In this document: in pieces, positions 1-64,000 of the stretch | Numbering within the stretch: position 1 is the first letter of the stretch | How the letters are laid out: every line of letters begins with the position of its first letter | From: Oligoflexia bacterium | Lineage (GTDB): Bacteria > Bdellovibrionota_G > JANQFH01 | DNA: 64,000 nucleotides | Assembly (NCBI GenBank): GCA_028277945.1 | Contig: JANQFH010000003.1 | Span: 62,001 to 126,000 of the forward strand | Direction: 5' to 3' | Notes under the pieces: model-generated | The model's database searches: none | The model's input: only the letters and a program-made list of their open reading frames with translations | What the model was told of the DNA's origin: nothing | Position numbers and translations under genes: made by a program

Positions 1-2685
1 TTTGCTTGTCGCTTGCAGCTGCAGCTTGAAAAAAGCACCTTTGACTATTTTGATCTGCAACAACTAGAAAAGCAATTTCCTGGCAAAATCTCCCGGCTAC
101 CCTTCTGCTTGAAAGTACTCCTAGAAAACAGCCTACGCCAAGACGATGGTTCCAAAGAGCGCCGACAAGAGATTGAAGCGCTCATCCACTGGAATGCACG
201 CCAACAGCAGCGCCAGGAGATCAGCTTTCTACCTGCACGCGTGGTACTCCAAGATTTAACGGGGGTGCCAGCACTAGTCGACTTCGCGGTCATGCGCGAT
301 GCCATGGCAAAGATGGGTGGCGATGCCAGCAAAATTGACACTCAGCTACCTGCGGATCTGGTTATCGACCACTCGGTGCAGGTGGATCACTTTGGCAGTG
401 CAGCAGCCTTTAAGCACAACGTACAAAAGGAGTTTGAACGCAACCGTGAGCGCTACACCTTTTTGCGCTGGGGACAGCGGGCCCTAGACAACTTGAGAGT
501 CGTACCCCCGGGTACGGGAATCGTGCATCAAGTCAACCTCGAATACCTGGCCAAAGTCGTCTTTACCCAGCAGCAGGAGGATATCTGTTGGGCTTACCCA
601 GACACTCTGGTTGGTACGGACAGCCACACCACCATGATCAACGGTCTGGGCGTGCTTGGTTGGGGAGTCGGTGGCATTGAGGCTGAGGCGGCCATGCTTG
701 GCGAACCCATCAGCCTGCTTATCCCCGATGTGATCGGCTTCAAACTCAAGGGTGAATTAGCTGAAGGTGCCACCGCCACCGATCTGGTGCTCACCATCAC
801 GCAGATGCTGCGTGACTACGGTGTGGTCGGCAAATTCGTCGAATTCTACGGAGAGGGGCTTCGTCATCTAAGCCTTGCTGACCGTGCTACCATCAGCAAC
901 ATGGCCCCCGAGCAAGGTGCAACCTGCGCCATTTTTCCCATCGACACAGAGACGCTGCACTACCTGCGTTTTACTGGCAGAGATGCGGCGCATGTGGATC
1001 TGGTAGAGGCCTACTACAAAGCGCAGGGCATGATGCATACCCCAGCAAGTGCGGCCGCTGATTATAGTGAGCACCTTGAGCTTGATCTTAAAGAGGTGGT
1101 TGCCTCACTCTCGGGTCCAAGACGGCCGCAAGATCGTTTTCCACTGACGCAGGCAAAAACAAACTTCCGCAAAGAGCTCGATAATTTTCTGCAGCTGCAA
1201 TCACAAACAGACAAAAACCCTGTTGTTGAGCTGCAGTTGCCCGAGACTAAGGAGAACTGCCAACTCAAACATGGTTCTGTGGTCATCTCTGCGATCACCA
1301 GCTGCACCAACACCTCCAACCCGGCGGTAATGATAGCTGCTGGACTGTTGGCAAAAAAGGCGGTTGAGCGTGGTTTGCAACGACCCCCTTGGGTGAAGAG
1401 TAGTTTGGCACCTGGTTCTAAGGTGGTCACCGACTATCTCAACGACAGTGGCCTCACCCCCTATTTGGAGAAGCTTGGTTACAACCTGGTCGGCTACGGT
1501 TGTACCACCTGTATTGGCAACAGCGGACCTCTGTCTACTGAGATTGCCCAAGCAATCCAACAACACAACCTGGTTGCCTGCTCCGTGCTATCAGGCAATC
1601 GCAACTTTGAAGGGCGCATTAACCCACACACCCGCTTCAACTACCTCGCCTCGCCACCGCTGGTGGTCGCTTACGGTCTAGCCGGACGTATGGATATTGA
1701 CTGGCAACAAGAGCCTGTCGGCAATGATAAAAACGGCAAGCCCGCCTACCTCAGAGATATCTGGCCAACCCAAGCAGAGGTCCAACGCAGCATCGATGCG
1801 TGCGTTAAGACTGAGATGTTTCAGCAACAGTACAGCAAGGTCTTCGAGGGTGAGGCAACCTGGCAGAGCTTGCCGGTACCAAAGGGCAGCCGCTACGACT
1901 GGAATGAGACCTCCACTTACATCAAAGCACCCACCTTCTTTGATGCCATGCCACCCTCAGCCGCGCCACTGCAACCGATTATGGGCATGCGGCTGTTGGC
2001 ACTGCTGGGAGACTCGGTGACCACCGATCACATCTCGCCTGCTGGCGCCATTCCCAAGGATAGCCCTGCTGGGCGCTATCTTGTTGAGCACGGCGTACCA
2101 CAGACAGATTTTAACTCCTTTGGCGCCCGTCGTGGCAACCATGAGGTGATGGTGCGCGGCACCTTTGGTAACATCCGTTTGCGTAATCAATTGGTGCCAG
2201 GTGTTGAGGGTGGTTACACTGTCCATCCCGAAAACAAAAAACCGCTCCCTATTTACGACGCTGCCATGAAGTACGCGCAAAGCAAAACCCCATTGATCGT
2301 TATTGCCGGCAAAGAGTATGGCAGCGGCTCTTCACGCGATTGGGCGGCCAAGGGTACCAGGTTGTTAGGCATTCGCTGCGTGCTGGCGGAGAGTTTTGAA
2401 CGTATCCATCGGAGCAACCTCATTGGTATGGGCGTGTTGCCACTGCAGTTTACGGTGGGGAGCACTGCTAAGAGTTTGGATCTCAAGGGTAGTGAGAGCT
2501 TTGACCTGGTGGATCTCAACGATGCGCTCAAGCCCAAACAAAAACTCACCCTGCAAATCACGCGTCAGGATGGTCAGCAGCAGGAGTTTGCCGTCATCGC
2601 CCGCATCGACACCGCCACCGAGCTCACCTACTACCGCCACGGCGGCATCTTGCACTACGTACTGCGTTCTATGCTGCAGCACTAA
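1..2685 (+). CDS. acnA: Aconitate hydratase, 5'-truncated by window edge
   Basis: AcnA-type aconitase, the cytoplasmic TCA-cycle enzyme that interconverts citrate and isocitrate with a [4Fe-4S] cluster. The frame is open from base 1. A TTG at 13 gives 890 residues, but compared with E. coli AcnA as I recall it the N-terminus is about ten residues short, so the true start is probably outside the window. Numbered from that TTG, the cluster cysteines are Cys431 (TSCTNTSNP) and Cys497/Cys500 (GCTTCIGN). The family segments VGTDSHTTMINGLG and GVGGIEAEAAML are present. The C-terminal swivel domain includes KEYGSGSSRDWAAKG and ends in the usual short tail. It is complete at the 3' end and followed by a promoter-like sequence for the next gene, so the two are probably not one operon. 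Identification is secure; only the start is unknown. Confidence 0.97.
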   Translation, partial: FACRLQLQLEKSTFDYFDLQQLEKQFPGKISRLPFCLKVLLENSLRQDDGSKERRQEIEALIHWNARQQQRQEISFLPARVVLQDLTGVPALVDFAVMRDAMAKMGGDASKIDTQLPADLVIDHSVQVDHFGSAAAFKHNVQKEFERNRERYTFLRWGQRALDNLRVVPPGTGIVHQVNLEYLAKVVFTQQQEDICWAYPDTLVGTDSHTTMINGLGVLGWGVGGIEAEAAMLGEPISLLIPDVIGFKLKGELAEGATATDLVLTITQMLRDYGVVGKFVEFYGEGLRHLSLADRATISNMAPEQGATCAIFPIDTETLHYLRFTGRDAAHVDLVEAYYKAQGMMHTPASAAADYSEHLELDLKEVVASLSGPRRPQDRFPLTQAKTNFRKELDNFLQLQSQTDKNPVVELQLPETKENCQLKHGSVVISAITSCTNTSNPAVMIAAGLLAKKAVERGLQRPPWVKSSLAPGSKVVTDYLNDSGLTPYLEKLGYNLVGYGCTTCIGNSGPLSTEIAQAIQQHNLVACSVLSGNRNFEGRINPHTRFNYLASPPLVVAYGLAGRMDIDWQQEPVGNDKNGKPAYLRDIWPTQAEVQRSIDACVKTEMFQQQYSKVFEGEATWQSLPVPKGSRYDWNETSTYIKAPTFFDAMPPSAAPLQPIMGMRLLALLGDSVTTDHISPAGAIPKDSPAGRYLVEHGVPQTDFNSFGARRGNHEVMVRGTFGNIRLRNQLVPGVEGGYTVHPENKKPLPIYDAAMKYAQSKTPLIVIAGKEYGSGSSRDWAAKGTRLLGIRCVLAESFERIHRSNLIGMGVLPLQFTVGSTAKSLDLKGSESFDLVDLNDALKPKQKLTLQITRQDGQQQEFAVIARIDTATELTYYRHGGILHYVLRSMLQH

Positions 2686-2728
2686 AAACTAACCTCACAC
2701 CAACCCTTTGGAATGAAAACCCCTTTTG

Positions 2729-2757
2729 TTGACAGGTGGCATTAAGCAGGATAGTCT
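2729..2757 (+). promoter_or_regulatory. Sigma-70-like promoter
   Basis: A perfect -35 TTGACA (2729-2734), a 17-nt spacer and a weaker -10 TAGTCT (2752-2757). Transcription would begin near 2764, which argues against the TTG codon at 2758 and for the ATG at 2788 as the start of the downstream gene. Confidence 0.5.
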
Positions 2758-2787
2758 TTGAACAACTGTCCGAGGCTAGGGGGAAAG

Positions 2788-4107
2788 ATGCCAGCGACGT
2801 TAAGGGAAGACTTTTGTGTCCAGCACATTCGGTGGCCAGCAAAGGCGTGGTACCGTCACAAATTCGGCGCTATGGTTGGACTCCTCTTTCTTATGGCACT
2901 GCCAAGCTACCTCTTAGCGTCTCCTCGGATTGAGAAAGGTTCCTATAAACTTGGCAACTATATTGTAACCAGGTTGATCCGTACGGAAGCCGATAGGTAT
3001 CCACAGGAGTGTGAGTCAGATGTTAAGCTGCCGGCGATGAGCAGATCTATCTATCTGGTCTATATCGATAACAAGACCGAGACCATGCAAAGAGTTTTTG
3101 GCGACAGCGTCTGCTTTTCTGTCAGCAAAGATCTTTCTTTTCGTCCAACCTTTGAGATTCCAGAGCGTTTTTTTGTTGCCGAAGATGGTGAGGAGCCTCT
3201 GCTTGACGAGAGCGAGGTCAGCGTTGCAACCATAACCCAAAACCATCCTCCGAGACAATTTTGGCCAAGAGAACTGCATTGGAAGCTCCATATCTTCAGT
3301 TACTTTTTTGATAATGATGAGGGTTTACAGAAGCTGAAGAATTTTGACGGTGAGTATATAGATTGGCTTGAGAAAAATGAATCTATTGGAATTGGGGACA
3401 TCATTGATACCAAAAGACCGGTGACAAAGCTCGGTTTTGAAGTTCCAGGTACAGCTGACTCTCCAGTGGGAGCCATGCAAGCAAAAATAGATTTTTGTGA
3501 CGCCCTCAAGAAAATTTTTGCCTTAGAACTAGTTTGTCCATCGCTTTTACCTACGGATATAGCAACCTTGACGGCAAATTTCTCACCTCCAACCATGGAA
3601 AAGGTCTTCGAGGCACTGCTAGGTGATGCCCTGATTGATAATGACACGGAGGCGTGGGGAATTTTTAGCGCCATCGCCGAAGACCCAAACCCCTTTGCAG
3701 CTAGTGAGCTCTATGGTACGGAAATCACCCCAACAAGCGCCCCAGTGCATCATGGTGACCTCCTCCGCATTGCCAATGCCTTGTCTGCAAAAGCAGTGGT
3801 TGACAACGATGCAAGAGAGACCTACGAAACCATGGCTACTTGGCTAACAAGAGAAGAGCAGGAAAATAAGGACCACGTTAAATCCAACGAACTTGTTTAC
3901 GAACATCGTGGCAAGCGGCTAACCTTTTGGTATCCCAAAGCGGGCGAATGGGGTCCTAAGCCGATACAAGGAGTGCCGGTTGACCTTGCAAAGGCCTATT
4001 GCGCGCAAATCAGCCGAAAGCCACCTCCACTGAGTAAGGCAAGCAACCAGGACGGAAATCTAGTCTTTGCCAATGGCTTCAGTTGCGGCACCCTCGAGCC
4101 AAGATGA
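2788..4107 (+). CDS. Putative exported protein of unknown function
   Basis: I do not recognise this family. The ATG at 2788 is preceded by a purine run (AGGGGGAAAG), and the upstream promoter would start transcription between the alternative TTG (2758) and this ATG. The first ~28 residues are basic and are followed by a hydrophobic stretch (GLLFLMALPSYLLAS). This is either an uncleaved membrane anchor or a signal peptide whose real start is the in-frame ATG at 2872. The remaining ~400 residues are soluble, mixed alpha/beta, rich in acidic residues and proline, with only scattered cysteines and no repeats or catalytic motif I can name. It stands alone between acnA and smc. Composition and codon use look like the neighbours. 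The existence of the gene is well supported; the function is unknown. Confidence 0.8.
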   Translation: MPATLREDFCVQHIRWPAKAWYRHKFGAMVGLLFLMALPSYLLASPRIEKGSYKLGNYIVTRLIRTEADRYPQECESDVKLPAMSRSIYLVYIDNKTETMQRVFGDSVCFSVSKDLSFRPTFEIPERFFVAEDGEEPLLDESEVSVATITQNHPPRQFWPRELHWKLHIFSYFFDNDEGLQKLKNFDGEYIDWLEKNESIGIGDIIDTKRPVTKLGFEVPGTADSPVGAMQAKIDFCDALKKIFALELVCPSLLPTDIATLTANFSPPTMEKVFEALLGDALIDNDTEAWGIFSAIAEDPNPFAASELYGTEITPTSAPVHHGDLLRIANALSAKAVVDNDARETYETMATWLTREEQENKDHVKSNELVYEHRGKRLTFWYPKAGEWGPKPIQGVPVDLAKAYCAQISRKPPPLSKASNQDGNLVFANGFSCGTLEPR

Positions 4108-4129
4108 CAAGCCGCGTAAATCACTAGAA

Positions 4130-4143
4130 ATATAGCGCTATAT
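4130..4143. repeat. 14-bp perfect palindrome upstream of smc
   Basis: ATATAGCGCTATAT is perfectly self-complementary and lies 65 bp before the smc start codon. It could be a repressor operator or chance. A TATGAT box at 4189-4194 is a possible -10 for smc, but it has no convincing -35. Confidence 0.3.
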
Positions 4144-4208
4144 GTAATGTCATCTACGCTGCTTTCCCCTTGAGACTGCAATACTCTTTATGATATGGAT
4201 AGCTTACG

Positions 4209-7200
4209 ATGAAGCTGAAGCGGGTAGAGATTCAGGGGTTCAAGTCGTTTGTCGATCGCACCACCCTCGACTTCCACAATGGCATCACCGCCGTTGTCGG
4301 CCCCAACGGCTGTGGTAAAAGCAACCTCGTCGACGCCATCCGTTGGGCCCTGGGTGAGACCAACCCGCGTACCTTGCGCGGCGCACTGATGGATGATGTC
4401 ATCTTCAGTGGCACCGAGTACCGCCCACCACTCGGCATGGCCGAGGTCTCCATTACCCTAAGCAACGAACAGGGGATGGCGCCCGCACAGTACCAGGCGC
4501 TGCCGGAGATCATGGTAACCCGCCGAGTGTTTCGCGATGGCGAGAGCGAATATCTGATCAACAAAACGCCCTGCCGACTCAAAGACATCAGCGATATCTT
4601 TATGGGCACGGGCGCTGGCCTCTATTCGGTCATTGAGCAGGGGCGTATCCACAACGTCGTCTCTGCTAAACCGGATGAACTGCGCACCTTTATTGAAGAG
4701 GCTGCGGGTATTACCTTTTACCGCTCGCGTAAGCGAGCTGCTCTGCGCCGTATTGAAGCGACACAAAAGAACCTCATCCGAGTCAGCGACATCTTAAGTG
4801 AGATTTCGCGACAGATCCGTTATCTCGAACGTCAAGCGCGTAAGGCAGAACGCTACCGGGAGTACCGCGATCGCTTGCGGCTGTTGGAGCTCAACCTCAC
4901 CCAGCAGCAGATGAATGAAATTCAAGTTAAGATGGATGGCCTCGATGCCGAGAAACAGCAGACGAATGCAAGCCTGCTCAGTATGGAGTCCAAAGCCGCT
5001 GATCTCTCTGCCCAGAGTGAAGCACTGAAAATCAAACTGCACGAGTATGAAGGTCAAGTGCAGACCGCGCAAAAGGCACTGTTTGAGGCGGGCAAAGGCT
5101 TAGCGGAGAAGGAACATCAAAAAGCCTACCTTGGCAAGGAACACACCGATCTCGGCGAGCGACGAGTCACTATAACCAGTGAACTTGAACGGCTACGGCT
5201 TAAGAACGAACTTATAGAAGACGAGTTGCAAAGCGGCGGCAGAGAACTCGGTCGTCTTAAAGAGGACAATAGAGACTCTCATATCCGCCTGCAGAGCATT
5301 GCCGTGCAAAAGACGGCACTGGAAGCCGAGCAGCAAAACTACCAGCTGCTCCAGGAGGAAAACCACAACAAGCTCATAGAGCAGTTAACCACCATCACCA
5401 CGCTGCAAAGCCAACTTGCCGCCATGCAAGAAAAAGCCGGGGATCAGCGGCAAATTCAAATCCGCTGGCAACAAGACCAGCAACAGGTTGAGAGCGAGCG
5501 ACATCAGGTTGTCGAGACACAAACACAGCAACAGCAGCAAAAAGCTCACCTCGCTGCCGAAGTTGAAGAAAAACAGCAGCGCCTACAGACCCTCCATACA
5601 GAGCTAGAGAGTGCCGCCACAAAGCTCAACGAACTGGAAAGCGAACGCCAGCAGCTCAAAGAGGCCTACACTGAGGCAAACTCCAAATTGGAGTCGATGC
5701 TGGCACTACAGCGTGAAGAAGATCTGAGTCAGTTTATGCAAGTCGCGAAGCAGAGTTGTGGCCGCAAAATCGTTGCGCCGATCTCGCAACTCATTACTGT
5801 GAGTAAAGAGCTGGAAAAGGCGGTTGAAGTATACTTGGGAGAGCGGCTCTCCTGGGTCGTGGTTAAGGACCATCCCGCAAGCTTGATGCTGCAGATTCTC
5901 AACCAAGGTGCGGTACCGCGCACAACCATTATCCCACGGGACATTACCAAGACCGCAAAGGATAAGCCAGACGACACCCTGAGTGGCTCTGGTGTCATTG
6001 GCCCTATGGCGGCACAGATCGACTGCTCTGGCAAGTACAGAGCGGTCATCGAATATCTCTGTGGCGATACCGTAGTTGTGGACAACTTGCAAACCGCTGT
6101 TCGCCTTAGCAAAGGTAGTGCTGCTACAAAAACGTTTGTCACTTTAAATGGCGAGATCATCACTGCCGGTGCCGAAGTAACCGCGGGTGATAGCAACAAA
6201 AACTATCAGAGCATCTTGCGGCGCAAGCGACAGATTGAAGAGCTGCGCCAGCTCCGCCTTGAGCACAGCGAAAAGCTCCAAGACGCGGAGACAGCAGCCA
6301 ACACACTGACAGCACTGAAAGACAACCTTGCGGATGAAAAACAGCGCCTTGATGAAGATTTGCAAAGCCTCCGCCTCAAACAAGTCGAAGCAGACAAGGA
6401 CCTAGGCGGGCTAGATGATAACCTAGCGCGTTTACAAGAGCGCATCCGTGAACTCGAACAACAAAACAGTGAAGTAACCACGTCGCATCAGGCACTTACC
6501 GCAAAGATGCAAAGCCAGCAACAACAGCTACAGCAGGCACAAACTGAGCAGGCTGAGATGCAACGGGAAGAGGCAAGACTACAACAGCTAGGAGAGGTGC
6601 AGCAACTCAAACTCACAGAGCTACAAGAGCAGGCAACCAGCACACGAGTGCAGAACGCCTCGGCTCTAGAGCGCGAGGAACATCTGACCCAGGAGCAACT
6701 ACGCCTGAAAAATGATCTAGAGACCAACCGCAAGAGCGTTGCTCAGTTAGAGACAGAGTTGCAACAGCTATGGCAGCGGGAGAATGACAATCGGCAAGAG
6801 CTCGATGGTATCGGCCAAACACTGCTAAGCCTACAGCAGCAGGTAGCAGAGCTGGAGAGCGCCTTCCAAGAGTGTCAGCGCAACTACCAAGAGGTCAACA
6901 GCCAACTGCAGCAGGCAGAAGTCAGCCGGCGTGAGAGTGAAGCAGCAGCCAATCAGTTCACCAAGAAGCTCTCCGAGTTAGAAATTCAACTGCGAGAGTT
7001 CGCTGTCAAAAAAGAGCACCTGCGAGATTTGATGTTAGAAAAGTGGAAGGTCGATCTTACCGCCGCCACCCCAGAACCTGTGGAGATCACGGCAGAAACA
7101 GACGAAGAAGTGGAACGCCTGCGCAATTCCATGGATCGCATGGGCGAGGTCAACCTTGGTGCGGTGGAAGAACACGCCTTTCTCAAAGAGCGTTTTGACT

Positions 7201-7808
7201 TTCTCTCAAGTCAGCGTGATGATTTAGAACAGTCTTTAAAATCGCTGCACAAAACCATTCGGAAAATAGACTCGACTACGCGCAAGCTCTTCTTTGCGGC
7301 CTTTGATGGCATCAACGTCGAGCTCAAAAAGATGTTTCCGAGGTTTTTCCAGGGCGGCAAAGCGGAGATCCTGCTAACCGGTGAGGAACAAGAAGACCCG
7401 CTAGAGCGCGGCATCACCATCATGGCGCGACCTCCGGGCAAGCGAACCCAACACATCAACCTGCTCTCCGGTGGTGAAAAGGCGCTCACAGCTGCAGCCC
7501 TTATCTTTGCCATCTTCAAGTACAAGCCATCGCCCTTTAGCATCCTCGATGAGGTGGACGCCCCTCTAGACGATGAAAACACCCGTCGCTTCAACAGCGT
7601 TGCCAAGGAGATCAGCAAGGAGTCGCAGCTGGTAATCGTCACCCACAATAAGACCACCATGGAGGTGGCACAAAACTTATACGGCATCACCATGGAAGAG
7701 GCCGGCATCTCCAAGACCGTCTCCGTACGCTTAGAAGAGCCTGGTGTGCGTCCGGTCAGCCGCGAGGTCCCCATGCCAACCCCGAACGAAGACGCTGCCG
7801 TCGCCTAG
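4209..7808 (+). CDS. smc: Chromosome partition protein SMC
   Basis: ABC-type ATPase of the SMC-ScpAB condensin, which loops and segregates chromosomes. The 1,199-residue length is typical. The N-terminal head carries Walker A GPNGCGKSN (residues 31-39). Long glutamine/glutamate-rich coiled coils (about 170-500 and 670-1000) flank a hinge domain (about 505-665). The C-terminal head has the ABC signature LLSGGEKALTA (from about 1085) and Walker B FSILDEVDAPLDDEN (from about 1110). The ATG at 4209 gives the family-typical start MKLKRVEIQGFKSF, although no strong ribosome binding site precedes it. It is transcribed alone; the next gene is convergent with 39 bp between stops. No scpA or scpB is in the window. 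Confidence 0.98.
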   Translation: MKLKRVEIQGFKSFVDRTTLDFHNGITAVVGPNGCGKSNLVDAIRWALGETNPRTLRGALMDDVIFSGTEYRPPLGMAEVSITLSNEQGMAPAQYQALPEIMVTRRVFRDGESEYLINKTPCRLKDISDIFMGTGAGLYSVIEQGRIHNVVSAKPDELRTFIEEAAGITFYRSRKRAALRRIEATQKNLIRVSDILSEISRQIRYLERQARKAERYREYRDRLRLLELNLTQQQMNEIQVKMDGLDAEKQQTNASLLSMESKAADLSAQSEALKIKLHEYEGQVQTAQKALFEAGKGLAEKEHQKAYLGKEHTDLGERRVTITSELERLRLKNELIEDELQSGGRELGRLKEDNRDSHIRLQSIAVQKTALEAEQQNYQLLQEENHNKLIEQLTTITTLQSQLAAMQEKAGDQRQIQIRWQQDQQQVESERHQVVETQTQQQQQKAHLAAEVEEKQQRLQTLHTELESAATKLNELESERQQLKEAYTEANSKLESMLALQREEDLSQFMQVAKQSCGRKIVAPISQLITVSKELEKAVEVYLGERLSWVVVKDHPASLMLQILNQGAVPRTTIIPRDITKTAKDKPDDTLSGSGVIGPMAAQIDCSGKYRAVIEYLCGDTVVVDNLQTAVRLSKGSAATKTFVTLNGEIITAGAEVTAGDSNKNYQSILRRKRQIEELRQLRLEHSEKLQDAETAANTLTALKDNLADEKQRLDEDLQSLRLKQVEADKDLGGLDDNLARLQERIRELEQQNSEVTTSHQALTAKMQSQQQQLQQAQTEQAEMQREEARLQQLGEVQQLKLTELQEQATSTRVQNASALEREEHLTQEQLRLKNDLETNRKSVAQLETELQQLWQRENDNRQELDGIGQTLLSLQQQVAELESAFQECQRNYQEVNSQLQQAEVSRRESEAAANQFTKKLSELEIQLREFAVKKEHLRDLMLEKWKVDLTAATPEPVEITAETDEEVERLRNSMDRMGEVNLGAVEEHAFLKERFDFLSSQRDDLEQSLKSLHKTIRKIDSTTRKLFFAAFDGINVELKKMFPRFFQGGKAEILLTGEEQEDPLERGITIMARPPGKRTQHINLLSGGEKALTAAALIFAIFKYKPSPFSILDEVDAPLDDENTRRFNSVAKEISKESQLVIVTHNKTTMEVAQNLYGITMEEAGISKTVSVRLEEPGVRPVSREVPMPTPNEDAAVA

Positions 7809-7847
7809 TCGTCTGTTACGTACGGGTCGATAACCTCTAGCCGTACC

Positions 7848-10800
7848 TCAACCGTCGTCGGGTGTTAATAAGTCTGTTCTGGGTGTGAGTCTGTCTAGAT
7901 CGTCTAGTGCCCGGCGTGCAAATTTGGACCAATTTGTTCTCCCGTATCCAATAGTGTTAGGAACTGCAAATTCATCTAAGGGTACCAAGCCTTTTCTCAA
8001 AGCTTCTGCTTGCGCAACCGCGGATGGATTAACAGGCCCACTTTCATCGATTATGAACAGCCGTAACAGGAGTTCAGCGGGCGACAACTCTGACCATTCT
8101 CTATAGTTAGCAGTATTGGGATCAACAAAAGAGACCAGTCGTTGTTCTACAAGCGTCTCAAATTCGGGAACGGAGCTCTCTTGGGTAAGTGTCTCTAGCT
8201 CTTCGAGCAATAGCGCGACAAACTCAATTGAAGCGCGGACGTCTTTGACGTATGCGACAGTATCTGCAGTGTCTCCTCTGTCAGCGGCTAATGCCAGAGA
8301 AGCCGCTTCGACTTCTGTTAATGCTTGCCGCATCCTCTCAATACATTCTAAAGTGATCTCATCAACCATAAGAGCCTCAGTAAACGCTAATGCCGCATCC
8401 GCGAACGCCTCTCGATCTTTTGCAGCCTCCTCTATAGATGCTACAGTCTCTGGCTCATAATCCTGCACTAAACGTTCAGCGGCCTCTTCACCACTTGGAA
8501 TAAGGCCAACTTTTTCGTAGAGCTCCCGAAGACCAGCAATGGGAAGGGCAAGCTCGTCTAAGATTGATAGAATAGAACGAAGATGCTCCTGTTCCATAGT
8601 TCTACCAGTATCCTGTTCGTCAATAGAGTGCTGAAGTCTTTCGAGCACTACTTTTAGCCGACTTAGTCCATCGTCTAAGTGTTGTCTCTCGGCACGATTC
8701 AGGTCTGGCGATTCAAGAGTCTTATCTAAATGCTCATTTAATTGACTCAGCTCTTTTTGCAAACTCTCAACAGCAGCGAGCATGCTGTCAGTTGATGGTT
8801 TAGGGTCATTTGCAAACTCCTTAACGCCCCTTTTAAGCGTAGTTGAGGCTGTTTCATAAGCGGCAAAAAAGCTCACTAGAGCGTCCATTAGGTCTCGTGA
8901 AAGATTTCTTGCCATATCATGTAGCAGCTCAACTGGATCGGCGGCCCGCAATTCATCCCTTTCCCGAAAAGCTTGACTAGTTTCCGATTGGGCGTCTCTT
9001 ACAAACTCACCCCTTATTAGAAAGATCTCAAAAGCTATAGCCCGTCGCAAAAATTCCGCAAAGATTGGTTCATTCGGAGCCAAGCCCGCAGCTTCGAATA
9101 GCTCTGTTAACTGCCTCTGCAGAGACTGTCGGTCAAATGGAGTGGGCTCAAAGAGCCAAAATACCGCTAACGGTAAAGACATACTCATAGAGGTCATTAG
9201 GTGTTCGACAAAACTTTCCGGAGTATGTTGACTCGTGTCGGTGCTATCGGCATAGACTGTACCCATACGTACAAAACGTTCAACTGCCAGCATTACCTGC
9301 ATATAGATGCTCAAGGCCGTTTTGAGGGCCTCGACCTCAGCAGGTGTTGGTTCTTCAGCCGCTGCTTCCTCTTCTGCAGGTGTGCCTCCCTCGTCCTCAA
9401 CAGGACTCTCCCCCTCATCAGGTTCTCCTGATTCATCACGATTCTCTGCTTTGATAATAGTAGGAACCGTTAAGGCCTCGTCTTCTTCATTACGCTGCTC
9501 AACAAGACGTTCGCCTTGGTATGGCACATCATCGATGACTATGGGAGCCATGACATCCCCATCGGGAGGTGTCGGCACAATAATCGTTGGTTCCTGCTCA
9601 ACCGTTTCGTCCGATGGGGTAAGATCCAAATAAGGCGACAACGGCAGCTCTATAAGATCTGGTTGAAATGGTGGTCCTATTGGCGCCTCTTGATCGGGTG
9701 CTGCAAGTGTGGTTGCGGGTGTTGCATCAGGCGCTGGGACCCTCACTGGCACAACGGGTAGCACGGTGGGTACCACAGCTGGCATATCTGGCATGGTTGT
9801 TGTGGGAGTATTTTCCGTAGTTGTTTGCCGGTTATTCTGTGGGTTTTTGGTTTTCCCAGAAGGTTTTTTCGGTGGGTTCAAGACCGCTTGAGCTGGACCC
9901 GCATGATCTTGTGGGGTTAAGGATCGTGGCCCCGAGCCTTGGTTTGCAGCTGGTTCTCTTAGACTCTCAGCAAAGGCCTTGGAAGGATCATAGGCATAGG
10001 GGTTGGCTGGCTTTGCAGGTTTCGCGGGTCTGCCTGGCTTTCCTGGTTCAATAAAGTTAGGCCCTTTCCCTTTATCCCACAACCATCGACCGGCCTCTCT
10101 ATTAAACTCAGCCAGCTCCCGTGCTGCTAGCGCCTTCTCCTGCAAGCGCAAGCGCTGCATAGTACGCGCCCGGGCCCGCAGGATGCTGCCTGAGGTACGC
10201 ATGGCACCTTCTGCCATCACGGCAACCAGGGCCATGTTCAACCAACTATCGGCATAGCCACGAGGGCCCTTGCCAAGTGCTTCCCAGGTCTCTGGATCAT
10301 ACTCATCCATAAACAGGGTTCTCACCACCGGACGAAACTCCCATGCTGAGTTCCAGACAAACTTGCCGGTATCCCGCACAAAACGATAACAGGGCGCTCC
10401 AACAAAACCTGTGAGCGCATTGTTGCGCATCTTGCGGGCAAAGACCTCAGGATCCTCATCCCAACCCATACAGCTCATACTGAAGTAAGCCATGTCGGGA
10501 ATGAGGTTCTTCAAACGCTGTGGATACCAAGCATTCTTCTGCTCCTCCCACCGGGCAAAGGTGTAGGTTCGAGACGGCTCACGGTTGAGGAGGCGCTCCT
10601 CGATCCGACGTAGCCATTGATGAAACTCCTGCTCGGATGCAAACCAACCCGTATCCCAGTTCAACCAGGTGTCATGGTCACGATGGCTACGAAGATGGGC
10701 GAGTAGTCGTGAGAACTCCCCTGACGATAACATCGCTGGGACCAACCAACCGAGGTTGCCCAAAGCCTCTAACGCCTTCATCCATTGATAGGGCTCACCA

Positions 10801-11453
10801 TAACGACGATAAGCGGTGCCATCTGCCAGAGAGACCTTGTGATCCATGAAGATCTCATAGAGCAGAAAGACGCTCATGGGGTGAGCCGTATAACCCATCT
10901 CCTCTATGGCGATGGCTTTTAGGGCCTCGGGGTCTTGGATGGAAAAATCAGCCAAGGGATCCTCCACAAACTGGGAAGTGATCCATCCCGCAGGCGTATA
11001 GTCTCGCCATAGGTTTGCACCCAGCTCCGCCAGAGGATCTAAGGGATGGTCCTTAGCATGAAAGAGTAGGCTCAACGCCTCCTCATGGACTAATTGCACG
11101 GCGGTAAAGGGTAGCGCTCTATCTAGGTGCCAACCTATCTCACGGTAGAGATGCCGTACCTTTGGATCCGAGTGGGCTTCCACCTGAGGCTCTAGCTCAG
11201 CTAAACGAAACTCAATATGCCGCCGACGCTTCTTGATCTCCCAACCACCCAGCTGTTCCACACCCTCACGCTTGGCTAATACCGAAGCGCTCTGCAGTAG
11301 ACCGATGTGGGAGGCATCCTGCCAAAGAGACGAAAGCTCAGACCATAGCTTCTGGGATGGGGTGGAGTCTGTTGTAGCTAAAACCACAGAGCTACACAGC
11401 ATGAAAACCAAGAGCAGGCTCGTTGAGAGAATCTTATGATGTAGCTCGGCCAT
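7848..11453 (-). CDS. Very large exported protein of unknown function (1,201 aa)
   Basis: It begins with a signal peptide (LLLVFMLCSSVVLATTDS) and has a good start: AGGA lies about 7 nt before the ATG, with a TTGACA promoter upstream. The protein has three zones. Residues ~30-470 form a tryptophan-rich helical region ending in an alanine/arginine-rich helix. Residues ~480-690 are proline-, acid- and low-complexity-rich (for example GKPGRPAKPAKPANP and long Glu/Ala runs) and look disordered. Residues ~690-1200 are predicted helical with many acidic residues. I recognise no enzyme motif, no LPXTG-type anchor and no toxin domain. The 3' half looks less GC-rich than the 5' half, so a composite origin is possible. 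It is single-gene and convergent with smc. Export is well supported; the function is unknown. Confidence 0.8.
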   Translation of the reverse strand: MAELHHKILSTSLLLVFMLCSSVVLATTDSTPSQKLWSELSSLWQDASHIGLLQSASVLAKREGVEQLGGWEIKKRRRHIEFRLAELEPQVEAHSDPKVRHLYREIGWHLDRALPFTAVQLVHEEALSLLFHAKDHPLDPLAELGANLWRDYTPAGWITSQFVEDPLADFSIQDPEALKAIAIEEMGYTAHPMSVFLLYEIFMDHKVSLADGTAYRRYGEPYQWMKALEALGNLGWLVPAMLSSGEFSRLLAHLRSHRDHDTWLNWDTGWFASEQEFHQWLRRIEERLLNREPSRTYTFARWEEQKNAWYPQRLKNLIPDMAYFSMSCMGWDEDPEVFARKMRNNALTGFVGAPCYRFVRDTGKFVWNSAWEFRPVVRTLFMDEYDPETWEALGKGPRGYADSWLNMALVAVMAEGAMRTSGSILRARARTMQRLRLQEKALAARELAEFNREAGRWLWDKGKGPNFIEPGKPGRPAKPAKPANPYAYDPSKAFAESLREPAANQGSGPRSLTPQDHAGPAQAVLNPPKKPSGKTKNPQNNRQTTTENTPTTTMPDMPAVVPTVLPVVPVRVPAPDATPATTLAAPDQEAPIGPPFQPDLIELPLSPYLDLTPSDETVEQEPTIIVPTPPDGDVMAPIVIDDVPYQGERLVEQRNEEDEALTVPTIIKAENRDESGEPDEGESPVEDEGGTPAEEEAAAEEPTPAEVEALKTALSIYMQVMLAVERFVRMGTVYADSTDTSQHTPESFVEHLMTSMSMSLPLAVFWLFEPTPFDRQSLQRQLTELFEAAGLAPNEPIFAEFLRRAIAFEIFLIRGEFVRDAQSETSQAFRERDELRAADPVELLHDMARNLSRDLMDALVSFFAAYETASTTLKRGVKEFANDPKPSTDSMLAAVESLQKELSQLNEHLDKTLESPDLNRAERQHLDDGLSRLKVVLERLQHSIDEQDTGRTMEQEHLRSILSILDELALPIAGLRELYEKVGLIPSGEEAAERLVQDYEPETVASIEEAAKDREAFADAALAFTEALMVDEITLECIERMRQALTEVEAASLALAADRGDTADTVAYVKDVRASIEFVALLLEELETLTQESSVPEFETLVEQRLVSFVDPNTANYREWSELSPAELLLRLFIIDESGPVNPSAVAQAEALRKGLVPLDEFAVPNTIGYGRTNWSKFARRALDDLDRLTPRTDLLTPDDG

Positions 11454-11474
11454 CTTATATCCTGATGACTCAAT

Positions 11475-11503
11475 CTTGTATGCGATGCGTTAGGGGGTGT
11501 CAA
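11475..11503 (-). promoter_or_regulatory. Promoter for the 1,201-aa exported protein
   Basis: On the minus strand, a perfect -35 TTGACA (11498-11503), a 17-nt spacer and -10 TACAAG (11475-11480), which is 4 of 6 to consensus. The predicted transcript starts about 15 nt before the ATG and includes an AGGA ribosome binding site. Confidence 0.55.
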
Positions 11504-11548
11504 GAGGGGATAGGAAAGACTAAGTTGTTGGAAAAAAAAATTAGTCAG

Positions 11549-13291
11549 TTACCGCTTGAGGACCTGCTGCAGCTTTTGCACCATGGCCTCGGCGTCGACA
11601 AAGCCGTTGATGCGCTCGGAGGCGAGGTACTCGCCTTTGCGGTTGAAGAAGAGAATTGCTGGTAGCGCCAAGACGTTGTAGCGCTGCATGATGCGATCGT
11701 TGTCTGCATCTAGTTCCGTAAAGTCCAACTTCACCGCCACAAATTGTTTAGCCAGCTCGGCAACACGGCTGTCAGAAAAAGTGTAGCGATCGAGCTCCTT
11801 ACAGGCAACACACCACTCAGCAAAGAGATCGACGATCACTGGTTTGTTAGCGGTACGCGCCTGATCTAAGGCGGTGTCTAATTCAGGTTGCCAAGCAATG
11901 GTTGATTTGGTCGCTGCTGTCTCCTCGTAGGGCGCTGTCAGCCTTGGCAGTAGCGAGCCAAAGAAGAGAGCGCCAGCCACAATGAGTAGAACCGCAAATA
12001 GCAGCGTTGAAGCCAGGCGACCAAAAAACCGGCGCAGGCGAATTAACACGGCCAAACCAACCAAAACAATAACCACCATGAGGTGGAAAGCCCAACTGGG
12101 TAACACGGGCACAAGAAAGTAGATGCCCATTCCAATCAGCACAAAACCAAAGAGCTGCTTGACCCGCTCCATCCACAAGCCACTCTTTGGTAGCTGCGTC
12201 AGCATTGAGGAAAAGATGCCAAGCAAGACAAAGGGCAGGCTTAAACCAAGCGCAAAGAAAAAGAGCATGAAAAACCCAAGTAACAGATTTTGTTCTTTTG
12301 CCACAAAAGTGAGCACACCCAAAATGACCGGGCCCACACAGGGAGCTGCAACCACGCCAGTTATGGCACCGGTTGCCAAAACACCGGCATGTCCCTGTTT
12401 GTTATCCAGACGACTCGCCCACTGGTTGATGAAGTAGGGTAGACGAAAGGCAAAGAGCCCACACATACTCATACCCATGGCGATAAAGATCGCCGCCACC
12501 AACAGCAGCACCCAAGGACTCTGCAACGCCGAACCCAATAGAGCCCCCGAGCTTGCAGCAACAAGGCCAAGAACCGCATAGGTTAACGCCAACCCAGCTG
12601 CAAACAGCAGCCCAAGCTGCAGACTCACAAGCTTTGAGGTTGTCTGCTTTGCCCCAATCACGGCAATGGTTATCGGTATCATTGGATAGACACAGGGGAG
12701 CAAACAGCTTGCAAGTCCACCGATAAATGCCAACAGCAGGGCCCACAACCACCCCCGTTGCGCAATATGAGAGAAGTTCCACTTGGATTCCGTCGCGACG
12801 CTACCGCTTGTGTCCGTAGTGCTGCTGCCAATCGGCTGGACGATCACCTTGATCGGCCACTGGCGACTTGCAGGCAAAAAGCAGACCTTAGGACTACAAC
12901 CCTGATAGTTAACCCGCGCCTTGAGAAAATAACTGAGGCCTTTGCTCGACGCTGTCTTTGGTAAGGAGATCGTTCGCGTTAAGGTCACCTCTTCCCACTT
13001 ACCTGGAAAGATAGCGACCTCTTTCTTTAAAAAGCTATCGAATTTAGTGATCGGCTCTGGGTGCTCAAGCGGACCAACCTCAACGCCTTCCATGGCCTCA
13101 ATGGTAAAATTTGTCTTATCGGCAAAGAGGTAGTGGTCCTGCGGCATGCGGATCATGACGCCAACGGTGATCTGCTGCTCACTGCCATCGAGACGGTACT
13201 CTTCGTGCAGGGGATGGACCTGAAAGGGCGTGGCTGCAGCCCCAGGACTAGCAAGAGTTACGAGGACAAGGATAATCGCGTAACGGCTCAT
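11549..13291 (-). CDS. dsbD: Thiol:disulfide interchange protein DsbD
   Basis: Inner-membrane protein that passes electrons from cytoplasmic thioredoxin to periplasmic disulfide isomerases and cytochrome maturation. All three expected domains are present. A signal peptide and periplasmic alpha domain carry the paired cysteines GCSPKVC. A membrane domain of about eight helices has CLLPCVYP and APCVGP, which supply its redox cysteines. A C-terminal thioredoxin-like gamma domain carries WCVACKELD (around residues 490-500). Length (580 aa) is normal. The ATG at 13291 is directly preceded by an in-frame GTG (13294) that could also serve; neither has a clear ribosome binding site. It lies 66 bp downstream of speE on the same strand and may be co-transcribed. 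A T9 run follows the stop, without a convincing hairpin. Confidence 0.96.
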   Translation of the reverse strand: MSRYAIILVLVTLASPGAAATPFQVHPLHEEYRLDGSEQQITVGVMIRMPQDHYLFADKTNFTIEAMEGVEVGPLEHPEPITKFDSFLKKEVAIFPGKWEEVTLTRTISLPKTASSKGLSYFLKARVNYQGCSPKVCFLPASRQWPIKVIVQPIGSSTTDTSGSVATESKWNFSHIAQRGWLWALLLAFIGGLASCLLPCVYPMIPITIAVIGAKQTTSKLVSLQLGLLFAAGLALTYAVLGLVAASSGALLGSALQSPWVLLLVAAIFIAMGMSMCGLFAFRLPYFINQWASRLDNKQGHAGVLATGAITGVVAAPCVGPVILGVLTFVAKEQNLLLGFFMLFFFALGLSLPFVLLGIFSSMLTQLPKSGLWMERVKQLFGFVLIGMGIYFLVPVLPSWAFHLMVVIVLVGLAVLIRLRRFFGRLASTLLFAVLLIVAGALFFGSLLPRLTAPYEETAATKSTIAWQPELDTALDQARTANKPVIVDLFAEWCVACKELDRYTFSDSRVAELAKQFVAVKLDFTELDADNDRIMQRYNVLALPAILFFNRKGEYLASERINGFVDAEAMVQKLQQVLKR

Positions 13292-13360
13292 CACATTAAG
13301 TTCACGGCAACAGAGCGTTTCTGTTCTAACAGATTAGTCTATTCGTTACTAAGCGGCAGC

Positions 13361-14299
13361 TCAAGCTTGCGCTTTATAGAGCGCCGGCTTGTCGGTCACC
13401 GTATAAATGGGCATCTGCCGCTTAAGCGCAACGCGCAGATGTTTGGGTAGGCTGAAGATATGTCTGTGGGTGAGACCATCGTAGAAGCGTAGCTCACGCT
13501 CCAAGCCACGACGGCTCAGTTCGGCATCGATCTCATGCCACTCCAAGGGCTTCGGTTCACTCTGCTTCATAGCCAACTGAAAGCCCCAATGGGCGCGAAA
13601 ACTCGGCACATTGGCGGCATACGGCAGCACCTGGGGAAAGACCGTTTTCAACGTTCTATTGAGCCGCACGAAAAACTCGCAATCCTGCATATCTGCAGCA
13701 CCGCTCTGCAGTACTAGTATGCCACGATCAGTAAGCAGCTCTGCCGCCTGCTCGAAAAACTCGCGTGTAAACATATAGGCCGCGGTGGTGCCCTCATGGG
13801 CCTGCGAGATATCACTGATGATCAGATCAAAGCGCTGCTTACAGGTGGCAACAAAGTTTTTCGCATCGTCGATCACCACTTGCGTGCGCGCATCATCAAA
13901 GGCGTCCTGGTGAATTTCCTGCAGATGCTGCTTGCACGCCTCAACCACCTCAGCATCGATATCTACCATAGTGACCCGCTCAACCCCTGAGTGGCGATAG
14001 ATCTCACGCAGCGTCGCGCCCTCGCCACCGCCGACAAGCAAAATCTGTCGCGCCGAACCAACGTTCAGCATGGCTGGATGCACCAGCGCCTCATGGTAGA
14101 TGAACTCATCCACTGCAGCGCTCTGGATCTCGCCATCGAGTACCAGACAGCGTCCATACTTTGGCGTCTCAATCACCTGCAGAGACTGAAATGGGGTCTT
14201 CTTCTCAAGGATGATACGATCGATGCCGTGGGCGTGGAATTCGTCTGGCGAGATCCACTCGTTATGCCACTGCGTTGCTGGCTTCTTGAATTTTGCCAT
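13361..14299 (-). CDS. speE: Polyamine aminopropyltransferase (spermidine synthase-like)
   Basis: Transfers the aminopropyl group of decarboxylated S-adenosylmethionine to a diamine or polyamine in the cytosol. Visible features: the N-terminal WHNEW segment, substrate-site LVLDGEIQSAAVDEFIYHE (~53-71), the nucleotide-binding loop LLVGGGEGATLRE (~87-99), the acidic MVDIDAEVVE (~111-120) and the catalytic aspartate Asp163. The canonical DSTDP active-site string is replaced by DISQAHEG, which resembles the DxxDPxEG form of thermospermine synthases but lacks the second Asp-Pro. The preferred acceptor is therefore uncertain. The start lies inside the 3' end of speD (38-nt overlap), so the pair is surely one operon. 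Confidence 0.9.
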   Translation of the reverse strand: MAKFKKPATQWHNEWISPDEFHAHGIDRIILEKKTPFQSLQVIETPKYGRCLVLDGEIQSAAVDEFIYHEALVHPAMLNVGSARQILLVGGGEGATLREIYRHSGVERVTMVDIDAEVVEACKQHLQEIHQDAFDDARTQVVIDDAKNFVATCKQRFDLIISDISQAHEGTTAAYMFTREFFEQAAELLTDRGILVLQSGAADMQDCEFFVRLNRTLKTVFPQVLPYAANVPSFRAHWGFQLAMKQSEPKPLEWHEIDAELSRRGLERELRFYDGLTHRHIFSLPKHLRVALKRQMPIYTVTDKPALYKAQA

Positions 14300-14705
14300 G
14301 TGCTACCTCATCTCTGTCTAAGTTGTGGGTTCTGGGTGTCATGAGTCTACCCGCTGCGCCGAAGAGGCCACGCTCGACCTGCACTACTTTTGTGAACTGC
14401 GGCCGAAAGGCGTCTATGAGATAGCTGGTGCCGAGGTGTGGCAGCGCGTTGTCGCCGCAGGTAAAGATGTCCAGGGCTGCATAACCAAACTCTGGCCAGG
14501 TGTGGATGGAGATGTGCGACTCGGCAATGACAATCGCACCACTGACACCATGGGGACTAAAGGTGTGAAAGTGTTTGCTGATAACGTGGGTCTTGGCCCG
14601 GCGCGAGGCTTCTAAGAGAGTGCGTTCGATAAAATCTTGATCGGTCAGAATTTCTTCGGGACATCCCTTAAATTCCAGCAGTAAGTGATACCCAAGCGCT
14701 TTCAT
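14262..14705 (-). CDS. speD: S-adenosylmethionine decarboxylase proenzyme, class 1B
   Basis: Pyruvoyl-dependent enzyme that makes the aminopropyl donor used by SpeE. The self-cleavage site is Glu62-Ser63 in AESHISIHTWPE. His68 and Cys83 fall at the positions known in the Thermotoga maritima enzyme, so the proenzyme should process itself into beta and alpha chains. Length (147 aa) is slightly longer than the ~130 aa prokaryotic average because of a C-terminal tail that overlaps the speE start. A G-rich stretch ends about 6 nt before the ATG and may act as ribosome binding site. It is the first gene of the minus-strand speD-speE(-dsbD) run and divergent from yebC across 231 bp. Confidence 0.94.
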   Translation of the reverse strand: MKALGYHLLLEFKGCPEEILTDQDFIERTLLEASRRAKTHVISKHFHTFSPHGVSGAIVIAESHISIHTWPEFGYAALDIFTCGDNALPHLGTSYLIDAFRPQFTKVVQVERGLFGAAGRLMTPRTHNLDRDEVAHGKIQEASNAVA

Positions 14706-14854
14706 CCATACGCCCCCCTGCCATCGACCTTGTGATTGGATAACGTCAGGTCATCGTCGCAAAGTAAGGTCGTCTATTTACTCGCTTACGCCAAAAAATC
14801 AACTCTTTTATGCCTGTTTTAAGTGGTTTTTTCCAGAAAATAGCCACCAGCGCT

Positions 14855-14889
14855 AAGGCCGGCGCGAGGCTAGAAAAACCAGCGGCCTT
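14855..14889. repeat. Inverted repeat in speD/yebC intergenic region
   Basis: AAGGCCG at 14855-14861 is complementary to CGGCCTT at 14883-14889, with a 21-nt loop, and TTTT overlaps the right end. It lies in the divergent promoter region rather than after a gene, so a regulatory role or chance is more likely than termination. Confidence 0.25.
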
Positions 14890-14936
14890 TTGATAGGATT
14901 CTCCGCACCCACCCGGCGAGGAGCGAGCTGTAGCCA

Positions 14937-15686
14937 ATGTCTGGCCATTCGAAGTGGAGTACCATCAAGCGTAAGAAGGCGGCTACCGACGCCAAGCGTG
15001 GCAAGGTTTTTTCCAAGTTAATTCGGGAGATTACTGTTGCGGCTCGGCAAGGGGGTGGCGACGCCGACACCAACCCTCGGCTACGGCTGGCCATCGATCG
15101 TGCCAAGGCCGTCAACATGCCGAGTGAGAACATTAGCCGGGCCATTAAAAAGGGCACGGGTGAGCTCGAAGGTGGCAGCCAGCTTGAAGAGTACTGTTGT
15201 GAAGGTTATGGTCCTGGCAAGAGCGCGGTATTGGTGGAAGTAGTTACGGACAACCGTAATCGTTCTACTCCAGAGATTCGCAAGATCTTTGACCGATGTG
15301 GGGGATCGCTGGGTAAGAGCGGCTGTGTGGCTTGGCAGTTCCACAAACGTGGTTTGATTGTTGTCGCTGCCAACGGTATCCAAGAGGAAGCGCTCATGGA
15401 GACTGCCATAGAGGCAGGTGCCGAGGATATACGCGAAGGCGAGCAGGAGTTTGAAGTCATTACTGCGGTGGAGTCATTCCATACTGTTAAAGCTAGTCTC
15501 GAGGCAAAGCAGATTCCATACACGGTAGCAGAGATCACCATGATTCCACAGAACACCGTAAAGCTCGCTGGCAAGGAGGCGGAGCAGATGCTCAAGATGA
15601 TGGAAGAGCTCGAAGATCACGATGATGTACAAAATGTCTTTGCTAACTTTGATATGGATGACTCTCTACTGGAGGCCAGGTCGTAG
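14937..15686 (+). CDS. yebC: YebC/PmpR (TACO1) family protein
   Basis: Family known as DNA-binding regulators and, more recently, as ribosome-associated translation factors that relieve stalling. The N-terminus [14 protein letters not shown] is the family hallmark, and the 249-aa length with three alpha/beta domains is typical. GAGGAG lies 13 nt before the ATG, rather far for an optimal ribosome binding site. It is the first gene of yebC-ruvC-ruvA-ruvB, a very common bacterial order. The TAG stop is immediately followed by the ruvC ATG with no spacer. The choice between transcriptional and translational role cannot be made from sequence. Confidence 0.95.
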
Positions 15687-16268
15687 ATGACCACCCACAG
15701 AAAACGGCAACTAGGACGTCGTATTCTCGGAGTTGATCCCGGCAGCCAGGTAACGGGCTTTGGCGTTATAGAGGATCGGGGTGACACTCTTGCCTGCCTA
15801 ACCAGTGGCACTATCCGCACCACCAAGGCACGGGCGGGAGACAATCAAACCAACCTGCCAAAGAGGCTTGGCATCATTCACGACGGTTTGAACCAGCTGG
15901 TATCGCAATACCGACCACAGATCATGGTAGTAGAGTCAGTGTTTCATGCCAGAAACGCTCAGTCTGCTCTGAAACTGGGGCAGGCGCGTGGGGTGGCGCT
16001 GCTTGTCGGTGCCCAACATGGGCTTGAGGTCTTTGAGTACTCTCCGCGCGCTGTCAAAAAGGGCATTACCGGATCGGGCGCTGCAACAAAATCACAAGTA
16101 GAGAGGATGGTGAAGGTGCTGTTGCACGGAAAAGTTATGCGCAGTTTGGACGCCACCGACGCTCTAGCTCTGGCGATCTACCACTGCCACCTGACTCCGT
16201 GGTTGCGTCACACTAAATCTTCAACCACAGCACTGTCGCCACATAGTCGAGCGGAGCGACGTCCATGA
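15687..16268 (+). CDS. ruvC: Holliday junction resolvase RuvC
   Basis: Endonuclease that nicks Holliday junctions symmetrically after RuvAB branch migration. It has the RNase H-like fold with the acidic active site: Asp17 in LGVDPGSQVTGFG, a Glu near 79 in VVESVFHARNAQSALKLGQ and an Asp near 157 in LDATDALALA. The KKGITGSGAATKSQV segment is typical. At 193 aa it is slightly long, with a basic C-terminal tail. Its ATG follows the yebC stop directly and its own stop overlaps the ruvA start by 4 nt (ATGA), indicating translational coupling. Confidence 0.97.
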   Translation: MTTHRKRQLGRRILGVDPGSQVTGFGVIEDRGDTLACLTSGTIRTTKARAGDNQTNLPKRLGIIHDGLNQLVSQYRPQIMVVESVFHARNAQSALKLGQARGVALLVGAQHGLEVFEYSPRAVKKGITGSGAATKSQVERMVKVLLHGKVMRSLDATDALALAIYHCHLTPWLRHTKSSTTALSPHSRAERRP

Positions 16269-16906
16269 TCGGTTATCTACATGGTACGCTGCATGCGGTT
16301 AAGCAAGACTGCATCATCCTCGACGTGCACGGTGTTGGTTACCGTGTCTTCCTTGCGGAGAGCTTTATAAAGAGCTTGCCACCGTTAGGCAGCACCATGG
16401 AGTTAGACATTGTCACCGTCACTCGAGAAGACGCCATCCATCTCTACGGCTTTGCAAATCCTCTGCAGCAGAGGCTATTCAAACTGTTGGTCGCTATCTC
16501 AGGCATTGGTCCGCGTCAGGCAATCCACATTCTCTCTTGTTGTCCACCACAGCAGCTAGCACACGCCATCAACCAGATGGACGTTGACTTTCTGCAGAGC
16601 ATGCGTGGTATTGGTCGCAAGACCGCAGAGAAGATTGTTGTAGAACTTAAGGGCGCCATCGCCAAACTGCTCGAGCAAGAGGAGGTCGGTCTCCCTCTCG
16701 CCAGCCAGCAACCTCATTATCAAGATGTAATCGCTGCGCTCAGCCAACTCGGTTACCGACGCCAACAGATTGAGTCGGCTCTAGACAAAGTGCCGGCTGA
16801 TCCCAACCGTTCTTTAGAGATGACGATCCGCGCAACCTTACGTATTCTCGGTAGCGGCACCGGCCGTGTGAAGAGTGTGACTCCAACTTCTAAGGACATG
16901 GCATGA
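16265..16906 (+). CDS. ruvA: Holliday junction helicase subunit RuvA
   Basis: Tetrameric protein that holds the four-way junction and loads the RuvB motor. The start MIGYLHGTL and OB-fold domain (about 1-65) are typical. Two helix-hairpin-helix motifs follow (around [11 protein letters not shown] and [16 protein letters not shown]), then a flexible linker and the C-terminal RuvB-binding domain (about 160-205). It overlaps ruvC and ruvB by 4 nt each, so the three are coupled. No sign of damage. Confidence 0.97.
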
Positions 16907-17946
16907 ATGAAATCCAACCACAACGCAAAGACTCCGTTTGTATGCCAGCAGTGCAAAAAGACGAAAAAGGCGAGGAGATCACCTTAAGGCCACAACGGTT
17001 CGGCGACTATGTCGGACAGTGTAAGGTGGTGGAGAAGCTGCAGATCTTTATTGCCGCTGCCAAGAAACGGGCGGAACCGCTGGACCACTGTCTCTTTTGT
17101 GGCCCCCCTGGGCTCGGTAAAACCACCTTGGCAGCGATCGTCGCCAATGAGCTGCAAGTGGGTATGCGCTCTTCTTCAGGGCCGGTATTGGAGAAGGCCG
17201 GAGATCTCGCCGCAATTCTGACCAACCTCGAGGACAACGACATTCTCTTTGTCGATGAGATCCATCGACTCAACCGCGTTGTCGAAGAGATGCTCTACTT
17301 GGCCATGGAAGACTACAAGCTGGATATCATACTTGGTGAAGGTCCCAGTGCCCGTACCATCAAGCTGGATCTGCCACGCTTTACCCTGATTGGCGCAACC
17401 ACCCGCACTGGCCTGCTCACCTCACCGCTGCGGGATCGCTTTGGTGTGGTAGAGCGGCTCGACTTCTACAGTGGCGATGAGCTGCAACAGATCATCCAAC
17501 GCTCAGCCAAAATCCTCGACATTCCCATTGATAAGCAGGGAACCTTTGCCGTAGCGACGCGCGCCCGCGGCACACCGCGCATTGCCAACCGGCTGCTCAA
17601 GCGCATCCGCGATTTTGCTGAGGTCAAGGCCAAGGGCAGCATTACCGGTGATGTGGCGCAAAAGGCCCTCGACGTTCTCGAGGTCGATCAGCAGGGTTTT
17701 GATTGGATGGATCGCAAAATCTTGAAGACCATTATTGAGCTGTTTGAGGGCGGCCCGGTTGGCCTGGATACCTTGGCTTCCGCCATTGGTGAGGAGAGCC
17801 TAACCATTGAGGAGGTGTATGAACCCTTTCTGTTGCAACAGGGTTTTATCAGCCGCACACCACGTGGCCGTGTCGCCACCCCACGCGCCTATGAGCACCT
17901 GCAGCTGCCTTACAAGCCGGACGAACAAAACCCGCTGTTTCGCTAG
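16903..17946 (+). CDS. ruvB: Holliday junction helicase motor RuvB
   Basis: AAA+ ATPase ring that drives branch migration. Walker [10 protein letters not shown] begins near residue 68, Walker B is [10 protein letters not shown], sensor 1 lies in [20 protein letters not shown] with its arginine finger region, and the C-terminal winged helix ends in [18 protein letters not shown]. Length (347 aa) is normal. The start overlaps ruvA by ATGA. The 156 bp downstream do not continue the operon but contain a remnant of another ATPase gene. Confidence 0.98.
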
Positions 17947-17954
17947 TCTCCAAA

Positions 17955-18137
17955 TTTAATGCAATATCTTCTACATTCCGACAGTTTGTAAAACAGTTTC
18001 CAGCCATTATCCTCACTGGGGCGCGGCAGACGGGCAAGACCACCCTCACCCGAGAGCTCCTGCATGGTATCGCTTCTGAAATGAGTTCTGTTTGCTGTAA
18101 TATTACTGTCGTGGCCAAATGTCGTCTAAATAGGTAG
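17955..18137 (+). pseudogene. Remnant of an AAA_14/DUF4143-type ATPase gene
   Basis: The plus frame here reads FRQFVKQFPAIILTGARQTG, then KTTLTRELLHG (17976-18068). This is the beginning of the AAA_14 family, with its P-loop GARQTGKT intact. After about 31 recognisable residues the similarity stops, and a TAG closes the frame at 18135-18137. No Walker B, sensor or DUF4143 part follows, and there is no convincing start codon or ribosome binding site. The 3' end of the opposite-strand EF-hand gene overlaps it. An intact relative lies at 42013-43239, but the residues differ (for example TTLTRELL against STLVQHLK), so this is not a recent copy of it. Best read as a decayed gene. Confidence 0.65.
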
Positions 18138-21100
18138 AGCCCTCTGGCGTTGGGAAAACTCTCTGCACACCTGACACTTCGCCGCTGGCAAGATCACTTG
18201 CATGGCTCAGACTTGTACGCGTTGAATCTGCGGAATCGACAATTTCTAAAATCTGCAGTGCTGGAAAAATCGCTAGTTTTGGCTCACCTAGGCTGTCGGA
18301 ACCTAGAACTAGGTACAGCTCCTTCACGCAACCTGTGGCACCATATGTCCTCATCCTGGTAAGTCTGTCCGCATGAAGACGAGTGATTACAGGCTTCCTG
18401 TCGGCAAGACCCTCATCTGAACGGATGAGCTCCCGCAGGCTTAAAACTTTATCCTCATCAATTAATTTCACAAAGGGAACATTCTCTTCTATCCGTACGC
18501 CATCTTGGGTGAGTCCAGCAAAGCGGGTGGCAAGATCTGCCAAGGTGCGCAGCTGCTCATGACTGGCTCGATCGAGTTGATGCTCTTCTGGAAGAGACAC
18601 TGCAACGGAGTAGATGTGGCTGGCGTACGCAGCAAGAAGATCCCAGGTCCCAGGCACCTGCTCAATAAGCGCCTGCCAAGTTTCTTCACCAGCACGTGTT
18701 GATCGCGGCTCCACACGACTCATCTCACTCTCTTCAAGGCTGGCTAGAGCAATCGCTGTAGACTCGGCAAAACGCAGGCCTTCGTAGGTTTTACCGTAGC
18801 GGTCTCTGTAGCGTTCACTCTCGTCCAAATAGTTAATTGCCACACGCAGGCCAAAATCAGCACTCGCAGTGCCAGGATCATCAAAATCAATCTCATCAAT
18901 GATTTCAAAATGGGCACGAAGGTCAGGCGATGCATAAGCATCCAGTCGTAGTTGGATAGCTCGACTAAGAAAATCTTCAGCTTGCGGGATAACAGCAAAA
19001 CCACGGCTGAGACCGATAGTTTTAATGGCAACACCTGCAACGGTTACTTCAACTACATCTTCGCTCTTGGCAACAACAGGATTTTTGGAAACAGCCGTGA
19101 CAATGCTTGCACGATTCTGATCGAGTGTGTCAAGGTAGGCAGGAAATGCGGATTCGTGCGTAATATCGAAATTCGCCAACTCGGCTACAATCTTTCCTGG
19201 CGACAAGAACTGCGCCTCTCCAGCCAACCCATTAAATTCAGTCGCACTCTGTAACGCGTCGATCGCACCTGCACCGGCAGCAGCGAGCATAAATTCTACG
19301 CCGGTATCAAAACTCTGCGGGTTCTCGGCAGCAAAATTATAGTTGCCAAGCAGCTTCATCACCGGCCAAAGCAGAGCCAGACGCCAGTCTTCAGCCCCGT
19401 AGCTCGCAGGTGCAAGATCACCCTCTATCGAACCAATATTGGCAAACTCCTTCCACTCAAGAACACCTGAGGTCTCAACAAGGCCTTTTACCTCTCGGCG
19501 ATGCTCCTCAATGCGCGGCTGCTGCTCTATCGCACTACCAACTGGTTTTGACCAGGCAGCAATCGGGTCTCCCTCTGAGCCCACGACAAAGATAGCTTCG
19601 ATGAGCTCTAATACTTTGAGGTTCTTCTCCATGGCCGTTTTCAGTCTGTCCTGCTGTCTTGACGCTGGCATCTCCTCAAGCGCTCTGAGTCTTTCCTGCT
19701 GTTTTTTAAGGGTCTGCTGGATCCCTTGGTAGAGCTCTGGCATTAAGGCGAGTGCCAGCTTGGCTTTGATCTTACGGCTTATCGCCTGGATAGAGGAGCT
19801 GAAGTGTAGTGGTCCTATGGCAACGGTTACTGTCTGATCTAATTTATTACGGAACCACTTCGCCATGGACGTGATTGAGGTGTCGGTGCGGGTATCGTTA
19901 ATCGCATAGAATCGGCGACTACGAATCTCTCTAGTACGGCTCGCCCTTACGATGCTCGCAGCCGCCTCCTCCTCTTGTCGGCGCGTGGCCTCAAGGTCAG
20001 TAGCACTTGCCGCATTGAATTGCTCCCGCACCTCGTCGGTTATCTTCCCAGCTCTGAACAATACATTAACCGCTTGTACTCGAAGTAGTTGGGCCGCTTC
20101 TGTGTATCCAGGAATCATCCTCTGTATTGCGTTGTAGAGGTCCTCTCCCGGAAGAACCCCTTGATAGTCGGGCGCAATAATCCGAAGAATGCTGGGATTG
20201 TTTTCAATTAGCAGACGGGTACGAAAGGGGTTAGTAGGGTCTACATTAAGAAAGTGTGCAAATAGTCTACCACGTACAATTGGATATTTTGTACTCGCAT
20301 CGCTCGTTGCAAGGCGCAGCACTCTGTCACGATCTTGGTTATAAAGCCGCTGCAAAAGATTTACAACCACATCAGTCAAGACATTGTCCACCTTGCTGCC
20401 AACAATCATGGCTAGTGTTTCGTCATCACAGCTCAACAGAGCAGTGATGGCTTCATCGCTACTAAAAAACTGTCTTTCCGAGTCAAAGAAACGAGATGCA
20501 TTCCACGGCTTATCACGCAAGAGTTCTGGTACTGCCCCAAGAACAAAAGCGCGATCTTCTTGGTTTGAGGTTAGAGCAGGAAGGTTTTCTTCAGTCGCGA
20601 TAGAACTATCCAAGAGTTCAGTTAAAACTCTTGTCGCAGTGGCTGCATCTTCGGTGCGCAACGGCGAAAAGAATGCGATCAGCTGTTCATCGGTAAACAA
20701 GCTAAGTATGTCTGCAAAAAAATCTTTCTGCTGGCCCTCTTCTTCACTACGCGTCACACGTCTTGCTGCCACAAGCATTTTGGCGTGCGTTGCAATCGGT
20801 ATGCTAGAAGCCTCAAAGTAGGAAGCGAGGATCCCTTTACGTTGATAACGCTGAGCCACTTGCAACTCGCCGACCAATATCTGTGCCGCTCGCTCGTGAT
20901 CTGTTTTAGTCAAGCGTGCAATGATGATTTGGGAAAAACCCGCTTCAGTGTTGGCACCATAGACCATTTCGTCTAGACGTACTTGAGCCATCACTATGAC
21001 CACCTTGCTGTCCTCAAGCTGTAAGGTGGCGCTGGCAGAAGTATTGGGGTTGGCATCCCCATCCCTTATTCCTTTAGAGACTTCTCTCGCCAGTGCATCT

Positions 21101-21273
21101 GCCTCCATGGCAGAGAGCTCCGACACAGACAGTTTGCCATCATTGTTCTCATCTGCTTGCTTGCCTGCTGCAGTAACAACAGGGAGGAATGGTTCCTCCT
21201 CTTGCGCCCAGCTCGGAGATGCAAAGAACGTTATTAGAAGGAGCACATATAGCGGCATTCGCATATAAAACAT
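18103..21273 (-). CDS. Large exported EF-hand protein of unknown function (1,056 aa)
   Basis: A signal peptide (MPLYVLLLITFFASPSWAQ) directs export. One canonical EF-hand calcium loop follows soon after it: DENNDGKLSVSE, around residues 40-51, with Asp/Asn/Asp and a terminal Glu in the ligand positions. The remaining ~1,000 residues are helical, acidic and alanine/leucine-rich, with repeated short helices that look like an alpha-solenoid scaffold. I see no catalytic motif. The ATG at 21273 has AGGTAAGG just upstream and a strong promoter, so it forms its own transcription unit despite lying behind another minus-strand gene. Two further Met codons within six residues are possible starts. Export and calcium binding are well supported; the role is unknown. 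Confidence 0.82.
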   Translation of the reverse strand: MFYMRMPLYVLLLITFFASPSWAQEEEPFLPVVTAAGKQADENNDGKLSVSELSAMEADALAREVSKGIRDGDANPNTSASATLQLEDSKVVIVMAQVRLDEMVYGANTEAGFSQIIIARLTKTDHERAAQILVGELQVAQRYQRKGILASYFEASSIPIATHAKMLVAARRVTRSEEEGQQKDFFADILSLFTDEQLIAFFSPLRTEDAATATRVLTELLDSSIATEENLPALTSNQEDRAFVLGAVPELLRDKPWNASRFFDSERQFFSSDEAITALLSCDDETLAMIVGSKVDNVLTDVVVNLLQRLYNQDRDRVLRLATSDASTKYPIVRGRLFAHFLNVDPTNPFRTRLLIENNPSILRIIAPDYQGVLPGEDLYNAIQRMIPGYTEAAQLLRVQAVNVLFRAGKITDEVREQFNAASATDLEATRRQEEEAAASIVRASRTREIRSRRFYAINDTRTDTSITSMAKWFRNKLDQTVTVAIGPLHFSSSIQAISRKIKAKLALALMPELYQGIQQTLKKQQERLRALEEMPASRQQDRLKTAMEKNLKVLELIEAIFVVGSEGDPIAAWSKPVGSAIEQQPRIEEHRREVKGLVETSGVLEWKEFANIGSIEGDLAPASYGAEDWRLALLWPVMKLLGNYNFAAENPQSFDTGVEFMLAAAGAGAIDALQSATEFNGLAGEAQFLSPGKIVAELANFDITHESAFPAYLDTLDQNRASIVTAVSKNPVVAKSEDVVEVTVAGVAIKTIGLSRGFAVIPQAEDFLSRAIQLRLDAYASPDLRAHFEIIDEIDFDDPGTASADFGLRVAINYLDESERYRDRYGKTYEGLRFAESTAIALASLEESEMSRVEPRSTRAGEETWQALIEQVPGTWDLLAAYASHIYSVAVSLPEEHQLDRASHEQLRTLADLATRFAGLTQDGVRIEENVPFVKLIDEDKVLSLRELIRSDEGLADRKPVITRLHADRLTRMRTYGATGCVKELYLVLGSDSLGEPKLAIFPALQILEIVDSADSTRTSLSHASDLASGEVSGVQRVFPTPEGSTYLDDIWPRQ

Positions 21274-21321
21274 GGGACCTTACCTCTCACTTTACACGGC
21301 TTAATCTGTTTAACGTAGCGC

Positions 21322-21351
21322 ATTATATAGGCAGCGTGGGAACTACGTCAA
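21322..21351 (-). promoter_or_regulatory. Strong sigma-70 promoter for the EF-hand gene
   Basis: Minus strand: -35 TTGACG (21346-21351), 18-nt spacer, perfect -10 TATAAT (21322-21327). It drives the 18103-21273 gene with a ~40-nt leader that contains AGGTAAGG before the ATG. Confidence 0.75.
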
Positions 21352-21399
21352 CCAAAAATAAACCTATATTTACAGATACTTAAAACAAGCTCGGGAAAT

Positions 21400-22503
21400 C
21401 TACGGAGAAACCACTGAAATCAAAATGCGCCGGTTCTTCTCGCGGCTCTTTTGATTGATGTTGGGCACGAGTGGGTTGGTGCCGGCCTTGGTACGGATCT
21501 GCAGGCGGCCCTTGAGGCTGTTAAAGTCAGAGTGGAGCAACTCGCGTACCTTGTTAATCTGCTGCGCTGAGATCCAAAAGTCATTGTTGCTGTCATCCGT
21601 GGCATCGATGTGGCCTTCAATCATAAACTGAGAGGAAGCAGGTAGGGCCGCCATGGCCTCGCCAATGATGCGGAGTTGCATCTTCCTTGCTTCAAGCAGG
21701 CGGCTAGAACGTCCCTTAAAAAGACCGCCCAACTTGACAACCTTTTTCGCCAGCAAGGATTGATAGATCCGCTCGGCGCCCTTGGATAGTTGCACCTGTG
21801 GCTGTGGCGCAACTTTGGATGATGCGCTTGCCGCTTCTGCTTGAGAGCTTGGCTGCCACTTATCGACAGCTCGGAGGTTGGCAACGATCTCTGCTTCATC
21901 CCAACAGCTCTTCCCTGAGGCACTGCCCTTACCAACATAGTTGGCAAGTAACGTCTTAGAGATGTCTTTTGAAAACTTGGAGAGATCGGTGACATAGCTC
22001 TCTTTACTCGTGTAAAACCGACTACTATAGACCCATGTCACGTTGTTCTCTTTTACATTGAGCAAGTAAAGGTCAACACCCATTAGCATGGCGGGGTTCT
22101 TGGGATTGTTGACGTCATCCGCAAGAGCCAGCTTGGCAACATGACCAAAGATGACGCTATCAGCATGAAACAGCCCACCGTAGTAAAAGGCATCCTCCAT
22201 AGACATGATCTCTGGCAACTCGAGTTTTGCCTGCTTGAAGAACAGTAAGACATCACGCGGTGCCAAGGTAGCGCGTGCTCCAGCATTGACAAGTGATAGC
22301 GCAAGGTAATCACCGACAAGATTGTCGCTTGCGGTTGGGTCATTGATGTTCGCAAACGGAAACAGGGCAATGCAACTATGGTCAGCAGGTATCTCACCAA
22401 AGGTGAAACGCGGGTAGTGGATGCAGGCTGCCAACCACGGAAGGAGGACGACAACAACCAGCAGTGGCACGAGAGCACTTGAGTTGCGAGCATTGTGAAG
22501 CAT
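21400..22503 (-). CDS. Lipoprotein with C-terminal OmpA-like domain
   Basis: The signal sequence ends in a lipobox (LPWLAAC), so the mature protein should be a lipid-anchored envelope protein. Residues ~45-210 resemble the alpha/beta fold of LpoB/CsgG-type lipoproteins (LFPFANINDP, ADSVIFGHVAKL); this assignment is tentative. After a Ser/Ala/Gln linker, residues ~235-365 look like an OmpA/Pal peptidoglycan-binding domain (FMIEGHIDATDDSNNDFWIS, then REKNRRILISV). The usual NxxLSxxRA helix is altered to NDFWISAQQINKV. It lies 21 bp downstream of the DUF4388/TPR gene and is probably co-transcribed with it. The likely role is structural or regulatory at the peptidoglycan. Confidence 0.78.
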   Translation of the reverse strand: MLHNARNSSALVPLLVVVVLLPWLAACIHYPRFTFGEIPADHSCIALFPFANINDPTASDNLVGDYLALSLVNAGARATLAPRDVLLFFKQAKLELPEIMSMEDAFYYGGLFHADSVIFGHVAKLALADDVNNPKNPAMLMGVDLYLLNVKENNVTWVYSSRFYTSKESYVTDLSKFSKDISKTLLANYVGKGSASGKSCWDEAEIVANLRAVDKWQPSSQAEAASASSKVAPQPQVQLSKGAERIYQSLLAKKVVKLGGLFKGRSSRLLEARKMQLRIIGEAMAALPASSQFMIEGHIDATDDSNNDFWISAQQINKVRELLHSDFNSLKGRLQIRTKAGTNPLVPNINQKSREKNRRILISVVSP

Positions 22504-22524
22504 TGCGCTTACTTTAGCACAGTT

Positions 22525-24540
22525 TCAGCGTTCAATCTTGCTAAGAACCTTACGAACTTCAGCTCCCTGCTTTGCATCGTTGCCATACTCAAGATAGTTT
22601 CTGTAGGCGCGTACGGCTGACGCTTTCCTACCACGCATCAAATGGATGTTGCCAAGGATAAGGTGCGCGTCGGCGTTACGGCTGTCATACTTTAAGGCTT
22701 GCTCTAAATAACTCACTGCCTTGGCTTCACGGTCCATATCGTAATAGATATTTGCCAGCTGCACCAGGGCCTCACCACTACGGGGCTTGATTGCCAAAGC
22801 GTTGGTTGCCAGCTGCATGGCACGTTTGAGTTTGCCCTGTTTGTAGTACTGCTTGGCAAGTGAGAGATTTTGTTGAAATTTCTTCTGGGGAGCCGGCGGC
22901 TTGGGTACTACGGTTGGCGATTTCTTCTGCTTGGCTGCTGCCACCCTAGCCGTAGCCGCTTGCGTCTGAGGTTGCTGGCGCTCTTGGGTAGCTGTTTTAA
23001 CCACATCAGAGCTGGCATCCATGGCCTTGGCCTCACGGGTAACACCAATATATTGGACCTGTCGTGGCTGTCGCCATTGCGAAAGAAGGCGCTGCCCATA
23101 GCTACTCTGTTGCGGTTGCTGCTGTCTCAAGTAGTAGTTCCAACTAAGCTGAGCTGCGGCCACCAACAAGAGACCCCATAGTAGGCCGGTAGCAACACCA
23201 CGGCGAAATTCTCCCGGCGTGGAGCCATGCTGCAATCGCCTCTTAGACTCTGAGACCGGATCGCTCGGCAGGGGTGTGCGATCACTGACAAACACCGGCA
23301 CGCACGCCTGTGCTGTCAGGGGCTTAGCATCTTCAATGGGATGGCTAAGCAGGGTTGTCTCCTGCACAGTCTCCTTTTTCGTGGCCGGCTTACGGGGCTT
23401 GGCTGGCGCTGAAGCCTTTACCGGTTTAGCAGCAACGGCCTTCTTAACACTGTTCTTTGCCTGGAGATGGCAGACGCCAAGCACAACAAAGAGCAGTATG
23501 AGCTGTAAGGTATGCTGCCGAGAGAGAGAGGAGAGTTTAAGTAACTCGGCAATGGTTCGTTCGCGACTCATCAACACCACCAAATCACGTTCTTGGTTGG
23601 TTAGCATCAGTTCATGCAGGTGCGTTGCAAGAGAGGGGTTGGGTACGAGCACTTTGCCACGGCGAGCGAGGTGTAGGGCTATGCGTTCGACGCGCACCTG
23701 TTGGGTAATGCCTTCATAGATCAGCTGACTAACGGGCAATTTGAAGATGATCTCTTTCTGATCTGCCTCTTCACCAATAAGAAACCGGTAGTGTCCCTCT
23801 TCCCAAGAAAAAATCGGTAAGATGATACTCTTCAAATGATCTTGTAGCAGTGGAAAGAGCACCTCAGCACGGATAATCCTTTTTTGTACAAACGTTTCGC
23901 CGATACGCAGGCCGTTCTCTTGCGCATAGGCGGCTGCCTCCTGGCACTGCTGTTCATCGACCATTCCTTTGTTGCGCAGAAACTGGCCAAAGAGATCTTC
24001 TGGACGGTTGGATGTGGCAAAGATGATCTCGCCGTTTTCAAAATAGACCATGCGCCGCTCCTGCTGCTTCATAAAGCTGACCGCACCATTGAGCCCCATG
24101 GTATGCGCCATCTGCAAAATAAAAGGCGGCAAGACATGGCCAAGATCACCTTTCTTGCTCTCTTTGGCCGCCTGTTTGACGGTCTCAACAAGGTAGTCGG
24201 CAATGCCGTCAGGAGAGATCTCATTACGGACAAAGGTCTGATCGAGAATGGTCTTTTGATCCTTCAACAAGTCGCGTTCGATTCCTGGCTCTTCAATCAT
24301 CACCAAGGGGATGACGGCACCTAAGGGGTGCGATTGGATCGCAGTAAGAAAAACCTCTGGATCTTTGATCAAACTGGTATCCAAAACAATGGCGGCAAAG
24401 GGTTCGACTTGCAGACGCGGCAGCACTTCGGCAACATGTTGTACGCATAGAGTTTGGAATCCCTGTTTGAAAACGGATTCCTCTAGTTGGGAAAAAAAGG
24501 TATCGTCCTTCTTGGTGATAATCAGGATTGTCTGGCTCAT
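22525..24540 (-). CDS. DUF4388 protein with receiver-like N-terminus, TM segment and TPRs
   Basis: Modular protein. Residues 1-115 resemble a response-regulator receiver fold (ILIITKKDDTFFSQLEESVF ... AAIVLDTSL), though the phospho-acceptor context is unusual. Residues ~140-300 form a DUF4388/PATAN domain (MGLNGAVSF, VYFENGEIIFA, LFGQFLRNKG). A Lys/Ala/Pro-rich linker and a single membrane helix (GLLWGLLLVAAAQLSWNYYL, near 435-455) follow. The C-terminal ~110 residues hold about three TPR units (AKQYYKQGKLKRAMQLATNA, YYDMDREAKAVSYLEQAL). DUF4388 proteins are frequent in myxobacteria and relatives, in gliding, polarity and signalling loci. Here the TPRs would be extracytoplasmic, next to the co-transcribed OmpA-like lipoprotein, suggesting a signalling link across the membrane. 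Exact function unknown. Confidence 0.82.
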   Translation of the reverse strand: MSQTILIITKKDDTFFSQLEESVFKQGFQTLCVQHVAEVLPRLQVEPFAAIVLDTSLIKDPEVFLTAIQSHPLGAVIPLVMIEEPGIERDLLKDQKTILDQTFVRNEISPDGIADYLVETVKQAAKESKKGDLGHVLPPFILQMAHTMGLNGAVSFMKQQERRMVYFENGEIIFATSNRPEDLFGQFLRNKGMVDEQQCQEAAAYAQENGLRIGETFVQKRIIRAEVLFPLLQDHLKSIILPIFSWEEGHYRFLIGEEADQKEIIFKLPVSQLIYEGITQQVRVERIALHLARRGKVLVPNPSLATHLHELMLTNQERDLVVLMSRERTIAELLKLSSLSRQHTLQLILLFVVLGVCHLQAKNSVKKAVAAKPVKASAPAKPRKPATKKETVQETTLLSHPIEDAKPLTAQACVPVFVSDRTPLPSDPVSESKRRLQHGSTPGEFRRGVATGLLWGLLLVAAAQLSWNYYLRQQQPQQSSYGQRLLSQWRQPRQVQYIGVTREAKAMDASSDVVKTATQERQQPQTQAATARVAAAKQKKSPTVVPKPPAPQKKFQQNLSLAKQYYKQGKLKRAMQLATNALAIKPRSGEALVQLANIYYDMDREAKAVSYLEQALKYDSRNADAHLILGNIHLMRGRKASAVRAYRNYLEYGNDAKQGAEVRKVLSKIER

Positions 24541-24632
24541 GCAGTCACTCTGGTGTCTGGGCTATGGATCGCAGGAGGGATAGTCATTCCACGGCCAGGG
24601 GAGTGCACCAAGCCAGGACGTTAGCGGGTATA

Positions 24633-24662
24633 TTGTTAATATTATCAACTAGATCGGATAAA
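24633..24662 (+). promoter_or_regulatory. Possible promoter with imperfect palindrome
   Basis: The sequence at 24633-24648 (TTGTTAATATTATCAA) is a palindrome with one mismatched pair, and its first six bases (TTGTTA) could be a -35 with GATAAA (24657-24662) as -10 after 18 nt. It lies between two divergent genes and could be a repressor site for either. Weak evidence. Confidence 0.3.
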
Positions 24663-24685
24663 AGCAACCAGAGTCGGAGAAAACC

Positions 24686-25378
24686 GTGCAGGGTGCCAGC
24701 CGCCGATTATTACTGAGGATTTATCAACGTCTGCGCCGCCGAAATGGCCACCTGGGTTGGTGGCCTGGCAGTAGCCCGTTGGAGATTGCCATCGGCGCCA
24801 TCCTCACCCAGAACACCCGTTGGCAGAATGTTGCCCAGGCAATCACAACGCTAAAACGCGAGCAACTGCTCTCCTTTACCGCCCTTAAGAGAGTGCGCCA
24901 CAAGCGGCTTGCCCGTACCATCTACTCGTCGGGCTACTACAACCAAAAGGCGATCAAGCTTAAAAGCTTTATCGCCTATATAGATAAAAACTTCGGCGGC
25001 AGCTGCAAACGCATGGCGAAACAGCCGTTAGAAAAGCTGCGCCCTGCGCTGCTGCAAATTTCTGGCATTGGCAAAGAGACTGCGGATTCGATTCTTCTCT
25101 ATGCCCTCAACAAACCCATCTTTGTTGTCGACGCCTACACCGCGCGTATCTGCCGCCGTCTCGGTCTTGTGGATAATGCCCTACCCAAACAGATGGCCAA
25201 GGCGTACGATCCGCTACAGCAACTGTTCATGCAGGCACTGCCTAAGGATGTAGCGCTCTACAACGACTACCACGCCCAGTTTGTCCGGCTTGGCAATCAA
25301 ATCTGCCTTAAACAACCCAAATGTGCGCACTGTTGTTTGAACAGCCTTTGTGTCTACGCCAAAGGTAACCAGGGCTAG
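24686..25378 (+). CDS. Endonuclease III-like (HhH-GPD) DNA glycosylase
   Basis: Base-excision repair glycosylase of the HhH-GPD superfamily, closest in appearance to the 'endonuclease III-related'/MagIII group (WWPGSSPLEIAIGAILTQNT, residues 25-44). The helix-hairpin-helix is ISGIGKETADSILL (~125-138) and the catalytic Asp is Asp149 in FVVDAYTARI. The lysine that gives Nth its AP-lyase activity is replaced: the position after GIGK is Glu131. A monofunctional glycosylase, for example on alkylated purines, is therefore likely. C-terminal cysteines 207, 213, 216 and 222 form a C-x5-C-x2-C-x5-C [4Fe-4S] site, one residue shorter than in Nth. The GTG start at 24686 has GGAGA about 6 nt upstream. 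Divergent from the DUF4388 gene. Confidence 0.88.
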   Translation: MQGASRRLLLRIYQRLRRRNGHLGWWPGSSPLEIAIGAILTQNTRWQNVAQAITTLKREQLLSFTALKRVRHKRLARTIYSSGYYNQKAIKLKSFIAYIDKNFGGSCKRMAKQPLEKLRPALLQISGIGKETADSILLYALNKPIFVVDAYTARICRRLGLVDNALPKQMAKAYDPLQQLFMQALPKDVALYNDYHAQFVRLGNQICLKQPKCAHCCLNSLCVYAKGNQG

Positions 25379-25523
25379 TTCTTCACAAACCGATCGCGGC
25401 TAGAGCAGCGTCAAAAGGTCGTGCTTACCAATCTGTTTGGTCGTCCCACATACATAAGTGCATATTACGGCTATTTTTGAACATATGTTAATAGACCAAA
25501 ATCTCTTCTTAAAGTTCAATAGG

Positions 25524-27680
25524 TTAGTTTCTTACGCGCTCGACGGAGAGCACGCCATCGACCTTTTCAATCGCCTTCATGATGCTGAAGAGCTGGTGCG
25601 TGTCTTTGAGCTCGACTTGGAAGGTGCTCATAGCCTTTTTACCAAAGGTGGTGGCGATATTAGCGCCGGCAATGTTGGCGCCGTTTTGCGAGATGACCTT
25701 GGAGAGGTTGGCAAGCACTCCTGGTGTGTCGACCGTGAGCACACGGATACGTGCCTGGTGGGTGAACTTACCATTGTGATCCCATGCGACTTCAACACGA
25801 CGATCTTCACCGATCTCAAGAATCTTCTTACACTGAGCACGATGCACGGTAACACCACGGCCACGGGTGATAAAACCAATGATGCTATCTCCCGGTATGG
25901 GCGTGCAGCACTTGCCTAGCCGCACTAAAACATCATCCAGGCCGCCTACTTTGATGGCAGATCGCGGTTTGCGGCTGACTCGACTGACTAGCCTACCGAA
26001 GAGCGACGCCTTCTCCATCTTGCCATGGGCGATCTCTTCGGAGGAGAGCAGCTTTGCCATCACCCTGGGAATCGGCACCTTACCAAAACCCAAAGCAAGC
26101 AACAGGTCATCTTCAGACCGGTAGTGCAGTTCTTTCGCTGCCTGCAAAATCTTTTTCGACTTGTGCAGCCGGTTGAAATTTGCGCCTACCTTTTTGAGTT
26201 CTTGTTCCAGGAGCTCGTGGCCAATGGTTACGGCCATGTCACGCTCCTCAGCGCGTAGAAAAGCACGAATTTTGGCACGTGCTTTTGATGTAACCACAAA
26301 CTTAAGCCAGTCTTTGTTTGGCTTCTGCGACTCTGAGGTAATGATTTCTATCCTGTCACCATTCTGAAGTTTATAGCGAATCGGCACAATCCTGCCATTG
26401 ACACGTGCGCCGGCACAGTGTTGACCGATCTCGGTGTGGATGGCATAGGCAAAGTCTACGGGGGTAGCGCCGCGTGGCAGCTCTTTAACATCTCCTTGCG
26501 GCGTAAATACGTAGACCTGATCTTCAAAGAGATCGAGCTTAACAGATTCGATAAACTCCGTGCTGTCTTTAAAGTCTTTTTCCCAATCGATCATCGTCCG
26601 TAACCAGGTGAACTTGTCCTGGTCATGAAAATCGAACTGTTTGCTTTCTTTGTACATCCAGTGCGCGGCAATGCCCTCCTCGGCAAAACGGTGCATCTCG
26701 TGCGTACGTATCTGCACCTCGACCCGCTCGCCCTCTGGGCCGATAACCGTGGTGTGCAGCGACTGGTACATGTTTACCTTGGGAATAGCGATGTAGTCTT
26801 TAAACTTTCCGGGAACGGGTTTCCACAGTGAGTGGATCAAACCGAGAGTCTCGTAACAGTCGCTGATGGTGTCGACAACAATACGGAAGGCGAGGATGTC
26901 GGCAATTTCATCGAAATCGAGACCACGCTGCTCCATCTTGCGACAGATGGAGTAGAGGTGTTTATGCCGCCCAGAAACTTGGCCGTCGACACCATGATCT
27001 TTAAGTTCCTTCTCAATAATGGTGAGCACTCTAGTAATGTACTTTTCACGCCATTTACGCGTGGTATTGAGTTGGTTGTTGAGGCGATGGTAGACCATGG
27101 GTTTGAGAAAACGAAAGGCACTGTCCTCTAGCTCAACCTTTATCCACGAAATACCAAGACGATTCGCCAGTGGTGAGTAGATATCCAATGTCTCTTGAGC
27201 AATCTGACGTTGCTTCTCTTCGGGCATGTGCTCTAAGGTGCGCATGTTGTGGACACGATCTGCCAGCTTAATAATGATAACGCGGATGTCTTTAGCCATG
27301 GCAAAGAGCATTTTACGAAAGCTCTCGGCCTGGGCTTCGTGTTTTTGGGTAAAGGAGATTCCAGAGAGCTTGGTCACACCATCGACCAGTGCGGCCACTT
27401 CAGCACCAAAGTTCTTGTCCACATCGACGAGGGTAGCCTTGGTGTCCTCAACGGTGTCGTGCATGATGGCGGCAGCCAAAGTCGGCGCATCCATCTTCAG
27501 CTCGGTAAGGATGAGGGCCACGTGCATGGGATGATCGATAAAGGGCTCGCCGCTCTTGCGTCGCTGCCCGGTATGAGCGAGGTGAGAGAAGTTGTAGGCG
27601 CGGCGGATGAGATCGCGGTCGGCTGGCTCCTTAACGTAGGAATCAACCCGTTTCAATACCTCATCGAGTGAAACTGCCAT
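25524..27680 (-). CDS. rel: Bifunctional (p)ppGpp synthetase/hydrolase Rel/SpoT
   Basis: Makes and degrades the stringent-response alarmone (p)ppGpp. The full long-form architecture is visible. The HD hydrolase domain has FIDHPMHV and HDTVEDT with His74-Asp75 and Glu78-Asp79, suggesting an active hydrolase. The synthetase domain has GRHKHLYSICRKM, YQSLHTTVIGPEG and EVQIRT. A TGS domain (VYVFTPQGDVKELPRGATPV) and a helical/zinc-finger-like region with GKCCTPIPGD follow, then a C-terminal ACT domain. Length (718 aa) is typical of Rel/SpoT. It is the only such enzyme in the window, and nothing shows a RelA paralogue. The leader region contains no clear promoter. Convergent with the glycosylase gene across 145 bp in which I see no terminator. 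Confidence 0.97.
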   Translation of the reverse strand: MAVSLDEVLKRVDSYVKEPADRDLIRRAYNFSHLAHTGQRRKSGEPFIDHPMHVALILTELKMDAPTLAAAIMHDTVEDTKATLVDVDKNFGAEVAALVDGVTKLSGISFTQKHEAQAESFRKMLFAMAKDIRVIIIKLADRVHNMRTLEHMPEEKQRQIAQETLDIYSPLANRLGISWIKVELEDSAFRFLKPMVYHRLNNQLNTTRKWREKYITRVLTIIEKELKDHGVDGQVSGRHKHLYSICRKMEQRGLDFDEIADILAFRIVVDTISDCYETLGLIHSLWKPVPGKFKDYIAIPKVNMYQSLHTTVIGPEGERVEVQIRTHEMHRFAEEGIAAHWMYKESKQFDFHDQDKFTWLRTMIDWEKDFKDSTEFIESVKLDLFEDQVYVFTPQGDVKELPRGATPVDFAYAIHTEIGQHCAGARVNGRIVPIRYKLQNGDRIEIITSESQKPNKDWLKFVVTSKARAKIRAFLRAEERDMAVTIGHELLEQELKKVGANFNRLHKSKKILQAAKELHYRSEDDLLLALGFGKVPIPRVMAKLLSSEEIAHGKMEKASLFGRLVSRVSRKPRSAIKVGGLDDVLVRLGKCCTPIPGDSIIGFITRGRGVTVHRAQCKKILEIGEDRRVEVAWDHNGKFTHQARIRVLTVDTPGVLANLSKVISQNGANIAGANIATTFGKKAMSTFQVELKDTHQLFSIMKAIEKVDGVLSVERVRN

Positions 27681-28014
27681 AGGCCTGAAACACCAATTAA
27701 CTCAATGTTTTATAAAAGACAGGGCGTTTGCTTCGCTTCTCTTTCAGTCTATCTTATGAGAGCCTCTCGGTTCAAGCAAATATCATGTAAAGTCGGCAAT
27801 AAAATTGGCCTGTTAGCCTGAATCGCGACGGCGCTGTCGCATCGGCAGCGCCGCCTGCCGCCCCACCCATGCCACTGGTCTGTGACAGCCATGCCACAAA
27901 AGGGATCGCGGACGAATTTAGAAATCTTGCAAATCAGCTAGTTACCATCCGCTCAGCTGGCACGCGATGTGCTCTACCAGAAGGAGAGAATAGAAACCGA
28001 ACCCGAGGTGAAGC
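27681..28014. other. 334-bp intergenic region upstream of rel
   Basis: No ORF with a start and ribosome binding site is convincing here. On the minus strand TTGAAC followed by TAGACT after 18 nt is a weak promoter candidate for rel. A GC-rich stem-loop lies at 27829-27853. The rest holds nothing I recognise; there is no tRNA or riboswitch pattern. Confidence 0.5.
27829..27853. repeat. GC-rich perfect stem-loop
   Basis: CGGCGCTG (27829-27836) pairs perfectly with CAGCGCCG (27846-27853) around a 9-nt loop. No T-tract follows on either strand, so it is not a standard intrinsic terminator. It may be a regulatory hairpin or part of a small RNA. Confidence 0.4.
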
Positions 28015-28215
28015 ATGTGTATCTTCAGAGACTGTCCGATTTACCACAAGTGTGAACAAGAGGTGGAACAGGTGCTCTACTGCCGTCACGTTGAAATGAT
28101 CAAGAAGGTTGCCCAGCTGCGGTTGCAGTTGCGACAAAACAACCGTGCTGTGCAGACAGATCGCATTCGGGTCGCTTTGAAGCCGCATTCTGAACCTACT
28201 GGGGTTCACCACTGA
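28015..28215 (+). CDS. Small cysteine-containing protein, unknown (66 aa)
   Basis: The ATG at 28015 is preceded by GAGGTG about 4 nt upstream, one of the better ribosome binding sites in the window. The start MCIFRDCPIYHKCEQ has cysteines at 2, 7 and 13, with a fourth at 23 (LYCRH). This arrangement could bind a metal or a small cluster. The remainder is a basic amphipathic helix (EMIKKVAQLRLQLRQN) and a short tail. No family is recognised. It precedes the Tad-like genes by 67 bp on the same strand. A chance ORF cannot be excluded at this length, but the ribosome binding site and cysteine spacing favour a real gene. Confidence 0.5.
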   Translation: MCIFRDCPIYHKCEQEVEQVLYCRHVEMIKKVAQLRLQLRQNNRAVQTDRIRVALKPHSEPTGVHH

Positions 28216-28282
28216 CCCTAAGAGATCGCTACAACTCGATTAACAGCTTGTTTTCTTTGTCAGCACTTAGCCTACCCACTCC

Positions 28283-28789
28283 TTGAAAGTCGTTGGCATA
28301 GGCTCTGCACCTAGCAGCGGCGTGATCACAATCCAACCCGAGACCCTTACCAGCCAGCAAGCTCAGGGACTGTTGGAGTTTCTCATGGCTGCAACCCTGC
28401 TGTTGCTGTTCATCTTTAGCTTTATCGAACTGAGCCGCTGGCTACATACGAGAATGGCACTACGCTACGCCAGCTTTGTTAGCGCTCGTTGTATTAGCGT
28501 CCACGCAAAAAAGCTCAGCAGACCACAGCTTGACCAACTGGCTACACGCGCTGTCCAACAGGCGCTTACAAACGCGCTCGGAGATGCGGCTACAAAAAAG
28601 GCCGTGGATATTCACATCACTCCTGCAGATAAAGATGCAAAACATCAGCCTCTACAATCGTCCGAAAGTGCGCGAATTAACCTGAATCTGCAGCATCGCC
28701 TGCGTTGTATGGGTGGCAAGCAGGGTTGGTTACTCCCCTGTAAGCAAGATCTTTCACAACAGTGGCGGAGTTATGTGCCGCTTTGGTAG
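28283..28789 (+). CDS. TadE-like pilus/secretion pseudopilin
   Basis: A short N-terminal segment is followed by QGLLEFLMAATLLLLFIFSF, the glutamate-plus-hydrophobic-helix pattern of TadE-type minor pseudopilins (about residues 31-50), and then a ~115-residue extracytoplasmic domain. TadE proteins are processed by prepilin peptidase and assist Flp-type pilus assembly. The start is uncertain: TTG at 28283 is the longest option, GTG at 28322 would shorten the leader, and neither has a clear ribosome binding site. The last cysteines (RLRCMGGKQGWLLPCK) may form a disulfide. Its 3' end overlaps the next gene by 17 nt, so it is first of a four-gene operon. Confidence 0.7.
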   Translation: MKVVGIGSAPSSGVITIQPETLTSQQAQGLLEFLMAATLLLLFIFSFIELSRWLHTRMALRYASFVSARCISVHAKKLSRPQLDQLATRAVQQALTNALGDAATKKAVDIHITPADKDAKHQPLQSSESARINLNLQHRLRCMGGKQGWLLPCKQDLSQQWRSYVPLW

Positions 28790-29744
28790 AGGGACAAGAG
28801 CCCTAAAACCCCGAGCAGCAACACCTGTGCCTTCTATGGTGCGTGCCTCCGGTCAGATCTTGCCCATGGCACTGGTGCTGCTCACGCTAGCAACGCATCT
28901 AACACTCTACCTGATTAACACAGGCGAGGTCATACACCAAAGGGTTGCCATGCAGGCGACAGCCGACGCCACCTTGCTCTCTGCAGTGCGTATACAAGCG
29001 AGAGCGCTCAACGCCCTTGCCATCCTCAATCAAGCCATCCGCAAAGCAACCACCTTGTCACGAGCTATCCTCATAACTTGGGCGACATTGGCTGCTTGTG
29101 CTAGCGCCTGTACCATTGGCGTGGGTTGTGCTTGTGTGACGGCACTGGCGCAATACAGTCGCAAGGCACCTCGCTTGCTCAAACGACTACAACGAGTAGC
29201 AAACCAGTTGGCTGAAACCCAAGATCGCATCATTGCAAAAAACCCCTCGTTGGTAGCCAGCAGCATGCGTAACCTTGCGCGTAAGAACGGTGCTGATGTC
29301 GTACGCTGGCGGTATCCACATCAGCAGGACAAGAGAGCTGCTTACCTAGGCCTTCGCCAAGGACCCCCCTTATACGTCGAGCGAAACGACCGTAGCAATT
29401 TAGGCGGTCTGCGTGGTTGTCACCACAGTAAAAGTAAACAAGAGAGAAAGGCCTCTCGCTGTCGTCGCGCCTCCAGCTTAATCGGTGGCAAGTACAGCAT
29501 GCCGGGAACTATTCGACTGCAGCAGGGGTTTCGCCAGAAGCAGAAGCTTGCCCTCATCGTCTCTAAAGAGGTCGAACACCGCACGGTACGCGCCATGGCG
29601 CAGGCAACCGTGCAGGGAGAAGCCGAAGAGATTGATGAAAGTCTAGAAAGAGCGTTTTGGGACGGCAAGCTTGAGCCGATTGATCTGCAAAAAAGCTTTT
29701 TGGAGACAACTCAGCTGCTGCATGCTGAACGGTTGCTACACTAG
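28773..29744 (+). CDS. TadG-like (Flp pilus-associated) membrane protein
   Basis: The N-terminal GQILPMALVLLTLATHLTLY helix followed by QRVAMQATADATLLSAV is the signature of 'TadE/G-like' Flp-pilus proteins. Here it lacks the large von Willebrand domain of classical TadG. A second hydrophobic, cysteine-rich stretch (ILITWATLAACASACTIGVG) is unusual and may be a second membrane segment. The C-terminal half is basic, soluble and of unknown fold. The ATG at 28773 is chosen because it overlaps the upstream stop by 17 nt; the ATG at 28836 just before the signature helix is the main alternative. The TAG stop abuts the next ATG. Confidence 0.65.
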   Translation: MCRFGRGTRALKPRAATPVPSMVRASGQILPMALVLLTLATHLTLYLINTGEVIHQRVAMQATADATLLSAVRIQARALNALAILNQAIRKATTLSRAILITWATLAACASACTIGVGCACVTALAQYSRKAPRLLKRLQRVANQLAETQDRIIAKNPSLVASSMRNLARKNGADVVRWRYPHQQDKRAAYLGLRQGPPLYVERNDRSNLGGLRGCHHSKSKQERKASRCRRASSLIGGKYSMPGTIRLQQGFRQKQKLALIVSKEVEHRTVRAMAQATVQGEAEEIDESLERAFWDGKLEPIDLQKSFLETTQLLHAERLLH

Positions 29745-30263
29745 ATGAAGAACTTTTTTACAACAACCCGGCTTGTATCGGAAAGTAAGCAGGGTCAAGC
29801 TCTGGTTGAGCTGACCATCTTCATGGTACTCTGTTTTTTCATCGGTAGCTTGCTTGTCATCGTGGATGCCGCACTCGATCTACGCATGCGGGTCACCACC
29901 ACCGCCTACTACCACGCCCTCTCTAAGAAGGCGCCAGACCAGAGCTTGTTACAAACAAAGCCTCCCATACAGCCCATACAGCCCATACAGATAGAACGAC
30001 AAAAGCGCACAAGGCATCGACTCCAGCTGCTACCCTTGGTTGAAGAAACAATCACCGCATCAGCCAAGTTTAAAACGACAAGCTTAAAGCAAGTCGATGG
30101 CTCAACGGAGCAATTTGTCGACACCCTGGTACATCAACAGCTCTTTGTGTATGGCAGTGCCAATAAAGATCTTGGCAGCTTGAAGTTGGCTCTGGCTGCA
30201 TCAACACTGCTTGGCGATCTCAAGCTGCTGGATTTGGCAGCTACCTTTTTACCAGGGTTCTAG
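29745..30263 (+). CDS. Second TadE-like pseudopilin
   Basis: The start MKNFFTTTRLVSESKQGQAL leads into VELTIFMVLCFFIGSLLVIV, an EF/EL-type pseudopilin helix (about residues 21-40), followed by a ~130-residue extracytoplasmic domain. The domain contains a PIQPIQPIQ tripeptide repeat encoded by three exact 9-nt repeats. The ATG directly follows the TAG of the preceding gene, so translation is coupled. The two TadE-like proteins of this operon differ outside the membrane helix. Confidence 0.68.
   Translation: MKNFFTTTRLVSESKQGQALVELTIFMVLCFFIGSLLVIVDAALDLRMRVTTTAYYHALSKKAPDQSLLQTKPPIQPIQPIQIERQKRTRHRLQLLPLVEETITASAKFKTTSLKQVDGSTEQFVDTLVHQQLFVYGSANKDLGSLKLALAASTLLGDLKLLDLAATFLPGF
29964..29990 (+). 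repeat. Three tandem 9-nt repeats in the coding region
   Basis: CCCATACAG occurs three times head to tail (29964-29972, 29973-29981, 29982-29990), encoding Pro-Ile-Gln units in the TadE-like protein. In-frame repeat number can vary by slippage. Confidence 0.85.
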
Positions 30264-30273
30264 AAAAAAACCG

Positions 30274-31023
30274 ATGTTTCCATGGATGCAATTAAAAACG
30301 CATTTTCATAAACCCCTGCCCCGGCTGCTGTTGTTAGCTGGCGTGATCTTTATCCTCGGCCTGCTGCTCAAACCACCGCCCACGGTAGAAGTGGTTGTGG
30401 TTGCGCAAACTCTCCAGCCAGGAGAGAGCGTGCAAGCGGAGCTGTTGCAATTGCTGCGTGTTGATCGTCGTCTCGTACCCGGTGGAGCCATTCTTGCTGA
30501 AGATGCGTCGCTACAGGTGGGCAAAAGAGCCATTCGGCCGCTGGCGCGCGGTGAGATGTTGACCTGGTCCTCCCTAGAAGGGTCACGATTACGGCCCAGC
30601 CGGGACATCCCTGAGGGTATGCGTCTTGTGGTTGTCCAACCGCAAAACCTTGCAGACTTAGATGGTTATATCCACGTTGACGACCGCGTCGATCTCATCT
30701 GGATGCCACGAGAAAACAACCCACAAAGACGCTCCTACCCGCTACTGCAAAATGTCGCGGTTCATGATATCTCCCTCAACCAAGAGGCAGCTGCAAACTT
30801 GAGCTTGATTCTACCTGTTGCAGAGGCCGTGCGTCTCACCCATGCCCAGCAGATGGGGGTCTTCCGCCTGCTGCTACGAAATCCTGACGATCAGAGCACG
30901 GATAGTAGCGCGATGATAGTCGACAATCAGAAGCTGCTGCGCAACTACGAGAAGAACCCGGACGACGAGGTTGAGATCATCTACGGCAACAACCACCTCA
31001 ACGATACATCCGAATCTTATTAA
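30274..31023 (+). CDS. CpaB/RcpC-like SAF-domain pilus assembly protein
   Basis: An N-terminal membrane helix (LPRLLLLAGVIFILGLLL) is followed by a SAF domain (VVVAQTLQPGESVQAELLQL, GGAILAEDASLQVGKRAIRP, LARGEMLTWSSLEG). A beta-rich CpaB-type domain follows (VDDRVDLIWMP ... VAVHDISLN). In Flp/Tad systems CpaB/RcpC is a periplasmic partner of the secretin, possibly binding glycan through SAF. The ATG at 30274 lies 10 nt after the previous stop. The frame is open further upstream but would overlap that gene. No secretin (CpaC), ATPase (TadA) or platform (TadB/C) follows; the next gene is convergent. Confidence 0.78.
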   Translation: MFPWMQLKTHFHKPLPRLLLLAGVIFILGLLLKPPPTVEVVVVAQTLQPGESVQAELLQLLRVDRRLVPGGAILAEDASLQVGKRAIRPLARGEMLTWSSLEGSRLRPSRDIPEGMRLVVVQPQNLADLDGYIHVDDRVDLIWMPRENNPQRRSYPLLQNVAVHDISLNQEAAANLSLILPVAEAVRLTHAQQMGVFRLLLRNPDDQSTDSSAMIVDNQKLLRNYEKNPDDEVEIIYGNNHLNDTSESY

Positions 31024-31037
31024 TCGGGTCTGCTAGG

Positions 31038-31934
31038 TTAGCGAAAAACCAGTGTGCCTTGGCAGTCGTAATAATCACCAATCAGATCACCAAGATCGGA
31101 AGATGCATATTCGTCATTATATTCGGCGCTTGGTGGACGATAATATTCACAACGGATCTCTTCAATCCGTTCAACGACGTGGCGACGTCGTTTTTTCTTA
31201 ACAACCTCCTTAAACAAAACTTCTTCCTTAAAAGACGTCAGTGCATTTGCCGGCAACAAATTGGCATTCATACGTTGACTAACCGTCTCTCTCTTTAACT
31301 CTGCATTTTCAAAATAAATGTTCGTGCTGCCCCGTTCCTCCTTCTCCTGGTACGGGCCAACGTCAAACGGTGGTCGAGGCCGAAAATGTGGCAAGTGCTG
31401 TGACCCGACTTCAGTGGCAACTGTCAAAGTTTTTAGTGGTTGGGGGATTTGACCTTGGAACCCAAGGATCGTATCTAGAAGTCTTTCTGTATAGGGCGAG
31501 TGCACTGGTGCACCCCATAGCGCAACTATATCCTCAAGATCTATTTCAAAACCTTGACAGTTTCTCTGTGCATCCTTCTCTGCACAAAAGATGCCGATCT
31601 CAAAACCCTTTGACCAATCGCGCAACCCATCTGCGGCATAGGGCACTATCTTGAAAATCTCTAAAGAGTACTCTCCACGAGATAATGTTCCTTGAGATCG
31701 CTGCAATTCTACTTCAGCGCAGTGATCGAGACTACCCAGACACGCTGCTGGTGAATGCCAAGGTTCATGCCAGGTAGCCAGTAGTTCTAAACCACCAATC
31801 CCTTGCAGCTCCACTAGGTACTGTAGATTATCGACCGTGGGCTCTGGCGTTTCTTCAGCAGAGACCGCCACCACTTCCAAAAACAGACTCATGACTATAA
31901 AAACTCGGCAAATTTTCAACCATATTGGATACAT
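31038..31934 (-). CDS. Exported protein of unknown function (298 aa)
   Basis: A signal peptide (VFIVMSLFLEVVAVSAEE) is followed by a ~270-residue soluble domain. Six cysteines, among them ACLGSLDHC and FCAEKDAQRNC, could form disulfides in the periplasm. A basic KKKRRR cluster (about residue 245) is surrounded by otherwise acidic, tyrosine-rich sequence (CEYYRPPSAEYNDEY). AAGGA lies about 10 nt before the ATG at 31934. No family recognised. It is convergent with the CpaB-like gene with a 14-bp gap, and 77 bp separate it from the PEGA gene upstream. Confidence 0.75.
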   Translation of the reverse strand: MYPIWLKICRVFIVMSLFLEVVAVSAEETPEPTVDNLQYLVELQGIGGLELLATWHEPWHSPAACLGSLDHCAEVELQRSQGTLSRGEYSLEIFKIVPYAADGLRDWSKGFEIGIFCAEKDAQRNCQGFEIDLEDIVALWGAPVHSPYTERLLDTILGFQGQIPQPLKTLTVATEVGSQHLPHFRPRPPFDVGPYQEKEERGSTNIYFENAELKRETVSQRMNANLLPANALTSFKEEVLFKEVVKKKRRRHVVERIEEIRCEYYRPPSAEYNDEYASSDLGDLIGDYYDCQGTLVFR

Positions 31935-32011
31935 AAACTTGGTTTCCTTATATTGTGGAGAGCGACCTTACCAAGCTTGGAACAATGCGTCAAGCTCAGA
32001 CCAAATGAATT

Positions 32012-32785
32012 TTAAAGCAAGAGAATGAGCGGGACAACGATCAGTGCGGCGCCGAGCAGGCCACCAAGAACATAAGCAGTGACATCGCCCAAACCACTCC
32101 TCTTACCAACTGAGCGCTGCTGTTTCTTATCTTGATCAGCCTGGATTACTATCTGGACCTGATCGGGTAGCAGCACCTCTTGCTCGCCAATTTTGCCATC
32201 AAAGCTCTCGAGACGCAGCTGATGCCTGCCTGCTGCAAGCTGCACCCAGCGGGGGCTAATACCATAATACCTGCCGTCAACAAAGATGTGGGCGCCGTCG
32301 GGAAAGGAGACCACCTTAAGCAATCCCAGCGTGCGGTAGAGCTCTTCACAGTTAACCTTGCCGGTGGCAACAAAGGTTTCGCTGAGACGCTGTTGTTTAG
32401 GATAGAAACTGCGTAGCAAGATACCCCTGCCGCGTGGAACAGCCACCAACAGCAGATCAAAGTCTTTCATGGCAGCAAAATGACGCGGTTCACGGATATC
32501 TTGGATGCCACGGGCAGCAATTTGTCGTTCACGCAAAAAACGGTAGGTCTCAACCGAACCATACCACTCAATTCCAGGTTCATAGGCAAAGCAGGCAGCG
32601 AGCTCAACGTTGCGTTGGTCTCCTGGGTTGCTTTTGACAAAAGCCAGGTGAATAGGGCCAGGTTCTGGCACGGTATCTACCGTGTCAATGAGAAGTTTTG
32701 GTTTGTGAGCACAGGCAGTGAAAAACAGCGTCAAACAGAGAGCAAGGTAACTCGGTTTAAATGTCCAAGACCTTTGTATTCGCAA
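32012..32785 (-). CDS. PEGA-domain lipoprotein with C-terminal TM segment
   Basis: The start is a TTG at 32785, supported by a strong ribosome binding site (AGGAG, 6 nt upstream) inside the preceding gene. The signal sequence ends in LTLFFTAC, a lipobox-like site. After ~125 residues of unknown fold comes a PEGA repeat (VVSFPDGAHIFVDGRYYGIS, then HQLRLESFDG, about 160-200), a surface beta domain common in deltaproteobacterial envelope proteins. The C-terminus is one membrane helix (YVLGGLLGAALIVVPLILLL). A lipoprotein with a C-terminal membrane helix is unusual, so the N-terminus could instead be a plain signal peptide. It overlaps the RDD gene by 29 nt. Confidence 0.75.
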   Translation of the reverse strand: MRIQRSWTFKPSYLALCLTLFFTACAHKPKLLIDTVDTVPEPGPIHLAFVKSNPGDQRNVELAACFAYEPGIEWYGSVETYRFLRERQIAARGIQDIREPRHFAAMKDFDLLLVAVPRGRGILLRSFYPKQQRLSETFVATGKVNCEELYRTLGLLKVVSFPDGAHIFVDGRYYGISPRWVQLAAGRHQLRLESFDGKIGEQEVLLPDQVQIVIQADQDKKQQRSVGKRSGLGDVTAYVLGGLLGAALIVVPLILLL

Positions 32786-33281
32786 AGATATCTCCTAGAC
32801 GGACTCCTTGATCGTCGGCAAAGACAAAGTAGCTCTCAAACCCTATGACAACCAGACCGATAAAGAAGATGAGAAAGCCCAAAAGACCGAAGACCCCAAA
32901 TCCGAGAAAGACAAAGGGGAGGTTTCTGATGACCGAGTGTCGCCAATTGCAGACTCTTGGATTCTCACTCACTGGATTGATAACCACCTTGAGCCCTATG
33001 AGCTTTTTGCCAATACTCTGACCCTTTGGTGGAATACCATCAGCAATGAGCAGATAGGTGAGTGCGGCAAAAAAACCAATCGGCATGGGTAAAAAGAGCA
33101 GCACGCTGGCAATGAGAAAGTCGATAAACTTTGCCAGCACTCGATTGAACAGGTCTGCTTTGATAGGACAGTATTGCCCCTCTGCGCTCACTTCAACGTT
33201 GGCCGCAGAATCTGTCCCAGCACCTGCCCCAATATCTGCCCCAGCACCCGATGATGCCGTCGTCTGCTTTTTCTTTGCCAT
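32757..33281 (-). CDS. RDD family membrane protein
   Basis: Small integral membrane protein. A cytoplasmic N-terminal tail with low complexity (ASSGAGADIGAGAGTDSA) is followed by the RDD-family segment LFNRVLAKFIDFLIAS. Helices at LLFLPMPIGFFAALTYLLIA and FGVFGLLGFLIFFIGLVVIG follow, with GQSIGKKLIGLKV between, a conserved family segment. The ATG at 33281 has AGGG 4 nt upstream; a longer in-frame start at 33311 is less likely. RDD proteins are mostly uncharacterised; some act in ion transport. Its 3' end contains the ribosome binding site of the PEGA gene, so the two are coupled. Confidence 0.85.
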   Translation of the reverse strand: MAKKKQTTASSGAGADIGAGAGTDSAANVEVSAEGQYCPIKADLFNRVLAKFIDFLIASVLLFLPMPIGFFAALTYLLIADGIPPKGQSIGKKLIGLKVVINPVSENPRVCNWRHSVIRNLPFVFLGFGVFGLLGFLIFFIGLVVIGFESYFVFADDQGVRLGDIFANTKVLDI

Positions 33282-33353
33282 GATCCCTGCTAAGCGATGG
33301 TCCGTCGGCAAAAACTAGCAGATGCAAAAAAACCGGTAAAGCATTTTGTCAGC

Positions 33354-33539
33354 TTACGCCTTTTTTTTCGGGATGTTGCTGTCAGTAAAGAAGATGTAGG
33401 CCATGGCAGGACGTTTCGAGGACTCCCGCATGGCAAACTGGACGCCGTCAAAATTCCAGCCTTCAGCAACCATCTGGTTGATGATACGTTCGAGCTCTTC
33501 ATCGGTGACCGTGGTGCACTCTTTGACTTTATAGCGCAT
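33354..33539 (-). CDS. Small DUF4177-like protein (61 aa)
   Basis: MRYKVKECTTVTDEELERII followed by NQMVAEGWNFDGVQF has the beta-alpha-beta pattern and the 'EGW' motif of DUF4177 proteins, which are small and uncharacterised. The ATG at 33539 matches the domain start. The frame is open further upstream but the extension (rich in Trp and Cys) does not look like part of the domain. It is divergent from the rlmD-like gene with 95 bp between. Confidence 0.65.
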   Translation of the reverse strand: MRYKVKECTTVTDEELERIINQMVAEGWNFDGVQFAMRESSKRPAMAYIFFTDSNIPKKKA

Positions 33540-33634
33540 AGAGTTATCTTGCCGGCAACCATGATGCGCTGTCAAGCCTGCCAACCTAGTGAACCAAACT
33601 TGCCAAACTCGATTACAGCCAATAAGCAGAAGGG

Positions 33635-35023
33635 ATGCTAACACCACTATCGCAGAGAGCGTTGCAAGAGGGAGAGCAGATTGAGCTTACCATCGACTCG
33701 CTCGGTTATGGCGGCGTCGGTGTTGGGCGTCACGCTTCAGGTCTTGTCTGCTTTGTGGGTAAAACTCTACCTGGTGAACGCGTTACCGCCAGAATCCTGC
33801 GGCGCAAGAAGCGTCATGCTGTCTGCGGTTTGCAAGCTGTCCTCAAACCGGCAGCAGAGCGGGTGGAGCCGCCCTGTGTCTACTTTTCCGAGTGTGGTGG
33901 CTGTCACTACCAACAGTTACCCTATGCCGAGCAACTCCAGGTGAAGATGCGAATTCTTCAAGATAACTTTTCTCGTTTAGCATTGCCAACAAAGGAGCTC
34001 ATAGAACCGATTGTTGGCGCAACAACAGCGCTCGGTTATCGCAATAAGAGTTTCCTACATGTCGAGCAACAGCAAATCGGTTTTGTAAATCCTTTGAACA
34101 AAAGTATCGTACCGATCGAGCGTTGTTTGTGTGCACCCGATACCACCAACCAGCTAATTGCCAGCGTGCAGGAGTGGTTGCGTGGTGCAGGCAAGATTCT
34201 AACAGAACACCTTCTCGATATAATAATTCGTGATAGCGAGACAAACCAACAGCAGATGATCATCTTCGTGGTTGCGAGTGAGAGCCGGAGACTCTTTTTG
34301 TCCAGTGACAAATCAAAGATACCTCCAGCTATGCATTCGCTTACAGAGAAGCATCCAGAGGTCTCCTTCTACCTCAACTTCAAACCGAGACAGAGCAAGA
34401 GTATGTTTACCGATGACTTTATCCATATAGCAGGTAGCAGGGCCCTAAATGAAACCATCGGTAGGGTCACACTTACCCTATCACCAGGAAGCTTTGTGCA
34501 GATCCATCCTCAACAAGCCGCCGCCCTCTACGATCGCGCCATCCACGAGCTGCAACCCAAGCAGGATGAGGTGGTTTATGATCTCTACTCAGGCAGTGGC
34601 GCGCTGTCGCTGCTTTTGGCTGGGCAATGTCGTGAGGTCTATGCCATTGAACAGAACTACCAAGCGGTTTTAGATGCGCAGCAGAGTGCAAAGCTCAATC
34701 AGATTGAAAACGTCGTCTTTCGCAGTGGCAAGTGTGAAACCATTCTCAAAAAACGCCTCCGCCATGGCCATCGCGCTGTTGCGGCCACCATCAATCCGCC
34801 GCGTAGCGGTTGCAGTGCAACCATACCGTCGCTACTGCAACAACTAGGTGTCCAACGTTTGATCTACATCTCCTGTTCACCACCGACGCTGTGCCGGGAT
34901 ATCGAGAGGTTGTCCGAGCAGGGTTACCGCTTAAAGAAAATTATTCCCTTTGACATGTTTCCACAAACTTACCATTTAGAGCTCATAGCCTACTTTTTTG
35001 GAACAAAATCAAATGGTTATTGA
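33635..35023 (+). CDS. RlmD/RumA-family RNA (uracil-5-)-methyltransferase
   Basis: SAM-dependent m5U methyltransferase acting on 23S rRNA or tRNA. An N-terminal TRAM domain (residues ~10-68: TIDSLGYGGVGVGR, FVGKTLPGERV) is followed by [4Fe-4S] cysteines 81, 87 and 90 (CVYFSECGGC) and a fourth near 165 (ERCLCAPD). The SAM-binding loop is DLYSGSGALSLL, and the nucleophile cysteine lies in YISCSPPTLCRDI (near 415). The motif usually written DPPR is here NPPRSG, an unusual substitution in the active-site region. The ATG at 33635 touches its AGAAGGG purine run, so spacing is poor; a TTG at 33662 is an alternative. The exact target (U747, U1939 or tRNA U54) cannot be assigned. Confidence 0.9.
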   Translation: MLTPLSQRALQEGEQIELTIDSLGYGGVGVGRHASGLVCFVGKTLPGERVTARILRRKKRHAVCGLQAVLKPAAERVEPPCVYFSECGGCHYQQLPYAEQLQVKMRILQDNFSRLALPTKELIEPIVGATTALGYRNKSFLHVEQQQIGFVNPLNKSIVPIERCLCAPDTTNQLIASVQEWLRGAGKILTEHLLDIIIRDSETNQQQMIIFVVASESRRLFLSSDKSKIPPAMHSLTEKHPEVSFYLNFKPRQSKSMFTDDFIHIAGSRALNETIGRVTLTLSPGSFVQIHPQQAAALYDRAIHELQPKQDEVVYDLYSGSGALSLLLAGQCREVYAIEQNYQAVLDAQQSAKLNQIENVVFRSGKCETILKKRLRHGHRAVAATINPPRSGCSATIPSLLQQLGVQRLIYISCSPPTLCRDIERLSEQGYRLKKIIPFDMFPQTYHLELIAYFFGTKSNGY

Positions 35024-35024
35024 C

Positions 35025-35051
35025 TTGACAACTTAATGCAATGCGTATATT
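35025..35051 (+). promoter_or_regulatory. Promoter immediately before the solute-binding protein gene
   Basis: A perfect -35 TTGACA (35025-35030), then -10 TATATT (35046-35051, 15-nt spacer) or TATTGT (35048-35053, 17-nt spacer). The start codon at 35061 is only 7-9 nt after the -10 and no ribosome binding site intervenes, so the mRNA may be leaderless. Confidence 0.6.
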
Positions 35052-35060
35052 GTTGCCGCC

Positions 35061-36989
35061 ATGTTGAAAACAGCCTTTAAGACTCTATTGCTCGGAATTG
35101 GCGTTTGTGTCATCTCCTTAAATCCAGCCAGTCCTGGCTACGCGCAGAAACAAGAGGGCGATGCCAATAAACCAAAGATTTTACGGTTTGCGTTGAGGAA
35201 TCATCCGGGTTCGTTCAATCCTACTCTTATCGGAACTATCGCTGACTACCAGCTCGCCACGCAACTGTTTGACACCCTGCTTGAGGTTGATTATTACAAA
35301 CGGCCCTTAGAGATTGTCCCCAACTTGTTAGAGGAGATGCCTACTTTTAAAGATGATCCCCACTCCAACAGGCGCACCTGGTCGTTTCAGCTAGAAAAGG
35401 GCATCAAGTTCCACCCCGATCCCAACTGTCCCGACCTTGGGCCTAACGGCAGAGATTTAGTAGCCAAAGATGTCTTCTACTCCTGGAAGCGCATGGCTTT
35501 TGATAATACCGACAAAGAGTTTAGCGAAATTGACCCGCCAAAAAATTGGGAAGATTTCAAAGGCCTTATTGTAGGTTTTGACGAATACCGGAAGAGGCAA
35601 AATGAGCTGGCCGCAGACCCAGGTGTCGATTTTGACTTTGACGCTGAGGTAGAGGGTTTGGTGGAAGATCCCGATGACCCCTACCGTTTCCAAGTCATCT
35701 TAACCGGACCGCAGGAAGACTTTTTGGAAAGGCTCACCTATCAAACTACAGCAGTCATTGCACGTGAGGCTATTGAATTCTACGACAGCAGATTCGCTTA
35801 TAATCATCCCATTGGCACTGGTCCTTTTATGATTACACCAGGCAGCACCGCCTCCAGCAATGATATTACCTTCACCAAGAATCCCCATTACCATCAAAAA
35901 GACCCTATAACCCAAAAGAGGCTACCTCTTGTTGATGGTATTGAGTGGACGGTGATGGCTAAAGATCAAACACGTTGGCTGGAGTTTAAAGGCGCTAAGC
36001 AGGACATTGTTGAAGTACCCTATGATTATGTCAGAGAAGCTATAGGTGGACTGCGTTCAAAACGGTATAGAGTAAAACCGAATTGGATCAGAAACGATAA
36101 GAGTAGGAGGCAGGGGGCTCAGCTCCATGTGGTGAATAAGTTGCACTTTTTCCACATTGGCTTCAACATGGATGATGAGGATGTTGGTGTTGTTGGAGAC
36201 GAGGAGAGAGACGCACAGAACCTAGCACTCAGACAGGCTATGGCCATGGCCACTGATTTGGATGAGATCAACGACGTCTTCTTTAAAGATTGCTGGTCTC
36301 AGTTTGATGGCCCTATCCCACCAGGGGTGATTGGCCATCCAGACCCAGAGAACGAGGAGCTGCCTGAAGGCTTTGTTGGTTATGGCGCTGAAGAGGCTAA
36401 AAAGCACCTTACCTCGGCGGGCTTCACCTTGGAAGTTGATGACGGAAACCTAACGCTATACCGAGATGGTAAAACAGTTGAACTCACTTTCTATCATGCC
36501 GCTGGGGGTAGCTCCCCGGAACTCGTCGAGCTCTTTGAAAGGCAAATGTCAGATATTGGGGTAAAAATTATCAAACGTGGTATGCCCTTTGCCAACATGT
36601 TGGATGCCGTCAGTAAGAAGAAACCCCAGCTGTTTATCATGGGTTCTTATTTTGCTTTTGATGACCCCATACATATGCTGGGTAAATTTTACGGACCCTA
36701 TGAGTCTCCGGGCAACAACACCTTCAACTATAAAGACAGGGCATTTGATGAAGCTTACCAAAGGTTGCAGTACCTCGAGGTCCTCGAGGTGGGCACTGAC
36801 GAACATCTGCAAACCGTTCGTAAGATGCGAGATATGATCATTGCCGACGTGCCCATGATCGGCTCGCTCAACAACACTAGCTTTTACCTCGCCTACCGCT
36901 GGGTCAGAAACTATCAACCACACGGATCTATGTACAGCTGGCCACGCTACGTCGACATCGACACCGAAGACCCATCCTACAAACCCTAA
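35061..36989 (+). CDS. Extracellular solute-binding protein, family 5 (peptide type)
   Basis: Periplasmic binding protein of the DppA/OppA type. It has a signal peptide (LLLGIGVCVISLNPASPGYA). The body includes LRFALRNHPGSFNPTLIGTI, GIKFHPDPNC, DVFYSWKRM, NHPIGTGPFMITPG and DGPIPPGVIGHPDP, the family's usual landmarks. The C-terminus is YSWPRYVDIDTEDP. At 642 aa it is about 100 residues longer than E. coli DppA, with an insertion around 165-215. No permease or ATPase genes are adjacent, so it is an orphan receptor. A paralogue of similar length lies at 55729-57606. Convergent with the HEAT-repeat gene (24-bp gap). Confidence 0.93.
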   Translation: MLKTAFKTLLLGIGVCVISLNPASPGYAQKQEGDANKPKILRFALRNHPGSFNPTLIGTIADYQLATQLFDTLLEVDYYKRPLEIVPNLLEEMPTFKDDPHSNRRTWSFQLEKGIKFHPDPNCPDLGPNGRDLVAKDVFYSWKRMAFDNTDKEFSEIDPPKNWEDFKGLIVGFDEYRKRQNELAADPGVDFDFDAEVEGLVEDPDDPYRFQVILTGPQEDFLERLTYQTTAVIAREAIEFYDSRFAYNHPIGTGPFMITPGSTASSNDITFTKNPHYHQKDPITQKRLPLVDGIEWTVMAKDQTRWLEFKGAKQDIVEVPYDYVREAIGGLRSKRYRVKPNWIRNDKSRRQGAQLHVVNKLHFFHIGFNMDDEDVGVVGDEERDAQNLALRQAMAMATDLDEINDVFFKDCWSQFDGPIPPGVIGHPDPENEELPEGFVGYGAEEAKKHLTSAGFTLEVDDGNLTLYRDGKTVELTFYHAAGGSSPELVELFERQMSDIGVKIIKRGMPFANMLDAVSKKKPQLFIMGSYFAFDDPIHMLGKFYGPYESPGNNTFNYKDRAFDEAYQRLQYLEVLEVGTDEHLQTVRKMRDMIIADVPMIGSLNNTSFYLAYRWVRNYQPHGSMYSWPRYVDIDTEDPSYKP

Positions 36990-37013
36990 AAGTATAATAC
37001 CTATTCCACTTTG

Positions 37014-38147
37014 TTAAGGATGCGGGCCGTAAACTTTGAGGGCTCGCTTTAGGTAGGCACGCATGGAAGTCCGCTGCTCTTTAGCAAGTAGCTTTTCCAG
37101 GATCTGCTGGCCGGCATCAGAGTCGGCAAGCAGATCCACAAGCAAACGGCGCTGCTTCTTATCACTACTAAAATAAGTTCGTTGCAGCTGTTGTAGGGCA
37201 CTGTTGCTGCCGATGGCCGCTAAGCTGTTGCTACAGGTGTAGCGCAGACGGGTAGAGGCGTCGCTACGGCTACATTGACCGAGAGCGGGAATGCTACTGG
37301 CGTGGCGAAACAGACCGAGAAAACGGGCGATTTGGTAACGTTGCGGCTCTTGCTGTTTGGGAAAAGCTGCATGCAACAGCGGCAAGACCCCTGATTGCTT
37401 TAAGCAGCCAAGAACCAGCAGCGCTTTGAGACGCACAGTAAAATCGAGTGAGGTGATCTCTCCACGGGCAATTTCGCGTAGCCCCTCAAGTGCTGGGTTG
37501 TCGGGTATTCGCTTGGCATCTCGTTTCACCAGGGGATCCAAGGCAGGATTCTCAGGCGGTTGGTTTTCTGGAGTTGGTGGCTTGGCGAGCAAGGCGGTAG
37601 CAGCATCACACTCGCTCGTTGGCCATAGCGAGAGCATGGTCAACAGCGCTTGCCGCCGCAGTTCGCGAGTTATCGTCGGCTCTCTTGCCGTCTGCACTAC
37701 TGGCAACAAGAATATCGCATCGCCGATCTGCCAGATTGCCTCCAGCGCTGCGCCGACGCTGAGACGATCTTCCATAAGCAGTGGCAGGATCGGTCTGGCA
37801 AACTCCCGCTCGCCACCCACGGTTAGCAGCGCCTTGGCAGCCTCACGGCGCAGATCCCTGCTCTCCTGCGGACCAAGGAAGATCCTGGCTAAACCAGGTA
37901 GCACCTCCTGGCGCCGCACTTGTTCATTGGTTTGGTAGAGGGTGATCTCACGAATGATCTGACGTTTCTGGTTATCACTCTTGCCAGCCAGTGAACGGAA
38001 CAAACCACGAACAATGAGACGGTCTTGGGCAATTGCCGAAGTTTGAGCTTCGACCTCTTCTGAAACTTCTAACTGTGCACCAACCACGGCAACATCTGAC
38101 ACAAAAACAGCAGCAAGAACCAGCATGCAGTAACGCAGAACAGGCAT
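37014..38147 (-). CDS. Exported HEAT-repeat protein
   Basis: A signal peptide (YCMLVLAAVFVSDVAVVGAQ) is followed by an alpha-solenoid of HEAT/PBS-lyase-like repeats. Units include LRREAAKALLTVGGEREFAR, LEAIWQIGDAIFLLPVVQTA, LKALLVLGCLKQSGVLPLLH and TRLRYTCSNSLAAIGSNSAL. A proline-rich insert (LLAKPPTPENQPPENPALDP) breaks the array near residues 185-205. HEAT arrays are protein-binding scaffolds, and the partner is unknown. No ribosome binding site precedes the ATG, and a TAAAAT box (38155-38160) ends 7 nt before it, fitting a leaderless transcript. Confidence 0.82.
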   Translation of the reverse strand: MPVLRYCMLVLAAVFVSDVAVVGAQLEVSEEVEAQTSAIAQDRLIVRGLFRSLAGKSDNQKRQIIREITLYQTNEQVRRQEVLPGLARIFLGPQESRDLRREAAKALLTVGGEREFARPILPLLMEDRLSVGAALEAIWQIGDAIFLLPVVQTAREPTITRELRRQALLTMLSLWPTSECDAATALLAKPPTPENQPPENPALDPLVKRDAKRIPDNPALEGLREIARGEITSLDFTVRLKALLVLGCLKQSGVLPLLHAAFPKQQEPQRYQIARFLGLFRHASSIPALGQCSRSDASTRLRYTCSNSLAAIGSNSALQQLQRTYFSSDKKQRRLLVDLLADSDAGQQILEKLLAKEQRTSMRAYLKRALKVYGPHP

Positions 38148-38396
38148 GGGCTACATTTTAAGACATCTTAAAGCGAACGAATACTCTTATCGTGAACCAT
38201 GCAAGCTGCCATGGTTAAGATGGAGGCACATGCCAACGTTAAGCAGCCTCTCAAGTGAACTGGGTTGGCCCCTTATCCGATTTTCGCATACAAGAGTGAA
38301 CTCATGAGACCTCCGCAGTCGCATAACCCATGAATATTATTCTGTGTTCTAAAGTGGTATTTGGCCCATATTGTGCACATTAATTGCTGAGTGGGT
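38148..38396. other. Divergent intergenic region
   Basis: Contains the TAAAAT -10 candidate (38155-38160) for the minus-strand HEAT gene and otherwise AT-rich sequence before the surface protein gene. No hairpin, RNA gene or additional ORF stands out. Confidence 0.4.
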
Positions 38397-39374
38397 ATGA
38401 CAAAGCAAAACTTCTCTAAAACAAGACTTTTAGCCTATTTTTGTAGTGGGTTGCTATGCTGTTTTATTTGGACAGAAATTGTCCATGCTCAGACGTGCGA
38501 TCCAATCTTTGCAGAGGTTGATGGTCTGGTTGTTGCGCAGATTGAAAGCGCCCCACTGGTTGACGATTGGGTTCTCTCTAGTCAGTGGATCCCACCTGTT
38601 GGCCACTCCACTCCACCCGATCCCGGTTCGGAATACTACGTTTGGAACGGTCCAGATCTATTTAGCTCCCCTGGAAGTGGCATATTGACCTATACGATTA
38701 ACATTCAAAACCCCCAACTTCTGACCTATAACTTTCGTATTCGCAACTACCATGGTGACCCCGACTCTACTGAGGCTAATGATGTCTTTGTCAGCGTCAA
38801 AGACGCCGCCGGTGTCATAGTGAATCCATCGGTATGTCTACCAGGTGATACACATTTTGGCGATGAGTGGATCAAAGTCTTCTCGAGCACAGCACACGCA
38901 TGGAACTGGGCCTCTAGTCACGAGTGTTCAGGTAGTAGCAAGCATTCAGCAAAATACCAACTTAGCCAGGGCACCTACACTCTGCGACTTAGCGGACGCT
39001 CACATGGCTTTGCTATGGATCGCTTTCACCTCTACGTAAACGGTCACGCTGATGCGCAAAACCCAGATGTTGCCGAGACATTAGCACCGTGTGACGACCC
39101 ACCCCCAGACCCTGACGATCCTACAGACGACGACCTCGAAGATGACTCCTCTAGCGGTGGTGAAGATGGCGAAGGTGATACATCTAGCACACCTCAAGCT
39201 GACTCAGATACAGATAGCGCATCTCTCCAGGATGCCACGCAGGCGATCATGACAACGCAAAGCTGTGGTACCGTAACCGTGCCAAATGGTAAGTCGTCAA
39301 AATTTGAAACTATGCTACTCTTTTTCCTGCTAGTTAGCCTGCTCTTTAGTCTTCGTCGGCAGTATCGCTCCTAA
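38397..39374 (+). CDS. Surface protein with carbohydrate-binding-like domain and C-terminal anchor
   Basis: A signal peptide (LLCCFIWTEIVHAQ) is followed by a single beta-sandwich-like domain (about 35-220). Its pattern (VDDWVLSSQW, YYVWNGPDLF, GSGILTYTINI, RNYHGD, EWIKVFSS, YTLRLSGRSHGFAMDRFHLY) resembles carbohydrate-binding modules found attached to glycoside hydrolases. A highly acidic Asp/Ser/Pro linker (~228-285) follows. The end is SCGTVTVPNG, a hydrophobic helix (MLLFFLLVSLLFSL) and RRQYRS, a layout like C-terminal sorting tails (GlyGly-/MYXO-CTERM type), but without a motif I can match. The ATG at 38397 is preferred over the GTG at 38391. Binding to a cell-surface or environmental glycan is an inference. 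Confidence 0.72.
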   Translation: MTKQNFSKTRLLAYFCSGLLCCFIWTEIVHAQTCDPIFAEVDGLVVAQIESAPLVDDWVLSSQWIPPVGHSTPPDPGSEYYVWNGPDLFSSPGSGILTYTINIQNPQLLTYNFRIRNYHGDPDSTEANDVFVSVKDAAGVIVNPSVCLPGDTHFGDEWIKVFSSTAHAWNWASSHECSGSSKHSAKYQLSQGTYTLRLSGRSHGFAMDRFHLYVNGHADAQNPDVAETLAPCDDPPPDPDDPTDDDLEDDSSSGGEDGEGDTSSTPQADSDTDSASLQDATQAIMTTQSCGTVTVPNGKSSKFETMLLFFLLVSLLFSLRRQYRS

Positions 39375-39520
39375 CATGAGGCAATTTGTAGGCTCTGCAA
39401 AACGGATTTCTCGCTACCGCTGCTGCTTCACGGTCAGTCTATTACGGTTCTTATCTTGTCATTTCAGTAAGTTAAAACGAGACGCCGACAATAAATAAAG
39501 GTCTCTTTACCACGCTGTTT

Positions 39521-39575
39521 CTTAGTAAATAATTGTTTACTAAGAAGCTTGCTTAGTAAACAATTATTTACTAAC
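39521..39575. promoter_or_regulatory. Duplicated palindromic operator / long inverted repeat before Fic gene
   Basis: Two 24-nt arms (39521-39544 and 39552-39575) are reverse complements in 23 of 24 positions around a 7-nt spacer. Each arm is itself a palindrome: CTTAGTAAA, a 6-nt centre, TTTACTAAG. This gives two back-to-back copies of a TTAGTAAA-N6-TTTACTAA operator ending 9 nt before the likely Fic ATG. A dimeric autorepressor binding two sites is the simplest reading. In RNA the same sequence forms a 23-bp hairpin that would hide the initiation region. Confidence 0.75.
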
Positions 39576-39584
39576 CTCAAACAG

Positions 39585-40745
39585 ATGGTGCGGCAGACAG
39601 GAAGCTATGTCACAACGACAACCGTCGGTGAAACGGTAAAGGCCTTTGTACCCAAACCACTGCCACCAGATCCACCTGTTGATATAGATAGTCAGCTTGA
39701 CCAACTATTACATCGCGCTGAACGCCGTCTGCATGAACTTCGCATTGCCGCCAGCCTTGTACCTAATGCAGATCTGTTCAACTATGCCTTTGTCAGAAAG
39801 GAAGCCATTTTGTCGGCCCAAATTGAGGGGGTACAGGCAACCTTAACTGACCTCCTAGATTACGAAGGAGATCCAGAGTCAGGCCCTCCTGACAAAAACA
39901 TCCAAGAGGTTTGCAACTACCTCGAGGCGCTTCATTACGGCAGGAAGCAGATTAAGCATCCGCAGGGCTTACCGCTGTCTCTAAGACTCATCAAAGAGAT
40001 GCATAAAAGACTCATGCGCAGTGTACGCGGTAGCTCCAAAGGCCCGGGCACCTTTCGTAAATCACAGAATTGGATCGGCGGAACTCGGCCCGGCAATGCC
40101 CATTTTGTGCCTCCACCTCCTAAAGAGATGCTCCATAGTCTTCAGCAACTAGAGTCATTTTTTCATCAGAAGAATGAGATGCACCCACTCATTAAGATCG
40201 CAATGATCCACGTTCAGTTCGAAACGATTCATCCTTTTTTAGATGGTAATGGCCGATTGGGCCGCCTCCTCATTGCACTACTAGTAGAAATCTGGCAGCT
40301 GTTAGATGCACGTCTGCTCTATCTAAGTCTTTTCTTCAAACGAAATCGTCAAGAGTATTACCAAAGTCTAGATAGTGTGCGATTTCAAGGAAACTTTGAA
40401 GCATGGATCCTATTTTTTCTTGAAGGTATCTCGGTGGCCTGTGAAGAAGCAATTATTACAGCAAAACAACTCTTTGAGCTCATCAACAAGGACCGCAAAA
40501 GACTGTTGGGTCGATCTGAGGCAAACGTTGCGGCCCTGCGGCTATTTGAACAGCTACCTCAGCATCCTGTTATTACCGTTGCCCATATTGTAAAGCTGCT
40601 CAATGTTACCAAACCTACCGCTGCTAAAGCCATTGACATCTTGATCAAAGCCAAAATTCTGGCGCAAACAGCTGCGGCAAAACGAAATCGTAGATTTGGT
40701 TATAAGAACTATATTCGTATTTTAAGAGGCAAGGATGATCTCTAG
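39585..40745 (+). CDS. Fic family protein (AMPylase-like) with C-terminal winged helix
   Basis: Fic enzymes usually transfer AMP to target proteins. The catalytic motif is HPFLDGNGR with His216 intact. The N-terminal inhibitory helix SAQIEG (Ser77, Glu81) marks an auto-inhibited class II Fic. The Fic_N start MVRQTGSYVTTTTVGETVKA fits the ATG at 39585. A TTG at 39549 would add 12 residues but lies inside the inverted repeat. The C-terminus (from about 325: VITVAHIVKLLNVTKPTAAK) is a winged-helix DNA-binding domain, suggesting autoregulation through the operator just upstream. No separate antitoxin gene is adjacent. Likely an accessory gene. Confidence 0.93.
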   Translation: MVRQTGSYVTTTTVGETVKAFVPKPLPPDPPVDIDSQLDQLLHRAERRLHELRIAASLVPNADLFNYAFVRKEAILSAQIEGVQATLTDLLDYEGDPESGPPDKNIQEVCNYLEALHYGRKQIKHPQGLPLSLRLIKEMHKRLMRSVRGSSKGPGTFRKSQNWIGGTRPGNAHFVPPPPKEMLHSLQQLESFFHQKNEMHPLIKIAMIHVQFETIHPFLDGNGRLGRLLIALLVEIWQLLDARLLYLSLFFKRNRQEYYQSLDSVRFQGNFEAWILFFLEGISVACEEAIITAKQLFELINKDRKRLLGRSEANVAALRLFEQLPQHPVITVAHIVKLLNVTKPTAAKAIDILIKAKILAQTAAAKRNRRFGYKNYIRILRGKDDL

Positions 40746-40833
40746 CAACCTGAAAAGTGCCTTGGACTCAGACTAGGTTTCAGTTCACTCGCAAAGACAC
40801 ACATGAGTTCTCCAGCAAAAACCTTGCTAATCC

Positions 40834-40839
40834 TATAAA
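40834..40839 (+). promoter_or_regulatory. Possible -10 box of the aldo/keto reductase gene
   Basis: TATAAA at 40834-40839, with no clear -35. It is followed by GAGGAA (40851-40856), a good ribosome binding site before the ATG at 40862. Confidence 0.35.
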
Positions 40840-40861
40840 TAAATGATTACGAGGAAGCCAT

Positions 40862-41905
40862 ATGCAACACACGACTTTAGCCCCTGGACTGGATGTAAAC
40901 CGGACGATTTCCGGTCTCTGGCAGGTGAGCGGATCGCACGGGCCGATCAACCCACTGAAGGCCGTAGCACAAATGCACGACTACCACGACCATGGGCTGA
41001 AGACTTGGGATGTGGCAGATATTTACGGGCCGGCCGAGGATTTTGTTGGTACCTTTTTAGAAGAGCTCGAGGCTAGACAAGGAGTAGAAGCTAGAAACTC
41101 GGTACGGGTGCTTACCAAATGGGTACCCACAACGGCAGGAAAGAGAGAAGTGCCAGACGTTGAATATACTCTAGCGTACGTCGAAAAAAATATTGATCGT
41201 TCTCTAAAGCGGCTAGGAGTTGACCGCTTAGACTTGCTACAATTTCATTGGTGGAACTATGAAGATAAACGTCTGTTCGAGGCTCTCGATCAGCTAAAAA
41301 AGCTGCAAGACAAAGGAAAAATCCAACATATCGGCGTGACAAATTTTGACGCGCCCCATCTCGAACGCTTGCTAAAAGAAGGCTTTCCTATTGTCTCCAA
41401 TCAAGTTCGTTTTTCTCTGCTGGATAGGCGGGCAGAGAGAGGGCTCTTGTCCGTTTGTAGCAAACACAACGTCAAACTATTGGTATTTGGCACTCTATGT
41501 GGCGGCTTGTTGGATGAAAAGTATCTAGGCCAACAAGATCCCGAATCTAATAAAGCCTTCGAGAAACGGGGATTGTACCACAAGCTTATCAATAACTTTG
41601 GCGGCTGGCAGCTCTTTCAAAGACTCTTGAAGACCCTGGACGAAATTTCACAGGAACACGGTGTCAGCCTCTCTGCCGTGGCGTCCCGGTACATATTGGA
41701 CAAGCCAAACGTGGCAGCCGTAATTATCGGTGCCCGTTTGGGAGAGTCGGATCACATCCAAAAGACCTTAGAGATAAACAAGCTTGAGTTAAGCGCAGAT
41801 GAAACCAAAAGAATAACCCGTCTGCTCGATACAGGAAATCATCTTACCGATCTCATGGGCGAAGTTGCCTCTGAATACCGTGGTAGAGGGTTTCGTGAGC
41901 AGTGA
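40862..41905 (+). CDS. Aldo/keto reductase
   Basis: NADPH-dependent (alpha/beta)8-barrel oxidoreductase. The catalytic tetrad is complete: Asp50 and Tyr55 (DVADIYG), Lys86 (LTKWVPT) and His129 (LLQFHWWNY). The cofactor phosphate-binding end AAVIIGARLGESDHI is present. Length (347 aa) is normal. GAGGAA 5 nt before the ATG is a clear ribosome binding site. Subfamily resembles the broad YghZ/pyridoxal-reductase-like group; the substrate is unknown. It sits between the Fic gene and the AAA_14 gene in a block that looks accessory, and it has no obvious functional link to either. Confidence 0.92.
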   Translation: MQHTTLAPGLDVNRTISGLWQVSGSHGPINPLKAVAQMHDYHDHGLKTWDVADIYGPAEDFVGTFLEELEARQGVEARNSVRVLTKWVPTTAGKREVPDVEYTLAYVEKNIDRSLKRLGVDRLDLLQFHWWNYEDKRLFEALDQLKKLQDKGKIQHIGVTNFDAPHLERLLKEGFPIVSNQVRFSLLDRRAERGLLSVCSKHNVKLLVFGTLCGGLLDEKYLGQQDPESNKAFEKRGLYHKLINNFGGWQLFQRLLKTLDEISQEHGVSLSAVASRYILDKPNVAAVIIGARLGESDHIQKTLEINKLELSADETKRITRLLDTGNHLTDLMGEVASEYRGRGFREQ

Positions 41906-41966
41906 AGCTACTCTTTTATTTTCAATAAGTTAAGACTTTTGTGCGCAAGCGAGGAAGGCATCATAC

Positions 41967-41997
41967 AATTATTCACTTGATGAATAATTATCATTCA
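41967..41997. promoter_or_regulatory. Overlapping inverted repeats before AAA_14 ATPase gene
   Basis: AATTATTCA (41967-41975) and TGAATAATT (41981-41989) are perfect reverse complements around 5 nt. The right arm also starts a second imperfect repeat, TGAAT-N7-ATTCA (41981-41997). The array ends 15 nt before the ATG at 42013, as expected for an operator. A TTGATG/TAAGAA promoter is possible but weak. Confidence 0.55.
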
Positions 41998-42012
41998 TGT
42001 TAAGAATAGGCT

Positions 42013-43239
42013 ATGCGATACCGGCAACGCCTGCTGGCAGACACCGTGGCAGAAGCCCTTACTCTGGCACCGGCGGTCATTTTGACGGGGGCAAGACAGA
42101 CAGGAAAGAGCACACTTGTACAACATTTAAAATCCGCAAAAAAACGAACATACCTCACCCTGGATGATCTTGATACTCTTGATCAAGCCAAGCACGACCC
42201 TAACACTCTCGTATCAAACGCTGGTGCAGTAACCATTGATGAAATTCAGCGGGAACCTGCTTTACTTTTGGCAGTTAAGAAGAGTATCGACAAAAAACGC
42301 CGTAAGGGCCGTTTTCTTCTCACAGGATCCGCTAACCTGCTTATCATGAAACAGGTTTCTGAAAGTTTAGCAGGCCGAGCTATTTATTTGACGCTGCACC
42401 CAATGACGGTTGGCGAACGCCTTGGATTGTCATCATCGGGGTTTTGGCAGAGGCTGCTAAATAGCAAAAAGCCTCTCGAAGCGGTTTTACAACATAAAGC
42501 CCCACCGAAGCCGTTTTTTCGCATCAAAGACCACTGCGTTCGTGGCGGCTACCCTCCGGCAGCCTTGGCAAAGAGCACCAAGGAACGCGAATACTGGTTT
42601 CAAGGTTATGTGCGCACCTACTTAGAAAGAGATATTCAAGACTTCTCAGCCATTAGTGGCCTGACAGATTTTCGTAGGCTGATGAAAGTAGCCGCTTATC
42701 GCACAGCTAGACTTGCCAACCAGTCTGAAATGGGGCGTGATGCAAATCTTTCGCAAGCCACGACCCATCGATACCTAAATATCTTAGAAGCCTCGCAACA
42801 GATCGTCCGGCTGGCAGCCTTTGCAAGAAATCCTACAAAGCGTCTTATAAAAATGCCAAAGCTTTATTGGTCGGATACAGGGCTTGTAAATTATTTGATG
42901 GGCCCAAATACTGTGGAAGCCCGGAGCCAACTGGTGGAAAACCTGGTTCTCCAACACATCCTTGCCCATACCGAGATACGGATTCCTCGTCCTGAAATCA
43001 CCTTCTGGCGCACTACAAGTGGCCAGGAAGTCGATTTTATAATTGAAGATAGAAAGCGTCTATTTGCCATTGAGGTTAAAGCCGCTACGAGCGCTAGATC
43101 GGCTGATGTCCGTCACTTAAAAACTTTTATAGATGGTCATTCCAAAGAGACTGCAATAGGAATTTTGGCGTATATGGGTAGTGAGCTACGGCCTATGAGC
43201 GAGCGGATCGTTGCTGTGCCCATTGCCATGTTGTTGTAG
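42013..43239 (+). CDS. AAA_14 / DUF4143 family ATPase
   Basis: P-loop ATPase family widespread in bacteria and archaea, often in variable gene sets. Walker A is LTGARQTGKST (near 30-40), Walker B AVTIDEIQ and sensor 1 FLLTGSANLL. The DUF4143 C-terminal part is complete. It includes a winged-helix-like segment (LSQATTHRYLNILEASQQIV) and a PD-(D/E)xK-like end (GQEVDFIIEDRKRLFAIEVK) with conserved Glu-Asp and Glu-Val-Lys, hinting at nuclease ancestry. Length (408 aa) is usual. No ribosome binding site is evident before the ATG. The function of the family is not established. A decayed relative lies at 17955-18137. Confidence 0.9.
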   Translation: MRYRQRLLADTVAEALTLAPAVILTGARQTGKSTLVQHLKSAKKRTYLTLDDLDTLDQAKHDPNTLVSNAGAVTIDEIQREPALLLAVKKSIDKKRRKGRFLLTGSANLLIMKQVSESLAGRAIYLTLHPMTVGERLGLSSSGFWQRLLNSKKPLEAVLQHKAPPKPFFRIKDHCVRGGYPPAALAKSTKEREYWFQGYVRTYLERDIQDFSAISGLTDFRRLMKVAAYRTARLANQSEMGRDANLSQATTHRYLNILEASQQIVRLAAFARNPTKRLIKMPKLYWSDTGLVNYLMGPNTVEARSQLVENLVLQHILAHTEIRIPRPEITFWRTTSGQEVDFIIEDRKRLFAIEVKAATSARSADVRHLKTFIDGHSKETAIGILAYMGSELRPMSERIVAVPIAMLL

Positions 43240-43271
43240 CGCTTAGCAGCAAAGTTCCATCCACCGCATTA

Positions 43272-43308
43272 AAAAAGCCCCACGGAATAGACTCCCGTGG
43301 GGCTTTTT
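43272..43308. terminator. Bidirectional intrinsic terminator
   Basis: GCCCCACGG (43277-43285) pairs perfectly with CCGTGGGGC (43295-43303) around a 9-nt loop. It is flanked by A5 on the left and T5 on the right, so it works on both strands. It separates the convergent AAA_14 and groEL genes. Confidence 0.93.
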
Positions 43309-43331
43309 GTTTTTGCTTGGGTGTGGTTGAT

Positions 43332-44984
<1,653 letters not shown>

Positions 44985-45272
44985 TTAGTTAATAATTCCA
45001 AGCACTTCTTCTTCACGAATGATGAGGTGCTCGTTGCCGGCAATCTTGACTTCCGTGCCCGCATACTTCTCAAACAGAACCTTGTCTCCCACTTTCACCT
45101 GCGGTGCTCGGGTATTGCCACTATCAAGCACTTTGCCCGGACCTACGGAGACTACCTCACCACGAAAGGTCTTCTCTTTGGCGGTGTCAGGAATGACGAT
45201 ACCCCCAGCGGTTTTTTCCTCTTCATTCTGACGCTTGACCAAAATACGATCGTTAAGCGGTGTGATGTTCAT
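44985..45272 (-). CDS. groES: 10 kDa co-chaperonin GroES
   Basis: Heptameric lid of Gro[16 protein letters not shown] and the mobile loop ([17 protein letters not shown]) are typical, as is the C-terminal EEVLGIIN. The frame is open to 45413, but the real start is one of two adjacent ATGs (45275 or 45272). GGAGGT lies 7 nt before the second, which also matches the family's N-terminus. There is no CIRCE element upstream, so HrcA control is not indicated; the promoter is sigma-70-like. Confidence 0.98.
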
Positions 45273-45293
45273 CATATTTACCTCCAGATTATA

Positions 45294-45308
45294 GGCAGTT
45301 ACACTGCC
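45294..45308. repeat. Short hairpin in the groES leader
   Basis: GGCAGT and ACTGCC pair around a 3-nt loop, just before the groES ribosome binding site in the minus-strand transcript. It may affect translation or mRNA stability; nothing identifies it further. Confidence 0.35.
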
Positions 45309-45327
45309 TGTGTTCACGTCGCGCATA

Positions 45328-45355
45328 AATATATGCAGCGCCGCCCCTGTGTCAA
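45328..45355 (-). promoter_or_regulatory. groES-groEL promoter
   Basis: Minus strand: perfect -35 TTGACA (45350-45355), 16-nt spacer, -10 TATATT (45328-45333). It is a strong housekeeping-type promoter with a leader of about 50 nt. No match to a sigma-32 consensus (CCCCAT-type -10) is seen at this position. Confidence 0.75.
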
Positions 45356-45376
45356 GGGGGGTAGGAGAAAAAAACC

Positions 45377-45444
45377 TCCCTAGAAGGTACGGCCTTACTT
45401 TCAGGGAATGCATTCCCTGAAAGTAAGGCCGTACCTTCTAGGGA
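45377..45444. terminator. Perfect 68-bp palindrome with T-tract (terminator-like)
   Basis: Every base from 45377 to 45410 pairs with its partner from 45444 back to 45411: a perfect palindrome of two 34-nt halves with no spacer, centred on ATGCAT. On the minus strand it begins 7 nt after the stop of the 45452-46324 gene and is followed, after GG, by T7. That makes it an extreme intrinsic terminator separating that gene from the groES promoter (45350). A stem this long and perfect is well beyond the usual 6-12 bp, and no copy is seen elsewhere in the window. Confidence 0.85.
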
Positions 45445-45451
45445 ATATCAG

Positions 45452-46324
45452 CTACTTAGGCTGAGAGGGTGGCAGCAGGGCGAGAAAGTCTAGGGCGCGT
45501 TGGCGATCCGGCTGGTAGGGGGTGGCTGTGGTGAGCTGCAGCACCCGCTCAAAGTACTGCCTTGCCAGAGCCAGGTACTCCGGCTTATTGCCACGCTGAC
45601 CAAGGATAAAGAGGCGGGCGCCGACGCCAAGATACAGGGCTGGGCGACGTACGGTGCCGCTATAGCTACCCGACAAGAGCTTGCCATCGCCAATGGCTAA
45701 GACCTCGGCCAAAAAGCCAAGGTAGTTGTTGAGCCACTCTCCCTGCTCTAGCCTGGTGCGTACTGCTGGCTCCAACCACTCTCCTTTGCGCAGACGCTCG
45801 CGTAGCTTACCCACTTCCAACTCGTTGAGATTTAAGTTCAGCTCTAGCTTAATCGGCAGCAACTCGCCTGCAGGCTTGCGGCCATCACGCTCAAACAGCG
45901 TTTGCGCTTTGGCATAGAGCCCAGCACCGAAATCGAGGGCACGCTCTTCATAACTCTGGGAGAGCAAGTGCCAGCGTTGCTTGGCACCAAAGTCCAACTG
46001 CCCGCCCTCATTCAAGTGCCGCGCCATCTTGACACCGCTGAGCTCTTTAGCTACCCGATCGATCAGCTGCAGAATGAGCGCCCGATAACCATTGAGGTGA
46101 TCGGGAAAGTCTTTGGCGGTCAACTCCAACCAACGATCTGCCTCGGTCCGCTTGCCCGCTTGCAGAGCTGCAAGCGCATGGCCTAGAGGAACCGATGAGT
46201 CATCTGTCTTGCTCTTGGCTGCATACAGAAACGGTGCGGTTGCCACCGAAGTAGCAAGCAGCAACAAGAAGGCAAGCACAAGGGCGCTGAGTTTAACGGG
46301 GCGAGATATTGGAATTCGTTGCAT
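45452..46324 (-). CDS. Exported protein of unknown function (290 aa)
   Basis: A basic start (MQRIPISRPVKL) and long hydrophobic segment (SALVLAFLLLLATSVATAPF) form a signal peptide or anchor. The rest is helical with TPR-like spacing (GHALAALQAGKRTEADRWLE, EYLALARQYFERVLQLTTAT), although no canonical TPR run is seen. The ATG at 46324 is preferred over a TTG at 46336 because AGG lies 4 nt upstream. It is divergent from the next gene with only 20 bp between start codons, and followed by the 68-bp palindrome. No family recognised. Confidence 0.75.
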   Translation of the reverse strand: MQRIPISRPVKLSALVLAFLLLLATSVATAPFLYAAKSKTDDSSVPLGHALAALQAGKRTEADRWLELTAKDFPDHLNGYRALILQLIDRVAKELSGVKMARHLNEGGQLDFGAKQRWHLLSQSYEERALDFGAGLYAKAQTLFERDGRKPAGELLPIKLELNLNLNELEVGKLRERLRKGEWLEPAVRTRLEQGEWLNNYLGFLAEVLAIGDGKLLSGSYSGTVRRPALYLGVGARLFILGQRGNKPEYLALARQYFERVLQLTTATPYQPDRQRALDFLALLPPSQPK

Positions 46325-46337
46325 TAGCCTATACAAT
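46309..46337 (+). promoter_or_regulatory. Promoter of 46345 gene, overlapping the divergent gene
   Basis: TTGGAA (46309-46314), 17-nt spacer, TACAAT (46332-46337). The -10 ends 7 nt before the ATG at 46345, so the transcript would start at or next to the start codon. The -35 lies inside the first codons of the opposite gene. The centre CTATACAATATAG is nearly symmetrical. Confidence 0.55.
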
Positions 46338-46344
46338 ATAGCCC

Positions 46345-46989
46345 ATGATGTCGAAAGGATTGAGAAAATTTCTTAGGCAGCAAAACCTTTGGTTGTGGCT
46401 GACAGGCGTTGCCTGTTCGCTTAGCAGCCCAGCGATTGTTGCCGAAACCTTCTACCTAAAGGACGGCTCGATGGTGCAGGGCAGTCTACTACATGCTTAT
46501 GGCGATACGCTGCAAGTAGGTCTCGCCAACGGGGACACTCTCATCCTCAAACGTGATGAGATCAGCAAGATTCTCTTTGTCCCCGAAGCAGAGCAGGATG
46601 AAGCCAAGGCCACCACCAAACAGAACCTTCCTGCACCTCAAGCAAAAGCCGTTACAGATGATCCAACAGGCCGTTTTGCCACGCCAGAGAAGACCTTTGA
46701 GATCTGGCGTCAAGCACTGCGGCGAGGCGATCGGCAGGAGATGGCAGAGTGTTTTATTGCCGCGGCACAACCGCTCATCCTTAAAAAACTTGAGGCGATT
46801 GACAAATCTCGCTGGCGTCAGATGGTCAAGGAAGCCAAAAAAGCCAAGTTCACCATCAGCGTCCCCTTTATAGAAGGCGATCGTGCTACTCTTGGTGTCA
46901 CCCGCAGACTAAAGCGCAAGACCTTTGTTGAAGATCTCTCCTTTATGCGCGAGAACAACCAATGGAAGCTGATCCCCAAGGAGGAGTAA
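46345..46989 (+). CDS. Exported protein, unknown (214 aa)
   Basis: A signal peptide (LWLWLTGVACSLSSPAIVAE) precedes a small beta-barrel-like domain (FYLKDGSMVQGSLLHAYGDT ... LILKRDEISKILF). This pattern is shared by many short exported proteins of deltaproteobacteria. Residues ~105-214 look like an NTF2/DUF4878-type domain (FEIWRQALRRGDRQEMAECF; ending NNQWKLIP), usually ligand-binding or scaffold. Either of two adjacent ATGs may start it; no ribosome binding site precedes them and the -10 is 7 nt away. It is followed after 7 bp by the GGDEF gene, likely one operon through lipB. Confidence 0.75.
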   Translation: MMSKGLRKFLRQQNLWLWLTGVACSLSSPAIVAETFYLKDGSMVQGSLLHAYGDTLQVGLANGDTLILKRDEISKILFVPEAEQDEAKATTKQNLPAPQAKAVTDDPTGRFATPEKTFEIWRQALRRGDRQEMAECFIAAAQPLILKKLEAIDKSRWRQMVKEAKKAKFTISVPFIEGDRATLGVTRRLKRKTFVEDLSFMRENNQWKLIPKEE

Positions 46990-46996
46990 ACCCTCT

Positions 46997-48433
46997 GTGC
47001 CAAGAGTCCTGATCAGGCCTGTGGCTGCGGCCAAACGTCCACCTCTCTACAGCGGCGCTATTTTAGTGGTCGCCTCCCATGCCGGCAGCAGCCAACATGT
47101 AGAAGCCATCTTGCGTGAAGAGGATCATCGCGTGGTTGCCTGCGCAGCTTTTGATGCAGCCCTACAAAAGCTGGAAAAGGCCGATGGCGGTTTTGACGCC
47201 ATTCTCATCATCGACCGTCAGACGCACTCCGAACCGGAACCACCTAGCGTGCAATGGATCCATAAGGTGCACTTTCTCTACCCCCACCTTCCGCTGATCC
47301 TTGTGGTTACTCGACCCAGTGCCGAACTCGTGCGTAACGCCTTCCAAGCTGGAATCGCCGATCTGCTCATGCAGCCGGTGACACCCCATCTCTACAAACA
47401 GACGGTGCGGCGTGCTCTTGAGCTGCAGAGCATTCTTACCATGGACTATGGCCTGCAAGAGTCTCACCGTCTCAATGAAAGCCTTAAAGCCATCACCGCC
47501 TGCCAAGATGCGGCCACGCTCAATCGTATAACTCCGGAGCTGCTTTCGCGAAACTTTCGCCAGACAGATATAAAGGTAGGACTCTTTAAGCTAGTCCATA
47601 AAGGCAAAAAGGGGCTCTTCGTGCCTATAACCAACTGGAGAATGAAACGCCATGAGCACGCTGTGGCGGCAGAGTTTTTGAGCTGGTTCTATAAAAAGAG
47701 CTGGCGACGCTTTAACCGGGTAACGCCTCTACGCGGCACCTACAGACCTTGGGAGATCAAAAAGAAATTTGGCCGCTACAACTTACTCATCCCCATCCGA
47801 CACAAAGAGGGGCTCTGGGGCGCGGTGTTGGTCAGCCGCAATCAAAGACGTCTGAACATCGCCCGGCGTGAACGAGCTCGAGCGCAGCTCCTTGGGCTAC
47901 ACCTTGCCCGGACATATTATATTCTTGAGCATTACCGTGCTAGCAACGCGCGCGCTTTTCTCGACGGAGTTACCGGTCTTTATAACCAAAGCTATCTCGA
48001 CTTCTATGGCGAACATGAACTACTCAACGCCAAACGTGCGGGCACCTCGCTATCGGTGATGGCCATAAACGTCGTCTCTTTTCGACAGATCAACGATCAG
48101 TACGGTCATCTTGCTGGAGGTCGGCTCTTGTCTCAGGTTGGCAAAATCCTTAAAGAGGCAATTCGTGGCACGGACATCGTTATTCGTATGGAAGCAGATA
48201 GCTTTATGGCACTACTACGGAAAACCGCTCTCAGTGGTGCTAAGCTCGTAGACCAACGTCTGCATGATCTGTTACAAAAATCCGAGATAACTCTTAGTCA
48301 AGGGATTGCAGTAAAACCGGTTGTCGTCACCAGCATCGCCACCTTTCCCCAAGAGGGAGAGACGCTAAAGGAGATTTTACAACTAAGCTGGACTCGACTA
48401 AAAGGCAGAAGAAAAAAGCGCTCGCATGCCTGA
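46997..48433 (+). CDS. Receiver-like/GGDEF-domain protein with degenerate active site
   Basis: The N-terminus (~15-150) resembles a receiver domain (GAILVVASHAGSSQHVEAIL, LILVVTRPSAELVRNAFQAG). A middle region (~150-320) has GAF-like character (NLLIPIRHKEGLWGAVLVSR). A C-terminal GGDEF-type domain (~325-478) begins at LDGVTGLYNQSYLDFYGEHE. The signature is degenerate: Arg397-Met398 is followed by E-A-D-S-F instead of G-G-D-E-F. Diguanylate cyclase activity is unlikely, and a c-di-GMP or protein-binding role is more probable. The GTG at 46997 follows AGGAG at 10 nt. Its stop overlaps the lipB start by 8 nt. Confidence 0.85.
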   Translation: MPRVLIRPVAAAKRPPLYSGAILVVASHAGSSQHVEAILREEDHRVVACAAFDAALQKLEKADGGFDAILIIDRQTHSEPEPPSVQWIHKVHFLYPHLPLILVVTRPSAELVRNAFQAGIADLLMQPVTPHLYKQTVRRALELQSILTMDYGLQESHRLNESLKAITACQDAATLNRITPELLSRNFRQTDIKVGLFKLVHKGKKGLFVPITNWRMKRHEHAVAAEFLSWFYKKSWRRFNRVTPLRGTYRPWEIKKKFGRYNLLIPIRHKEGLWGAVLVSRNQRRLNIARRERARAQLLGLHLARTYYILEHYRASNARAFLDGVTGLYNQSYLDFYGEHELLNAKRAGTSLSVMAINVVSFRQINDQYGHLAGGRLLSQVGKILKEAIRGTDIVIRMEADSFMALLRKTALSGAKLVDQRLHDLLQKSEITLSQGIAVKPVVVTSIATFPQEGETLKEILQLSWTRLKGRRKKRSHA

Positions 48434-49142
48434 GATAACCTCGGAAACGACAGCAAGCCGACTCAAGGCTATTGACCTCGGCCACATGGCTTATGGGCCG
48501 GCATTGGCCAAACAGTTTGAACACTTCAACGCGGTTTTGCATCCAGACAAAGAGCATGAGGAATTTGTCGATGGCTGCCTGCTGATCGCCGAACACCCAC
48601 CGACGATTACGCTTGGGAAAAGCGAGCAGGGAGAAAACCTCATCGCCGCAGAGGAGCTGCTACAAAAAAGACAGGTTGAGTGTTTTACCGTGGGTCGTGG
48701 CGGCAAGACTACCTTTCACGGACCTGGACAAATCCTGCTCTACCCGATTATGCCGCTACGACGCTGGCGTTTGCGTGTTAAGAGTTTTGTCTGCAAACTC
48801 GAGAAGGTTATGGCTGAAACCTGTAGCCACTATGGCATTGCGGCAGAGGGCGGCTCAGCAAACAGCAAGCCTGCCGGCTGTTGGGTGGAGGAGCGCAAGA
48901 TCGGCCAGGTCGGTATTGCTCTGAGTCGCGGCATTAGCCGCCATGGCGTCGCTTTCAACGTGCACACCGATCTCAGCTATTTCGAGCTGATTCGTCCCTG
49001 TGGCTTGGATGCAAGTGAAGTCACTCATCTACACCGCGAACTGCAACGCGACAACGTCGATGAGCTGCCCGCGCTTGCAGACGTAAAGCAAACACTCGTC
49101 GACAACTTTGCTAAGGTCTTTGCGCTCTCGCTGTCGTTCTGA
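48426..49142 (+). CDS. lipB: Octanoyltransferase LipB
   Basis: Transfers octanoate from acyl-carrier protein to lipoyl domains, the first step of lipoate synthesis. Family motifs: GRGGKTTFHGPGQ (90-102), catalytic Lys158 (ERKIGQVGIA), HGVAFNV and Cys192 in RPCGL. Length 238 aa. It overlaps the GGDEF gene by 8 nt (ATGCCTGA), so it is translated from the same transcript. No lipA is in the window. The following 380 bp hold no gene but two structured repeats. Confidence 0.95.
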   Translation: MPEITSETTASRLKAIDLGHMAYGPALAKQFEHFNAVLHPDKEHEEFVDGCLLIAEHPPTITLGKSEQGENLIAAEELLQKRQVECFTVGRGGKTTFHGPGQILLYPIMPLRRWRLRVKSFVCKLEKVMAETCSHYGIAAEGGSANSKPAGCWVEERKIGQVGIALSRGISRHGVAFNVHTDLSYFELIRPCGLDASEVTHLHRELQRDNVDELPALADVKQTLVDNFAKVFALSLSF

Positions 49143-49207
49143 TCGTTGCGTTCCTTCAGACGCATCACGTCAAAACTGAACTTTTGCAACATTGCAATTA
49201 GTATCGT

Positions 49208-49307
49208 CTCTGCAGTCGTGTCCAAGCAGTCTGAGGCGGAATAAAGCGCAGGAGGCCGGAGGCCGACGAGCCATCCGCCGAAGGCTTGGTTGGACACGAC
49301 TGCAGAG
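49208..49307. repeat. Structured palindromic element, copy 1
   Basis: An 18-bp perfect outer stem (49208-49225 with 49290-49307) encloses, after a small internal loop and a 5-bp helix with one G-T, a GA/GA tandem mismatch (49233-49234 and 49280-49281) and a 6-bp stem GGCGGA/TCCGCC (49235-49240, 49274-49279). The core AATAAAGC...GAGCCAT (49240-49274) contains a small hairpin with a GGA loop. The core matches copy 2 at 26 of 35 positions, while stems differ but stay paired. Strand of function is unknown. Confidence 0.75.
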
Positions 49308-49359
49308 GCAAAGTCAATTGAAATGATTTTTGAATTCTGTTGCACACGCGCTGTTACAG

Positions 49360-49442
49360 CGATGGTACGACAACCTGAGAGAAAATAAAGCACAGACGAG
49401 CGGAGCGAGGCGAGCCATTTCTCGAAGGTTGTCGTACCATCG
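49360..49442. repeat. Structured palindromic element, copy 2
   Basis: A 17-bp perfect outer stem (49360-49376 with 49426-49442) is followed directly by the same GA/GA mismatch (49377-49378, 49424-49425) and a 6-bp stem GAGAAA/TTTCTC (49379-49384, 49418-49423). The core AATAAAGC...GAGCCAT spans 49384-49418. The stem sequences are unrelated or substituted relative to copy 1, but complementarity is kept. It lies 46 bp before the hisS promoter. Confidence 0.75.
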
Positions 49443-49487
49443 ATAACATAGGTGTTTGTAGCAAAAACAAAACAGATGCCTTTAACT

Positions 49488-49516
49488 TTGCCAAAATAGT
49501 TGTGGGACACTAGACT
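49488..49516 (+). promoter_or_regulatory. hisS promoter
   Basis: TTGCCA (49488-49493), 17-nt spacer, TAGACT (49511-49516). The ATG at 49523 follows 6 nt after the -10, so transcription should start at about the start codon. No ribosome binding site is present. Confidence 0.6.
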
Positions 49517-49522
49517 AGCTGC

Positions 49523-50794
49523 ATGCTCTCCAGGGTCAAAGGCATGAACGACATCTTTCCCGACGAGATCGGTTACTGGCGTCTCATCGAGCAACAGGCC
49601 CACGCGGTTTTTCAAGCGTGTGGATTCGGTGAGATCCGCACTCCGGTTTTGGAGCCGCTGGAGCTGTTTCAGCGTGCCGTGGGCGAGAGCAGCGACATCG
49701 TCCAGAAGGAGATGTACACCCTACAAGACCGCAAGGGTCGTCTACTAGCCATGCGTCCAGAGGGAACAGCACCTGTGGTACGAGCGCTCATTCAAAAAGG
49801 GCTCGATGGCAGAGGCGAAGCGCGCAAGTTTTACTACATGGCACCGATGTTTCGCTACGAGCGGCCGCAAAAAGGCCGGTTGCGTCAGCACCACCAGCTC
49901 GGCGCCGAGATTTTTGGTACGGACTCGCCATACGCAGACGTTGATCTTTTGGAATCTATCTGGCTCTACCTTGAGTCGCTTGGCCTCAAAGACATTCAGC
50001 TGCTGCTAAACTCGCTTGGCGATGAGCAGTGTCGACCCCAGTACCGTCAGGCGTTGGTCAAATTTCTTAAGAGCAAACACCATAACCTCTGTGACGACTG
50101 TCAACACCGACTTGAAGTGAACCCGTTGCGAATTCTCGACTGTAAAGTCGCGGCGTGTAATCGTGCCGTTCAAGACGCTCCGGTAATAGAAGAGTACTTG
50201 TGTGATCCCTGCACACAACACTTTGCCAAGGTAAAGGATCTGTTAGGAGAGAAGCGGTCACAGTTTGTAGTGAATCCGAAGATGGTGCGCGGTTTGGATT
50301 ATTACACCCGCACGGTGTTTGAGTTCATCGGCAGCAAACTCGGTGCTCAAAACTCTATCTGTGGCGGTGGTCGCTACGACAGCCTGGTTGCAGAGCTTGG
50401 CGGCAAACCAACGCCAGCTATTGGCTTTGGCATGGGATTAGAGCGATTGGTACTGCTACTCAACCAGCAAAAGAGCCAGCTGCCGCAAACCCAGACCGTA
50501 TGGATTGTCTATATGGGCGAGTTGCTACAGAAAGAGGCTTTTGCTATCGCACGAGAGCTGTATCGACAACGTATTGCCTGCCGCTTTGCCTATGATGTAA
50601 AAAACCTCAAAAACCAGCTGAGCCGAGCAAACAAAGAGGGTGCCTCGCATGTGATCCTACTTGGTGAAGATGAGATGAAGCGAGGCGAGGTGACCATCAA
50701 AGAGCTTAACAGGGGCAAACAACAGCAAGTGTCGCGTCAAGAACTTGTGATCACATTGCAACGACTATTGCAGCATAAGGAGCAACCAGCGTGA
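49523..50794 (+). CDS. hisS: Histidyl-tRNA synthetase
   Basis: Class II aminoacyl-tRNA synthetase charging tRNA-His. [15 protein letters not shown] is the family start. Motif 2 ([20 protein letters not shown]), the histidine-specific loop ([13 protein letters not shown]) and motif 3 ([13 protein letters not shown]) are present, followed by the C-terminal anticodon-binding domain ([20 protein letters not shown]). 423 aa, normal. First gene of a five-gene plus-strand operon, with a promoter directly before it. The stop overlaps the aspS GTG start by 4 nt. The hisS-aspS order is common in bacteria. Confidence 0.98.
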
Positions 50795-52578
50795 GTGAAG
50801 CAACCAAGCGTCCGATTGAAGGGCGTAGTGGCTACGCCGGTAGCCTATCCATGGACGACAACGGCAATGAGGTGACTCTCTGTGGCTGGGTGCATCGCCG
50901 TCGTGACCATGGCGGTTTGATCTTTGTGGATCTGCGCGATCGTGGTGGTATTGCCCAGGTTGTTTTTGATCCAACCCATAACCAAGAGCTTCATGCCAAA
51001 GCCGAGGCGTTGCGCAGTGAGTTTGTCATTGCTGTGCGAGGTCATGTGCGACCACGGCCAGAGGGTATGGAAAACCTTAAACTACCCAGTGGTCAGGTGG
51101 AAGTGCTGGTGGATGAGCTCATCGTTTATAATAGTGCGACGACAATACCCTTTACCGTTGAAGGTGAGAGCGAGGTCACAGAAAACCTGCGTCTTAAGTA
51201 CCGCTATCTCGATCTGCGTCGTTCTGTGGTACAGCAACGGTTTCTGCTGCGCCACCGCATTATCGGTTGGATTCGCCGTGTGCTTGATGAACTGGCCTTT
51301 GTCGATATTGAGACTCCGGTACTAACCAGCTCAACCCCGGAAGGCGCCCGCGACTACTTGGTACCTAGCCGACTGCATGCGGGTAAATTCTACGCCCTGC
51401 CACAGTCACCCCAGCTGTTCAAACAGCTGCTGATGATTGCTGGCTTTGATCGCTACTATCAAATCGTCCGCTGTTTTCGTGACGAGGATTTAAGGGCAGA
51501 TCGCCAACCCGAGTTTACTCAGCTCGATCTGGAGATGAGCTTTGTCACTAGAGAGAAGATCTTCTCGGTCATTGAGCGCGTTTTTGCCCTACTCTACAAA
51601 GAGGTCCTCGGCGAACGTGCCAACCTGACGCTACCGCAGATGACTTACGAAGAGGCGATGCAACTCTATGGCAGTGATAAACCAGATCGCCGCTTTGATC
51701 TCACCATTGCCAACCTCGACCCCCTGTTTAAACAGAGTGAGTTCAAGGTCTTTAGGAAGATTCTCGATGACGGCGGTACAATCCGCGGCTTTGCTGCACC
51801 TCAGACGAGTAGCTTTTCCCGCAGCCAACTGGATAAGCTCGTAGACGTTGTTAAACCACTCGGCATACAAGGGGTGGTCTGGGTTAAATGGGCTGATGGT
51901 AAAGTGCAATCACCCATTGCTAAATACTTAAGTGCGACAGAGAGCAAGCAGCTCGTCGAACAGTTTAAACTTGCCGACAACCACATAGCGATTATCATCG
52001 CCGCTGACAGGCAACTTGCGCTGACTGCTTTGGGCCAACTACGGCTCCACTTTATCGAGCAGCTCAAACTCGCACCCAAAAAGGCGTTTGATCTTCTCTG
52101 GGTCACTGACTTTCCTCTGTTCATAAAAGATGATGCTGACAACATCACCTCATCGCACCATCCGTTTACCGCTCCTCGTCAGGAGGATGAGGCAAACATT
52201 CTCAAAGCCCCACTCAAAGTGACCTCTCAGGCATATGATTTGGTCATGAATGGTCATGAGATCGGCAGCGGCAGTCTAAGAATTCACAGTGAAGAGCTAC
52301 AACACCAAGTCTTTGAGGTTTTGGGTTTGAGTAAAACGGAAATCCAAAGTCGCTTTGGCTTTTTTCTCGAGGCGCTACGCTATGGCACGCCACCGCATGG
52401 GGGCATTGCTCTTGGTATCGATCGTATCGTCGCGCTGCTGGCAAACTGTGACTCTATTCGCGATGTGATTGCCTTTCCAAAAACCCAAAGTGGCACCTGC
52501 CTAACAACCAACGCTCCCAGCAACGTTAGTGCCGCACAGCTCAAAGAACTTGCCATCAAAGTTCTAAGCGCTAAGTAG
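50791..52578 (+). CDS. aspS: Aspartyl-tRNA synthetase
   Basis: Class II synthetase charging tRNA-Asp, possibly also tRNA-Asn. An N-terminal OB-fold anticodon domain ([20 protein letters not shown]) is followed by motif 2 ([20 protein letters not shown]), the bacterial GAD insertion (~285-410) and motif 3 ([14 protein letters not shown]). 595 aa, normal bacterial type. The GTG at 50791 has AAGGAG 8 nt upstream and overlaps hisS by 4 nt. No gatCAB genes are in the window to decide whether it is discriminating. Confidence 0.98.
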
Positions 52579-52585
52579 AGCCTCT

Positions 52586-53932
52586 GTGTTTCAAGAGTGT
52601 CAAACAACGCTGCGCTTAGCCGGCCCAGTTATGGGAGCGCAGTTTCTGCAGTTCGGCATGGTGCTGACCGACAACATTATGGTCGGGCGTCTGGGACCAA
52701 GCCCATTGGCGGCTATGGCCATGGCAACAGCGCTGTTCAGTTTTATCTTTATCTTTTCTATTGGCATCTTAAGCGCTTTGAGTCCGCTTGTCTCGCAAGC
52801 CCATGGTGCTAAGGATGATGCCCGCATCGGTCCCGTCACCCGGCAGGGCCTACGCATCTGCTTGGCGTTGTCGGTGGTTATTATCTTTGCCTTCAAGGCA
52901 TCGCCACCACTGCTACATTGGCTGAAGCAAGAACCTCAGCTCATACCTGTGGCAAAAGCCTATCTCGATGCGGTCTGCTGGGGTATTCCAGCGGCTTTAG
53001 GCTACCTCTGTCTACGACAGTTAACCGAAGGGGTTCTCGACACCAAACCGTCGCTGCTTATCGCCTTGATCGGTCTGCTTCTCAATATCGTTGCCGACTA
53101 CGCCCTGATCTTTGGTAACCTAGGCTTACCAAGATTGGAGGTAGTAGGAGCCGGCTATGCCACGGCTATTATAAGCTGGGCGATGTTTTTGGCGATGCTG
53201 CTCTACATTCTTGTACGGCCAACGTATAAAAAGTTTGGATTGTTCCGTCCACCCTTCAAAACTGAGTGGCGGACCATTGGTGAGATTTTGCGCCTTGGTT
53301 TGCCGCTGGGTGGTATTTGGGTCTGCGAGGTGGGATTTTTTGTCACTAACACCCTACTCATGGGTACCATCGGCACGCTTGAGCTTGCTGCGCATCAAGT
53401 GGCCATCAATGCAGCCTCCTTTACCTTTATGATCCCGCTCGGCCTATCTATTGGTGTCAGCATCCGCGTCGGCCACTACATCGGTGAAAAGAATTGGTCG
53501 GGAGTGCGTCGTGGCGGGAATGCTGGTTTTATTCTCGCCTTTTTATTCATGAGCCTTTCGGCATTTTGCTTTTTGGTCTTTCCCGCACAGATTACCCGAA
53601 TCTACAGTAACGATGTCCAACTGCTGGAGATCACCGTGCAGTTCTTGATGATTGCTGGTGCCTTTCAACTGTTTGATGGCCTACAGGTTGTGGGAGTAGG
53701 AGCGCTGCGTGGCCTCAAGGACACACGCGTGCCGCTGCTGGCAACGATTGTCTCCTACTGGCTCATGGGTCTACCCTTTGGCTATTTTATCGCCTTCCAC
53801 ACCGCGGCTGGGCCCCAGGGGCTGTGGTGGGGTATGGTACTAGGCCTTAGCACTGCGGCACTGCTGCACTTTAGCCGTTTTCGTTGGTTGACACCTCCAC
53901 ACCGCTTGTTAAAAGCCTACGGTAATGAGTGA
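52586..53932 (+). CDS. MATE family efflux transporter
   Basis: Twelve-helix sodium- or proton-coupled exporter of drugs or metabolites. The MATE landmarks are present: RLAGPVMGAQFLQFGMVLTD, NIMVGRLGPSPLAAMAMATA, VSQAHGAKDD, and in the second half ELAAHQVAINAASFTFMIPL and GDGLQ-like FDGLQVVGVGALRGLKDTRV. 448 aa, typical NorM/DinF size. The GTG start lies 7 nt after the aspS stop and no alternative Met fits. Its stop overlaps hspQ by 8 nt. Substrate unknown. Confidence 0.94.
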   Translation: MFQECQTTLRLAGPVMGAQFLQFGMVLTDNIMVGRLGPSPLAAMAMATALFSFIFIFSIGILSALSPLVSQAHGAKDDARIGPVTRQGLRICLALSVVIIFAFKASPPLLHWLKQEPQLIPVAKAYLDAVCWGIPAALGYLCLRQLTEGVLDTKPSLLIALIGLLLNIVADYALIFGNLGLPRLEVVGAGYATAIISWAMFLAMLLYILVRPTYKKFGLFRPPFKTEWRTIGEILRLGLPLGGIWVCEVGFFVTNTLLMGTIGTLELAAHQVAINAASFTFMIPLGLSIGVSIRVGHYIGEKNWSGVRRGGNAGFILAFLFMSLSAFCFLVFPAQITRIYSNDVQLLEITVQFLMIAGAFQLFDGLQVVGVGALRGLKDTRVPLLATIVSYWLMGLPFGYFIAFHTAAGPQGLWWGMVLGLSTAALLHFSRFRWLTPPHRLLKAYGNE

Positions 53933-54236
53933 GACAAGCACCAAGTTCTTCGTTGGCCAGATCATCCACCATCGTCTCTTCGACTACCGCGGTGTCATTG
54001 TTGGCGTGGATCCCGCTTTCTCAGGCACCGAGGAGTGGTACACGAAGATGGCACGCAGCCAACCACCCAAAGAACGGCCTTGGTATCATGTGCTTGTCGA
54101 CAATGCCGACCACATAACCTACGTCGCTGAACGCAACCTCGAGTCTGACACATCTCAGACACCCATCTCGCACCCCATGGTGCATGAGTTCTTTGATCGT
54201 TTCGAAAACGGTCGTTATGTCTTTGCAACGAATTAA
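53925..54236 (+). CDS. hspQ: HspQ / YccV-like hemimethylated-DNA-binding protein
   Basis: Small heat-shock protein (103 aa) known in E. coli as a specificity factor for Lon and earlier as a binder of hemimethylated DNA. FFVGQIIHHRLFDYRGVIVG, VDPAFSGTEEWYTKMARSQP, PWYHVLVDNADHITYVAERN and the C-terminal HEFFDRFENGRYV are the family pattern. It overlaps the MATE stop by 8 nt and the next gene by about 20 nt. Its place beside a periplasmic protease gene fits a proteostasis role. Confidence 0.93.
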   Translation: MSETSTKFFVGQIIHHRLFDYRGVIVGVDPAFSGTEEWYTKMARSQPPKERPWYHVLVDNADHITYVAERNLESDTSQTPISHPMVHEFFDRFENGRYVFATN

Positions 54237-55716
54237 ACCAACAAAGGTACACGTTAGCTGCCTGCTTTTAGCAATTGTACCAGTTTGGTTTTTGATCAAC
54301 CAAGCCAGTGCGGCGGTAGATAAGACGGCCAAAATCGACCCAGGCAAGTCGGTCGTTAAGATTGAGGTGATTCAGCAGCCTCCCTCTTACTATCCTATCT
54401 GGCACAGTGGCCGCACTAGGCAACAAGTGGGATCAGGTGTCATCATCAAAGACCAACGCATCCTCACCAACGCCCACATCATCAACCACGGTCGGTTTAT
54501 CCAGGTGAGCAAACACAACGACCCAACCAAGTACGAGGCAACCATTGAATACAACGGCTATGAATCCGATCTAGCTGTGCTTAAGGTTGCCGACAGTGAG
54601 TTTTTCAAAAACACCAAGCCTCTGAGCCTTGGCAGTATGCCGCGTATGCGCGATAAGGTGGTGGTGTTTGGCTTTCCGACCGGCGGTTACAAACTCTCAG
54701 CCACCGAGGGGGATATCACCCGTATTGAGATGCAGTCCTATCAGCATAGCGAACGCTTTCTCCTCAGTGCGCAGACCGACGCTGCCATCAACCCGGGCAA
54801 CAGTGGTGGCCCGGTGGTTAAAAACGGTAAGATCGTTGGTGTGACCTTTCAAACTGCAAGACATCTGGAGAATACCGGCTACATTATTCCTGCGCCCGTT
54901 ATCCAACAGTTCTTCAACGATATTGCTGATGCTAACTACCATGGGGTGCCCTACCTTGACGTTACCGGTCAGAAGATGGAGAACCGTCAGTTGCGCGCCC
55001 ACGCCAAGATGAAACCGCCACAGACCGGTGCTCTGATCAATCAAGTCACCTATGGCGGCTCGGCTTGGAATATCCTGCAGCCGGGTGATGTGTTGCTTAA
55101 GATCGATGGTGTGGCCATCGCCAACGACGCCTCCATAGAGTACTTTGACAAAGAAAGACTCAATCTAACCTACCTGGTGACGCAGCGACAGATTGGTGAC
55201 AGCGTGGCTGTTGAGATCTTGCGGGCTGGCCGCCCGCTCACCATTGAGATCCCCTTGAAAGGACGTCAAGATCTCGTGCCAGTGACGGACAAAGGCACTT
55301 TGCCAACCTACTATATTATTGGCGGACTGGTGTTTACCAAGCTTACCAAGGGTTTTCTCAGATCATGGGGCGAAGATTGGAAGAACAAAGCACCGGTGCT
55401 ATTGCTGAACCACTATCTCTACGGCCAAATTACCGAGGAGCGCCAAGAGGTGGTGATCCTCGCCGATGTGCTCGATGATGACCTCAACATTGGCTATGCT
55501 TTTGTTAATGATGTCATTGAATCGCTCAACGGCAAAAAGCTTGCCCATCTCAAAGAGATGGTCGAGATGGTCGAGGCCACCAAAAGCGGCAACCTCATCT
55601 TCAAAACCGCAAAGCACAAATCTATCATTCTTGATGCACAGAGAGCGCACAAAAATTCGCCGGCCATCCTCAAGAAATACGGTATCAACCAAAACCGCTC
55701 AGAAGATCTGCTCTAA
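54217..55716 (+). CDS. Trypsin-like (DegP-type) periplasmic serine protease
   Basis: A signal peptide (VSCLLLAIVPVWFLINQASA) is followed by a chymotrypsin-fold protease domain with a complete triad: His87 (LTNAHIINHG), Asp118 (ESDLAVLKV) and Ser196 (INPGNSGGPVV). Then one PDZ domain (~265-355, including ILQPGDVLLKIDGVAIAND) and a further C-terminal PDZ-like or unknown domain (~370-500). The layout resembles the plant Deg/HtrA-like group with atypical second PDZ rather than classical DegP. The ATG at 54217 gives a clean signal peptide; an ATG at 54184 is also in frame. Both overlap hspQ, so it is the last gene of the hisS operon. Confidence 0.9.
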   Translation: MSLQRIKPTKVHVSCLLLAIVPVWFLINQASAAVDKTAKIDPGKSVVKIEVIQQPPSYYPIWHSGRTRQQVGSGVIIKDQRILTNAHIINHGRFIQVSKHNDPTKYEATIEYNGYESDLAVLKVADSEFFKNTKPLSLGSMPRMRDKVVVFGFPTGGYKLSATEGDITRIEMQSYQHSERFLLSAQTDAAINPGNSGGPVVKNGKIVGVTFQTARHLENTGYIIPAPVIQQFFNDIADANYHGVPYLDVTGQKMENRQLRAHAKMKPPQTGALINQVTYGGSAWNILQPGDVLLKIDGVAIANDASIEYFDKERLNLTYLVTQRQIGDSVAVEILRAGRPLTIEIPLKGRQDLVPVTDKGTLPTYYIIGGLVFTKLTKGFLRSWGEDWKNKAPVLLLNHYLYGQITEERQEVVILADVLDDDLNIGYAFVNDVIESLNGKKLAHLKEMVEMVEATKSGNLIFKTAKHKSIILDAQRAHKNSPAILKKYGINQNRSEDLL

Positions 55717-55728
55717 CTCCTGGCTCGA

Positions 55729-57606
55729 CTAGGGGTCTCGTCGATCGGGATCGTTGGCATCGAGATCCACGTACTTGGTCCAGTGGCAACTAGAATAAAC
55801 GGGATGAAAATTTTTTACCCAACGGTATGCGAGGCGGTAGACTGTACGCGCCAGTGAACCTATCATAGGCACATCTTCAAGAATGATATTGCGCATGGCA
55901 ATGAGTTTCTCGGTGCGCTCTGGACTATCCTGCATCGTAGCAATCTCTCTATAGAGACCATCATACTCTGGATTGTTATAGCTGAAATTGTTATTTCCAG
56001 GTGGTTTATTCTCACTATAAAAGATAGACAAATTGTTCTCGGGATCTGGATAGTCTGTCGACCACGCCATGGCAAACATCTGTGCTTTACCTTTTTGCAC
56101 CTCATCTATAAATGTACCCCACATTGGCTCACGAGGCTTCAATTCTACATTGATTGTTCTGAGATGTTCCTGCAAGTTCTCCCTTACCTCTCTGCCACCA
56201 CCCTCTGATGATATATAAAAGAGAATCGGCTCTAGACCCTCACCGTCAGGGTACCCCGCTTTCGCCAAAAGCTCTCTGGCACGCACTAAGTCCTGGGGCC
56301 GATAAGTGGGCCACGCCTCTTCAACCTCTGGATTAGGATGGCCCGCAAGACCTGGAGGAATAGGCCCGTCGTAGATTGTCGCCATACCGTCGTAAAAGAT
56401 ACTATTACGATCCTCCCAATCTATGGCGTAGGCAATGGCCTGACGCAAATAGCGGTTACGTAGATCTTGCTTTTCATCCTCTGAGTGGCCCAAGATCGGA
56501 TCCTGCATATTAAAGCCAAAATAGATCATATCCAAGAGAGGCTCGATATAGAGCTGTATGCCGGCACGCCTAGAATCCGCCTTAATCCACTGCGGCTTTA
56601 CTTCCTTGGCTACTTTTTTCCGCTCCTTTCTCTTCTTGGGAGAACCTTTTAAGGTAGAAAAGACATCCTGATAATATTCTGGAGCTAAATTGATAATATC
56701 TAACTTTCCCGCTTTAAATTCGAGCCAACTGCTATTCGTTGCTTGGAAATAGTGTATCTCGACACCATCGAGTCTTGGCAGACCCTGCTCGTGGTAGTTT
56801 GGATTGCGTTTAAAGAGATACCGACGTTTGTCAGTCTGCCAATCTGTTTCTGGGTCGGCGAGCATAAAAGGACCGGTACCCACGGGATTGTGCTGAAAGG
56901 CTGTCCTGCCATAGTATTCCACTGCTTCACGTGGTACCACGGCCGTACGAGCCCTTGCCAACCACCAGAGAAAAGAGACGTCGTCTTGATTTAATACCAC
57001 CTCGAATTCATACTTGTTCTTAAGCACCAACCCTTCTACCGGGACATCGTAGTTAAAGGGAGTTTCATCACGCTTGGCAATTTTCGTCTGCTCATCATGG
57101 TAAGCATCGAAACCAACGATCTTACCGGCAAAAACCGGCCAGTTAGAAGGGATCTTTTTGTCTTCACCCGGCTTTGCCATGCCACTCCAATCTGCCATGC
57201 GTTTCCAGGAGTAGAAGACATCTGCAGCAACAAGCTCCCTACCCTTACCATTGGTTTTACTGAAACAGCGGTTGTCGTGAAAGTAGACCCCCTGCTTAAG
57301 TTTAAACTTGTAGGTAACCTTGCCATCTTCATGAAGAACCTTCTCTGGCATGTTCTCTAATAAGAGAGGTTGCAGCTGCTGGGTTTTTTGCGCGTAGCGG
57401 AATTGCAGCAGCGGATCATACACTTGTCGTGAAACATAGGAGTCATAAAGATCACCTATAAAAGCTGGATCTGTAGTGGTTGGCTCACCAGCCACCTGAA
57501 ATCTGAGGATTTTGTCCCTTGCGTCGACTGAGTCGACTACAGACATCAAACAAAGAGCACCAATAATGGGAAACAGGAAAAGTCTATACACGAACGATCT
57601 TCGCAT
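55729..57606 (-). CDS. Extracellular solute-binding protein, family 5 (peptide type), second copy
   Basis: Paralogue of the protein at 35061-36989. A signal peptide (LFLFPIIGALCLMSVVDSVDA) is followed by LRFQVAGEPTTTDPAFIGDL, GVYFHDNRC, DVFYSWKRM, NPVGTGPFMLADP and DGPIPPGLAGHPNPEVE, and the C-terminus is CHWTKYVDLDANDP. It shares with its paralogue the unusual length and the insertion around 150-200 but has a Lys-rich stretch (KGSPKKRKERKK) of its own. The ATG at 57606 starts the signal peptide; an in-frame GTG at 57645 would add 13 residues. Divergent from a LysR gene, which may regulate it. No transporter subunits adjacent. Confidence 0.92.
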   Translation of the reverse strand: MRRSFVYRLFLFPIIGALCLMSVVDSVDARDKILRFQVAGEPTTTDPAFIGDLYDSYVSRQVYDPLLQFRYAQKTQQLQPLLLENMPEKVLHEDGKVTYKFKLKQGVYFHDNRCFSKTNGKGRELVAADVFYSWKRMADWSGMAKPGEDKKIPSNWPVFAGKIVGFDAYHDEQTKIAKRDETPFNYDVPVEGLVLKNKYEFEVVLNQDDVSFLWWLARARTAVVPREAVEYYGRTAFQHNPVGTGPFMLADPETDWQTDKRRYLFKRNPNYHEQGLPRLDGVEIHYFQATNSSWLEFKAGKLDIINLAPEYYQDVFSTLKGSPKKRKERKKVAKEVKPQWIKADSRRAGIQLYIEPLLDMIYFGFNMQDPILGHSEDEKQDLRNRYLRQAIAYAIDWEDRNSIFYDGMATIYDGPIPPGLAGHPNPEVEEAWPTYRPQDLVRARELLAKAGYPDGEGLEPILFYISSEGGGREVRENLQEHLRTINVELKPREPMWGTFIDEVQKGKAQMFAMAWSTDYPDPENNLSIFYSENKPPGNNNFSYNNPEYDGLYREIATMQDSPERTEKLIAMRNIILEDVPMIGSLARTVYRLAYRWVKNFHPVYSSCHWTKYVDLDANDPDRRDP

Positions 57607-57700
57607 AACGTACACCCAGTCTTTCTCAACAGCGGTTAATGACACACTGCGATGGCTATGTCAAATTAGACGTTACGTGCACTGTTTCAAGAAGGAGGAA

Positions 57701-57727
57701 TTATTTATTATTTTTTATAATTAATAA
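57701..57727. promoter_or_regulatory. AT-rich inverted repeat, possible LysR operator
   Basis: TTATTTATTA (57701-57710) and TAATTAATAA (57718-57727) pair in 9 of 10 positions with a 7-nt spacer, in the very AT-rich region between the divergent solute-binding and LysR genes. The position fits a LysR-type recognition site. Low complexity makes chance possible. Confidence 0.4.
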
Positions 57728-57729
57728 AT

Positions 57730-57758
57730 TTTACTTATAGTTTATTTCTATATATAGT
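57730..57758 (+). promoter_or_regulatory. LysR gene promoter
   Basis: TTTACT (57730-57735), 17-nt spacer, TATAGT (57753-57758; 5 of 6 to consensus). The -10 ends 7 nt before the ATG at 57766 and no ribosome binding site is present, again suggesting a leaderless mRNA. Confidence 0.55.
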
Positions 57759-57765
57759 AGATATC

Positions 57766-58659
57766 ATGGAAATTCAGAGACTTCGATGCTTCATGGCGGT
57801 CCAGGAAACGGGTAGTTTTAGTGCGGCTGCCAAGAGACTACGGTGTAGCCAACCCACGGTGAGCCAGCATATCAAGCTGCTTGAGGAGGAGCTTGATACC
57901 GAGCTGTTTGAGCGCATTGGCACGCGCCAGGTGCGCAGCACCCGCGCGGGCAAGCTGCTCATGGAGTTGGCCACACCGCTGCTAGGCGACTTTGAGAGGC
58001 TCGCCACGGCCTTTGCAGAGCGGCTGGCCACAGAGAGGGAACAAACAACCATCACCCTGGCTACTGATGCCACCAGCCTACGTTACCTACTCGTGCCAGC
58101 ACTGCACAAGCTGCAACAGAGCTATCCTAGTGTAACCTGCAGAGTCGAGTTGCAGCCAGCAGAGCAGATCATCAGCCAACTCCTAAGTGGCGAGGCTGAC
58201 ATTGGCTTGAGTACCATCACAAAAGCTACTCCGGGCCTGCATCAACAACGTTTGGGACCTTACGCCCGAGTGCTGCTGACCGACAGAGGCCATCCACTTG
58301 CCCTAGCCAAACAGCCAATAAGCCTAGCGACCATTGCCACCTATCCAGTCATCTTAACAGAGAGCCCTGACAACTTTGACCAAGTGGTCGTCGATGCCTT
58401 CGCCAAGGCGTCAGAGCCATTGCCGAAAAAAATTCTTTGCAACGATGTGGAAACCGCCAAAGCTTACGTGAAGATTGGTAGTGGCGTGGCTATTGTAAAT
58501 AGCTACCACCTTGGCACTGAAGATCTATTGGAGCTATCTAGCGTCGATGTCAGCCATCTCTTTGGTCGTAGCGAAAAGACCTTGCTAACCAGAAAGGGTA
58601 GAAAACTGCACTTGGCAAGTAAGTATCTCATGCTGACGTTGACCCGTTCTCATTTATAA
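57766..58659 (+). CDS. LysR family transcriptional regulator
   Basis: The N-terminal winged helix MEIQRLRCFMAVQETGSFSA, AAKRLRCSQPTVSQHIKLLE (residues 1-60) is the LTTR DNA-binding domain. The substrate-binding domain (~90-297) has two lobes and resembles the CysB/Cbl/CynR group (LLVPALHKLQQSYPSVTCRV, GEADIGLST). Length 297 aa is typical. It is divergent from the solute-binding protein gene, the usual arrangement for a LysR regulator and its target. The inducer is unknown. Its 3' end overlaps the convergent HAD gene by 6 nt. Confidence 0.95.
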   Translation: MEIQRLRCFMAVQETGSFSAAAKRLRCSQPTVSQHIKLLEEELDTELFERIGTRQVRSTRAGKLLMELATPLLGDFERLATAFAERLATEREQTTITLATDATSLRYLLVPALHKLQQSYPSVTCRVELQPAEQIISQLLSGEADIGLSTITKATPGLHQQRLGPYARVLLTDRGHPLALAKQPISLATIATYPVILTESPDNFDQVVVDAFAKASEPLPKKILCNDVETAKAYVKIGSGVAIVNSYHLGTEDLLELSSVDVSHLFGRSEKTLLTRKGRKLHLASKYLMLTLTRSHL

Positions 58660-59490
58660 ACCTTGCAAGCAGTGGCGTACGGCCTCGGTAAAGCCATGCG
58701 CATCATGGCTGGCAACCACATCAAAGTCTTGCTGCATCTCGGCGGGAGCATTGCCAACAACGTAACTTCTCCCTGCCCACTGGAGAAGATGCAGATCATT
58801 ATAATCGTTACCCACGGCAAGCACCTTACTTGCAGGCAGCTGGTGCTGTTGCGCCAGCCACTTTGCCGCATCAGGTTTGGAAACAGCTTTAGGAAAAATC
58901 TCCACCCAGACCGAGCGCTGATCCAGGGGTGAGGTCGTGCGGATGACATTAAACTCTGGCAGCAACGCATGCAGCCTCTCAAATAAGAGAACGCCCTTAG
59001 CAGCCTCGGCAATAATGACAAACTGACTGGCGTTGCCAAAACCTGCAGGTGAGTCTCCGAGCTCAACGGCAAACTCGTGGTAGTGTTGCAATCGCCGACA
59101 AAAATCACTGCAGGCGTTCTCGGTTTGGTAGTAGGCAAAGCAGTGGTTGTCCGGTAGGGGTTGGTGCACCATAAAGTCACAGCGCATGCGGATAAGCGTT
59201 GTCATCAAGAGCTCAACTTGCTCGGCTTGCAAGCTCTGTTCAAATAGAAGTTTTTGTGCGGGCCACTTAAGGATGCCAATACCAGAAGAGAAGATGAGAT
59301 AGTCCATGGGAGAGTCCTCATCGAGCACGCGCCTCGCCGCAAAGCGCGAACGCCCGGTGGCAACCACTCGGATGATCTGCCGATTGCCAAGTTCTTCCAA
59401 GGTCTGTCGGTTGATAGCACTCAAGCGATTTTGCGAGTCCAGTAGCGTGCCATCAAGATCGGTAATCACCATCTGCAGATTTGTCGACAT
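58654..59490 (-). CDS. HAD superfamily (Cof-type) phosphatase
   Basis: Haloacid-dehalogenase-like hydrolase of the Cof/YbiV subfamily IIB, probably a sugar-phosphate or nucleotide phosphatase in the cytosol. Motif I is VITDLDGTLLDSQN (nucleophile Asp near residue 11), motif II ATGRSRF, the motif III lysine lies in the PKAVSKPDAAKWL region and motif IV is LAVGNDYNDLHLL. A C2-type cap domain lies between (~80-190). 278 aa, normal. It lies 9 bp after the NlpC/P60 gene in a four-gene minus-strand run. Confidence 0.93.
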   Translation of the reverse strand: MSTNLQMVITDLDGTLLDSQNRLSAINRQTLEELGNRQIIRVVATGRSRFAARRVLDEDSPMDYLIFSSGIGILKWPAQKLLFEQSLQAEQVELLMTTLIRMRCDFMVHQPLPDNHCFAYYQTENACSDFCRRLQHYHEFAVELGDSPAGFGNASQFVIIAEAAKGVLLFERLHALLPEFNVIRTTSPLDQRSVWVEIFPKAVSKPDAAKWLAQQHQLPASKVLAVGNDYNDLHLLQWAGRSYVVGNAPAEMQQDFDVVASHDAHGFTEAVRHCLQGL

Positions 59491-59499
59491 GGGAATAGG

Positions 59500-60099
59500 C
59501 TACTGATTAATCAGCTCATTAAGAATGATGCTCTCAACAGTGATGGCGTCGTGATTCAGGGCTACCTGGGTTCGTTGGTCTTGGGAAGAGTCTCGTGCAA
59601 AGTCTTCTAAACTGCCGCTCTGTAAAAAGCGGCGATAGCCGGCAAAGTGTTTTCTGAAATAACGTTGTGACAACGACGCTTCGACGACTTCGCCAGACTC
59701 AACGCTGGCGTGCACCATGTAACCATCACCAACATAGATGCCAACATGCGATACACCTCGACCACGCGTGTTCTTAAAAAACACGAGATCGCCTGGAAGC
59801 GGACTGTTAACCCAGCTGCCCTGTGGATCCCCAGCTTGCGCTTTGGTGGTGCGGGGCAGCTCCAAGCCAGCAATGCGGTAAACCTTTTGCGTAAAGGCGG
59901 AACAGTCCAAACCGCGGGGGGTGGTGCCGCCGTAACGGTAAGGCACCTTGGTAAAGGCAATAGCCGCCCGTACCAACACCTGGCGTAGGTCGTTGGCACC
60001 ATCTTGTGCAAGCAGCGAGTGAGAATAAAAACCGCAAAATAGTACGGTAAATATATAGAGGATAAAGGTTACTTGCGTTGCAAGCCTTTGCTCTCTCAC
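59500..60099 (-). CDS. NlpC/P60 family peptidoglycan hydrolase
   Basis: Cysteine peptidase that cuts peptide stems of peptidoglycan. A signal peptide (VTFILYIFTVLFCGFYSHSL) is followed by the catalytic domain with PYRYGGTTPRGLDCSAF (nucleophile Cys66), HVGIYVG (His) and YMVHAS (third polar residue). The C-terminal ~50 residues are an acidic tail. The GTG at 60099 is chosen: it follows an AGAGAG run and gives a compact signal peptide, and it leaves 16 bp to the upstream gene. The frame is open to a TTG at 60156 that would overlap that gene. Exported and probably periplasmic or lipid-free. Confidence 0.9.
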   Translation of the reverse strand: MREQRLATQVTFILYIFTVLFCGFYSHSLLAQDGANDLRQVLVRAAIAFTKVPYRYGGTTPRGLDCSAFTQKVYRIAGLELPRTTKAQAGDPQGSWVNSPLPGDLVFFKNTRGRGVSHVGIYVGDGYMVHASVESGEVVEASLSQRYFRKHFAGYRRFLQSGSLEDFARDSSQDQRTQVALNHDAITVESIILNELINQ

Positions 60100-60115
60100 A
60101 CTTGATCTCTCTTTT

Positions 60116-60733
60116 TTATGGTTTGCTGCCTTGGCGCTCCTTAATACGGCAGCCAATAAATTTCCTCTCTGGCTTGTCTATGGTTTTATTCGCTAAGAGC
60201 GCCTCAAGCGCATCCCTGAGATAGTGCTCTTTCACCTCGTCCGCATGCCTGCTGTTGTCATCAATGGCGCCATGGTAGAAGAGCTTGCCAGCGGCATCAA
60301 AGAGAAAGACCTCTGGGGTACGGGTAGCGCCAAAGGCACGTGCCACATCGGAGGTGGCATCCACCACGTAAGGAAAGCGAAAGCCGCGCTCTTTGGCCCG
60401 CTGCTGCATCTCGGCAAAGCTATCCTCGGCAAAGACCGCCGGATCATTCGAGTTGATGGCCACCACACCAACGCCCTTGCTCTGATAGCTATTGCCAATT
60501 GAGGCAATACGCTCCTCCCACGCTTTAACGTAAGGACAGTGATTGCAGGAAAACAGCACCAGTGTGCCCTTTTTACCACGGATATCGCCGAGGCTGAGCA
60601 TACGGCCATCGACGTTTTTCATCTTGATGGCGCTGACCGCTGCAGGAATGGCTTCACGAATGCTCATGGCATAGAGAGTGTCTACCATGAAACAGGCAAG
60701 CAAGAGCAGTAGCAAAAAACGACGAACTAACAT
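60116..60733 (-). CDS. Exported thioredoxin/peroxiredoxin-like protein
   Basis: A signal peptide (LLLLLLACFMVDTLYAM) precedes a redoxin fold: TLVLFSCNHCPYVKAWEERI with the CxxC pair Cys-Asn-His-Cys-Pro, GVGVVAINSNDP and the cis-proline loop FGATRTPEVFLFD. This matches the AhpC/TSA-related 'thioredoxin family' seen near cell-envelope genes; the substrate is unknown. GGGAG 7 nt before the ATG is a good ribosome binding site. It lies 21 bp after the hydrolase-thioredoxin fusion gene, so two exported thiol proteins are co-transcribed. Confidence 0.9.
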   Translation of the reverse strand: MLVRRFLLLLLLACFMVDTLYAMSIREAIPAAVSAIKMKNVDGRMLSLGDIRGKKGTLVLFSCNHCPYVKAWEERIASIGNSYQSKGVGVVAINSNDPAVFAEDSFAEMQQRAKERGFRFPYVVDATSDVARAFGATRTPEVFLFDAAGKLFYHGAIDDNSRHADEVKEHYLRDALEALLANKTIDKPERKFIGCRIKERQGSKP

Positions 60734-60754
60734 CTTTAATCTCCCTCTACAGAG

Positions 60755-62035
60755 TTACGATTGCCTTTTGTCAGGCAGAACCTCTTTTATACGACTTTCC
60801 AAGAGCTCGGCGCTAGCCTCACCCTCCCAAAAATAACGCAGCTTCCCCTCAGGGTCAAAAATAAAGGTGGCTGGTAGTGCACCTGTCCAGCGGCTCTCCA
60901 AGCTGTTGATAAAGGTCTCGTCCTTCTCATGCTTGTTGTAGGTAAGAAAGCTCACCCCCAACTCGGCAAGAAAACGTTGCGCATCTGGCAAGTCTGCTGC
61001 GGCATCGGCAGAGATTAACAACAGCTTAAGACCACGCTTGCCATACTCTTGATGCAGCTTAAGCAAGAGAGGCATCTCCTCTCGACAGGGAATGCACCAA
61101 GTTGCCCAAACGTTGAGCAACACCGCATCTCCTTGGTGTTTACCGATGAGCTCCTGTAGCTGGGCAGCCGTGATGGGTTCAATAGTGGGTTGTTCGCTAG
61201 TTGCCTTCGTCTCCTTAAGAAAGAACTCCAACAGCTTGTTGCGGTAAGCAGCACCCCCCACAAGGTAGGTGTCGTTATGACGGGCGTTCTCTATGAGGTA
61301 GAGCTCCTTGGGTTTGTTGGCAGCTTTGTGGAGTTGCGTGGCCATCTCTGGGGGGACGATTTCATCTTTAGTCGCTTGCACAAAGAGAACCGGCACCCTT
61401 ACTCTTTTGAGCTTCTCTATGGACTCAAAACCCCTGGAGACCACAACACTCGGAATCCACGAGTAAAAGATGCGGGCCATGTCACGCAGTGAAGTAAAGG
61501 TGTTCTCCACGACAACGCCACCTACTGGCTGCTTGCTGGCAAGATCGATGGCAACCGCACCGCCGATAGACTCGCCAAACAGCAAGATATCCTCTGCATT
61601 CAGCTTGGCTTGTTCACGCAAATATCGGTAAGCAGCCGCCGCATCTTTGTAAAGACCCCTCTCCGAGGGCTTGCCCTCACTCTGGCCATAGCCACGGTAG
61701 TCGAGCAGAAAGAAACGCAGCTCTACCTTGCCAAGACTTTGAATGCGATGCAGACGGTGGCTGATATTACCGGCATTGCCATGCAGAAAGAGCACGCTCT
61801 TTTGGTGTTGCGGCTCGCCAATCCACCAGGCGTGTAACTTCACGCCATCTTCTGTGCGCAGCCAAACGTCTTCATAGGGCAAGCCCATCATTTGCGGCTC
61901 GCCGTAGTACTCTTTCTCAGGAAAGTAGATCATCTCATCTTCCATCAACTTCAAATAGCCGATATAACCGATAGCTGCAACGACCAGAATGACGACGCCA
62001 CGCCATAAAATGTAGCCGACTTTTCTTACACTCAT
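60755..62035 (-). CDS. Membrane-anchored alpha/beta hydrolase fused to TlpA-like thioredoxin
   Basis: Two domains in one chain. After a membrane helix (GVVILVVAAIGYIGYLKLM, about 13-31), residues ~45-275 form an alpha/beta hydrolase of the BEM46/FrsA-like group: oxyanion LHGNAG, nucleophile Ser156 in GESIGG, acid Asp224 (TKDEIVPP) and His253 (ENARHND). Residues ~283-427 form a TlpA/ResA-type thioredoxin with WCIPC (Cys314, Cys317) and the cis-proline GALPATFIFDPEG. Both active sites look intact. The ATG at 62035 matches the membrane helix; a longer frame extends upstream across the divergent gene's start. Fusion of an esterase-like domain to a thiol reductase suggests coupled periplasmic chemistry, but the substrate is unknown. 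Confidence 0.9.
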   Translation of the reverse strand: MSVRKVGYILWRGVVILVVAAIGYIGYLKLMEDEMIYFPEKEYYGEPQMMGLPYEDVWLRTEDGVKLHAWWIGEPQHQKSVLFLHGNAGNISHRLHRIQSLGKVELRFFLLDYRGYGQSEGKPSERGLYKDAAAAYRYLREQAKLNAEDILLFGESIGGAVAIDLASKQPVGGVVVENTFTSLRDMARIFYSWIPSVVVSRGFESIEKLKRVRVPVLFVQATKDEIVPPEMATQLHKAANKPKELYLIENARHNDTYLVGGAAYRNKLLEFFLKETKATSEQPTIEPITAAQLQELIGKHQGDAVLLNVWATWCIPCREEMPLLLKLHQEYGKRGLKLLLISADAAADLPDAQRFLAELGVSFLTYNKHEKDETFINSLESRWTGALPATFIFDPEGKLRYFWEGEASAELLESRIKEVLPDKRQS

Positions 62036-62059
62036 GGTAGAATTTTCTTGGAGGCTTCC

Positions 62060-63061
62060 ATGCAGGCCATGCTCCTTGAAAACCACGCCCCGATTGAAAG
62101 CTCACCCCTTAAGCTAAAACAACTCCCTACCCCGCAACCTGGCTCAAAGCAAGTCCGCATCAAAATCCACTGCTGTGCCATCTGCCGCACCGATCTGCAT
62201 GTGATCGAAGGCGATCTACCCCAAGCCCAGCTTCCCATCATACCGGGACATCAGATTGTCGGGCGTGTCGATGCCGTGGGCGAGGGGTGCAACAGACTAA
62301 AGCTGGGGGAGCGGGTAGGAGTGGCGTGGCTACGCTACACCTGTGGCCGATGCCAATACTGCCACACAAAACGAGAAAACCTCTGCGAACAGGCGCGCTT
62401 TACCGGCTACCATGAACCAGGTGGTTACGCTGAGCACACAACCGTTGATGAGGCCTTTGTCTATCGCATTCCTGAGTCTTTCTCGGATGTGGCGGCAACC
62501 CCACTTCTCTGTGCTGGTATTATCGGCTACCGTGCCCTCGCTCGCTCTCAACTGCCACTGCAGGGAAAGCTTGCCATCTTTGGCTTTGGTTCTTCCGCGC
62601 ATATGGTTATCCAGCTGGCAAAGCATCGTGGCTGTGAAGTGTATGTGATCACGCGCGGTGAGAGCCACCGTCAGTTGGCCGAAAAAATGGGTGCAACCTG
62701 GGTGGGTGCCAATACCGAAGACTTTCCTACTAAAGTCCACAGTGCCATAATCTTTGCTCCTGCAGGCGAGCTCATCCCCACCGCCCTTGCCATTCTCGAT
62801 AAAGGCGGTACGCTGGCGGTAGCGGGTATCCATATGACGAGCATTCCTCCCCTTGACTACACCCGGCATCTCTTTTATGAGCGCGATCTGCGCTCGGTGA
62901 CCGCCAACACCCGAGACGATGGTATGGCGCTATTTGAGGCGGCAGCGGCCATACCCATACGAGCCCAGACCACCACTTACAAACTGGCTGAGGCCAACCA
63001 AGCGCTGCAAGACCTTAAAGCCGATCGCATCAACGGCACCGGAGTGTTGCAGGTATGTTAA
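62060..63061 (+). CDS. Zinc-dependent alcohol dehydrogenase (MDR family)
   Basis: NAD(P)-dependent medium-chain dehydrogenase. The catalytic zinc cysteine lies in CAICRTDLHVIEG, with GHQIVGRVDAVGEG next. The structural zinc tetrad is CGRCQYCHTKRENLC. The Rossmann fold has an altered dinucleotide loop, AIFGFGSSAHMVIQLA, in place of GxGGLG. The length (333 aa) and the motifs resemble AdhP/AdhA-like 'zinc-binding alcohol dehydrogenase family' proteins. GGAGG 5 nt before the ATG at 62060 decides the start. It is divergent from the fusion gene with 24 bp between start codons. Its stop overlaps the next gene by 7 nt. Confidence 0.93.
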   Translation: MQAMLLENHAPIESSPLKLKQLPTPQPGSKQVRIKIHCCAICRTDLHVIEGDLPQAQLPIIPGHQIVGRVDAVGEGCNRLKLGERVGVAWLRYTCGRCQYCHTKRENLCEQARFTGYHEPGGYAEHTTVDEAFVYRIPESFSDVAATPLLCAGIIGYRALARSQLPLQGKLAIFGFGSSAHMVIQLAKHRGCEVYVITRGESHRQLAEKMGATWVGANTEDFPTKVHSAIIFAPAGELIPTALAILDKGGTLAVAGIHMTSIPPLDYTRHLFYERDLRSVTANTRDDGMALFEAAAAIPIRAQTTTYKLAEANQALQDLKADRINGTGVLQVC

Positions 63062-64000
63062 AACGGCTTTGCACTCTCTTTCTTTTGGTTGCTGGCAGCT
63101 TTTCGGCAACAACCCCACTCTTTGCTGACCAACCAACCAATTTCAGAAAAGAGAATAGCAACGTCATCCTAATCATTTTAGATGGTGTCCGTTGGCAAGA
63201 GGTGTTTACTGACCCGCCAGCCTCAGATCTTATGACTGCAAAGACTTTCAATCTGTTTAATTTGAAATTTCGCTTTCCGAGTATTCTCTTTGGCGATCCG
63301 CGCGTCGGGCCAACTGTTGAAACCGCCACGCACAATACCCAGAGCTTGCCCGCTCTGCAGAGCATCATGACCGGTAAACAAAGCCCTTGTGAATCCAACG
63401 ACTGTGGACGGGTCAAAGAGAAAACCCTGTTGGAGAAATTGGCTAAGGAACTACCCCTAAAAACGGCCGAGGATAAGGAATATGGGGTAGCTACCATCTC
63501 CTCCTGGGAAAAAACAGCACTTGCTGTAAATAGTGAAGAGGGTGGAACCTTTGTAAACGCTGGCGACGTACCTTTTCCGGAATTATTCGAAGAAGGCGAG
63601 GTCGACCCTTATGACGAGATATCGGATAGCAATGAAGATCTCGCATTGATTTTGGAAAATTATGGCCTACGCCGTGATGAATTGACAAAGGAGTATGCCT
63701 TTCGCTTTGTGCAAAGACATCGCCCGCGCTTTTTGCTGCTCCATCTACTTAATGCAGACAACGCTGGTCATTTACAATTATTTGGACATTATCATCCTGA
63801 GAAAGCAGAACAAGAATACGTCGCCGCGTTGCAAGATTATCATGAATGGTTGCAAGAGCTCTTAAATCTCCTCGGCAGTATAAAGGAGTATGGTCAAAAC
63901 ACGACAGTCATAGTTTTTACAGATCATGGACGGGGAGCGGAACAACTTTGGTTTCTTCATAACGTACCAGCGGCGCGTAAGGTTTGGATCTTTGCTACTG
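63055..64000 (+). CDS. Alkaline-phosphatase-superfamily exported hydrolase, 3'-truncated by window edge
   Basis: The frame is open from the ATG at 63055 to the window end. A signal peptide (LCTLFLLVAGSFSATTPLFA) precedes NVILIILDGVRWQEVF, the first metal-binding motif of phosphodiesterase/sulfatase/phosphatase enzymes. THNTQSLPALQSIMTGKQSP holds the likely Thr/Ser nucleophile, LLHLLNADNAGH another metal site (Asp, His), and VIVFTDHGRG the last visible metal motif. The order and spacing fit type I phosphodiesterase or PglZ-like members. It overlaps the ADH stop by 7 nt. The remaining ~50-150 residues lie beyond the window. Substrate unknown. Confidence 0.85.
   Translation, partial: MLKRLCTLFLLVAGSFSATTPLFADQPTNFRKENSNVILIILDGVRWQEVFTDPPASDLMTAKTFNLFNLKFRFPSILFGDPRVGPTVETATHNTQSLPALQSIMTGKQSPCESNDCGRVKEKTLLEKLAKELPLKTAEDKEYGVATISSWEKTALAVNSEEGGTFVNAGDVPFPELFEEGEVDPYDEISDSNEDLALILENYGLRRDELTKEYAFRFVQRHRPRFLLLHLLNADNAGHLQLFGHYHPEKAEQEYVAALQDYHEWLQELLNLLGSIKEYGQNTTVIVFTDHGRGAEQLWFLHNVPAARKVWIFAT

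Follow-up and report, generated by a model that had tools for sequence, protein, structure and literature searches.

Bacterial MITEs with transcribed hairpins, such as ERIC, NEMIS/Correia and RUP, are small, non-coding, dispersed, intergenic sequences with inverted-repeat ends and very stable stem-loops (PMC2229807, PMC3733652), traits that recur in the element described here, the inverted-repeat ends at many of its flanks. It also has in common with REP/REPIN sequences that it is repetitive, extragenic and palindromic, that it lies behind gene 3' ends, and that RAYT-like genes are present in the genome. Mobile-looking single and double hairpins are likewise found among the repetitive hairpin-forming and double-hairpin elements of mitochondria and the yeast GC clusters (PMC2800124, PMC4478555). 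When replication switches template between the arms of an inverted repeat, the arms become homogenised and the spacer inverted (PMC8604942); RNA hairpins can arise and be maintained in this way (PMC8794818).

The locus studied here lies between lipB and hisS in a window of 64,000 nt (the whole stretch of DNA that was analysed, from an Oligoflexia bacterium), where an earlier note had described two adjacent structured elements. Direct reading of the sequence confirms that two 35-nt cores, at 49240-49274 and 49384-49418, agree in 26 of their 35 positions; that eight of the nine differences fall within a 17-nt mini-hairpin with a GGA loop; that the 6-bp stems (GGCGGA/TCCGCC against GAGAAA/TTTCTC) differ at four pairs, every one of them compensated; and that a GA/GA tandem mismatch sits just outside this stem in both hairpins. 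The outer arms, described as perfect and unrelated, are indeed unrelated and run to 17-19 bp, but in hairpin A only the outer part is perfect, with a bulge (AAGCAGTC/GGCTTGG). The extent first given, 49208-49442, proved too small, the recognisable right end being at about 49513.

Hairpin A, arms and core, spans 49206-49309 on the forward strand, as judged by folding and by the A-type arms common to other copies; its core, on the same strand, consists of AATAAAGCGCA, the mini-hairpin (GGAGGCCGGAGGCCGAC) and GAGCCAT, and is matched by a covariance model at G000:C2:111230-111284. A spacer at 49310-49351 separates it from hairpin B (49360-49442, forward strand), which is delimited by an inverted repeat, its fold and 14 aligned copies, and whose forward-strand core (AATAAAGCACA, mini-hairpin GACGAGCGGAGCGAGGC, GAGCCAT) is matched at G000:C2:111374-111428. 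The inverted-repeat search of the window returned I1, with arms 49190-49228/49287-49325, and I2, with arms 49360-49384/49418-49442. At 49190-49205, I1 and the left ends of other copies indicate an outer extension of the hairpin A palindrome, the element's left outer end being decayed. The right outer end, at 49481-49509 on the reverse strand, reads TGTCCCACAACTATTTTGGCAAAGTTAAAG inward from outside and aligns with the ends of other copies; it is adjoined by CTAG (49510-49513), as are many other ends. The idea that CTAG is simply the stop codon of the neighbouring gene fails at the right end of this copy, which precedes a start codon. A 251-nt region of the locus folds far better than its shuffles (z = -10.6), and the core strands of hairpins A and B give z = -9.96 and z = -8.24, respectively.

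The earlier observation is real, yet the locus represents a single member of a dispersed family. The host genome is a 95.6% complete MAG whose 92 contigs add up to 2.86 Mb; in it a DNA search returned 64 matching pieces that were grouped into about 28 dispersed sites; 4-kb surroundings were fetched for the sites outside the window. The earlier note had proposed a covariance-model search of this genome and its relatives. Such a model (R1), built from 27 aligned cores, found 35 hairpins in the host genome at E <= 1, the four last ones weak, and none in four other genomes of the phylum. With about 28 sites, mostly intergenic, and at least 35 hairpins, the family is dispersed, non-coding and multi-copy as MITEs are. 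The strict core pattern is missing from an 84,980-species collection and from IMG/VR. A search of plasmid DNA gave no homologue, nor did 95 further genomes searched at the DNA level, where three weak matches in two genomes were set aside as a short GGCCTCCGGCC-type or unrelated stretch with no A/B-like hairpin. All these collections may omit the window's own genome or its near kin. No Rfam 15 family exceeded its gathering threshold in the window, and a known RNA family was rejected after a permissive Rfam scan of three copies, whose sole match, the MIR8001 hairpin, is sub-threshold and reflects a generic long hairpin. The earlier suggestion of a mobile palindromic element without a described family is upheld by the approximately 28 dispersed sites, the discrete outer motifs, and the negative results from Rfam and the outside collections.

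The unit of this family consists of hairpin A, a short spacer and hairpin B, with core starts 143-145 nt apart in paired copies (the distance from which the spacer in the window was recognised), an overall length of roughly 300-430 nt, and hairpins that measure about 85-105 nt. Both hairpins are built as long inverted repeats around a core that is strand-specific, AATMAAGC..mini-hairpin..GAGCCAT. The two cores are oppositely oriented in eight of 11 script-scored pairs, with eight scored A- B+, two A+ B+ (L013 and the window) and one A+ B- (L016). Core A of the window is inverted relative to the majority of copies and, because of this census, we regard the same-direction tandem as a minority form in which A has been flipped. 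L028 is a further pair, mis-typed by the script because the mini-hairpin is missing from its B; other copies consist of A or B by itself, or are chimaeric. An inverted repeat resembling GTCCCACAA adjoins YTAG at many outer ends, and in about half of the outer flanks (scored by eye) YTAG lies from a few to about 14 nt from a GYCCCAC-like motif, the background frequency of YTAG being one per ~236 nt. The GYCCCAC-like ends are inverted at many flanks, not all, and their distance to YTAG is variable. Comparison of the ends of copies for a target-site duplication gave YTAG/CTAR at the ends, with no clear direct duplication beyond.

Genomic context was assessed at 27 sites by a simple longest-ORF gene call, ORFs overlapping elements being called by length alone. 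The sites are mostly intergenic and chiefly behind gene 3' ends; convergent and co-directional gaps predominate, and one gap is divergent. Genes at the copies are mutually unrelated, so that the element has no constant neighbour, and neither a promoter nor a terminator was found to be conserved; the surroundings of the window copy hold one promoter-like site and no terminator-like site.

The apex of the hairpins is a hot spot of exchange and replacement. Two forms of the 17-nt mini-hairpin predominate, each found in A and in B, and locus L020 is reciprocal, with the B-type form in A and the A-type form in B. Eight hairpins, spread over seven loci, have had their apex replaced by one of three types of larger hairpin element: type I in L014, L015 and L033; type II in L026 A, L027 and L036; and type III in L017 B and L026 B. 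Types I and II together make up a single larger structured family, which shows covariation of its own (two-sided changes at 16 of 24 predicted pairs) and has the layout AAGCGA-hairpin-GAGCGC-long stem-AATAAT. A covariance model of this family, run on 385 genomes, matched in the host genome and at one weak look-alike only, which resembles the type II hairpin and lies in genome G114 (L077:1490-1580, GCGAAGGGCGGTTTATCCGCCCGTGAGCG). Type I/II repeats were also seen adjoining or separating tRNA genes (L062:827-945, L070:558-675, L074:676-795, L075:581-698, L063:856-1025), in L074 and L075 a base or two from the tRNA end, and at L071:653-770 a type II copy lies within the loop of another hairpin, with flanks CTCCCGCCGCC and GGCGGCGGGAG, like types I-III in the A/B apices. 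A further repeat of ~190 nt, with ends GAGAGGCAGCTGGGTTGTTTTGC and GCAAAACAACCCAGTTGCCTCTC, has at least six copies (for instance, L017 from 2285 and L014 1656-1842).

Covariation across the copies is real and strong. The statistical test called for in the earlier note gave, for 14 B hairpins, 13 pairs with two-sided changes versus 4.5 in shuffles, and none of 500 shuffles was as high; sliding the partner by one to three columns abolished the signal. The B arms alone hold 16 two-sided Watson-Crick changes versus 2.7 expected under arm independence; such private changes, present on both arms, count among the footprints that template switching would leave. Compensated stem changes are the usual evidence for structure, and the earlier note had taken them to indicate selection. 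Both footprints of template switching, arm homogenisation and apex inversion, are seen in the family: the A hairpin of L013 is now a perfect 26-bp palindrome that has lost the G-A mismatch, and L030 has an A-type left arm and forward core joined to a B-type right arm. Because these are footprints of template switching as well, compensation alone is no proof of selection; the covariation stands, but the earlier case for selection is supported only in part. Three features are not predicted by template switching. Unpaired core bases are invariant; the tandem G-A mismatch is kept in 25 of 27 hairpins (11/13 A, 14/14 B); and one-sided arm changes on the core+ strand favour G.T over A.C, by 14 to 3 distinct changes (p=0.013) or, with the inserted family added, by 23:6 (p=0.002). 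This bias rests on few independent events and is suggestive only, because the arm-only count followed an earlier one (B hairpins and the inserted family only, cores included) that was not significant at 15:6 (p=0.08). Of the two strands, it is the core+ one that folds better.

If the family were a functional structured RNA, that is, a cis-acting 3'-UTR element or a small RNA selected for its fold and dispersed only secondarily, then the strong covariation, the invariant unpaired core bases, the G.T over A.C bias on the very strand that folds better, and the position of most copies behind gene 3' ends would all be accommodated. We nevertheless consider this unlikely: the two cores of most copies are opposed in direction, apices flip or have their place taken by other repeats, the host genes are unrelated, Rfam gathering thresholds are unmet, the window copy is without a terminator-like site, and template switching can itself yield covariation (PMC8794818). 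A separate ncRNA gene (the earlier note had thought of a new ncRNA) is not supported, given the opposed cores in eight of 11 pairs together with the lack of a constant neighbouring gene and of a conserved promoter or terminator. Enzymes that could move the element were sought in the 95.6% complete host genome, where neither DDE_3 nor DDE_Tnp_1 domains were found. RVT_1 likewise had no match, and a group II intron or retron-type element was rejected on that ground. An IS630-type TA target, suggested by YTAG, was dropped since no cognate transposase was found among the families sought and the end distance varies. The single rve match (L046) lies on a 5-kb contig, C17, next to a polymerase-like ORF; because this ORF, judged by its sequence alone, reads as a Polinton-type polymerase, the two resemble a eukaryotic Polinton and C17 is likely to be a contaminant of the bin.

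Two RAYT-like genes are present (C61:13.1k and C9:48.8k), both under the NCBIfam cut-off, and the family might accordingly be a REPIN-like single-stranded DNA substrate of one of these Y1 transposases; strand-specific hairpins fit an HUH Y1 enzyme, and TIR-flanked RAYT-like genes without GTAG repeats, some of them in repeat families, are known (PMC3733652). Each gene, however, is bounded by an inverted repeat of its own that is related to neither A nor B, and no A/B copy is near either gene, the nearest being tens of kb off, so we judge the two to be unlikely partners. Neither A nor B conserves the GTAG tag that marks the palindrome foot of REP/REPIN sequences (the foot of B varies between copies, with ACGTAGG, ACATAGG, AAGGCAGG and ACGCAGA), and we hold a REPIN-like origin to be quite improbable. 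An inverted pair, CCTAGAAGGTACGGCCTTACTTTCAGGG, at 45379-45406 and 45415-45442 of the window is close to the repeat flanking one RAYT-like gene (L060:3012-3662); a third match lies in L033. Apex inversion, A/B exchange and imperfect hairpins with conserved unpaired bases could also recall attC-like recombination sites flipped and swapped by a site-specific recombinase, but no cassette array was seen around the fetched copies, and arms copied from each other, as in L013 and L030, are not predicted by one-crossover recombination; this is the explanation to which we give very little credence.

Given the observed copy number, dispersal, architecture, flips, swaps, nested apices and covariation, the family is, in our view, probably a non-coding, lineage-specific, MITE-like palindromic mobile element, with template-switched arms, nested apices and a constrained core+ strand. 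We infer mobility because of the dispersal alone, and similarly infer transposition in trans, the template-switch mechanism and a recogniser of the core. The twin-hairpin element would have spread in trans to the approximately 28 intergenic sites; following insertion, template switching from one arm to the other during replication would homogenise them and invert the apex, while conversion or exchange between copies would swap mini-hairpins. The single-stranded apex may then serve as an entry point for other hairpin repeats, giving nested elements, and the core+ strand may be constrained as a folded single strand, either as a transcript or as single-stranded DNA bound by a putative enzyme. More speculatively, and with little confidence, we suggest an apex exchange system in which hairpin families of one lineage with unrelated arms share the foot motif AAAGC..stem..GAGC, and one putative one-strand enzyme would insert or swap whole hairpins at single-stranded apices.

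With its ~35 paralogous hairpins, the family is a natural set that allows two causes of compensated changes to be told apart: arm homogenisation and apex inversion are signs of template switching, and kept G-A mismatches, invariant unpaired bases and the G.T bias are signs of selection on the folded strand. Some of the pairing evidence usually taken to indicate functional RNA can be imitated when one arm of a hairpin is copied from the other, which bears on how far covariation in repeated hairpins is read as RNA function, and the nested apices suggest that bacterial hairpin loops serve as targets for insertion.

Compared with ERIC, NEMIS/Correia and RUP, to which no sequence match was found, the element differs in having two hairpins, with a common core on unrelated arms, and in an apex that flips, is swapped and comes to hold nested hairpins. 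Its hairpins of ~85-105 nt are longer than the 20-40 nt of REP/REPIN sequences (PMC3116915, PMC3733652). The mitochondrial elements are organellar, and in those of sponges the stems are conserved and the loops vary, whereas here the arms vary and the core loops are conserved. Inverted repeats mutated by template switching likewise have homogenised arms and inverted spacers (PMC8604942, PMC8794818), but there the process is a mutational one at single loci, and here it would act on a dispersed mobile family. The twin-hairpin element is best read as a new, lineage-specific element of the MITE kind.
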